This document shows, in pieces, positions 1 to 36,065 of a stretch of 36,065 nt of DNA. The stretch's first letter is position 1. The number at the start of each line of letters is the position of its first letter. Under the pieces are notes generated by a model. That model ran no database searches. It was not told the origin of the DNA and saw only the letters and a list, made by a program, of their open reading frames with translations. Position numbers and translations under genes: made by a program. The stretch spans positions 1 to 36,065 of the forward strand of contig CACKPV010000007.1 in the NCBI GenBank assembly GCA_902602185.1, given 5' to 3'. This stretch comes from an uncultured SAR86 cluster bacterium. Lineage in GTDB: Bacteria; Pseudomonadota; Gammaproteobacteria; Magnimaribacterales; D2472.

Positions 1-54
1 CTTCAATAATTATAAATTTCTTATCTCAATTATTTTTTAAGAAAATTGGATTAA

Positions 55-2019
55 ATGCAATCAATTAGATTCATATCTTTGTCTTTTGTCATATCTATTT
101 GTTCAGCCATTCTTGTAATATTCACCTCATATCTTATTTTCTTGACAAGCCCAAAATTATTTACAATCCCAACAAATTTTTTAAATTACAGTAATTTTAG
201 GTATGAAGAAATTTCAACTAACAGCAATCCTATATTTCCTGAAATAACATTTTCAGATGTATCCATTGAAAAAGACAATGCTTTACTAGATTTGGATGTT
301 CTTTTAATAAGTGTAAATTTTTTGAATGTTTTCTCAAACAAAAGAATTTTAAATAGTATTTATCTTGAAGGCAGTGGAGTAGATTCTGAAGATTATTTAT
401 TCTTTCTGCCTAATAACCTTAAAGACTTGAAGAAAAATCTACGCTCAATAATCCAAGAAGGCTATATTGAGAATTTTGATTTAAAAATTATTAATGATGA
501 CAAAACCTTTTTTCTGAACAATTTGTTACTTAAAGATATTACTTTGTCAGTTAATGAAAACAATTCTCTAATTTCTAAAAAAGCTTCTGTTTCAGTGAAT
601 GTTGAAAAGACCTCTATTTCTTTAAATGACGGATATTTTAATGATTTTCAATTTTCAAATATCTCAGCAAGTTTAGACCACAAAAACTTACAGTTGAGAT
701 ATTTATCGTTTCATGAAAATATTCAATCTTTTGTCGAGCAGCTGGTTCCTTTAGGGAGCCTGAACTTAAATAAATCTATAAATTTAAGCACAAGAGGTTT
801 CATCAATATTAGAGAGAATGAAGGAAATAATTTTGGTTACCTTTCGTTTTCAGACGAAATTCAGACTGAATTCTTTAAAGATAAATTAAAGATTTCTTCA
901 AGTATCTTTTTTAGAGATTTTAATAGTTTTTTCTCACAGACCAGCGTCTTTTTCGATAACTCTGAAATAAAACTTTATGCCAGTGGTACGGATATTCAAC
1001 AAGAAACTAAAATTGATTTTTTTACTGAAGGGAAAGGGCCTTTATCTATTAATGGAAAATTTGATGACAAAGAGCTAGAACTCAAAATTGAAGGAGATAA
1101 GTTCAATAGCAAAGTCATCAGTGATCCATCGGGTTTCTTCAGAGTGGAAATGAATGATACTAACTTTAGTCTCCTGAGAAATTTTAGTCGAAATGAAAAC
1201 CAAGAATTTATTTTTCCAAATTCTAAGTTTAGATTTATAGGAAAGAATATTTCTTTTGATAATTTAAATTTTGATGAAATAGATTTTTACTACTTAAAAA
1301 ACGGAGAAGTTTTAACAATTAATGATATTAATGTAAAAAGTGATTTCTTAAAAATATCTGAGAATAAAGATATGGAAAAAGCATATTTTGCGATTGATAC
1401 CAGCAGAGATTTTTTTAAGATAAAAGGAACTTATGAAATCAAAGATATTCACAATATTTTTGACCTAAATGATAATACATTTGTAAATTTCTTAAAAACA
1501 GATGTAAATATTCAATGGAATGAAATCCAAGGTCTTAGAAATATTGAGGGTGAATTAGAATTTCTATTTAAGGATTTCAGGATTAAACAAAAAACCCAGA
1601 ATACAGTTCTTTTAAATTTACTGAGTATTCTGAATATTTCTTCACTTTTTAGGGATGGTGCTGATAGAGACAGTGATTTTATAAACTTCAACAGAGGTGA
1701 GGGAAGATTAATTTTTGCAAAAGATTACGCAAGAACACTTGAAGATTTTAAATTTAACTCAGACTTTGGTGACATAAATTGGAGTGGGTACATATATAAA
1801 AATGAGTTAGGTTATCTAGAAAACCTAGATTTGGATTTAATTTTAGATATTAATCTTGATAAAAATTTGCCATGGTATGCAGCTATTTTTGGAGGAATCG
1901 GGGTTGCAGCAGGAACAGCAATAATTGGAAATGTATTTGAAGATCAGTTCGAAAGAATTTCAAAAATAGAGTTTGAGGTTGATGGTAATCTCGAGGAACC
2001 AAAGTTAAGAAGACTATAA
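55..2019 (+). CDS. yhdP: YhdP-like AsmA-family envelope protein (short form)
   Basis: Likely inner-membrane-anchored, periplasm-spanning protein of the AsmA/YhdP family. YhdP is known to work with TamB and YdbH in moving phospholipids to the outer membrane. Residues about 8-30 form one N-terminal membrane segment, and the rest is beta-rich, Asn/Asp/Phe-rich sequence. The family signature lies at the C-terminus: the run LPWYAAIFGGIGVAAG at about 611-626, followed by FEDQ and a final beta strand ending in EPKLRRL. A stretch near 530-550 (LLNLLSILNISSLF) resembles the conserved pre-C-terminal block of YhdP. At 654 residues it is about half the length of E. coli YhdP (1266). The start is the first ATG after stops in the frame, with no visible Shine-Dalgarno site. 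The gene converges on mgtE with a 6-bp overlap. Family assignment rests mainly on the C-terminus. Confidence 0.7.
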   Translation: MQSIRFISLSFVISICSAILVIFTSYLIFLTSPKLFTIPTNFLNYSNFRYEEISTNSNPIFPEITFSDVSIEKDNALLDLDVLLISVNFLNVFSNKRILNSIYLEGSGVDSEDYLFFLPNNLKDLKKNLRSIIQEGYIENFDLKIINDDKTFFLNNLLLKDITLSVNENNSLISKKASVSVNVEKTSISLNDGYFNDFQFSNISASLDHKNLQLRYLSFHENIQSFVEQLVPLGSLNLNKSINLSTRGFINIRENEGNNFGYLSFSDEIQTEFFKDKLKISSSIFFRDFNSFFSQTSVFFDNSEIKLYASGTDIQQETKIDFFTEGKGPLSINGKFDDKELELKIEGDKFNSKVISDPSGFFRVEMNDTNFSLLRNFSRNENQEFIFPNSKFRFIGKNISFDNLNFDEIDFYYLKNGEVLTINDINVKSDFLKISENKDMEKAYFAIDTSRDFFKIKGTYEIKDIHNIFDLNDNTFVNFLKTDVNIQWNEIQGLRNIEGELEFLFKDFRIKQKTQNTVLLNLLSILNISSLFRDGADRDSDFINFNRGEGRLIFAKDYARTLEDFKFNSDFGDINWSGYIYKNELGYLENLDLDLILDINLDKNLPWYAAIFGGIGVAAGTAIIGNVFEDQFERISKIEFEVDGNLEEPKLRRL

Positions 2020-3354
2020 AAGAAAAACTGCAGCTAGACCTAAGAAAGATACAAACCCCACGACATCTGTGACCGTAGTGACAATTACAGAACCTGCAAT
2101 TGCAGGATCATGTTTAAGTTTTCGCAAAATTATTGGAACAAAGACTCCGGCAATTACTGAACTTATCAAATTAATTACCATTGCTACTGAGATCAGAATA
2201 GATAAGATTGAGTTTTGAAACCATAAAAATGTTGCAAAACCAATTAAAAGTGATAGTGCAATTCCATTTAAAATTGAAACAGCTAGTTCTCTCTTAAATA
2301 GCCATCCCAGATTGCTTTTGGTAATCTGTTCAAGAGTTAAACCTCGAAGAACAATTGATAATGTTTGCGTTGCAGCTACACCACCCATACTAGCTACTAT
2401 TGGCATCAGAACAGCTAAGTAAACTGCCTTCGAGATAGTATCTTGAAATATGTTGATTGCTAATGCTGCTATTACTGCAGTCAGTAGGTTCAAACCTAAC
2501 CAAATTATTCTGCGTCTTGCAGCTCTTCCTGGAGGAAGAAAGGTATCCTCTGCTATACCAGCCATGCTTAAAAGATTCTGATCGGCATCCTCGATAATTA
2601 CATCAACGACATCATCAAAGGTAATTCTTCCGATTAATTGTCTATTTTCATCAATAACGGGAGCTGATACTAAATCTTGTTGTTTAAATAATTTTGCTAC
2701 TTCTCTATCAGTTTGATTAATATCAATTGGATCAACGGTTTCTTGCATGAGTTCCCTGACTGTTATTTTGAGATCATCTGCCACTAAAATGCTTGATAAC
2801 ATAAGCTCGCCAATGAACTGGTTATTTTTTGAAACCACAAAAATTTTATCCGTATTTTTAGGTAATTTTTCAAAGGATTTTAAATACTTTATCACTATAT
2901 CTAAAGTATGATCTTGTTGAACACTAATTGTATCAGTATTTAAAAGACCACCTGCAGAGTCCTCAGGATATTCAAGTACGAGCCTAATCCTATCCCTATC
3001 AATAGCTGACATACTTGATAAAAGAAATTGCATCCTTGATTCTGGTAGATTTTGAATGATATCCACCATTTCATCTAATTCTAAGTCTGAAATTAATTTT
3101 GATAATTCATCATTATCAATTTCAGATAAAAGATCTTTTTGAATCTCTTCTCCAAGCTCACCCAGAACATCACCTTCTATTGAAACATCTATTACAGACC
3201 ATATTATTTGTCTCTGTTCAGGTGGAGACGACTCAATGCAATGAGCTATTTCACTCGTACTCATGTTTGAAATAAGTTGCTTAATTTTCAGGAGTTTAAC
3301 ACTTGATTTTTCAACCAGAATTTTGTTGATTTCTTCTTGACTGTCAATTGTCAT
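2014..3354 (-). CDS. mgtE: Magnesium transporter MgtE
   Basis: Inner-membrane Mg2+ channel/transporter of the MgtE family. The 446 residues show the usual order: an acidic helical N-domain (about 15-130), a pair of CBS domains (about 135-255, with SAGGLLNTD at the start and DVVDVIIEDADQN at the end), then a five-helix membrane domain from about 283. The pore-region block PIVASMGGVAATQ and the C-terminal block with conserved Asp in VTTVTDVVGF are present. The loop reads GGVAATQ where many MgtE proteins have GGNAGTQ. The cytosolic N and CBS domains are known to gate the channel by sensing Mg2+. It is the last gene of the minus-strand set lptA-lptB-mgtE, starting 5 bp after lptB ends, so probably co-transcribed with it. 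Its stop overlaps the end of the YhdP-like gene. Confidence 0.93.
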   Translation of the reverse strand: MTIDSQEEINKILVEKSSVKLLKIKQLISNMSTSEIAHCIESSPPEQRQIIWSVIDVSIEGDVLGELGEEIQKDLLSEIDNDELSKLISDLELDEMVDIIQNLPESRMQFLLSSMSAIDRDRIRLVLEYPEDSAGGLLNTDTISVQQDHTLDIVIKYLKSFEKLPKNTDKIFVVSKNNQFIGELMLSSILVADDLKITVRELMQETVDPIDINQTDREVAKLFKQQDLVSAPVIDENRQLIGRITFDDVVDVIIEDADQNLLSMAGIAEDTFLPPGRAARRRIIWLGLNLLTAVIAALAINIFQDTISKAVYLAVLMPIVASMGGVAATQTLSIVLRGLTLEQITKSNLGWLFKRELAVSILNGIALSLLIGFATFLWFQNSILSILISVAMVINLISSVIAGVFVPIILRKLKHDPAIAGSVIVTTVTDVVGFVSFLGLAAVFLL

Positions 3355-3359
3355 AATCT

Positions 3360-4085
3360 TCAGGGTTTATCAAACATTTCTCCAAAATAGTGAACTTTCA
3401 CTTTTTCATTGTGAATTAATTCATTTGCTGAACCCTCTGCTAAAATTTCCCCATTGTTAATAATTATGGATCTCTTACATAAAGTGATGGTTTCTCTAAT
3501 ATTATGATCTGTGATCAAAATCGAAATACCTTTTTTTGAAAGACTGGTTAGAATATTCTTAATGTCTTCAATTGCAATAGGATCAATTCCGGCAAATGGC
3601 TCATCCAAAAGTATTAATTTAGGTTTTGATGCTAATGCTCTTGCAATCTCAACTTTTCTTCTCTGTCCTCCTGAAAGGACTGAGCCGAGAGAATTTTCAA
3701 CTTTAGTCAAACCAAATTCTTTAATAGTCTTAGTATAAAATTCTTCTAAATCATCACTTTTATAAAAAAGTTCTCCTATTCCTAAAATATTATTCTTGAC
3801 AGTTAAATTCCTAAAAATTGATGGTTCTTGAGGCAGATAAGATATTCCCAGTTTTGATCTTTGGTATGGTTTCAGACTGGAAATATCATTATCTTGGAAA
3901 AAAACTTTGCCTGAATCTAGTGTTGCAAGTCCAAGAATAGTATAAAAAGTAGTAGTTTTTCCGGCACCATTTGGGCCTAATAGACCAATAATTTCTGAGG
4001 TATTTATATCCAGTGATACATCATTAATAATTCTTTTTCCTCTGATATTTTTTTTAACATTTTTTAATTGAAGAAGATAAGACAT
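3360..4085 (-). CDS. lptB: LPS export ABC transporter ATP-binding protein LptB
   Basis: Cytoplasmic ATPase that drives LptB2FGC, the machine extracting lipopolysaccharide from the inner membrane and pushing it along the Lpt bridge. The 241-residue protein has a Walker A motif GPNGAGKT at about 37-44, Q-loop region SYLPQEPS, ABC signature LSGGQRRKVEIARAL, Walker B LILLDEPFAGIDP and the switch histidine in TDHNIRET. The LSGGQRR and DEPFAGIDP forms are typical of LptB rather than generic ABC ATPases. The start codon overlaps the lptA stop (TAATG), indicating translational coupling. The usual upstream partners kdsD-kdsC-lptC and the downstream rpoN are not here; mgtE follows instead. Confidence 0.95.
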   Translation of the reverse strand: MSYLLQLKNVKKNIRGKRIINDVSLDINTSEIIGLLGPNGAGKTTTFYTILGLATLDSGKVFFQDNDISSLKPYQRSKLGISYLPQEPSIFRNLTVKNNILGIGELFYKSDDLEEFYTKTIKEFGLTKVENSLGSVLSGGQRRKVEIARALASKPKLILLDEPFAGIDPIAIEDIKNILTSLSKKGISILITDHNIRETITLCKRSIIINNGEILAEGSANELIHNEKVKVHYFGEMFDKP

Positions 4086-4504
4086 TATTGTTTAGACAGC
4101 AATTTCTCATTTAAGTTTATTTTGATTTGATCACCATTAATTGTTCTATTTTCAGACTCAATGGAAACATCCCCGATAAGGTTCAAATTTTCTGAATCAG
4201 TAAATTCAATTTTATTTGCAGACCCAGTAAATACTTTGTCATTTTCAAAAATTTTGATATTAGTTGGTGTACCTAAAATAATCAAAGCTGATTCTTCTGT
4301 TAAGAATGTTGCTTGATTACCTTCTATATTCATTTCATTTGATGTGATGCGAACATTTCCTTTGAATAGAATTTTCGTTCTTGATGCTTCGACAACATCA
4401 GAATTTATGACGATGTTGTCATAAAAATAATTTTCATCGGCTATTAAATTTGCAGAAAGAAATATGATTAAAAGCGCATTTAAGAATTTAATTTTTTTAT
4501 ACAT
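4085..4504 (-). CDS. lptA: LPS transport periplasmic protein LptA
   Basis: Periplasmic OstA-fold protein that forms the filament carrying lipopolysaccharide from LptC to LptD. The protein has 139 residues, with an N-terminal signal peptide (lysines then a hydrophobic run, about 1-22, cleavage probably after LIA). The rest is a series of short beta repeats of the LptA type: FKGNVRIT, NIEGNQATF, FTGSANKIEF, NLIGDVSIES and TINGDQIKI. It is short compared with E. coli LptA (185 residues) because it lacks most of a C-terminal tail. It is the first gene of the minus-strand set with lptB and mgtE. lptC normally lies just upstream but is absent; the divergent mlaC begins 38 bp away. Confidence 0.88.
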   Translation of the reverse strand: MYKKIKFLNALLIIFLSANLIADENYFYDNIVINSDVVEASRTKILFKGNVRITSNEMNIEGNQATFLTEESALIILGTPTNIKIFENDKVFTGSANKIEFTDSENLNLIGDVSIESENRTINGDQIKINLNEKLLSKQ

Positions 4505-4542
4505 ATATAAAGAACGAATTTTTACAAGTGTATAATAGAACT
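4505..4542. promoter_or_regulatory. Divergent promoter region lptA / mlaC
   Basis: This 38-bp gap must hold the start signals of both lptA (minus) and mlaC (plus). On the plus strand TATAAT lies at 4531-4536, six bases before the mlaC ATG at 4543, so transcription would begin at or next to the start codon. On the minus strand TATATA occurs just before the lptA ATG. The complement of the plus-strand -10 box also reads TATTAT-like. No good -35 element was found for either direction. Confidence 0.45.
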
Positions 4543-5160
4543 ATGCTATCTTCAAAAAGACCCTTTCTTTCCATACTTTTGATACTGGTATCCATAAATG
4601 TTTCAACGAATAGCCTAAATCCACATAAATATATTGAGGTTAATGCTCAGAAAATGGTTTTAATTTTAAGAAATGAAAATCATCTTTTTAAAACTGAACC
4701 AGAAGTTTTTAAAAATAAGATTAAAGTAATTTTTGAACCCATGATTGATTTTAACAGGGTGAGCGCCAGTGTCATGGGTAAATCTTCTTATCTAAATGCC
4801 TCATCAGAACAAAGAGAATTATTTATTTCGGTATTTAAAGAATCATTGCTTGATACTTATGCTGAAACTTTAGCTCAGTGGAATGATGCAATTATTGAGA
4901 CCGACCATGGATACTCTGGTACAGGAGGTAAAATTATTTCAGTAAGACAATATTTAAAAACTTCAAATGAAAAATATCCAATTATTTATAAACTAAGAAA
5001 GTACAAGGATGGATCACATAAGATTGTAAATATAATCATAAATGGGATCAATCTAGGACAGACGTTTCATAATCAATTTCAATCATTGGCGCTTGAATTT
5101 GATAATGACATTGATTTGATTATTCTAAAATGGCAATCGGATTTTTTTGCTGATGGATAA
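4543..5160 (+). CDS. mlaC: MlaC, periplasmic phospholipid-binding shuttle protein
   Basis: Soluble periplasmic carrier of the Mla pathway, which moves phospholipids between the MlaA-porin complex at the outer membrane and the inner-membrane MlaFEDB transporter. The sequence has an N-terminal signal peptide (about 1-24). The family landmarks follow: FEPMIDFNRVSASVMGKSSY, a helix beginning SSEQRELFISVFKESLLDTYAETL, and a C-terminal strand set including KIVNIIINGINLGQTFHNQF. An in-frame GTG at 4528 would add five residues but overlaps the putative -10 box, so the ATG at 4543 is preferred. The rest of the mla operon (mlaF, E, D and B) is not next to it; ibaG follows with an 8-bp overlap, as in the classical mlaC-(mlaB)-ibaG-murA order. 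Confidence 0.85.
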   Translation: MLSSKRPFLSILLILVSINVSTNSLNPHKYIEVNAQKMVLILRNENHLFKTEPEVFKNKIKVIFEPMIDFNRVSASVMGKSSYLNASSEQRELFISVFKESLLDTYAETLAQWNDAIIETDHGYSGTGGKIISVRQYLKTSNEKYPIIYKLRKYKDGSHKIVNIIINGINLGQTFHNQFQSLALEFDNDIDLIILKWQSDFFADG

Positions 5161-5383
5161 AGATTTTATAGAGAAATATATCTATGACAACCTCGAAAGT
5201 GTTGACGAATGCATAATTGATGGTGAAGGTTGTAATTTTGAAATTTCAATTATTTCAAATCAATTTTTAGACATGACTATGCTTCAAAGACACAAATTAG
5301 TAATGGCAATATTTGAACCTTTCCTTCGATCAGGGGAGTTACATGCCCTTAGTTTAAAATTAAAAACAAATCAAGAAATCTAA
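5153..5383 (+). CDS. ibaG: BolA/IbaG family protein
   Basis: Small cytoplasmic BolA-fold protein. IbaG/BolA proteins pair with monothiol glutaredoxins around a [2Fe-2S] cluster and are linked to iron-sulfur handling and acid stress. The sequence shows the BolA core: [11 protein letters not shown] strand, then [25 protein letters not shown], with the family's conserved C-terminal histidine (HALSLK). It has 76 residues, slightly short for the family. Upstream in-frame TTG and CTG codons exist, but the ATG at 5153 is the natural start and overlaps the mlaC stop by 8 bp. It sits directly before murA, the usual position of ibaG in Gammaproteobacteria. Confidence 0.85.
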
Positions 5384-5385
5384 AA

Positions 5386-6645
5386 ATGGAAAAATTATTG
5401 ATTAGAGGTGGTAAGACACTTACAGGAGAGATAAATTGTTCAGGTGCAAAAAATGCAGCACTTCCAGTGATTGCAGCATCTTTGCTAACAGACGACGATG
5501 TTGTTTTACAAAATCTTCCTCATCTTCAAGATATCACAACAATGTTTGAATTGATAAATTCAATGGGAGCAGAAATCTCATTAGATGAAAATATGTTTTT
5601 TAAGATCAAGACCTCAAACATTAAAAGTTTTGAGGCAAGATATGAATTAGTCAAAACTATGAGAGCATCCATTTTAGTTCTTGGATCCATGACTGCAAAA
5701 TTTGGAAAAGCAAAAATTGCATTACCTGGGGGATGTGCGATTGGAACAAGGCCTGTCAATTATCACCTCGATGCTCTAAAAAAATTGGGAGCAGATATTT
5801 CATTAACAAATGGGTACATCGAAGCTAAGGCAAAAAGATTGAAGGGTGCTGATATCAAATTAGGAGGGATCACCGTAACCGGAACAGAGAATATAATGAT
5901 GGCAGCAACACTGGCTGAAGGCATAACAACACTAACAAATGTTGCCAAGGAACCAGAAGTTGTAGACTTAGCAAACTTTTTAAATGGCATGGGTGCGAAA
6001 ATTTATGGAGCTGGAACTGATTCTATCAGAATAGAGGGAGTTGCTTCTTTAAAAGGTTGTCAATATGAGATTCCTCCTGATCGCATTGAGGCAGGGACTT
6101 ATCTTATTGCAGCTGCACTGACAAATGGAAGTATAAAAATTAATAAAATTGGACCAGATAGACTCACAACTGTAATTCAAAAATTAGAAGAATGTGGAGC
6201 AGAAATCAAAAGCAGCAATAACAGCATAGATTTAAAAATGACAAATGAGATTATCTCTCCTGTGAATATCACAACTGGACCTTTTCCAGGATTCCCAACT
6301 GATATGCAGGCACAGTTCACCGTATTGAACGCAATTGCCTCAGGAAAATCTTTCGTAAATGAAGAAGTCTTTGAAAACAGATTTATGCATGTCCAAGAAC
6401 TTAACAGAATGGGAGCTGATATTTTAACAAATGGAAGTGCAGCAACTATCAATGGTGTTAAACATCTTCAAGGTGCTCAAGTAATGGCAACAGATTTAAG
6501 AGCGTCTGCATGTTTAATTTTAGCTGGTTTAGTGGCAAAAGGTGAAACAAAAGTAGACAGGATCTATCATATTGACAGAGGATATGAACGAATAGAGGAA
6601 AAGCTTTCCAGCTTAGGAGCAGACATTCAACGAATTCCTAATTAA
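5386..6645 (+). CDS. murA: UDP-N-acetylglucosamine 1-carboxyvinyltransferase MurA
   Basis: First committed enzyme of peptidoglycan synthesis: transfers enolpyruvate from PEP to UDP-GlcNAc in the cytoplasm. The 419 residues equal the E. coli length. The N-terminus has [10 protein letters not shown] with the substrate-binding Lys22. The mobile loop has [10 protein letters not shown] with the catalytic, fosfomycin-target cysteine at residue 117 (Cys115 in E. coli). Further landmarks are [29 protein letters not shown], and [13 protein letters not shown] near the C-terminus. It begins 2 bp after ibaG and ends overlapping the convergent degS by 8 bp. A normal, complete gene. Confidence 0.97.
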
Positions 6646-7651
6646 TTATAATCGTTTGAACGGTAACCTCTTTAAATTTCCCCTTTGATAAGATAGTTAG
6701 ATTGATATCTCCACCTGGTAAAGTCATTTTTAATGCATTTGTAAGATTTCTCCATGTTGCATCTAAACCATTTACAGAGGTAATAACATCCCCAATACTT
6801 ACTCCCTCGTCTTGAAGAGGATGTTGATTATTAATTGAAGGAATATTTGGATAATTTTTATTTAGTATTGATGTAATTTGAAGGCCTGTCAGCAAAGAAT
6901 CTTGTTTTTTGATTCTGACTGGCCTCACATTGAAATCCCCAATCCATGAAGTTCTGATCTTTCCATATTTTATTAATTCTGTTGCTACCTGAGTGACTTT
7001 TTCTGATGGAATTGCAAAACCTATGCCTGAGTAAGATCCAGTTTTTGAATAAATACTCGAGTTTATACCAATAAGATTTCCCTCCTTATTAATTAAGGCA
7101 CCACCTGAATTTCCAGGGTTGATTGCTGCATCAGTTTGAATTAATTGAAGATAAGGATTACCAGAGTCTCTTCCGGTAGCACTTATAATTCCGCTTGTTA
7201 CTGTTTTACCAATTCCATAAGGGTTACCAATTGCCAAAACCTCATCACCAACTTTTAGATTTATAGACTCCGAGGTTTCAATAGGATTTAATTCATCTGT
7301 TGAAACTACTTTTAAAACAGCAATATCAGAATAGATATCTGATCCAATAAGAAAAGCATCTAGAATTGAACCGTCATTTAACTCGACAAAAATTTGAAAG
7401 GAGCCGTTGAGGATATGTGTGTTAGTAACAATATAGCCATCTTTTGAAAATATCACTCCCGAACCAACATCTTGTATTTGTCTTGAGTTTGTTGTTGATG
7501 CAGAAATACTCACAACTGATGGTGAGGCTTTATTCACTGCAGAAGATAGACTTGAATCATTGAATATAAATTTTTCATAAACAAAGCTGATAAATAAAAA
7601 AAATACTGATACAAGTAAAAGGACACTAATGCTAAAATTAATTCTTTTCAT
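6638..7651 (-). CDS. degS: Membrane-anchored periplasmic serine protease DegS
   Basis: HtrA-family protease, in its membrane-anchored DegS form, which senses misfolded outer-membrane porins through its PDZ domain and starts cleavage of the anti-sigma factor RseA (sigma-E response). One N-terminal membrane segment lies at about 5-25. The protease domain carries the triad His79 (TNTHIL), Asp109 (YSDIAV) and Ser182 (NPGNSGGAL). A single PDZ domain follows at about 240-335. One PDZ plus an uncleaved anchor and 337 residues fit DegS (355 in E. coli) better than DegP or DegQ, which have two PDZ domains. The gene lies next to zapE-rplM, as degQ/degS does in many Gammaproteobacteria. Its start is only 7 bp from the divergent zapE start. 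Confidence 0.9.
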
Positions 7652-7658
7652 TTCTTAA

Positions 7659-8681
7659 ATGATTCAATACGATCATATTTTAAAAGACTTTTCTTCACAA
7701 GGCATTGATTTAGACAAAAACCAAAAAAAAGTTATTCACCTGTTCTGCAATAAATATTCAAAAAAACAAACTTTTTTAAATTTTCTCACTCAAAAAAAAT
7801 GTAGGGGTTTTTATGTTTATGGAGATGTAGGAAGGGGCAAAACAATGGTAATGAAATATCTTTTTGAAAAAACTCAAGAACCAAAAAAACAATTTCATTA
7901 CATTGAATTTATGAAAGAAATTCGTGCTTCCATTCAAGAATTTGAGGGATTATCTAACCCAATAGAGAAAACTGCAATAAAAATGGCTAAGACTTACCAA
8001 ATGTTATTCATTGACGAATTTCAAGTAGAGGATGTTTCTGATGCAATGACTTTAGTCAATCTATTAGGTGAATTAAAAAAAAGAGGTGTTTTTTTTATTT
8101 TCACTTCAAATGCAATGCCAAGAAATCTTTATGAGAATGGTCTTCAAAGGGATAAATTTATCAATATGTTTGTTAAATTTGTGAATGATTTTGAAGTATT
8201 TGAATTTGATGGCACCAAAGATTATAGAAGTATAAATATTAGTTTAAGATCAAATGAAGATGAGGATGCATTTGATCAAGAGGATATTAAAAGATTTTTA
8301 GATTTTAATTTCCAAAATTCTTTTTACAACACGCAAATAAATCTTTCAGGTAGAAATTTTTTAACAAAAGGAACATCAAAAGATTTTTTATGGATATCTT
8401 TCCAGGACTTTTTCAGTCAAAATTTAGCTGTTGGTGATTTTGTGGAACTATGTCAGCGATATGAATGGTTTTTTATTGATAACTTTATAGAGTGTGATGA
8501 ATCTAGGAATGACTTAATTAGACGGTTTATTGGTTTTATTGATATTGCTTATATGAAAAAATCAAAAATTAAATTTTTTAAATCTGGATTGCTTACATCT
8601 GAAATATATAAAGGTGAAGCTCTAGACTTTTTTTGGAACAGAACTGTAAGCAGAATAAATGAAATGCAAAAACAAACTTAA
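7659..8681 (+). CDS. zapE: Cell division ATPase ZapE
   Basis: AFG1-like AAA+ ATPase. In E. coli ZapE associates with the Z ring during late constriction, and family members are also tied to membrane-protein quality control. The 340-residue sequence has a Walker A motif GDVGRGKT at 55-62 and Walker B MLFIDEFQVED. The sensor-1 stretch FIFTSNAMPRNLY is followed by the family-typical arginine region NGLQRDKF, and a conserved C-terminal FIDIAY element is present. The location before rplM-rpsI matches E. coli. The start ATG lies 7 bp from the divergent degS start, so its promoter must lie inside the degS coding region. Confidence 0.92.
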   Translation: MIQYDHILKDFSSQGIDLDKNQKKVIHLFCNKYSKKQTFLNFLTQKKCRGFYVYGDVGRGKTMVMKYLFEKTQEPKKQFHYIEFMKEIRASIQEFEGLSNPIEKTAIKMAKTYQMLFIDEFQVEDVSDAMTLVNLLGELKKRGVFFIFTSNAMPRNLYENGLQRDKFINMFVKFVNDFEVFEFDGTKDYRSINISLRSNEDEDAFDQEDIKRFLDFNFQNSFYNTQINLSGRNFLTKGTSKDFLWISFQDFFSQNLAVGDFVELCQRYEWFFIDNFIECDESRNDLIRRFIGFIDIAYMKKSKIKFFKSGLLTSEIYKGEALDFFWNRTVSRINEMQKQT

Positions 8682-8700
8682 AAAAAAGTTATGGAAAATG

Positions 8701-8729
8701 TTGATAATTCTAACTTTTAGCATTAACAT
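8701..8729 (+). promoter_or_regulatory. Predicted sigma-70 promoter of rplM-rpsI
   Basis: TTGATA at 8701-8706, a 17-bp spacer and TAACAT at 8724-8729 form a reasonable sigma-70 promoter in the 67-bp gap between zapE and rplM. The predicted transcript would start near 8736, giving a leader of about 13 bases without a Shine-Dalgarno site before the rplM ATG at 8749. Confidence 0.45.
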
Positions 8730-8748
8730 TCACCCTCAATTTATTACT

Positions 8749-9183
8749 ATGAAAACTTTCAGCTTAAAGGAAAAAGATGTTAATAGACAGTGGTATTTGT
8801 TTGATGCTACTGATAAAACTCTTGGTAGATTTGCTTCTAAGATAGCTGATAAATTAAGAGGTAAGGACAAACCTGACTTCACACCTCATGTAGATGGAGG
8901 AGACTTTGTTGTAGTAATTAATGCTGAAAAAGTAAAAGTTACAGGAAAAAAACGTGACCAAAAAAAATATTATAAGCACTCCTTATATCCTGGTGGTTTA
9001 AAGACTAAAGCATTTAAAGATGTTATTGAAGAAAATCCTGAAAGGGTTATTGAATCTGCAGTTAAGGGGATGTTACCTAAAAATAAATTAAGAAATAAAA
9101 TTTTTAACAAGTTGAAAGTATACTCTGGCAGTAATCATCCGCATGAATCACAAAATCCAAGTGTCTGGAATCCAAAGATATGA
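8749..9183 (+). CDS. rplM: 50S ribosomal protein L13
   Basis: Large-subunit ribosomal protein that binds 23S rRNA early in assembly. The reading frame is open further upstream, to 8659 inside zapE. Homology starts at [17 protein letters not shown], so the ATG at 8749 is the start, giving 144 residues (142 in E. coli). Landmarks are [32 protein letters not shown], the [14 protein letters not shown] block and the C-terminal [13 protein letters not shown]. The stop overlaps the rpsI start (ATGA), the usual tight coupling of this pair. Confidence 0.97.
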
Positions 9184-9572
9184 GTGAATCAAAGATTTAT
9201 GCAACTGGTAGACGGAAAACATCATCTGCACGTGTCTATATGTCTGATGGAAAAGGCAAAATTATTGTAAATAATAAAAGTCTTGAAGATTATTTTGGAA
9301 GAGAAGTTGCAAGAATGGTTGTAAGACAGCCGTTAGAACTTTGTGAATTGACTGAAAAGATAGATTTAGAGATTAAGGTTAGTGGTGGAGGTAGTTTTGG
9401 ACAAGCAGGTGCTATTCGTCATGGCATATCGAGAGCACTAGTTGATTTTGATGTTGAATTAAGGCCTCAACTCAAGAAAGCAGGCTTTCTAACCAGAGAT
9501 TCCAGAAGAGTTGAAAGAAAGAAACCCGGCTTGAAAAAAGCACGAAAAAGTTCACAATTTTCAAAAAGATAA
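9180..9572 (+). CDS. rpsI: 30S ribosomal protein S9
   Basis: Small-subunit ribosomal protein whose positively charged C-terminal tail reaches the decoding P site. The 130 residues match the E. coli length exactly. Landmarks are [15 protein letters not shown] at the N-terminus, [19 protein letters not shown] in the middle, and the C-terminal tail [22 protein letters not shown]. The final SKR, whose arginine contacts P-site tRNA, is intact. Its start overlaps the rplM stop. No clear intrinsic terminator was seen in the 231 bp before petA. Confidence 0.98.
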
Positions 9573-9620
9573 TTTATTTAATTTACTACTTTTAAATCTA
9601 ATCCTTTTATATTATATTAT

Positions 9621-9794
9621 GCGTACTCTTAACAAGTATTAAAGGAATCTGTGGGTACAAAACACTCAAATAAACCAGTAAATAAAGCATTATTTGCAAA
9701 AAAGATTAATTTTATTTTTTCCTTTAAGTTTTCTGTTTTTTCTAATTATGAGTACACAAAAAAAGTATTTTGCTTTTGTGAGTACAATACACTT
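9621..9794. repeat. GRGTACA-type repeats upstream of petA
   Basis: The 231-bp gap between rpsI and petA contains a family of short repeats. GTGGGTACAAAACACT (9651-9666) and GTGAGTACAATACACT (9778-9793) match at 14 of 16 positions. TGAGTACACAAA occurs at 9749-9760, and an inverted copy, GCGTACTC, at 9621-9628. The last repeat ends about 10 bp before the petA ATG and includes the -10-like TACAAT (9783-9788), for which no good -35 was found. Function is inferred: they could be arm-type sites of a former integrase, or operators. Confidence 0.5.
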
Positions 9795-9803
9795 TAAAAC
9801 CTA

Positions 9804-10667
9804 ATGAATGATTCTACCGAGAAATATTTAACATTAAGGGGCGCCAATAATGATATTTACTTTTTTCAGAAAAGAGTGAATGACACAATAGCAGAAGTTA
9901 TTGGAACAAACTTCATTAAAAAGTCCCTCAAAACTAAAATTCTCTCTGAAGCTCTAGCTAAAAGGGACGAAATTCTTGATGCGTTAGCAAATATTGAAAA
10001 ATTAAAACTCACTAACATTAGTGATGAGGTTTTAAATCTTTTTAAAGATGAAGATTTAAGTACTGAGAAACTTGATCAAGCTTCTTATGAAAGAAGCTTG
10101 CAAAGAAGAAAAGTCTTGATTGGTTTAACAAGTGCGGTTGGCATTGCTGGACTTCCTTTTGCAGCTACACCATTCATTGCTGCATGGAATCCAAGTGCAA
10201 AAGCAAAAGCATTGGGGTCCTCTGTAAAATTAGATGTTTCAAAAATGCAATATGGTCAACAAATTCAAGTAGCCTGGAGAAAGCAACCCATATTTATAAT
10301 CAGACATACGTCAGAGGCATTAGATCAACTTGATAAATCAGTCCCAAAACTTGCTGATCCTGAATCTCTCTCAATTGATGAACCTTACAGAGGCAGATTT
10401 GTAACAAGATCTCTCAATTCAGAGTATTCTGTTTTATCTGGTATTTGTACTCATCTTGGTTGTTCTCCAAAGTATCATCCAGAAGTTGAACCGAAACCAT
10501 GGGACTCTTCCTGGAATGGAGGATTTTTCTGTCCGTGTCATGGGTCAATGTTCGATCTTGTCGGAAGGGTGTATAAAGGTGTTCCTGCACCATCAAATTT
10601 AACAGTTCCTCCTCATTTTTTTGAGGGGAGTATTCTCACCATCGGTGAGGAAAGGAGTAATGTCTAA
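9804..10667 (+). CDS. petA: Rieske iron-sulfur protein of cytochrome bc1, with integrase-like N-terminal extension
   Basis: Rieske [2Fe-2S] subunit of the ubiquinol:cytochrome c oxidoreductase, moving electrons from quinol at the Qo site to cytochrome c1. The Rieske part starts near residue 95: a twin-arginine-like signal anchor (Arg101-Arg102, hydrophobic to about 128), NPSAKAKA, then cluster motifs CTHLGC (Cys215, His217, Cys220) and CPCHGS (Cys243, Cys245, His246). An ordinary bacterial Rieske protein begins just before the RR motif, at about 190-200 residues. Here residues 1-94 are extra and continuous in frame. Residues about 8-65 (YLTLRG, DIYFFQKRV, IGTNFIKKSLKTK, SEALAKRDEIL) resemble the N-terminal domain of phage-type tyrosine integrases. 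No other ATG occurs before the Rieske part. TTG at 10098 would give an ordinary-length protein but has no good ribosome site. petB follows in TAATG overlap. Confidence 0.9.
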   Translation: MNDSTEKYLTLRGANNDIYFFQKRVNDTIAEVIGTNFIKKSLKTKILSEALAKRDEILDALANIEKLKLTNISDEVLNLFKDEDLSTEKLDQASYERSLQRRKVLIGLTSAVGIAGLPFAATPFIAAWNPSAKAKALGSSVKLDVSKMQYGQQIQVAWRKQPIFIIRHTSEALDQLDKSVPKLADPESLSIDEPYRGRFVTRSLNSEYSVLSGICTHLGCSPKYHPEVEPKPWDSSWNGGFFCPCHGSMFDLVGRVYKGVPAPSNLTVPPHFFEGSILTIGEERSNV

Positions 10668-11875
10668 TGATTGCAAAAATGTTTAACTGGGTTAATGATA
10701 GACTGCCAATAGTCAATACCTTTGAAAGACACCTTTCAAAACATCCAGTTCCAAAAAAAGTTAACTTTTGGTATTTATTTGGTGCACTTGCAACCATAGT
10801 TCTCATAATTCAAATTCTTTCAGGTATCTGGCTAATGATGCCTTACTCAAATACTGAAGAGGGAGCATTTGCATCAATAGAATACATCATGAGAGATGTT
10901 GATTATGGATGGGTCATACGTTACATGCATACCACTGGTGCCTCCTTGTTTTTTGCAATTGTTTATCTTCATATGTTCCGAGGCTTACTTTATGGTTCTT
11001 ATCAAAAACCAAAAGAATTAGTTTGGTTGTTTGGATGCACAATTTACTTAGTGATGATGGCAGAAGGCTTTTTAGGATATGTCTTGCCTTATGGCCAGAT
11101 GTCTTATTGGGGCGCACAGGTAATTATTTCTCTTTTTGGAGCAATACCTTATATCGGTGAATCACTCGAAGTTTGGATCAGGGGTGATTATTATATTTCT
11201 GGAATAACAATTTCACGTTTTTTTGCACTCCATGTTGTGGCACTACCACTTATTCTTATTGCTCTCGTATTTTTACATTTAGTTTCTCTGCATGAAGTAG
11301 GTGCAGGAAATCCAGAAGGAGTTGATATTGAAAAGTTTAGAGATGAAGATGGTGTCCCGATCGATAGTGTTCCATTTTTTCCCTACAAAGTTTTAAGTGC
11401 TTTGCCAGCAATGGGGATATTTGGTTTAGTTTTTTGTGTAATTATGTTTTTCTTTCCTGAGGGTGGTGGATATTTTATTGAATTAGCAAATTTTGAAGAA
11501 GCAAATCCACTGGTCACACCTGAGCATATTGCACCCGTTTGGTACTACTCACCTTTTTATACGATGCTCAGAGCAGTCCCAGATCCTCTTGGTGGTTTAA
11601 TTGTGATGGCTGCTGGTGTTGCTATCTTTTTTGTTGTGCCATGGTTAGATAGAAGTAATGTGGCATCCATCAGATATAAGGGAGTTTATAGTAAGTTGGC
11701 CATCACCTTATTCGTAGCCTCCTTTATAACACTAGGTTACTTAGGGACTGTGCCAGTGACAGAAATTGGAAGAATTATGTCTGTCATCTGCACTTTTCTT
11801 TATTTTGCATTCTTTTTGCTGATGCCTATTTACACCTCTTTTGAAAAAACTTCTAAAGTACCAGATAGGTTATGA
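10667..11875 (+). CDS. petB: Cytochrome b subunit of the bc1 complex
   Basis: Core membrane subunit of the bc1 complex, holding hemes bL and bH and the Qo and Qi quinone sites. The 402-residue protein has eight or so hydrophobic helices. The four heme-ligand histidines are visible as two pairs: His88/His102 and His189/His204. GYVLPYGQMSYWGAQVI marks the cd region. The Qo motif region reads PEHIAPVWYYSPFY, so PVWY replaces the textbook PEWY, as is common in gammaproteobacterial cytochrome b. It overlaps petA (TAATG) and petC (ATGA), so the three genes are one translationally coupled operon. Confidence 0.97.
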   Translation: MIAKMFNWVNDRLPIVNTFERHLSKHPVPKKVNFWYLFGALATIVLIIQILSGIWLMMPYSNTEEGAFASIEYIMRDVDYGWVIRYMHTTGASLFFAIVYLHMFRGLLYGSYQKPKELVWLFGCTIYLVMMAEGFLGYVLPYGQMSYWGAQVIISLFGAIPYIGESLEVWIRGDYYISGITISRFFALHVVALPLILIALVFLHLVSLHEVGAGNPEGVDIEKFRDEDGVPIDSVPFFPYKVLSALPAMGIFGLVFCVIMFFFPEGGGYFIELANFEEANPLVTPEHIAPVWYYSPFYTMLRAVPDPLGGLIVMAAGVAIFFVVPWLDRSNVASIRYKGVYSKLAITLFVASFITLGYLGTVPVTEIGRIMSVICTFLYFAFFLLMPIYTSFEKTSKVPDRL

Positions 11876-12699
11876 ATATTAAACTTGTAGGCCGAATTAA
11901 TCTTTTGACACTACTTATTGCGATAGTCTCTCTTTTTATAGCAAGCAGTTTATTTTCTGCCGAAGGTGGTCCCTGCAAAGATTATGGTCCTTGTGATGAG
12001 TTTCAGCCCGAACTTAATAATCTTGAATCCTTGCAGAGGGGTGCAAGTATTTATCTTAATTACTGTTATGGTTGTCATTCCCTTCAATATTCACGATGGG
12101 GAAGAGTTGCTAATGACTTAGAAATTCCAGAAGATATTTTTATTGAGAATTTAGTACTTGACACAGGTGTTAAAATGGGTGACTTAATGGTGGGATCAAT
12201 GGATAAGGAGTTATCAAAAGAATGGTTTGGAGTTGCACCTCCTGACCTTACTTTAGTAGCTCGAAAAAGAACACCCGAATGGGTCTATACTTATTTACGA
12301 GCATTTTATGAAGATTCTTCAAAAACTTATGGTGTAAATAATTTAGTCTATCCGGGTGCTGCTATGCCAAATGTTTTAGCTGAATTGCAAGGTAGGCAAA
12401 GGCTAACTTGTAAAGATATTCCGATATTTGCTGCGAATGGTGGTGAAAAAAGGGATGAAAGTGGAAATACTTTAACTGAGGAGAAATGTGGATATCTCAA
12501 AGTTGATGCAAACTCTGGATCTTTATCAGTTGATGAATTTGATAGTTTTATTTTTGATCTCACCAATTTTTTAACTTATGTCGGTGAACCTAGTCGTGCT
12601 GACCGAGAAAGAATTGGAACTTATACTATTTTCTTTTTTATAATCTTTACAGTTCTTTCAAGTCTTTTGTATCGAGAGTTTCAAAAAGACTATCATTAA
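11872..12699 (+). CDS. petC: Cytochrome c1
   Basis: Cytochrome c1 subunit of the bc1 complex, receiving electrons from the Rieske cluster on the periplasmic side. A signal sequence (about 10-30, cleavage likely after LFSA) is followed by the heme c site Cys65-xx-Cys68-His69 (CYGCHSLQYSRW). The distal heme ligand is probably Met165 (PGAAMPNVL). A C-terminal membrane anchor lies at about 250-268. The protein has 275 residues. Two pairs of extra cysteines, at 35/41 and within a loop around 180-207 (TCKD and EKCGYL), could form disulfides. It closes the petABC operon; sspA follows after 14 bp. Confidence 0.96.
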   Translation: MNIKLVGRINLLTLLIAIVSLFIASSLFSAEGGPCKDYGPCDEFQPELNNLESLQRGASIYLNYCYGCHSLQYSRWGRVANDLEIPEDIFIENLVLDTGVKMGDLMVGSMDKELSKEWFGVAPPDLTLVARKRTPEWVYTYLRAFYEDSSKTYGVNNLVYPGAAMPNVLAELQGRQRLTCKDIPIFAANGGEKRDESGNTLTEEKCGYLKVDANSGSLSVDEFDSFIFDLTNFLTYVGEPSRADRERIGTYTIFFFIIFTVLSSLLYREFQKDYH

Positions 12700-12713
12700 T
12701 CAAAGGGGAAAAT

Positions 12714-13322
12714 ATGATTTTATATTCAGATAGAGATAACCATTATAGCCATCGTGTAAGAATAGTTCTTGCTGAAAAAGATATTACTTGTGAAATTCGG
12801 GAATTTGATACAGAGGATGTTTCAGATGAAATTCTTGCAATGAGTAATACACACCAACTTCCAATTCTTGTAGATAGGGATTTAAACTTATCCGACACTG
12901 GAGTAATAATGGAGTATCTCGATGAAAGATTTCCTCATCCTCCACTACTTCCTGTTTATCCTGTTTCTCGAGCTAGTTGTAGAGAGTTAATGTTAAGAAT
13001 AGATCGAGAATGGTGCCCGTTAGTTGATCAAATATTAAACTCTAGAATGACAAAAAAAAAGGAGATGCAAGTAAAGGAGGAATTGGTTCAGCAATTAGCT
13101 ACCATATCACCAACATTCAAGGAATTTGCTTTCTTTATGAATGAAGACTTTACTTTGGTTGATTGTTACCTTGCTCCAATTTTGTGGAGGCTTCCTTCAA
13201 TGGGAATAAATCTTCCCTACAATAAGCATTTAAAACCTTTGCTAGATTATCAAGCAAAACTTTTTGATCGTCCCGGTTTTAATGACAGTCTTACTACGAT
13301 TGAAAGGGATCTTAAAGTCTAA
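12714..13322 (+). CDS. sspA: Stringent starvation protein A (GST-fold RNA polymerase-associated factor)
   Basis: SspA is a glutathione-S-transferase-fold protein that binds RNA polymerase and modulates transcription in starvation and stress. The thioredoxin-like N-domain starts MILYSDRDNHYSHRVRIVLAEK, and the family's conserved surface patch appears as RFPHPPLLPV. The helical C-domain contains FTLVDCYLAPILWRL. The 202 residues fit the family (212 in E. coli). A good Shine-Dalgarno site, AAGGGGA at 12702-12708, precedes the ATG. Placement after petABC is the common order; sspB, which normally follows, is missing. The end overlaps the convergent lpoA by 11 bp. Confidence 0.94.
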   Translation: MILYSDRDNHYSHRVRIVLAEKDITCEIREFDTEDVSDEILAMSNTHQLPILVDRDLNLSDTGVIMEYLDERFPHPPLLPVYPVSRASCRELMLRIDREWCPLVDQILNSRMTKKKEMQVKEELVQQLATISPTFKEFAFFMNEDFTLVDCYLAPILWRLPSMGINLPYNKHLKPLLDYQAKLFDRPGFNDSLTTIERDLKV

Positions 13323-14295
13323 CGAAATTACCATTACTATTAATCATGGCAATATTTAGTTCATAATCTGAGCAAAAGTTTTGCAAGTAATTTATATTGC
13401 CAAAATTACCTTTGACTTTAGCATTACCATAGTTTGTTTCCTTCAAGAGAGCAATTTGGATTAAGTCTTTTAGAAATGCATCTGTGAACTTTTCTTTAAA
13501 TGTACTCACTGTATTCTCTTCATTAAGTAAAAGTTGATTTGGTATTGCTACAAAAGTATTCTCTAAATCAAGCAAATCATTTCTTTTTTCAACACCCAAG
13601 ATCACAGAGGATGAAATAAATATTTGTTTATCAAGAATATAATTAAACCTAATTGAGGGTACAAGATTTTTAGCATCACTAAAGTTCGAAAAAACAATTA
13701 TCTTGTCAAAATCCTCTCTGACTCTAGGTAGAAAATTAAACTCATATTCTCTACCAACAAGCTTTTCTATGAGATTGCCTCTTTGTAAACTTTGATCAAT
13801 TTCGAACGTTTTTTTTATAAAATTGTCAAATTCATTATCGGGTAGTTCTACATACTTTGCTTTAGGATAAAAAGTTTGTGCTAAATTAATATCTTCTTGG
13901 TATTGAGAGGAGTATAAGATTATAATTTTTTCATCTGCTCCAAGGAGAAGTTTTTCATTGATCAATGTACGGTTGAGATAATCACTAGCTGTTTCGCAAA
14001 AAAAATCAAACTCTTGCTCCAAAAAATCATTTCTGATCTTTAACACATCATTTTCAACTGCTTCTGTGAAAATAATTTCATTTTGAAGATTTAATTCGAA
14101 CATAATTTTAATTATTTTTTCTCGATTCTCCTCACTGGTATTTATTTTTAATTGTTGATTTACACTATCAATTTGAAGGTCATCAATATTTTTAAATTGT
14201 GGATCTCGATCAGAAAAATTTGAGGAACATCCCACTATTAGAAGCATGCAACTAATATTTATGAGATAAAATAGTTTTTTTGATAATAAGTTCAT
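13312..14295 (-). CDS. lpoA: LpoA-like outer-membrane lipoprotein (short form), PBP1a activator candidate
   Basis: Probable LppC/LpoA lipoprotein. In E. coli LpoA reaches from the outer membrane through the periplasm and activates the peptidoglycan synthase PBP1a. The signal ends in a lipobox (IVG followed by Cys23), and Ser after Cys suggests outer-membrane sorting. The body resembles the periplasmic-binding-protein-like C-domain of LpoA (IIILYSSQYQED; FDKIIVFSNFSDAKNLVPSIRFNY). At 327 residues it is about half of E. coli LpoA (678), and the long N-terminal TPR domain is missing or reduced. The frame extends upstream to 14376, but the lipoprotein signal fixes the ATG at 14295. Divergence from rsmI, as in E. 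coli, supports the call. Confidence 0.78.
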   Translation of the reverse strand: MNLLSKKLFYLINISCMLLIVGCSSNFSDRDPQFKNIDDLQIDSVNQQLKINTSEENREKIIKIMFELNLQNEIIFTEAVENDVLKIRNDFLEQEFDFFCETASDYLNRTLINEKLLLGADEKIIILYSSQYQEDINLAQTFYPKAKYVELPDNEFDNFIKKTFEIDQSLQRGNLIEKLVGREYEFNFLPRVREDFDKIIVFSNFSDAKNLVPSIRFNYILDKQIFISSSVILGVEKRNDLLDLENTFVAIPNQLLLNEENTVSTFKEKFTDAFLKDLIQIALLKETNYGNAKVKGNFGNINYLQNFCSDYELNIAMINSNGNFVRL

Positions 14296-15109
14296 GTTGT
14301 TTTTTGTTTGCTCTCCAATTGGTAATTTAAATGATATATCAATTAGGTCAATAGATGCCCTTAACGAATGTAGCATGATTTTTTGTGAAGATACTCGAAA
14401 ATCAAATCTGTTGTTAAAACATCATGATATCCACACAGATTGTGTTTCATTTCATGAGCATAATGAGACAACTGTAATACCAGAGATAATTGAGTTATTA
14501 AAAGATAATAAGACAATATGTATTTTGTCTGATGCGGGTGCCCCAATGATTTCTGACCCTGGTTACAAATTAGTGCAAAGATGTATTGAAGAAGATATTG
14601 AATTTACTGTATTACCAGGACCATCATCTTTAATAAATGCAGTTCTTATGTGTGGTCTTCCATCAGAAGACTTTATTTTCTTTGGCTTTATTCCTAGAAA
14701 AGAACAACAAAAGATAAAATTTTTTAAAAGACAGAAAAATATTGACCATGCCTTGGTTTTTTTTGATTCCATAAAAAGATTGCAAACAACAATTGAAATA
14801 ATGCATTCAATTTTTGGGCCGAAAAGAAAAATTGCAATTTGTAGGGAAATGACAAAAGTTCATGAAGAAATTATCCGAGGAGATCTTGAAAGTATTCTGC
14901 AAAGAATTGTCTCTGGAAGTATTACATTAAAAGGTGAAATTGTAATTGTAGTTGAAAGAATAGGAACAGATAGCAATGAATTTGCTCTTAATGATGAAGT
15001 GAGGAATGAACTTTTAAAGAAACTTTCACCCAGTGAAGCTGCTAAGTTAATTAGTTTAATGACGAATCATAAACGAAGAGATATTTATGATTGGTTAAAA
15101 AAAAGTTGA
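14294..15109 (+). CDS. rsmI: 16S rRNA 2'-O-ribose C1402 methyltransferase RsmI
   Basis: SAM-dependent methyltransferase of the tetrapyrrole-methylase fold that modifies C1402 of 16S rRNA at the P site. The N-terminus reads MLFFVCSPIGNLNDISIRSIDAL, aligning with the conserved TPIGNLxD start of the family. EDTRKSNLLL, SDAGAPMISDPGYKLV and LPGPSSLINAVLMCGLPSEDF follow. The 271 residues are slightly short of E. coli (286). The start is forced: a stop lies at 14267-14269 in frame and ATG 14294 is the only start between it and the conserved block. That ATG overlaps the divergent lpoA ATG within a CATG tetranucleotide (14293-14296). Confidence 0.95.
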   Translation: MLFFVCSPIGNLNDISIRSIDALNECSMIFCEDTRKSNLLLKHHDIHTDCVSFHEHNETTVIPEIIELLKDNKTICILSDAGAPMISDPGYKLVQRCIEEDIEFTVLPGPSSLINAVLMCGLPSEDFIFFGFIPRKEQQKIKFFKRQKNIDHALVFFDSIKRLQTTIEIMHSIFGPKRKIAICREMTKVHEEIIRGDLESILQRIVSGSITLKGEIVIVVERIGTDSNEFALNDEVRNELLKKLSPSEAAKLISLMTNHKRRDIYDWLKKS

Positions 15110-15140
15110 AGAATTTGTTAAAAAGTATAAAAATACATCC

Positions 15141-15523
15141 GAGTTGATCGGATGATCGCTGGCTAGAAGCTTGCCGCAAGGATGCAAAAGCTAGAGGAAA
15201 GTCCGGACTTCATGAGCATAGTGCCAGGTAACACCTGGGGGGTGAGAGCCCACGGAAAGTGCAACAGAAAATAAACCGCCTGAGCATGAGAATGTTCCGG
15301 TAAGGATGAAAAGGTGAGGTAAGAGCTCACCGGTTCAGTGGTAACATTTGGACGCAAGGTAAACCCCACTTGAAGCAAGACCAAATAGGAATCCAATTAA
15401 GAGCTCACTTAGGATTCGGGTAGGTTGCTAGAGCATGGCGGTGACGTTATGCCAAGATAGATGATCATCTCTCTTAGAATATTTCTGAGAGGAAACAGAA
15501 TCCGGCTTACAGATCAACTCACT
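15141..15523 (+). ncRNA. rnpB: RNase P RNA (class A)
   Basis: Catalytic RNA of ribonuclease P, which matures tRNA 5' ends. Conserved blocks are easy to read: GAGGAAAGTCCGGACT (15195-15210), GTGCCAGGTAACACCTGGGG, AGTGCAACAGAAAATAAACC, GGTAAGGATGAAAAGGTG, GGTAAGAGCTCACC, AGCAAGACCAAATAGGAATC, GGGTAGGTTGCTAGAGC and ACAGAATCCGGCTTA near the end. The terminal helix pairs GAGTTGATC (15141-15149) with GATCAACTC (15512-15520), which sets the ends. The promoter is probably in 15100-15135, with TATAAA at 15126-15131. An AT-rich hairpin follows (15520-15541) but is a poor terminator. The rsmI-rnpB-mraZ order is common in Gammaproteobacteria. Confidence 0.97.
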
Positions 15524-15535
15524 CTTTTTAAAAAA

Positions 15536-15573
15536 AAAGTGTTCAAAAGTGTGTAAAAAGTATTGTAAAGTGT
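15536..15573 (+). promoter_or_regulatory. Array of four MraZ-box-like repeats
   Basis: Four copies of AAAGTGT-type heptamers sit just upstream of mraZ: 15536-15542, 15546-15552, 15557-15563 (AAAGTAT) and 15567-15573. Their spacers are 3, 4 and 3 bases, so they repeat about every helical turn. MraZ is known to bind tandem repeats with a 10-bp period in its own promoter, and AAAGTG-type boxes with 3-base spacers are described for Mollicutes. They overlap the expected -35 region, fitting autorepression. Binding is inferred. Confidence 0.7.
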
Positions 15574-15583
15574 GCAAATACTT

Positions 15584-15589
15584 TATAAT
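15584..15589 (+). promoter_or_regulatory. -10 box of the mraZ promoter
   Basis: A perfect TATAAT lies 8 bases before the mraZ ATG at 15598. Transcription would start around 15595-15598, leaving no room for a ribosome-binding site, so the mraZ mRNA is probably leaderless. A weak -35 candidate, TTGTAA (15564-15569), would have a spacer of only 14 bp and overlaps the repeat array. Confidence 0.65.
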
Positions 15590-15597
15590 ATGTACTG

Positions 15598-16059
15598 ATG
15601 TTTGGCTTTAACAACATATCTTTGGACAAAAAGGGAAGATTCTCATTTCCTGCTAAATATCGTGAGGACCTATCTTTTTCTTCTAAAATCATCTTAACTA
15701 AAGACCCTCAATATCCTGCTTTAAAGGTGTACCTAAAAGATGATTGGGATAAAATATCAGCTAAATTAACAGCATTGCAGGGATTAGATCCTGTTGTAAG
15801 AAATTTGCAATGGACAATTCTTGGGAATGCTTCAGTATGCGAGTTTGATCCCACTGGCAGAATGCATGTCCTTATCCCATCAGATTTAAAGGAATATGCA
15901 AATATTCTTGATAAAAATAGAATTTGTCTTGTTGGAATGGGGAATAAATTTGAGATATGGGATTTAGAAAACTGGGAGATGCGTCAAACAGGAGGAGTCC
16001 TTGCAACAGAAATACTCGAAGTAGTTTTACCAGAGTCAGTTAAAGATATGAGTTTTTAG
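15598..16059 (+). CDS. mraZ: Transcriptional regulator MraZ
   Basis: DNA-binding, AbrB-fold regulator that binds tandem repeats in its own promoter and controls the division and cell wall cluster. The 153 residues (152 in E. coli) hold two duplicated motifs. MFGFNNISLDKKGRFSFPAKYRE is in the first half, and ASVCEFDPTGRMHVLIPSDLKEYA in the second. LVGMGNKFEIWDLENW is the family's third landmark. The start matches the family N-terminus. The stop lies inside the Shine-Dalgarno site of ftsZ. It is the first gene of the dcw cluster. Confidence 0.96.
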   Translation: MFGFNNISLDKKGRFSFPAKYREDLSFSSKIILTKDPQYPALKVYLKDDWDKISAKLTALQGLDPVVRNLQWTILGNASVCEFDPTGRMHVLIPSDLKEYANILDKNRICLVGMGNKFEIWDLENWEMRQTGGVLATEILEVVLPESVKDMSF

Positions 16060-16067
16060 GAGAAGAA

Positions 16068-17189
16068 ATGAATTGGGAAGTTGTAAAAGATATTGATCAA
16101 GCAAAAATTAAAGTTATCGGGGTGGGTGGTGCCGGAGGCAATGCTGTCATTCATATGATGAATCACAAAATTGAAGGAGTTGAGTTTATATGTGCAAACA
16201 CAGATTCTCAAGCTCTTGATAGAGCTAAAGGTGCCACTATTTTGAAACTTGGTGGTGGTATGACAAAGGGCTTAGGAGCCGGAGCAGATCCTGAAGTAGG
16301 CAGACAGGCAGCTGAGCGCGACAGAGAAGCAATTGAGCAATTATTACATGGTTCAGATATGATTTTTATAACTGCAGGTATGGGGGGTGGAACCGGAACT
16401 GGTGCAGCACCCGTGATTGCGTCCATTGCAAAAGAGATGGGAGCATTAACAGTTGCAGTTGTCACCAAACCCTTTAAATTTGAAGGTCGACCAAGAATGG
16501 CTTCAGCTGAAAAGGGACTTGCTGCTTTGGTTGAAGAGGTGGATAGTTTAATAACTATACCAAATCAAAAACTGATGGAAATTTTAGGTGGGAATATTCC
16601 TATTCAAGATGCATTTGGACAAGCAGATGATGTTTTAAAAGGAGCAGTGCAAGGTATTTCAGACATTATCATGAAGCCTGGTCTCATTAATGTAGATTAT
16701 GCTGATGTTAAAACAGTAATGTCAGAAAAAGGTATTGCCATGATGGGAACAGGTAAATCAAGCAGCAAAGATCGTGGTCGTGAGGCTGCTGAGATAGCAG
16801 TTGGAAGTGAACTACTAGAAGATATCAATTTAAAAGATGCAAGAGGAGTTCTTGTAAATATTTCAGCAAAGGATCCAACTATGGGAGACTTTACTGAGGT
16901 AAGTGAAGTTGTTGAAGAATTTACTGCTGAAGGAGCAACTTGCATTTATGGATTAGTAATAGATCCCAAGTTAAAAGATGAATTAATGGTTACCATAGTG
17001 GCAACTGGAGTAAATCAAAAGGCTCCAAAATTAACTATGGATAAAAAACCAAAAGCTTCCATAAAACTTTCTCCAGTAGGACTGGATAAAGATTTAACCA
17101 ATGGAGACAGTAAACAAGTTGGTGCATCGTCTGCAGAGGCAATTGATTTCCTCGATGTACCAACTTTTATGCGTAAACAAGTAGACTAA
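16068..17189 (+). CDS. ftsZ: Cell division GTPase FtsZ
   Basis: Tubulin-like GTPase forming the Z ring. The G-box GGGTGTG is at 106-112 (MGGGTGTGAAP), the N-terminal nucleotide loop VGGAGGNAV near 19-27, and the T7 synergy loop NVDYADV at 208-214. After the core comes a linker of about 45 residues, then the conserved tail peptide DFLDVPTFMRKQ that binds FtsA and other partners. Length 373 (383 in E. coli). A strong Shine-Dalgarno site, TAGGAG at 16057-16062, overlaps the mraZ stop. The position is unusual: ftsZ normally follows ftsA at the far end of the cluster, whereas here it is the second gene, between mraZ and rsmH and 9 kb before ftsA. Confidence 0.98.
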   Translation: MNWEVVKDIDQAKIKVIGVGGAGGNAVIHMMNHKIEGVEFICANTDSQALDRAKGATILKLGGGMTKGLGAGADPEVGRQAAERDREAIEQLLHGSDMIFITAGMGGGTGTGAAPVIASIAKEMGALTVAVVTKPFKFEGRPRMASAEKGLAALVEEVDSLITIPNQKLMEILGGNIPIQDAFGQADDVLKGAVQGISDIIMKPGLINVDYADVKTVMSEKGIAMMGTGKSSSKDRGREAAEIAVGSELLEDINLKDARGVLVNISAKDPTMGDFTEVSEVVEEFTAEGATCIYGLVIDPKLKDELMVTIVATGVNQKAPKLTMDKKPKASIKLSPVGLDKDLTNGDSKQVGASSAEAIDFLDVPTFMRKQVD

Positions 17190-17190
17190 A

Positions 17191-18087
17191 ATGATTCATA
17201 TTCCAGTAATGCTGGAAGAATCTCTACGTTTTCTTATTACTGATAACAATGCTTCTTACCTTGATGCAACCTTTGGCAGAGGGGGGCACTCTTCGGCAAT
17301 ATTGGATTCACTCTCAGAAACAGGTTGTCTTACATCATTTGATAAAGACCCTGAAGCACATGATCATGCAACTCGCACCTTTCAGGACAACCGGTTTACT
17401 TTCATGCCGAAAGGTTTTGAAGATCTTGATCAACTAGAAAATATCTCAATTTTTCAAGGTTTTTTGTTTGATTTAGGTGTCTGCTCATCACATTTTGATA
17501 ACTCATTAAGAGGTTTTAGTCTCAACAAGGATGGGCCACTAGATATGAGATTTAATCCTACGAAAGGTTTACCCTTACTAGAAAAACTAAAACTTATAAC
17601 CGAACCTGAACTTGCCAACATTATTTATGGTTTTGGTGATGAAAAAGATTCGCACAGAATTGCAAGAGCAATTAAAAAAGCTCTAAATAAAAGTGAAGAT
17701 TTAACGACCCTTTCATTGGCAAAAATTATTGCTGATTCCAAAAGAATGAAATCTTCAAAAACTCATCCTGCAACTAAAACTTTTCAAGCTTTGCGTATTT
17801 GGATAAATGATGAAATGGCATGTTTAGAAAAAGCATTTAATACCATTGCTGACTTGGGTAAATCTGGATGTAGAATTGTTTGCATCAGTTTTCACTCACT
17901 TGAGGATAGAACAGTCAAAAATTTTTTTCGTCCACAAATCAAGCATTACCCAAAAGAGATTCCTTTAAATAGTGAGATAACCACTGCTTTCAATGAAATT
18001 GGAAAAAAAATTCGACCATCTCAAGAGGAGATTGAAAAGAATCCAAGAGCACGAAGTGCCATTATGCGTGTCTTTGAAAAAGTATAA
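17191..18087 (+). CDS. rsmH: 16S rRNA m4C1402 methyltransferase RsmH
   Basis: Also called MraW; methylates the N4 of C1402 in 16S rRNA, the same nucleotide whose ribose is methylated by RsmI, also in this window. The SAM-binding motif DATFGRGGHS is at 25-34. FLFDLGVCSSHFDNSLRGFSL and GPLDMRFNP follow, then THPATKTFQALRIWINDE and ISFHSLEDRTVKNFF. The 298 residues are slightly shorter than E. coli (313). It starts one base after the ftsZ stop and overlaps ftsL (TAATG). Confidence 0.97.
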   Translation: MIHIPVMLEESLRFLITDNNASYLDATFGRGGHSSAILDSLSETGCLTSFDKDPEAHDHATRTFQDNRFTFMPKGFEDLDQLENISIFQGFLFDLGVCSSHFDNSLRGFSLNKDGPLDMRFNPTKGLPLLEKLKLITEPELANIIYGFGDEKDSHRIARAIKKALNKSEDLTTLSLAKIIADSKRMKSSKTHPATKTFQALRIWINDEMACLEKAFNTIADLGKSGCRIVCISFHSLEDRTVKNFFRPQIKHYPKEIPLNSEITTAFNEIGKKIRPSQEEIEKNPRARSAIMRVFEKV

Positions 18088-18350
18088 TGAATAGTAAGTT
18101 TTTGTTCCTTAGCATTATCACGATACAGTTAACTTGTATTTTTTTTCTTGCTATCAATTTAATTCTTGTTAGATGGGAGATTCGTGAAAATTTTGCATTA
18201 CAAGCAAATCTGATCGAACAAAATGAAGAGTTAACCAATCAACATAATCAACTATTAACTGAACAATTTTTTTTAGATTCTCCAGCAAGGATCGAAAAAA
18301 TTGCTAAACAACAATTGGGAATGGTACAAAAAAAACCACTAGAATTATGA
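18087..18350 (+). CDS. ftsL: Cell division protein FtsL
   Basis: Small bitopic division protein that works with FtsB and FtsQ to activate FtsWI. The 87 residues contain one membrane segment (about 4-27) and then a periplasmic coiled coil rich in Leu/Gln/Glu (NLIEQNEELTNQHNQLLTEQ). The family-typical SPARIEKIAKQQLGM motif is at about 66-80. The start overlaps the rsmH stop and the stop overlaps the ftsI start, as is usual. Its partner ftsB normally lies after eno and would be beyond the right edge of the window. Confidence 0.9.
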   Translation: MNSKFLFLSIITIQLTCIFFLAINLILVRWEIRENFALQANLIEQNEELTNQHNQLLTEQFFLDSPARIEKIAKQQLGMVQKKPLEL

Positions 18351-19972
18351 TTGCTTTTTATCAAAACTGGAGACTCTTTCTCATCATTACTTTCTTTGTT
18401 ATAGCATTTGGTGGAGTGATTACAAGAATGATAATGATTCAAACAAATCAGGGACTTTTCCTGCAAAGTGCAGGAAATGCACAAAATCAATCCATACGAG
18501 AAATTTCAGTCAAACGGGGCACTATTTTTGATCGAAATGGTACCCCTTTAGCTATTTCCATAACCGGTTTTGATCTGTTTGCATTATCTGGACTTGAAAA
18601 AAAAGATTTTGAAAAACTCTTTCAAGTCATTGATCTTGAAAAGTCATTTGCAGATATTAATACATCAAAAAAGAGCCTAATCCGAAAAAATCTTACCTTT
18701 GAAGAGCGACGTAAAGTTTTAGAGTTACAAATTGATAGGATTGAGTTAGAAAAGACTTATACAAGACATTACCCAATGGGAGAACAGATTGCTCCTTTGA
18801 TTGGTTTTTCTGGGAGAGATCAATACGGATTAGAAGGTTTAGAAAAAAGTTTTAATTCTTTGCTTGCAGGAAAAGTTGGTAGTGAAAAAATCCTTAAAGA
18901 CGTCTACGGGAGACCTTTGGATCACATAGAGATTCTGGAACCCAGTATAGCCTCAAAAGATTTGCATATTTCGATAGATAGCAACATACAGTATATGGCT
19001 TACAAACATCTCATACAGAGTATTAAATCTCATCAGGCAACTGCAGGGACTGTAGTTATCTTGGATAATGCCACCAAGCAGGTGTTAGCATTGGCAAGTT
19101 ATCCATCCTACAATCCAAATAGCCCGCAGCGCAAGATTCAAAAGAATAGAGTTTTTTTGGAAACTTATGAGCCAGGCTCTATCGTTAAACCTATTGCTCT
19201 TGCCGGTGTTCTAGAGCACAACCTCTTGGCAATTGATGATGAAATGGAAGTTCCAATAAAAATTACAGTTGATGGCAATATTATCAATGATAGAAAACAA
19301 TACGGATCTCTGAAGGTTTATGAAATCATTCAAGAATCCAGTCAAGTTGGTGCTACCAAGATTGCCTTACTTGCTGGGAGAGATTTAATCATAGAAAATT
19401 ATCAGAGATTTGGGTTTTCTAAACCAATTCATATCAATTTTCCTTCAGCAGGGTTTGGTGACATCAATACCAAAGATGACATGACAGATATAGAAGTAGC
19501 AACCCTAGGTTACGGTTATGGTTTGACTGCAAGTCCGTTTCAAATTGCCCAAGCCTATGCAGTTTTTGCTAATGAAGGTATCTATCACGATTATCAACTA
19601 GTTTTGGAAGAAATGAGTTCGCAATATCACGCACCTATCATTTCAAAACAAACCGCAGATGATGTATTAACAGCACTGTATAGTGTTACCACTGATGGTA
19701 CTGGTAAGTTGGCAAACGTTAAAGGATTTAAAGTAGCTGGAAAAACTGGAACAACAGAGAAGTTGCAAGGTGGCAACTATAAAAGTTCAACTTACACCTC
19801 ATCTTTTGTTGGCATTGGACCTGATCGGGGAAACACCATCACTATTTTTGTAAATATAGACAACTTAGGTGCAAATCGGTATTCAGGGGGCCAAGTAGCC
19901 GCACCATTATTTCAAAAAATTGCTACGGATGTTTATGCTTATTTGGGTTATTTTGAGGATAATGATATTTGA
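18347..19972 (+). CDS. ftsI: Septal peptidoglycan transpeptidase FtsI (PBP3) with altered SxN motif
   Basis: Monofunctional class B penicillin-binding protein that cross-links septal peptidoglycan, partner of FtsW. A membrane anchor lies at about 9-27, and the pedestal begins with VKRGTIFDRNGTPLA. In the transpeptidase domain the nucleophile motif is EPGSIVKP (Ser278, Lys281) and the KTG motif is AGKTGT (466-468). The second active-site motif reads Ser331-Ser332-Gln333 followed by VGATKIA, where E. coli FtsI and relatives have Ser-Ser-Asn-Val-Gly; the Gln codon is CAA at 19343-19345. The protein has 541 residues (588 in E. coli, 577 after processing). Overlaps ftsL; next is the unknown secreted protein, not murE. 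Confidence 0.96.
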   Translation: MIAFYQNWRLFLIITFFVIAFGGVITRMIMIQTNQGLFLQSAGNAQNQSIREISVKRGTIFDRNGTPLAISITGFDLFALSGLEKKDFEKLFQVIDLEKSFADINTSKKSLIRKNLTFEERRKVLELQIDRIELEKTYTRHYPMGEQIAPLIGFSGRDQYGLEGLEKSFNSLLAGKVGSEKILKDVYGRPLDHIEILEPSIASKDLHISIDSNIQYMAYKHLIQSIKSHQATAGTVVILDNATKQVLALASYPSYNPNSPQRKIQKNRVFLETYEPGSIVKPIALAGVLEHNLLAIDDEMEVPIKITVDGNIINDRKQYGSLKVYEIIQESSQVGATKIALLAGRDLIIENYQRFGFSKPIHINFPSAGFGDINTKDDMTDIEVATLGYGYGLTASPFQIAQAYAVFANEGIYHDYQLVLEEMSSQYHAPIISKQTADDVLTALYSVTTDGTGKLANVKGFKVAGKTGTTEKLQGGNYKSSTYTSSFVGIGPDRGNTITIFVNIDNLGANRYSGGQVAAPLFQKIATDVYAYLGYFEDNDI

Positions 19973-19981
19973 GGAACTTCC

Positions 19982-20596
19982 ATGTATAAAAATACTCTAA
20001 CTAATATGCATTCTTTTCTTCTCTTTTTTCTAATATTCTTTTCTGTAAATACCTTTTCCAACAATAAAGAAATAATGTGTGAACTCGACGGTACGTTATC
20101 AATTACTTATAGAGACTTAACAAAAAATGTAGTGTCTGAAAGTTTAGATTTTTTTAAAAACCTTGCTACACAAACGCAACAGTCAATTTTTTTAATTAAC
20201 AAAGCTAAAACCAATTTTGATCAAGATGATTGGGAACGGAGCTCTCTGGAAGTGGTGCAATATTGGGAACTTCAAGACGAAGACTTGTTTAGAAAACTGA
20301 ATTATACCTTTGATCCTTCGCCAATTTGGATTAACCCCAAAGCTACCTGGGAGCAAAAAAAGACCGAGACTGGTTTTGAAATCATTTCTGCTATGCAGCA
20401 AGGAGACGAGCACCCCCTGTTTGATAATTACACAATTGAATACTACCGAATATCAAATTCACTAAACTGGTTTACAGGCAAAGGCAGAATCCATGGAGAT
20501 ATTTGGTTAAAAAGTAAAGAAGGGGGTCGCAATAAAAATCCTAAGGTCGAAATTCGTGCCAAAGGTTCATGCAACCCCAAAGCCAGGAAATTTTGA
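19982..20596 (+). CDS. Unrecognised secreted protein in the murE position of the dcw cluster
   Basis: I do not recognise this family. The 204-residue product has an N-terminal signal peptide (hydrophobic run about 10-25, probable cleavage near TFS), so it is likely periplasmic. The mature part is rich in aromatic residues (several Trp and Tyr) and has two cysteines, one just after the signal (IMCELDG) and one near the C-terminus (GSCNPK), which could form a disulfide. No membrane segment follows the signal. A Shine-Dalgarno-like GAGGA (19971-19975) precedes the ATG. It lies between ftsI and murF, exactly where murE is expected, and its stop overlaps the murF start (TGATG), so it is made with the division and wall enzymes. 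No function is claimed. Confidence 0.8.
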   Translation: MYKNTLTNMHSFLLFFLIFFSVNTFSNNKEIMCELDGTLSITYRDLTKNVVSESLDFFKNLATQTQQSIFLINKAKTNFDQDDWERSSLEVVQYWELQDEDLFRKLNYTFDPSPIWINPKATWEQKKTETGFEIISAMQQGDEHPLFDNYTIEYYRISNSLNWFTGKGRIHGDIWLKSKEGGRNKNPKVEIRAKGSCNPKARKF

Positions 20597-22122
20597 TGCA
20601 TTTTGTCTCATCTACAAATGATTTAAGAAAGTACTTAGACTTAGCTGCTGCAAAAAATATTAATTTTTCGAATATCTCAACGGATACACGATCAATTAGT
20701 AAAGATGCCCTGTTTATTGCGATTAAGGGACCAAACTTCGATGGCAATAAATTCATAGATCAAGCTTTTGATAACGGTGCTGTTGCAGTTCTTACATCCG
20801 ATACACAATATAAAAATAATACCAATCCAGCTTGCATTTACGTGCCCTCAGTAAAAGAGGCACTAATTCAGATTGCAACTAGAATTTGTGATGAATTCAA
20901 AGGTAAAAAAATTTTGATTACAGGGAGTAATGGAAAAACTACGTGCACTTTTTTACTCAGTCATTCGTTACCAAACTGTTCGTCTACTATTGGAAACTTT
21001 AACAATGAAATTGGTCTTCCCTTATCCGTGATGCAGGCAAAAAGGGATAGTGAATATTTGGTCCTTGAAGCAGGGGCAGGGAAACCAGGAGATATTGCCA
21101 TCTTGTCGGAAATCGTAAAACCTCATCTTGGTTTAATTACCTCAATATCGGAATCACATACTGAGTTCTTGGGTGATATTAATGGGGTTCGTAAAGAAAA
21201 ACTAAGTATGTTGAAATTTATAAAGGATAACGGATATTTTGTTATAGATGATCCAAGTTGGTGGATAGAGGATTATGCCCATTTAAAGGAAAGTTTGGAA
21301 AAAAGGGGAATTATTGATATCAACTTTACGGAAATTGATCACTATTTGAGCGAAGAAGATCTTGATAAAAAATTAAAAAATCAAAAGCATAGAGAACAAT
21401 GTGGAGTTAATTTAGATAATCGGGAACATCCTCCAAAAAGAATAGCTGCTTATGTTGATTATTCAGATGATCATTCAATTATGGAATTCGAATATTATGC
21501 CTTAGACCTTAATGGTGAAATTCATTATAGTTTTAATGCTTATAAAAGTTATCTAATAGGAGAACATAATATAAAAAATATCCTTTTGGTTGCGGAATGC
21601 TTGAGAATATTTGAAAAAAACAAAGAATTTTCGAGTAAATTAGAGGCTCTGCTGATATCCGATAAGGTAAAGTTGCTAAATAGGTTAGAGCACTCATCAT
21701 GGATTGATGGAGCACATCTTATTAATGACAGCTATAATGCTAATCCTGCTTCAGTAAAGGCTGCAGTAGAACTTTTAACTTCTACTTTAGTTACTCCATC
21801 AAGTGCAATAAAAACAAACTTCAGAAGGAGAATTCTTATTTTAGGCAATATGCTTGAGCTAAAAAACCCAATTGAAAGTCATGTTGAAATTGGAAAATTC
21901 ATTAATGCTGGACATATTGATGTACTTATTACTTTTGGTGATTTGGCATCGATAGTTGCTAAAACTGTGAAAGAAGGAGATGTTAAAGGAATTGAATGTT
22001 ACTCTTTCGAAAGTGAAACCGAAGAAGATAAACTTAAAATATTTTTGAATGATTTTATTCAAAAAGATGATATTGTTCTGCTCAAAGGTTCTCGAGGAAT
22101 GCGCATGGAGAGGTTTATTTAA
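20596..22122 (+). CDS. murF: UDP-MurNAc-tripeptide:D-Ala-D-Ala ligase MurF
   Basis: Cytoplasmic ligase adding D-alanyl-D-alanine, made by Alr and Ddl (both in this window), to complete the pentapeptide precursor. The ATP-binding loop is ITGSNGKTTCTFLL, followed by the MurF-type NFNNEIGLPLSVM, LEAGAGKPGDI and SISESHTEFLG. The C-domain shows INDSYNANPASVKAAVELL and ILGNMLELKN. These rule out MurE, which has a different substrate loop. The 508 residues exceed the usual 450-480 because of an acidic insertion around 230-290. The ATG at 20596 overlaps the preceding stop; a further in-frame ATG at 20569 would add nine residues inside the upstream gene and is not preferred. Confidence 0.95.
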   Translation: MHFVSSTNDLRKYLDLAAAKNINFSNISTDTRSISKDALFIAIKGPNFDGNKFIDQAFDNGAVAVLTSDTQYKNNTNPACIYVPSVKEALIQIATRICDEFKGKKILITGSNGKTTCTFLLSHSLPNCSSTIGNFNNEIGLPLSVMQAKRDSEYLVLEAGAGKPGDIAILSEIVKPHLGLITSISESHTEFLGDINGVRKEKLSMLKFIKDNGYFVIDDPSWWIEDYAHLKESLEKRGIIDINFTEIDHYLSEEDLDKKLKNQKHREQCGVNLDNREHPPKRIAAYVDYSDDHSIMEFEYYALDLNGEIHYSFNAYKSYLIGEHNIKNILLVAECLRIFEKNKEFSSKLEALLISDKVKLLNRLEHSSWIDGAHLINDSYNANPASVKAAVELLTSTLVTPSSAIKTNFRRRILILGNMLELKNPIESHVEIGKFINAGHIDVLITFGDLASIVAKTVKEGDVKGIECYSFESETEEDKLKIFLNDFIQKDDIVLLKGSRGMRMERFI

Positions 22123-23207
22123 TGTTTGAATATTTAGGTACGATTCTTGTTGATGTCGATCCCGGTTTTGATGTTCTGCGGTATTTAACAGTACGAACCA
22201 TTGCGGGGACTGTTACAGCATTATTGCTGAGCATTTTGCTTGGACCCATGATGATCAAAATGTTGGAACGCTTTCAACTTCGACAATTTGGTGTGGAGAG
22301 AGGACCTGATTCTCATCAACAAAAGTCGGGGACACCAACTATGGGAGGGTTGCTAATCGTCTCATCATTGCTCTTGTCCATCTTGCTTTGGGGAGATCTC
22401 TCCAATCGCTACTTATGGGTTTGCCTATTTGTGACAGTCGGTTTTACAGTAATTGGTTTTTTAGATGATTTTTTAAAAATACGTTATCAAGATTCAAAAG
22501 GGCTATCAGGAAAATTAAAACTTCTTGTGCAAACTTTGGTGGCAGCTTCAGCTGTTACTTTTTTATATCTCACCGCAGAAAATAAAGCCGAAATCTCACT
22601 CATCTTATTATTCAATAAAGACTGGATTTTTGAGATGAGCATGGCTGCTTTTATTGTATTTGGGACTTTTGTCATTGTTGGTTCTTCAAATGCCGTTAAT
22701 CTTACAGATGGCTTGGACGGTCTAGCAATTCTTCCAACTGTGTTAATTGGAGGAGGGCTAGGTCTGATTGCTTATGCAATGGGTAATCAACTAATTGCGG
22801 ACTATTTGTTTATTCCACATTTACCAATTGCAGGAGAACTAATAGTATTTTGTGGTGCTCTTATTGGTTCTGGAATTGGATTTCTTTGGTATAACACATA
22901 TCCAGCTCAAGTATTTATGGGGGATGTAGGCTCTTTAACTTTAGGGGCAATTTTGGGAGTACTTGCAGTTGTACTGAGACATGAGATCGTTTATGCCATT
23001 ATGGCTGGAGTGTTTATTGTTGAAACCTTGAGTGTCATGATTCAAGTGACTTCCTATCGTCTTTTCAAAAAACGGGTTTTTTTAATGGCTCCCATCCACC
23101 ATCACTTTGAATTAAAAGGTTGGGCAGAACCAAAAATTATTGTTCGGTTTTGGATCATCACCTTGGTGTTAATTTTAATTGCACTTGCAACTCTAAAACT
23201 CAGATAA
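22122..23207 (+). CDS. mraY: Phospho-MurNAc-pentapeptide translocase MraY
   Basis: Integral membrane enzyme that makes lipid I from UDP-MurNAc-pentapeptide and undecaprenyl phosphate. The 361 residues (360 in E. coli) form about ten helices. Conserved blocks are QQKSGTPTMGGLL, GFLDDFLKI with the catalytic Asp pair, SSNAVNLTDGLDGLA, NTYPAQVFMGDVGSL and the histidine loop APIHHHFELKGWAE. It overlaps murF by one base (TAATG). murD normally follows mraY but is absent; ftsW follows directly. Confidence 0.98.
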   Translation: MFEYLGTILVDVDPGFDVLRYLTVRTIAGTVTALLLSILLGPMMIKMLERFQLRQFGVERGPDSHQQKSGTPTMGGLLIVSSLLLSILLWGDLSNRYLWVCLFVTVGFTVIGFLDDFLKIRYQDSKGLSGKLKLLVQTLVAASAVTFLYLTAENKAEISLILLFNKDWIFEMSMAAFIVFGTFVIVGSSNAVNLTDGLDGLAILPTVLIGGGLGLIAYAMGNQLIADYLFIPHLPIAGELIVFCGALIGSGIGFLWYNTYPAQVFMGDVGSLTLGAILGVLAVVLRHEIVYAIMAGVFIVETLSVMIQVTSYRLFKKRVFLMAPIHHHFELKGWAEPKIIVRFWIITLVLILIALATLKLR

Positions 23208-23209
23208 TC

Positions 23210-24316
23210 TTGAATATTCGAGATAATAATTTTCTGATTCTTTCAAGTTTCATTGTCTTATTATTGCTTGGGATTGTCATGGTACTTTCAGCAAGTATGT
23301 CCGAGGGTGTTGAAATGCGAAATGACCCTTTCTTTTTTGCATACAGGCAAATGATTTTTATTGCATTAGGATTGTTTGCATTTGGAGTTTTACTAATTGT
23401 TCCCTCCGATTTTCTCAATCAAATGGATGTCTACTTATTAGTTGTTGGATTTATTTTATTACTTGCCCTTTTTTTTCCAGGAATTGGTTATGAGGCAAAG
23501 GGTAGTCTGCGCTGGATTGACTTAGGCCCAATTAAAATTCAGCCCTCAGAAGTAGCAAAACTTTGTTTGCTTGTTTACATTGCAGGCTACTCGGTAAGGA
23601 GACTTGACGAAATGTCCTCAACTATTGGTTTCTTGCGACCTTTAGTGATTTTGTCCGGTTTTAGCCTCCTCATAATGGTACAACCCGATTACGGAACCAC
23701 TGCAGTAATTTGTTTGATGGTGATGGCAATGCTTTTTTTTGCAGGTATATCTTTTTCACATTTCATGCTGTTGATTGGTTTATTCATTATTTTAGGTGTC
23801 ATTGCAGTTTATGCAGAACCTTATCGGATGCTTCGCCTATTAAGTTTTATGGATCCTTTTGATGATGTTTTAGGCTCTGACTGGCAGCTCTATCAATCTT
23901 TAGTAAGTTTTGGTCAGGGGGGATGGTTTGGTTTGGGTCTAGGAAACAGCATTCAAAAAAATTTTTTCTTGCCTGAAGCGCATACAGATTTTATTTTTGC
24001 CATTTTGGCAGAAGAGTTAGGTTTGGTCGGTGCGCTGCTTTTACTGCTGACTTATATTGTTTTGTTAGTTGGTATTTTTCGTGTCTCCTTGGAATCATTC
24101 AAGAAAATACGACCTTTTCAAGGCTATTTAACTTTTGGAATTGGTTTTTTAATTGGTTTACAAGTCATTTTAAATTTAGCAGTTAACTTAGGATTGCTTC
24201 CTACCAAAGGGCTAACACTTCCTTTCATTAGTTATGGAGGGACAAGTATTTTAATAATGATAAGTTTGGTGGGTTTAGTTGTTAGAATAAATAACGAAAA
24301 TAAACTTTTTAATTAA
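23210..24316 (+). CDS. ftsW: Septal peptidoglycan polymerase FtsW
   Basis: SEDS-family glycosyltransferase that polymerises lipid II at the septum together with FtsI. The protein has ten or so hydrophobic helices, with landmarks GIVMVLSASM near the N-terminus, GSLRWIDLGPIKIQPSEVAK, the PDYGTTAV loop, and LPTKGLTLPFISYGGTS at the C-terminus. An open frame extends back into mraY, but homology begins at NIRDNNFLILSS. The best start is therefore TTG at 23210, two bases after the mraY stop; no ATG is available before the first membrane helix. This gives 369 residues, shorter than E. coli FtsW (414) mainly at the cytoplasmic N-terminus. Confidence 0.94.
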   Translation: MNIRDNNFLILSSFIVLLLLGIVMVLSASMSEGVEMRNDPFFFAYRQMIFIALGLFAFGVLLIVPSDFLNQMDVYLLVVGFILLLALFFPGIGYEAKGSLRWIDLGPIKIQPSEVAKLCLLVYIAGYSVRRLDEMSSTIGFLRPLVILSGFSLLIMVQPDYGTTAVICLMVMAMLFFAGISFSHFMLLIGLFIILGVIAVYAEPYRMLRLLSFMDPFDDVLGSDWQLYQSLVSFGQGGWFGLGLGNSIQKNFFLPEAHTDFIFAILAEELGLVGALLLLLTYIVLLVGIFRVSLESFKKIRPFQGYLTFGIGFLIGLQVILNLAVNLGLLPTKGLTLPFISYGGTSILIMISLVGLVVRINNENKLFN

Positions 24317-25404
24317 TGAATATTTTAGTTTGTGCTGCAAAAACCGGAGGACATTTATTTCCAGCTCTGTCATTTTGCAAGGATGCAATTCGCAGAGGCC
24401 ATAAAGTGATTTTTTTAGGGTCCAAAAATCAATTAGAACAAAAAATTATTCATCAAGCTCAGCTAGATGGAGTTCAATTGGATTACCTTCAAATTGGCAT
24501 TGATGGGTTTAGAGGAACAAACTTGATGCAAAAGATCATGTTTGTAATACGTTTACCTTTTTTAATAATGAAGATTTGCTGGTGGCTAGGTAAGCATAAA
24601 ATCTCTTTTGCAATTGGCTTTGGAGGTTTTATTATGATTCCTTTGGGATTCGCAATATTTCTTATGCGAAAAAAGATATATCTTCATGAACAAAATGCGG
24701 TAATGGGATCTGCAAACAGAATGATGAGCAGATTTGCAGAAAAGATCTTCACCTCTTTCCCTAAATCAAGCTATCCAAAACAAATTGTATCGGGTAACCC
24801 AGTTCAATTAAATCTTGATCAAGGTGTTGAACAAAGTTTTGATCCAGAAAATATAAAAATATTTGTTGTTGGTGGTAGTCAGGGTTCATATTTTTTGAAT
24901 ACTTTCATTCCTCCAGCAATAAATTCACTGAAAAAAAACTTTCAGATCCTGCATCAGTGTGGGTTTAAAAAAAAGGATGAAGTTTCAAAATATAAGTCTC
25001 ACTTAAATGTTCAAATCGAAGAATTTGTAAATATGATTGATGCTATTACATGGGCTGATTTGGTGATATGCAGATGTGGGGCAGGGACTCTTGCAGAACT
25101 ATCAATGAATCAAAAACCTATGATTATGATACCTTTACCAAATGCTATTGATAACCATCAGTTTATGAATGCAAGATTTTATGAGGATGCTCATCAAGGC
25201 ATATTATGTTCAGAGCCTACCGATAAAGAAGTTTTAGCTTCGGACTATGAGGAATTTAGGAATGCCATTGAGAAGATGCTCTCTACTAATAGTAGAGGTG
25301 AAATGATGATAAAACGAATATCACAATCAAAACCTCCGATAGACCATTTCAATGCAATTGCAATTATGGTTGATTCTATTAAAGAAAATTTTCAGGAATA
25401 TTGA
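24316..25404 (+). CDS. murG: UDP-GlcNAc:lipid I N-acetylglucosaminyltransferase MurG
   Basis: Peripheral inner-membrane GT-B enzyme that converts lipid I to lipid II. The N-terminal glycine loop reads AAKTGGHLFPAL (GGTGGH in E. coli, so the first Gly pair is Ala-Lys here). HEQNAVMGSANRMMSRFA, VVGGSQGSYFLN and CRCGAGTLAELS, the last with the UDP-GlcNAc-binding region, follow, then PLPNAIDNHQFMNA. The 362 residues match the family. It overlaps the ftsW stop by one base, and ddl begins at the next base after its stop. murC, which normally follows murG, is missing. Confidence 0.95.
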   Translation: MNILVCAAKTGGHLFPALSFCKDAIRRGHKVIFLGSKNQLEQKIIHQAQLDGVQLDYLQIGIDGFRGTNLMQKIMFVIRLPFLIMKICWWLGKHKISFAIGFGGFIMIPLGFAIFLMRKKIYLHEQNAVMGSANRMMSRFAEKIFTSFPKSSYPKQIVSGNPVQLNLDQGVEQSFDPENIKIFVVGGSQGSYFLNTFIPPAINSLKKNFQILHQCGFKKKDEVSKYKSHLNVQIEEFVNMIDAITWADLVICRCGAGTLAELSMNQKPMIMIPLPNAIDNHQFMNARFYEDAHQGILCSEPTDKEVLASDYEEFRNAIEKMLSTNSRGEMMIKRISQSKPPIDHFNAIAIMVDSIKENFQEY

Positions 25405-26313
25405 ATGCAAGAAGCAAGAAAAATTCTAGTGTTATATGGAGGAAATTCTTCAGAGCGTGAGGTTTCCTTGAAAAGCGGGACAGCTATTAATCAGGCTCTT
25501 ACTAATTTAGGAATTGATTCAGAATTGCTGGATTTTCAAAATAATTTAGAATTTGATTCTTTTAAATTGTACGACAAGATTTTTATTGCTCTTCATGGAA
25601 ATGAAGGAGAGAGTGGTGACTTACAACAAAAACTTTTGGAACATAACATTAGTTTCACTGGATCGCATCCACAAGCCTGCAGAAAAACTTGGGATAAAGA
25701 AGTTTGCAAACAAATTTTACAACAACATGACATTCCAACTCCCCCCTGGATTTCTGAGCGCAAGCTTCAACGCAATTTCGATTTTCAAAAAAAATTAGCC
25801 CCACTTCAACCCTGCAAAAGTTTTTTCATGAAACCTGCTCAAGATGGCTCCAGTATTGATACTCATGAAATCTATGATCAAGAATCTTTTGAAAAAGCAT
25901 TTGATAAGTGTCGAAATACAAATCGGAAATTTATTTTTGAGCAAACTATTAATACGAGAGAGCTAACTGTGGGCATGTTGGGTGATATTATCTTGCCACC
26001 TTTAGAAATAAGCACCAATAAAGCATTTTATAATTATGAAGCAAAATATTTAGCAGACGACACCTCATATGTCTTGCCAAATTTTGATTCGCAAAAAGAA
26101 AAAAAATTACTCACCTTAGCTGAAAAAACATTAAAAGTTATGGAGTGCAAAGGTTGGGCTCGAGTTGATTTTGTTGAAGACGAAAACGAAGAATTTTATG
26201 TGCTTGAAGTTAATACTGTTCCTGGGATGACAAGTCATAGTTTGTTACCAAAAGCAGCAAAACTGATAAATATTGATTATGATGAAGTGGTTGGAATTAT
26301 TGTCGAAGCATAA
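25405..26313 (+). CDS. ddl: D-alanine--D-alanine ligase
   Basis: ATP-grasp ligase making D-Ala-D-Ala for MurF. The 302 residues (306 in E. coli DdlB) show the N-terminal LYGGNSSEREVSLKSG with its catalytic Glu/Ser region, FIALHGNEGESGDLQ, and FTGSHPQACRKTWDK with the nucleotide-binding Lys. FMKPAQDGSSI is the omega-loop region, and the metal-binding end is ARVDFVEDENEEFYVLEVNTVPGMTSHS. Its gene abuts murG and its end overlaps ftsQ by about 30 bp. Alr, which supplies D-alanine, is encoded 5 kb downstream in the same direction. Confidence 0.96.
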   Translation: MQEARKILVLYGGNSSEREVSLKSGTAINQALTNLGIDSELLDFQNNLEFDSFKLYDKIFIALHGNEGESGDLQQKLLEHNISFTGSHPQACRKTWDKEVCKQILQQHDIPTPPWISERKLQRNFDFQKKLAPLQPCKSFFMKPAQDGSSIDTHEIYDQESFEKAFDKCRNTNRKFIFEQTINTRELTVGMLGDIILPPLEISTNKAFYNYEAKYLADDTSYVLPNFDSQKEKKLLTLAEKTLKVMECKGWARVDFVEDENEEFYVLEVNTVPGMTSHSLLPKAAKLINIDYDEVVGIIVEA

Positions 26314-26908
26314 AGTTGTTTTAATTATAGTTTTTTGCCTTGTGAATCAAATAAGTGCAAATAATGGAATAGAGATAAACTTTTTAAATAAGGTTTCACA
26401 ATCTCAAAAAATACAAATTATTGCTATCGCCAATCAAAATACTCACTCTTTGAGCAAAGCTTTGCAAAGTATCGAGTGGATTGAAACATTTGAGATACAA
26501 AAAACAATTTTTGGAAAAACGCTGCTTCAAATTAGTGCAAAGATACCTTTACTTGTTTTAAATGATACTTTCTTTGTAGATAAGTCCATGAACTTTTATA
26601 AGGTTCATGAATTTGAAGATGACTTGCTCAGGGTGAATTGTCCTGAATATCTTTTCAAAGATATTTTTTATCTTATAAATAATGTCCAAGAAATTTTGAA
26701 TTTCAGTTTAAAAACTATCAATTATGATGTTATCGAAGGGTGGCATTTGTTTTCACATTCTATGCAAATTAAGTTGGGGCACTCACCATCGTTTGATGAG
26801 CTTGAAACACTGACAAAAACTATGGAATATTTGTACTCAAATAGAAAGTTTCCAAGTATTATAGATTTACGAAGTAGTTCTGGAGTTGCCATACAATATG
26901 TCCAATAA
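26279..26908 (+). CDS. ftsQ: Cell division protein FtsQ (short, divergent)
   Basis: Probable FtsQ, the bitopic scaffold joining early and late division proteins. After only a few cytoplasmic residues there is one membrane segment (about 10-27). A short POTRA-like region follows (SKALQSIEWIETFEIQKTIFGKTLLQISAKIPLLVLND), which fits the family pattern PW-xxx-VRKxWPxxLxIxxxExxPxA. A beta domain with VDKSMNFYKV and ISANNG-type turns completes it. At about 209 residues it is shorter than E. coli FtsQ (276), and sequence similarity alone is weak, so the position between ddl and ftsA carries much of the call. Starts at 26279 or 26282 (ATG ATG) are both possible; an upstream in-frame TTG exists at 26273. 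Confidence 0.8.
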   Translation: MMKWLELLSKHKVVLIIVFCLVNQISANNGIEINFLNKVSQSQKIQIIAIANQNTHSLSKALQSIEWIETFEIQKTIFGKTLLQISAKIPLLVLNDTFFVDKSMNFYKVHEFEDDLLRVNCPEYLFKDIFYLINNVQEILNFSLKTINYDVIEGWHLFSHSMQIKLGHSPSFDELETLTKTMEYLYSNRKFPSIIDLRSSSGVAIQYVQ

Positions 26909-28154
26909 GATTTTGAAAATGCCTAACAAAAATTTAAAAACAAATGGAGACATTATTGTAGGTTTGGATATTGGAACATCCAAAGTAGTTTGTTTGGTTG
27001 GTCGTTACTCTATGTCTGGTGATTTAGAGATTATTGCCCTTGGAACCTACCCCTCCAGCGGTTTAAAGAAGGGTGTTGTAGTTAATATTGATGCAACAAC
27101 TGATGCAATTGAAAAGGCTGTCGAACAAGCTCAAACCTTTATAGAAGAAAAAATTAAGAATGTTTATGTTGGTATTGCTGGAAGTCACGTTAAAAGTTTA
27201 AATTCTGAAGGAGTAGTTGGTATCAATAGCACTAAAGAGGTTAGTCCAGCTGATGTTGAAGCAGTGATTGAGTCCGCAAAAGCAGTTGCGGTTCCCTCCG
27301 ATCAAACTATGCTACATGTGATTGACCAGGAATATATCATCGATGAACAAGACTCAATACGTGAACCTATCGGTATGACTGGAGTTCGATTGAAAGCTAA
27401 AGTTCATTTGGTAACTTGTGCCTCGAATGCCATCTCTAATATTGAAAAGTGTATTCACTCTTGCGGTCTTCATGCAAATGCATTTGTACTTGAGCAATTG
27501 GCAAGTTCATGGTCAATTTTGACTGAAGATGAAAAGGATCTTGGAGTGTGTTTAATTGATATTGGTGGTGGAACAACTGACATTGCTATTCTTCGATCGG
27601 GTTCGATAGTTTTTACTGGAGTGATTCCCATTGCAGGAGATCAGGTAACTAGTGATATCGCAGTTGCTTTAAGAACACCAACAAATCAAGCTGAAGAAAT
27701 CAAACAAAAATATGGATGTGCAGTTGCAGAATTTACTTCCGATGAAGAAATGATTGAAGTAATGGGGGTTGGTGGGAGACCACCAAGAGAGTTATCTAGA
27801 AGAACCTTGGCAGATATCATTGAACCAAGGTATGTCGAATTATTTGATTTAGTCAGAGCTGAAATTGAAAGAAATGGTTTTGATCAAAAAATTCCTGCCG
27901 GTATAGTCCTTACTGGCGGCACATCCAAGATGGAGGGTGTCGTTGAACTTGCTGAATCCATCTTTCAAACAAGTGTAAGGTTAGGTGTCCCAGAATCTTT
28001 TTCAGGAATGGAAAATATTCTTAGAAATCCAATTTATGCAACTTCAATCGGATTAGTCGTTTATGGCAAACATAAAAGTAAAGACTCAATAGGAGGGTCA
28101 TCATCCCCCAACATATTGAAAAGACTGTGGAATTGGTTAAAAAATAATTATTGA
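26898..28154 (+). CDS. ftsA: Cell division protein FtsA
   Basis: Actin-like protein that tethers FtsZ filaments to the membrane. Actin-fold phosphate loops are visible: IVGLDIGTSKVVCLVG near the N-terminus and CLIDIGGGTTDIAIL in the middle, then GIVLTGGTSKMEGV. The FtsA-specific VGGRPPRELSRRTLADIIEPRY is present, and the C-terminal amphipathic membrane helix reads LKRLWNWLKNNY. About 418 residues (420 in E. coli). The start is uncertain: ATG 26898 overlaps ftsQ by 11 bp, ATG 26919 lies 10 bp after it, and TTG 26886 is least likely. ftsZ and lpxC do not follow; the cluster ends here and rpsF has its own promoter. Confidence 0.96.
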   Translation: MSNKILKMPNKNLKTNGDIIVGLDIGTSKVVCLVGRYSMSGDLEIIALGTYPSSGLKKGVVVNIDATTDAIEKAVEQAQTFIEEKIKNVYVGIAGSHVKSLNSEGVVGINSTKEVSPADVEAVIESAKAVAVPSDQTMLHVIDQEYIIDEQDSIREPIGMTGVRLKAKVHLVTCASNAISNIEKCIHSCGLHANAFVLEQLASSWSILTEDEKDLGVCLIDIGGGTTDIAILRSGSIVFTGVIPIAGDQVTSDIAVALRTPTNQAEEIKQKYGCAVAEFTSDEEMIEVMGVGGRPPRELSRRTLADIIEPRYVELFDLVRAEIERNGFDQKIPAGIVLTGGTSKMEGVVELAESIFQTSVRLGVPESFSGMENILRNPIYATSIGLVVYGKHKSKDSIGGSSSPNILKRLWNWLKNNY

Positions 28155-28178
28155 TTCCAGAATTATTTTGTTTATAAT
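28151..28178 (+). promoter_or_regulatory. Sigma-70 promoter of the rpsF operon
   Basis: TTGATT at 28151-28156 (overlapping the ftsA stop), a 16-bp spacer and a perfect TATAAT at 28173-28178. The predicted start of transcription is near 28184-28186, right at the beginning of the hairpin that precedes rpsF. It would drive rpsF-rpsR-rplI and probably dnaB-alr and the next gene. Confidence 0.7.
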
Positions 28179-28183
28179 TCATG

Positions 28184-28229
28184 CACCTTGACTGTTTGAA
28201 TTACCATTTAGTCTTAAAACCATAAGGTG
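28184..28229 (+). promoter_or_regulatory. Probable S6:S18-binding leader of rpsF
   Basis: The rpsF leader can fold into two stacked helices. CACCTT (28184-28189) pairs with AAGGTG (28224-28229), and GACT (28190-28193) with AGTC (28210-28213). A 3'-side bulge TTAAAACCAT (28214-28223) separates the two 3' strands. The lower helix contains the Shine-Dalgarno AAGG of rpsF. The known S6:S18 leader motif has this layout, a stem, a one-sided bulge with CCG and an upper hairpin, and mediates feedback by the S6:S18 complex. Here the bulge has CCA, not CCG. Assignment is inferred from position and fold. Confidence 0.6.
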
Positions 28230-28232
28230 AAT

Positions 28233-28721
28233 ATGCAAAATTATGAAATTGCTTTAATTGTAAACCCTGACATGTCCAGTGATATTGAGGGTTTTAAAAA
28301 AGAATTTGAAGGACTATTGTCTTCGTTGGATTTTAACGTAGTAAATGTGAACGATGCCGGGAGACGTCAACTAGCATACACTATCGAAGATCATAACAAA
28401 GGCCATTACATTTTCTACTTCGTTGAGGGTAATCCTGAAAATTTGTCAGAACTTGAGAGCAAAGTTAAGTTTAATGAGGTCATTATTAGGCATCTTGTTC
28501 TCAAATTGAAAAACTTTTCAGATATTGAATTTAATTTAGCTGTCAAATCAGAAACAACAACTGAAAAGGTAACCAAAAAGTCATCCACCGAATCTATGAA
28601 AACTGAAGTAAAAAATGAAGATCCAGATCAGAAGGACACTAAAGCAGATGCACCTGAACTAGACACTTCAGATGAAGATGAAAGCAAAGTTGAAAACCAG
28701 GAAAAAGAAAAAGATGAGTAA
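28233..28721 (+). CDS. rpsF: 30S ribosomal protein S6 with long acidic tail
   Basis: Small-subunit protein that binds S18 and helps form the platform. The globular part is normal: [14 protein letters not shown] at the N-terminus, [21 protein letters not shown], and [12 protein letters not shown]. Residues about 105-162 form a low-complexity tail of Glu, Asp, Lys, Ser and Thr. E. coli S6 is 131-135 residues and its tail is glutamylated by RimK; here the tail is about 58 residues. Homology sets the start at ATG 28233; GTG 28227 is part of the leader helix. AAGG at 28224-28227 is a Shine-Dalgarno site five bases before the ATG. rpsR overlaps by 8 bp; priB, often between them, is absent. Confidence 0.96.
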
Positions 28722-28905
28722 TTTAGATTCAAAATTTATAAACTATAAGAATGTTGAGATGCTTGGAAAGTATATTACCGAAACAGGCAAGATTGTTCCT
28801 GGAAGAGTTTCTGGGGTAACCTCTTCACAGCAAAGAAAAATAACCAAAGCCATTAAAATAGCCCGTTATATGGCTTTAATACCTTACACTGATTCACACA
28901 AATAA
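28714..28905 (+). CDS. rpsR: 30S ribosomal protein S18
   Basis: Binds S6 and helps shape the 30S platform. The frame is open back to 28672, but homology begins at [17 protein letters not shown], so the ATG at 28714 is taken, overlapping the rpsF stop by 8 bp. The 63 residues include [19 protein letters not shown] and the C-terminal [16 protein letters not shown], which are strongly typical. Shorter than E. coli S18 (75) by a trimmed N-terminus. rplI starts one base after its stop region, so the operon is compact. Confidence 0.97.
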
Positions 28906-28906
28906 A

Positions 28907-29353
28907 ATGAAAGTAATTCTATTGGACAAAATTTCAAAACTTGGTGAAATCGGTGATGTGGTAAATGTAAAATCAGGTTTTGCAAGGAATTTTCTTATCC
29001 CCCACAAAAAAGCATTATTTGCTAGTAAAGAAAATATCGAAGTTGTAGAACAAAAGAGAGCTGAGTTAGCTGCTATCTCTGAGGATCAAAAAGTTCAAGC
29101 ACAAGCAAATGCTGATGCATTGGCTGGTGCTGAGGTTACAATCAAAGTTGCTGTTTCTGAGGAGGAAACTATGTACGGCTCCATTGGAACCAGAGAAATT
29201 GAAGATGCTTGTAAAGCTGTTGATTTAGAAATTGATAAGAGTCAAGTTCAATTACCTGATGGTCCTTTAAAAGAGCTCGGAGAGCATAAAATTTCTATAG
29301 CTATGCATCCTGAGGTCTCAACTGAAATTATTGTAAAAGTCATTCCAGAATAG
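28907..29353 (+). CDS. rplI: 50S ribosomal protein L9
   Basis: Two-domain large-subunit protein that binds 23S rRNA near the L1 stalk base. The N-domain reads MKVILLDKISKLGEIGDVVNVKSGFARNFLIP, the defining L9 sequence. The long connecting helix runs about 41-75, and the C-domain includes MYGSIGTREI and KELGEHKISIAMHPEV. The 148 residues match E. coli (149). It ends 37 bp before dnaB; that gap is occupied by a perfect inverted repeat. Confidence 0.98.
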   Translation: MKVILLDKISKLGEIGDVVNVKSGFARNFLIPHKKALFASKENIEVVEQKRAELAAISEDQKVQAQANADALAGAEVTIKVAVSEEETMYGSIGTREIEDACKAVDLEIDKSQVQLPDGPLKELGEHKISIAMHPEVSTEIIVKVIPE

Positions 29354-29365
29354 TTGTTTATTTCT

Positions 29366-29389
29366 GAATATGATGTAAAAATCATATTC
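29366..29389. repeat. Perfect 9-bp inverted repeat just before dnaB
   Basis: GAATATGAT (29366-29374), a 6-base loop GTAAAA, and ATCATATTC (29381-29389) form a perfect dyad that ends one base before the dnaB ATG. No U-tract follows on the plus strand, so it is not a standard terminator. It could be an operator or an RNA hairpin masking the dnaB start. Confidence 0.6.
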
Positions 29390-29390
29390 C

Positions 29391-30782
29391 ATGTCTGAAG
29401 ATCTACTCAACCTTAATCAAACAGCCGATGATGCAGAGATGGTTCTGCTTGGCGGTCTAATGTTAGAGACTGAAAGATTTGATACGGTTGTTCTCAAAAT
29501 CAATCATTATGATTTTCAAAATGAAAGACATCAATTAATTTTTGAGTCCATGGGTGAGTTAGTAAATGAAAATAAACCACTGGACCCAATTACACTATCA
29601 GAAGATTTAGATAATAAAAATAAACTACAATTTATTGGTGGTAAAGAATATCTTGTGTCCTTAGCTAAAGGTGTACCTTCTGCTGCTCCACTGGATCATT
29701 ACGCAGAAATCATTAAACAACGATCTATTACTAGGCAGTTGATGCAAACCAACAGAGGGATTGAAGACTTGATTAAGAATCCTCAAGGTTTAGACGGACA
29801 AAAGTTGCTTGATGAGGCTGAACGCAGAATTTTCGCCCTAAATGATGAGGCAAATAATTCTCAGTCAAATATTCTCTCTATGAAAGAGTTAGTCCCTCAA
29901 TCTATTGATCGACTCCAAGTTCTCAGTGAAAGTGGGTCTGCTTTAATTGGAGCCTCAACTGGATTTAAAGCAATGGATAAAATGCTTCAAGGATTGCAAG
30001 ATGGTGACTTGATTGTAGTTGCTGGGCGTCCAAGCATGGGTAAGACAGCATTTGCACTAAACATTGCTGAAAATGTTGCATTAAATGAGGAAAATCCTGG
30101 AGGCGTTTTATTTTTTAGTTTAGAGATGTCCGCAGAGCAATTAACAACAAGACTCTTAGCAGGAATGTCGAGGTTTAATCAACAAGATATTCGATCAGGA
30201 AGACTTGACAATCAACAACTCTCTTATATTTTTGAGCAGGGAAATAAACTTAAAAAGATTCCTTTTTTTATTGATGACAGTTCTTTGCTTTCACCAATGG
30301 AATTAAGAGCAAGAGCAAGAAGGGTAAATAGAACAGAACCAAACGGGTTATCTCTTATTGTTGTGGACTATCTCCAACTAATGCAAATCCCTGGTTCCAA
30401 CGAAAATAGAGTGAACCAAATATCAGAAATATCAAGATCTTTGAAATCTCTTGCAAGAGAATTAAATGTTCCTGTTATTGCATTATCACAACTTAGTAGA
30501 GCAGTTGAACAAAGAGGAAGAGATAAAAAACCGATGATGTCAGATTTAAGAGATTCTGGTGCTATTGAGCAAGATGCAGATGTAATTATTTTTTTATATA
30601 GAGACAAACAATATAATCCTGATTCAGAGGAGGGTAATAAGGCAGAAATTATTGTTGGAAAACAGAGAAATGGGCCAACAGGCACTGTAACACTTTCCTT
30701 CATTGAAGAGTTTGCTAGATTTGAAGATTTTATTTCTGATCACTTTAAACCTGATGAGGATTATTCCAGTCAGTTTGAATGA
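29391..30782 (+). CDS. dnaB: Replicative DNA helicase DnaB
   Basis: Hexameric 5'-3' helicase of the replication fork. The N-terminal domain (about 10-150) starts AEMVLLGGLMLETERFD, and the RecA-like domain has Walker A AGRPSMGKTAFALNIAEN, FFSLEMSAEQLTTRLL, Walker B LIVVDYLQLM, and DLRDSGAIEQDADVIIFLYR. The 463 residues match E. coli (471). No extra insertion or intein is present. It follows rplI as in most Gammaproteobacteria, with a dyad right before the ATG, and its stop overlaps the alr start (ATGA). Confidence 0.98.
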   Translation: MSEDLLNLNQTADDAEMVLLGGLMLETERFDTVVLKINHYDFQNERHQLIFESMGELVNENKPLDPITLSEDLDNKNKLQFIGGKEYLVSLAKGVPSAAPLDHYAEIIKQRSITRQLMQTNRGIEDLIKNPQGLDGQKLLDEAERRIFALNDEANNSQSNILSMKELVPQSIDRLQVLSESGSALIGASTGFKAMDKMLQGLQDGDLIVVAGRPSMGKTAFALNIAENVALNEENPGGVLFFSLEMSAEQLTTRLLAGMSRFNQQDIRSGRLDNQQLSYIFEQGNKLKKIPFFIDDSSLLSPMELRARARRVNRTEPNGLSLIVVDYLQLMQIPGSNENRVNQISEISRSLKSLARELNVPVIALSQLSRAVEQRGRDKKPMMSDLRDSGAIEQDADVIIFLYRDKQYNPDSEEGNKAEIIVGKQRNGPTGTVTLSFIEEFARFEDFISDHFKPDEDYSSQFE

Positions 30783-31834
30783 GCAGTATCACTGCAGAAT
30801 TATTAATTGATCTGTCAAAGATTAAAAAAAATATTTGTTCCCTCAAATCATTAATCGGTAAAGATTCAAACTTTATGGCTATTGTGAAAAGTGATGCCTA
30901 TGGACATGATTTAAAGAAGTTAATTGTTCGTATTGATGACATAGTTGATGCTTATGGTGTGGTCCGCTTGGATGAAGCAGTCTCTTTAAGAAGGCATACC
31001 CAGAAGCAAATACTCTTGATGCAGGGCATTTATGATGATCTGGAATGGAACATTGTAAAAGATAATTCAATCAACTTTGTTGTACATGACCCAATTCAAT
31101 TTAAATTTTTAAAGAAAAGATATCCAGGTCAGAAATTTTGGATTAAAGTAAATACAGGTATGAATAGATTAGGGATTTCCTTAGATGATTTAAAAGAAGT
31201 CCTCCAAAAAGCTCATTTACAAAATGATGATGTTCTGATGACGCATCTGGCATGTGCCGATATTCCAGATGATGAATTGAACTTGCTACAATTTGCAAAT
31301 TTTGAAAAAGCATTTTCTCAATTAAATTGTCCAATTCAAAGAAGTATTCTTAATACAAATGGAATTATAAATTTTCCACAACATGCTTATGACTGGGTAA
31401 GAGGGGGTATTGGGATGTATGGAGGAGTGCATCATCCAGATTTAGAGACTGCAATGACATTTCGCTCACAGATTATTTCTATAAGAGATATTCAACCTGG
31501 GGATAGGGTTGGTTACGGAGGACGACAACAAGCAAAAACCAAAATGAAAATTGCTAATGTCTATGTTGGATATGCTGATGGAGTTCCTCAAAACAGTATT
31601 GATGGAACTAAGGTGCTTGTTAACGATCAATATGCCCCAATTTTTGGAAGAGTCAGTATGGATTTAATTTCAGTTGATATTTCAAAGATTGATAATTGCA
31701 AAGTAGGTGATTGGGTTGTGTTATGGGGTGACAATATATCAATTAACAAATTTGCTGAAACTAACAGTTTGATTTCCTATGAACTAATGACTAAAATTTC
31801 ACCACGAGTAAAGAAAATCTTTGTTGAGCTATGA
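30779..31834 (+). CDS. alr: Alanine racemase
   Basis: PLP enzyme converting L- to D-alanine for the peptidoglycan peptide. The PLP-binding lysine is in FMAIVKSDAYGHDL (family AVVKANAYGHG), and the catalytic tyrosine of the C-terminal barrel is in DRVGYGGRQ. VYVGYADGVPQ and ILGRVSMDL-type sequence (FGRVSMDLISVD) complete the signature. The 351 residues match E. coli Alr (359). It overlaps dnaB by 4 bp and the next gene by 4 bp (ATGA both times), so it is embedded in the ribosomal/replication operon. It feeds Ddl and MurF, both encoded upstream. Confidence 0.96.
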   Translation: MSSITAELLIDLSKIKKNICSLKSLIGKDSNFMAIVKSDAYGHDLKKLIVRIDDIVDAYGVVRLDEAVSLRRHTQKQILLMQGIYDDLEWNIVKDNSINFVVHDPIQFKFLKKRYPGQKFWIKVNTGMNRLGISLDDLKEVLQKAHLQNDDVLMTHLACADIPDDELNLLQFANFEKAFSQLNCPIQRSILNTNGIINFPQHAYDWVRGGIGMYGGVHHPDLETAMTFRSQIISIRDIQPGDRVGYGGRQQAKTKMKIANVYVGYADGVPQNSIDGTKVLVNDQYAPIFGRVSMDLISVDISKIDNCKVGDWVVLWGDNISINKFAETNSLISYELMTKISPRVKKIFVEL

Positions 31835-32922
31835 AAATTAAATTAATAGACAAGGCACCAAGAAACCTTATTGATTCTGATGACCTTCCTGAATACATGG
31901 GAGTCGGTGATGTTGAAGATGTAGCTGAAATTTTTCATACTCCTCTCACAGGCTCATATAATTGGGATTATACAGTCCAAGACAATCGCATAAAAAAACT
32001 TTACGAACTTGGGAAAAAACTTAATTGGAATTCTGAGGTAGATATAAATTGGGATAGACCTGAATCTCATCTACAAAGTCCACCCCCAATTTTTTGGGAC
32101 GACTATGAACCTTATGCCAAGATGGATGATCAGCAAAAAATGAAATTTTTAAGGCATCGTCAAGCATGGAGTATGAGTCAATTTCTTCATGGAGAACAGG
32201 GAGCACTGTTGGTTGCATCTCAACTAACTAGTTGTGCTCCAACATTTAATGCAAAACTCTATGCAGCTTCTCAGACTTTTGATGAAGCAAGACATGTTGA
32301 AGCTTTTAACAAGTATATTCAAACAAGAGTTGGATTAATGTATCCAATTGGAAATGCATTGAAATCTATTCTCGATAAAATTCTCACTGATCCAAGATGG
32401 GATCTGAAATTTATCGGGATGCAATTGATAATTGAAGGCCTAGCACTAGCTGCTTTCAGAACATCAAGAGATTTAACACCTGATCCTGTATTAAGAGATA
32501 TGCTTGATCTTATCATTCGTGATGAGGCAAGACATGTAACTTTTGGCATTAATTATCTTGAGGAATTTGTCCAAACATTAAGTGAAAAAGAAATTGAAGA
32601 GCGTGCTCAATTTGCATACGAGGCATGCTATCTTAGCAAAGAACGTCTAGTATCTATTGATGTGTATGATCATTTTGGTTGGGATATCGAAGAAGCAAGA
32701 CAATTTCAATTGAACTCTGAAATAATGCAGACTTTCCAAAAACTTCTTTTTCAAAGAGTAATGCCAAACCTTTCCAGAATTGGACTTCTAACAGATTCTG
32801 TAAGACCTAAATTTGATGATTTAGGTCTGCTTGAATATGAGCATGAACCAAGTGATGCAGATATTGATTGGGCCGATTTATCGAGACCTCTTTTTTCGGA
32901 AACAGCTGAATTAGCACCATAA
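31831..32922 (+). CDS. Ferritin-like diiron protein of unknown substrate
   Basis: A four-helix-bundle diiron protein. Two matching metal motifs are visible, each Glu-x29-Glu-x2-His: Glu122 with DEARH at 151-155 (Glu152, His155), and Glu202 with DEARH at 231-235 (Glu232, His235). This is the ferritin-like/RNR-R2 pattern found in diiron oxygenases and oxidases, including the AurF-type N-oxygenase group. The first 100 residues are hydrophilic with several Trp/Pro, and the C-terminus is acidic. No signal peptide is seen, so it is cytoplasmic. The 363-residue gene is translationally coupled to alr (ATGA). Substrate cannot be inferred; similar annotated proteins are simply called ferritin-like domain proteins. 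Confidence 0.8.
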   Translation: MKIKLIDKAPRNLIDSDDLPEYMGVGDVEDVAEIFHTPLTGSYNWDYTVQDNRIKKLYELGKKLNWNSEVDINWDRPESHLQSPPPIFWDDYEPYAKMDDQQKMKFLRHRQAWSMSQFLHGEQGALLVASQLTSCAPTFNAKLYAASQTFDEARHVEAFNKYIQTRVGLMYPIGNALKSILDKILTDPRWDLKFIGMQLIIEGLALAAFRTSRDLTPDPVLRDMLDLIIRDEARHVTFGINYLEEFVQTLSEKEIEERAQFAYEACYLSKERLVSIDVYDHFGWDIEEARQFQLNSEIMQTFQKLLFQRVMPNLSRIGLLTDSVRPKFDDLGLLEYEHEPSDADIDWADLSRPLFSETAELAP

Positions 32923-32963
32923 TTTTTATTTATATCCAGTCCATATTCTGTTAAGCTGTATAC

Positions 32964-35446
<2,483 letters not shown>

Positions 35447-35462
35447 CTTTTTGTCCTAATTG

Positions 35463-36065
35463 ATGTCAAAGATTTCAAAAATTAAAGCGTTTCAAATATT
35501 AGATTCTCGAGGTCTGCCAACTATTGCCACTAAGGTTTATTTAGATGATGGTAGGTTTGCACTAGCATCAGTCCCAAGTGGTGCCTCAACAGGACAAAAA
35601 GAAGCATTGGAATTAAGAGACGGTGAAAAGGAATTTGGAGGTAAGGGTGTCAACATTGCAATCAAGAATGTAAATGATGTTTTAGCAAAGCTTTTAGAAG
35701 GAAAAAATGTTTATAACCAAGAAGAAATCGATCAAATAATGATAGATGCTGACGGATCAGAATTTAAATCTAATCTAGGGGCAAATGCTATTCTTTCAGT
35801 CTCTCTTGCAGTTGCCAAAGCTGGTGCTAGGGCTATGAAAATACCACTGCATCAATACTTCAATGATATGTATGAAAATATTTCTGGAAATGAAACCGAC
35901 CAAGTTTTGCCAACACCCATGCTCAATATCTTAAATGGAGGAGAGCATGCTGACAATAATATTGATTTGCAGGAATTTATGATTATTCCTTGTGCTAGTT
36001 CATTCTCAGAATCTATCAAGTGGGCTTCTGAGATATATTGGAAATTAAAGGATTTATTAAAAGCA
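35463..36065 (+). CDS. eno: Enolase, N-terminal part (cut by window edge)
   Basis: Glycolytic enzyme converting 2-phosphoglycerate to PEP, also a part of the RNA degradosome in relatives. The frame is open from the ATG at 35463 to the last base, giving 201 residues of about 430. It reads MSKISKIKAFQILDSRG, then PSGASTGQKEALELRDG, SNLGANAILSVSLAVAKAG, and MLNILNGGEHADNNIDLQEFMI, all enolase landmarks, including the loop serine in PSGAST. The N-terminal motif DSRGNPT of the family appears as DSRGLPT (residues 14-20). It starts 16 bp after kdsA. ftsB and ispD would be expected beyond the edge. Confidence 0.95.
   Translation, partial: MSKISKIKAFQILDSRGLPTIATKVYLDDGRFALASVPSGASTGQKEALELRDGEKEFGGKGVNIAIKNVNDVLAKLLEGKNVYNQEEIDQIMIDADGSEFKSNLGANAILSVSLAVAKAGARAMKIPLHQYFNDMYENISGNETDQVLPTPMLNILNGGEHADNNIDLQEFMIIPCASSFSESIKWASEIYWKLKDLLKA

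Follow-up and report, generated by a model that had tools for sequence, protein, structure and literature searches.

An integrase-type N-terminal domain and an upstream repeat array at the Rieske gene of SAR86 bacteria: a candidate self-regulating redox protein

The Rieske subunit of the bc1 complex is a membrane-anchored protein whose N-terminus lies in the cytoplasm. Streamlined ocean bacteria, in turn, carry few separate transcription factors. Two described systems are among those closest to the locus reported here, as far as the available portions of the two papers go. PutA is a trigger enzyme that binds an operator next to its own gene (PMC8249747), and the arm-binding domains of integrases bind arm sites (PMC8138268).

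Here, we describe a petA gene from an uncultured SAR86 cluster bacterium that combines features of both systems. The window, i.e., the whole stretch of DNA that was analysed (36,065 nucleotides), belongs to a 1.09-Mb assembly. We propose that the N-terminal extension of its Rieske protein is an arm domain that was captured along with its sites and that supplies the DNA-binding part of a protein that regulates itself. We consider this reading probable, though well short of assured: binding, regulation, its sign and its signal are all inferred, and there are no binding, expression or proteomic data. No such fusion is described among the literature matches listed, of which only titles and abstract beginnings were available, so its absence from the literature is unproven; a literature search on DUF6538, the Pfam family discussed below, found nothing.

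The fused petA frame and its N-terminal domain

The petA frame of the window contains no stop between the extension (about 94-97 additional in-frame residues), the twin-arginine (RR) signal anchor and the Rieske domain. Its Rieske part is an equivalog match to TIGR01416, the Rieske subunit of bc1 (189.2 bits against a cutoff of 97.4), and a sequence-only reading of this DNA, which had described a Rieske protein fused in an unbroken frame to an extra N-terminal domain, thus holds. The true start of the feature is near 9620, at a repeat array upstream of the gene. On the forward strand, the region is organized as follows:

9573..10097, plus strand: stretch from the rpsI stop to the RR anchor (array, N-domain and linker), mostly absent from other genera; limits approximate
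9620..9626, plus strand: array site 1, TGCGTAC (TTATGCGTACTCTT)
9652..9658, plus strand: array site 2, TGGGTAC (CTGTGGGTACAAAA)
9749..9755, plus strand: array site 3, TGAGTAC (TTATGAGTACACAA); a reverse match overlaps it at 9752-9758
9779..9785, plus strand: array site 4, TGAGTAC (TTGTGAGTACAATA)
9804..10667, plus strand: petA fusion frame, 287 residues, with integrase-type N-domain, linker, Tat/TM anchor and Rieske domain
9822..9989, plus strand: arm-binding-type (DUF6538-like) domain, residues 7-62, from Pfam and alignment with the integrase and stand-alone domains
9990..10088, plus strand: variable linker, from alignment A6 and dN/dS
10089..10196, plus strand: twin-arginine signal anchor, residues 96-131 (PF10399, 22.0 bits, cutoff 24)
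10398..10607, plus strand: Rieske [2Fe-2S] domain, residues 199-268 (PF00355, E 1.9e-7)
10667..11875, plus strand: petB (cytochrome b), the next gene of the operon, from the ORF list and named by eye
11872..12699, plus strand: petC (cytochrome c1), from the ORF list and named by eye

Elsewhere in the window (15598-18087 and 26886-28154), the cell-division genes are unusually placed: a gene named by eye as ftsZ sits between mraZ and rsmH, at the start of the cell-division cluster, and rpsF follows ftsA.

The fusion is a feature of the genus. Among ten same-genus (g1) genomes it is present in nine, namely the window's own and eight at 67-70% identity; the tenth, G001, gave no Rieske match whatever, and all nine genomes in which petA was found therefore carry the fusion. 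The petA genes of the family's other genera lack the N-domain. From the rpsI stop to the RR motif, the window has 531 nt, six other fused loci have 558-578 nt, and 19 unfused loci from other genera of the family have 53-121 nt. These lengths omit two unfused loci in which no rpsI was found and two fused loci (L003 and L004, the same loci as L094 and L095) with a chance FSKR-stop.

Among the relatives L094-L101, a set that excludes the window, dN/dS is 0.019-0.126 for residues 7-62 (8 pairs), 0.008-0.078 for the Rieske part (8 pairs) and 0.164-0.782 for the linker (7 pairs, with one pair undefined). The N-domain is under purifying selection, its dN/dS being low like that of the Rieske part. Conservation of the fusion and purifying selection in relatives, both of which the sequence-only reading had named as checks, were thus found. 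The start of translation at TTG 10098, which would have overturned it, is contradicted by a frame that is kept in nine fused genomes and by the low dN/dS of the domain. Its suggestion that the extension is an integrase fossil is disfavoured, because the domain is under purifying selection and is conserved across the genus.

By itself, the extension matches DUF6538 in Pfam at E 1.4e-5. This profile search of residues 1-94 had also been proposed as a check, and the result is mixed: the E-value supports the family, but the score of 25.1 bits falls slightly below the 27-bit cutoff. A single-sequence search of 61 relatives matched residues 5-67 to the N-terminal end of a tyrosine recombinase of 441 aa (E 1.2e-7, 38% identity) in G011, a genome from another genus of the same family, and that protein carries both Phage_integrase (PF00589) and DUF6538 above their cutoffs. 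On this sequence evidence, the extension qualifies as a homologue of the N-domain of a recombinase with a catalytic domain. DUF6538 is likewise above cutoff in the related loci L041, L179, L245, L247 and L249, below it in L033, L036, L037 and L250, and not listed at E 0.001 for L248.

A structural model of the N-domain (pLDDT 73) predicts strands at residues 9-12, 19-24 and 37-41 and helices at 27-33 and 47-69, in the order strand, strand, short helix, strand, long helix. The earlier by-eye assignment to integrase N-domains is therefore backed by the sub-cutoff DUF6538 profile, the G011 match and this predicted order. Structure comparison was less specific. The integrase arm-type domain 3jtz was recovered (Z 4.1, rmsd 2.4, 50 residues aligned), ranked beneath unrelated rows; the best rows were ribosome-associated proteins, such as ArfB at Z 5.9, and these are middling and unspecific. 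Foldseek returned no match for the N-domain at E <= 0.001, and the model of the full-length fusion (pLDDT 40) is unusable. NCBIfam had no match to the extension, and PHROGs gave just two weak unknowns.

Two broader identities were rejected. The protein is not a whole tyrosine integrase, as the core-binding and catalytic recombinase domains are missing: Pfam up to E 1 shows only Rieske, UCR_Fe-S_N and DUF6538. A viral origin was also set aside, since profiles of both domain types (the second is described below) found no relatives in viral contigs. The G011 integrase itself matched four records of a phage collection, only over parts of query residues 206-439.

Repeat arrays and the stand-alone form of the domain

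All nine fused loci feature four same-strand (plus) TGNGTAC sites within 230 bp before the start. In total, 37 sites occur in the 2,070 bp before the nine fused starts, a count that includes the one overlapping reverse match in the window, relative to 17 in 97,357 bp elsewhere, a 102-fold enrichment. Between rpsI and RR, 19 unfused loci contain no TGNGTAC, and 21 unfused petA loci have neither TGNGTAC nor TTGAACA in the 250 bp before RR. These counts carry several cautions. The repeat motifs were picked by eye, post hoc, from the same loci in which they were counted; loci are related by phylogeny, so counts by locus are not independent; and many of the genomes are incomplete single-cell or metagenome assemblies.

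A motif-blind test for repeated 7-mers (p <= 0.05) flagged three of nine fused g1 loci, and the window was not among them (p 0.80). It flagged 9/16 stand-alone loci, 5/5 g13 loci, 1/8 gltD, 1/2 IOR and 0/1 GltD-like loci (all described below), the one integrase-like locus L170, none for L041, and two of 19 control promoters of the window. L041, an integrase of the window's own domain type, has one TGNGTAC upstream only and no significant repeat. Similarly, a genome-wide site-pair pattern recovered the petA array in no g1 genome, because sites 1 and 3 usually carry GTACT or GTACC and in some sites TG is not preceded by A. Across 18 genomes, single TGNGTAC sites are about as frequent as in a reversed-pattern control and the clusters sit at the gene; no chromosome-wide spread of sites was seen.

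The pair pattern did pick up other places, which count against the proposal. The window's genome has a second four-site array beside lipA, named by eye (L148, G000:C2:208146-208251). The unrelated 81-aa ORF behind it ends in a hydrophobic stretch; of 107 genomes, six have a match to it, counting its own. It was dropped as a candidate regulon member, as its relatives L161, L162 and L163 are site-free within 1 kb before the start; these are the relatives that were placed, and L160 and L164 were left out of the site check. In g1 genomes, a conserved pair of sites 19 bp apart also lies where the end of a plsC-like gene faces a parE-like gene (L145-L147, by eye).

The same domain also exists on its own, as a small separate protein in several of the genera whose petA lacks it. 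Its profile matched 57 of the 107 genomes of the family at E <= 0.01. The 50 places below 1e-29 comprise the nine fused g1 genes, one integrase and 40 frames of 149-210 aa. The G011 integrase is part of profile A1, so the E-value of that protein is by construction; the same applies to profile A7, which includes members of most of the groups it recovers. A scan of the named genome collection gave 47 N-domain loci, eight fused and 39 stand-alone, of which 42 are titled SAR86 and five only Gammaproteobacteria or Pseudomonadota. The most hydrophobic 19-residue window is at the C-terminal end in 39/39 stand-alone proteins (L137 is cut by a contig end), and the proteins therefore look tail-anchored, on hydropathy alone. 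From this topology we infer that the fused and the stand-alone domain would both face the cytoplasm at the membrane.

The stand-alone genes carry TGNGTAC as well: 230 sites in ~41.4 kb, counted from 400 bp ahead of each of the 39 genes to 200 bp past it, relative to 36 in ~252 kb of the same loci, a 39-fold enrichment. The sites often overlap the start codon, where MSTN is encoded by ATGAGTACAAAT, and turn up again, in both orientations, in the part that encodes the linker. In all eight stand-alone genomes searched, the site pair lies at the gene itself. In one locus (L034:5053-5091), an additional array is laid out like the start of a stand-alone gene with no such ORF behind it, perhaps a relic of a second copy. 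In L033, L035 and L038-L040, a few kb away from the stand-alone gene there is a proteorhodopsin-like gene and, in most of these loci, coaD (names by eye).

A small integrase-derived gene of this kind could have been fused to petA by deletion or insertion and its 5' part kept only for a start codon and promoter, the domain itself doing nothing. A likely donor is the stand-alone gene, which shares both domain and sites; each of the nine g1 genomes, all incomplete assemblies, has one match, the fused one, and no separate copy; and selection could act on the promoter. Such an explanation is nonetheless quite unlikely, as the domain is conserved with a linker that is far less constrained, and as a second, different domain has been joined to petA and more to other enzymes.

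That second fusion occurs in g13, a genus of another SAR86 family, where a different petA extension was matched in 14 of 21 genomes. The frame reaches the Rieske domain in 11 of these, a contig end cuts two, and a stop precedes RR in one, G139 (L154), where N-domain and Rieske part are out of frame through either decay or sequencing error. A g13 domain profile, with no integrase in it, found a 382-aa integrase-like protein of G044 (E 4.1e-13) that has recombinase SAM-like domains in Pfam, one above and one just below cutoff, and no catalytic domain listed. The two petA domain types are only weakly alike (hhalign probability 64.9 over 20 columns). Upstream of the fused g13 genes are inverted pairs, TTGAACAC...TGTTCAAA. 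The pattern TTGAACACN{6,26}TGTTCAAA gave 12 matches, some of them one place on both strands and all before fused petA; it was found in five of ten genomes searched, which are all five with fused petA, and is missing from the other five, three unfused g13 genomes and two f1 genomes. The junction measures 427-453 nt in 12 fused g13 loci versus 34-38 nt in three unfused ones. We take the g1 and g13 fusions to have arisen independently, because both families have unfused members and both domains and repeats differ; no tree was built.

Fusions on other redox enzymes

The g13 domain profile also matches the N-terminus of GltD-length frames across most of family f1. With a mixed profile, the match lies in a frame of 549-625 aa in 26 of 28 f1 genomes sampled, the window's included, and one such protein (L165) is GltD by TIGR01318 (730 bits). 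Before the 35 gltD fusions, GTCATAC occurs 68 times in 5,600 bp relative to 12 times in 107,747 bp elsewhere. Two exact copies stand ten bases apart in 33 of the 35 loci, and L195 and L205 have one exact and one mismatched copy. In the window's genome (L235), gltB is divergent from gltD with the GTCATAC repeats between them (by eye).

Further fusions head other oxidoreductases. Indolepyruvate ferredoxin oxidoreductase (IOR) begins with an integrase-type domain in two g9 genomes (L169, named by profile, and L175), which together have five upstream matches to TATACACA. In g9 and in families f2 and f3, a DUF6538-type domain is likewise found at the front of a GltD-like FAD/4Fe-4S protein. Six SAR86 loci were read downstream of it, and in five of them the next genes are 2-oxoacid:acceptor oxidoreductase alpha- and beta-like; these downstream genes were named by profile for L247 and by eye for the rest, and the L249 contig ends inside the alpha gene. 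The motif TGTACC/GTACATGTAC occurs four times before two g9 loci, ten times before one f2 locus and 11 times before three f3 loci, with one occurrence in 21 unfused petA loci; g1 sites also score on it (16 in nine loci), because it overlaps the TGGGTACA form. In L170, an integrase-like protein of a related type, five TGTGTTA repeats lie upstream.

Across 369 genomes of the class, the mixed profile matched three at E <= 1e-6, two from SAR86 and G368, a threshold that missed a weaker SAR86 case (G038). In G368, which lies outside SAR86 (L245), DUF6538 is above cutoff (35.6 bits) on the alpha subunit, which the beta subunit follows. The domain is thus on the leading gene of the 2-oxoacid oxidoreductase operon in both settings, GltD-like in SAR86 and the alpha subunit in the unrelated G368, which is where a regulator of the whole operon would be expected to sit.

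Taken together, the repeat type tracks the domain type and not the gene. Repeats differ before the same gene with different domains (petA of g1 and of g13), and different genes that share a domain share the repeat, as expected if each domain binds its own array. This bears on whether the extension instead makes contacts with protein or RNA, in bc1 assembly or at the ribosome, with the repeats being ordinary promoter elements. The ribosome-associated structural rows noted above speak for a contact role, weakly, and we regard it as very unlikely given how the repeats follow the domain and that the 21 unfused petA loci have neither petA repeat in their 250 bp.

A separate possibility is that the domain mainly anchors a DNA locus to the inner membrane, which would be petA in g1 and the stand-alone gene's own locus elsewhere, with transcription control secondary or absent. 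Both forms would place the domain at the membrane, through the Rieske anchor or a C-terminal hydrophobic helix; stand-alone sites also occur within the coding region in both orientations; and the site pair is at the gene itself in every stand-alone genome searched. We nevertheless consider tethering unlikely. The GltD, IOR and GltD-like/alpha-subunit fusions, in whose translations, where read, no membrane anchor was seen by eye, share the layout of domain plus repeats, and sites are not spread over the chromosome in the 18 genomes.

Proposed role and comparison with known systems

We therefore return to the self-regulating Rieske protein. Under this proposal, an integrase arm-binding-type domain was domesticated, having arrived with its own arm-type sites, and would bind the TGNGTAC repeats, an inference made without binding data. 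The Rieske protein could reach the array because members of its family are membrane-anchored and keep a cytoplasmic N-terminus. Surplus or unassembled protein would then bind at the array and tune the transcription of petABC, with repression as the most probable direction, such that bc1 supply may be matched to demand. The position of the domain on the leading gene, together with the divergent gltB-gltD layout, suggests autoregulation. The sequence-only reading had allowed for a domesticated domain with a role in operon regulation or in linking the complex to DNA, and the upstream array and parallel fusions favour that option; it did not mention the repeats or the domain's stand-alone relative, nor the other fusions, on g13 petA and on further enzymes.

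More broadly, arm domain and arm sites may be a portable regulatory cassette, repeatedly captured in SAR86 at the head of redox genes or whole operons (on Rieske in two cases, on GltD, on IOR and on GltD-like/2-oxoacid oxidoreductase, besides the tail-anchored stand-alone protein). This would turn metabolic and respiratory enzymes, down to a bc1 subunit, into sensors that govern their own supply in genomes where little other regulation exists. We hold this general claim to be evenly balanced between right and wrong. If true, one subunit of a respiratory complex also works as a DNA-binding regulator of the operon that encodes it, and domain-plus-operator modules have come, ready-made and repeatedly, from phage-type integrases. 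It would hint at how streamlined ocean bacteria control central metabolism with few dedicated transcription factors and provide a natural family of domain-site pairs whose binding specificity could be read from covariation.

Relative to known systems, the petA fusion resembles in its logic the trigger enzyme PutA, a redox enzyme with an added DNA-binding domain and an operator beside its own gene, and the divergent intergenic repeat of the gltD fusion recalls putA-putP (PMC8249747, as far as the available part of that paper goes). A complete redox domain is present in the petA fusion, and a DNA-binding-type domain is in the chain by homology only. As for the operator, the upstream array is conserved and 102-fold enriched, for a motif chosen by eye that the blind test missed in the window, and its function as an operator is inferred. 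Unlike PutA, the SAR86 domain is of the integrase arm type, its sites form direct or inverted arrays, the regulation is inferred only, and the petA fusion is part of a respiratory complex.

Ordinary bc1 Rieske proteins (TIGR01416) share the RR anchor with the petA fusion, as well as the CTHLGC and CPCHGS motifs and the petABC order (the last two by eye), but not the ~94 extra cytoplasmic residues or an array of its own at the rpsI-petA junction. Finally, the arm-binding domain of tyrosine recombinases (PMC8138268, in the portion available) is similar in sequence match, in the predicted three strands and helix, and in repeated sites beside the gene; in contrast to those recombinases, the petA fusion lacks core-binding and catalytic domains and is joined to a Rieske protein.
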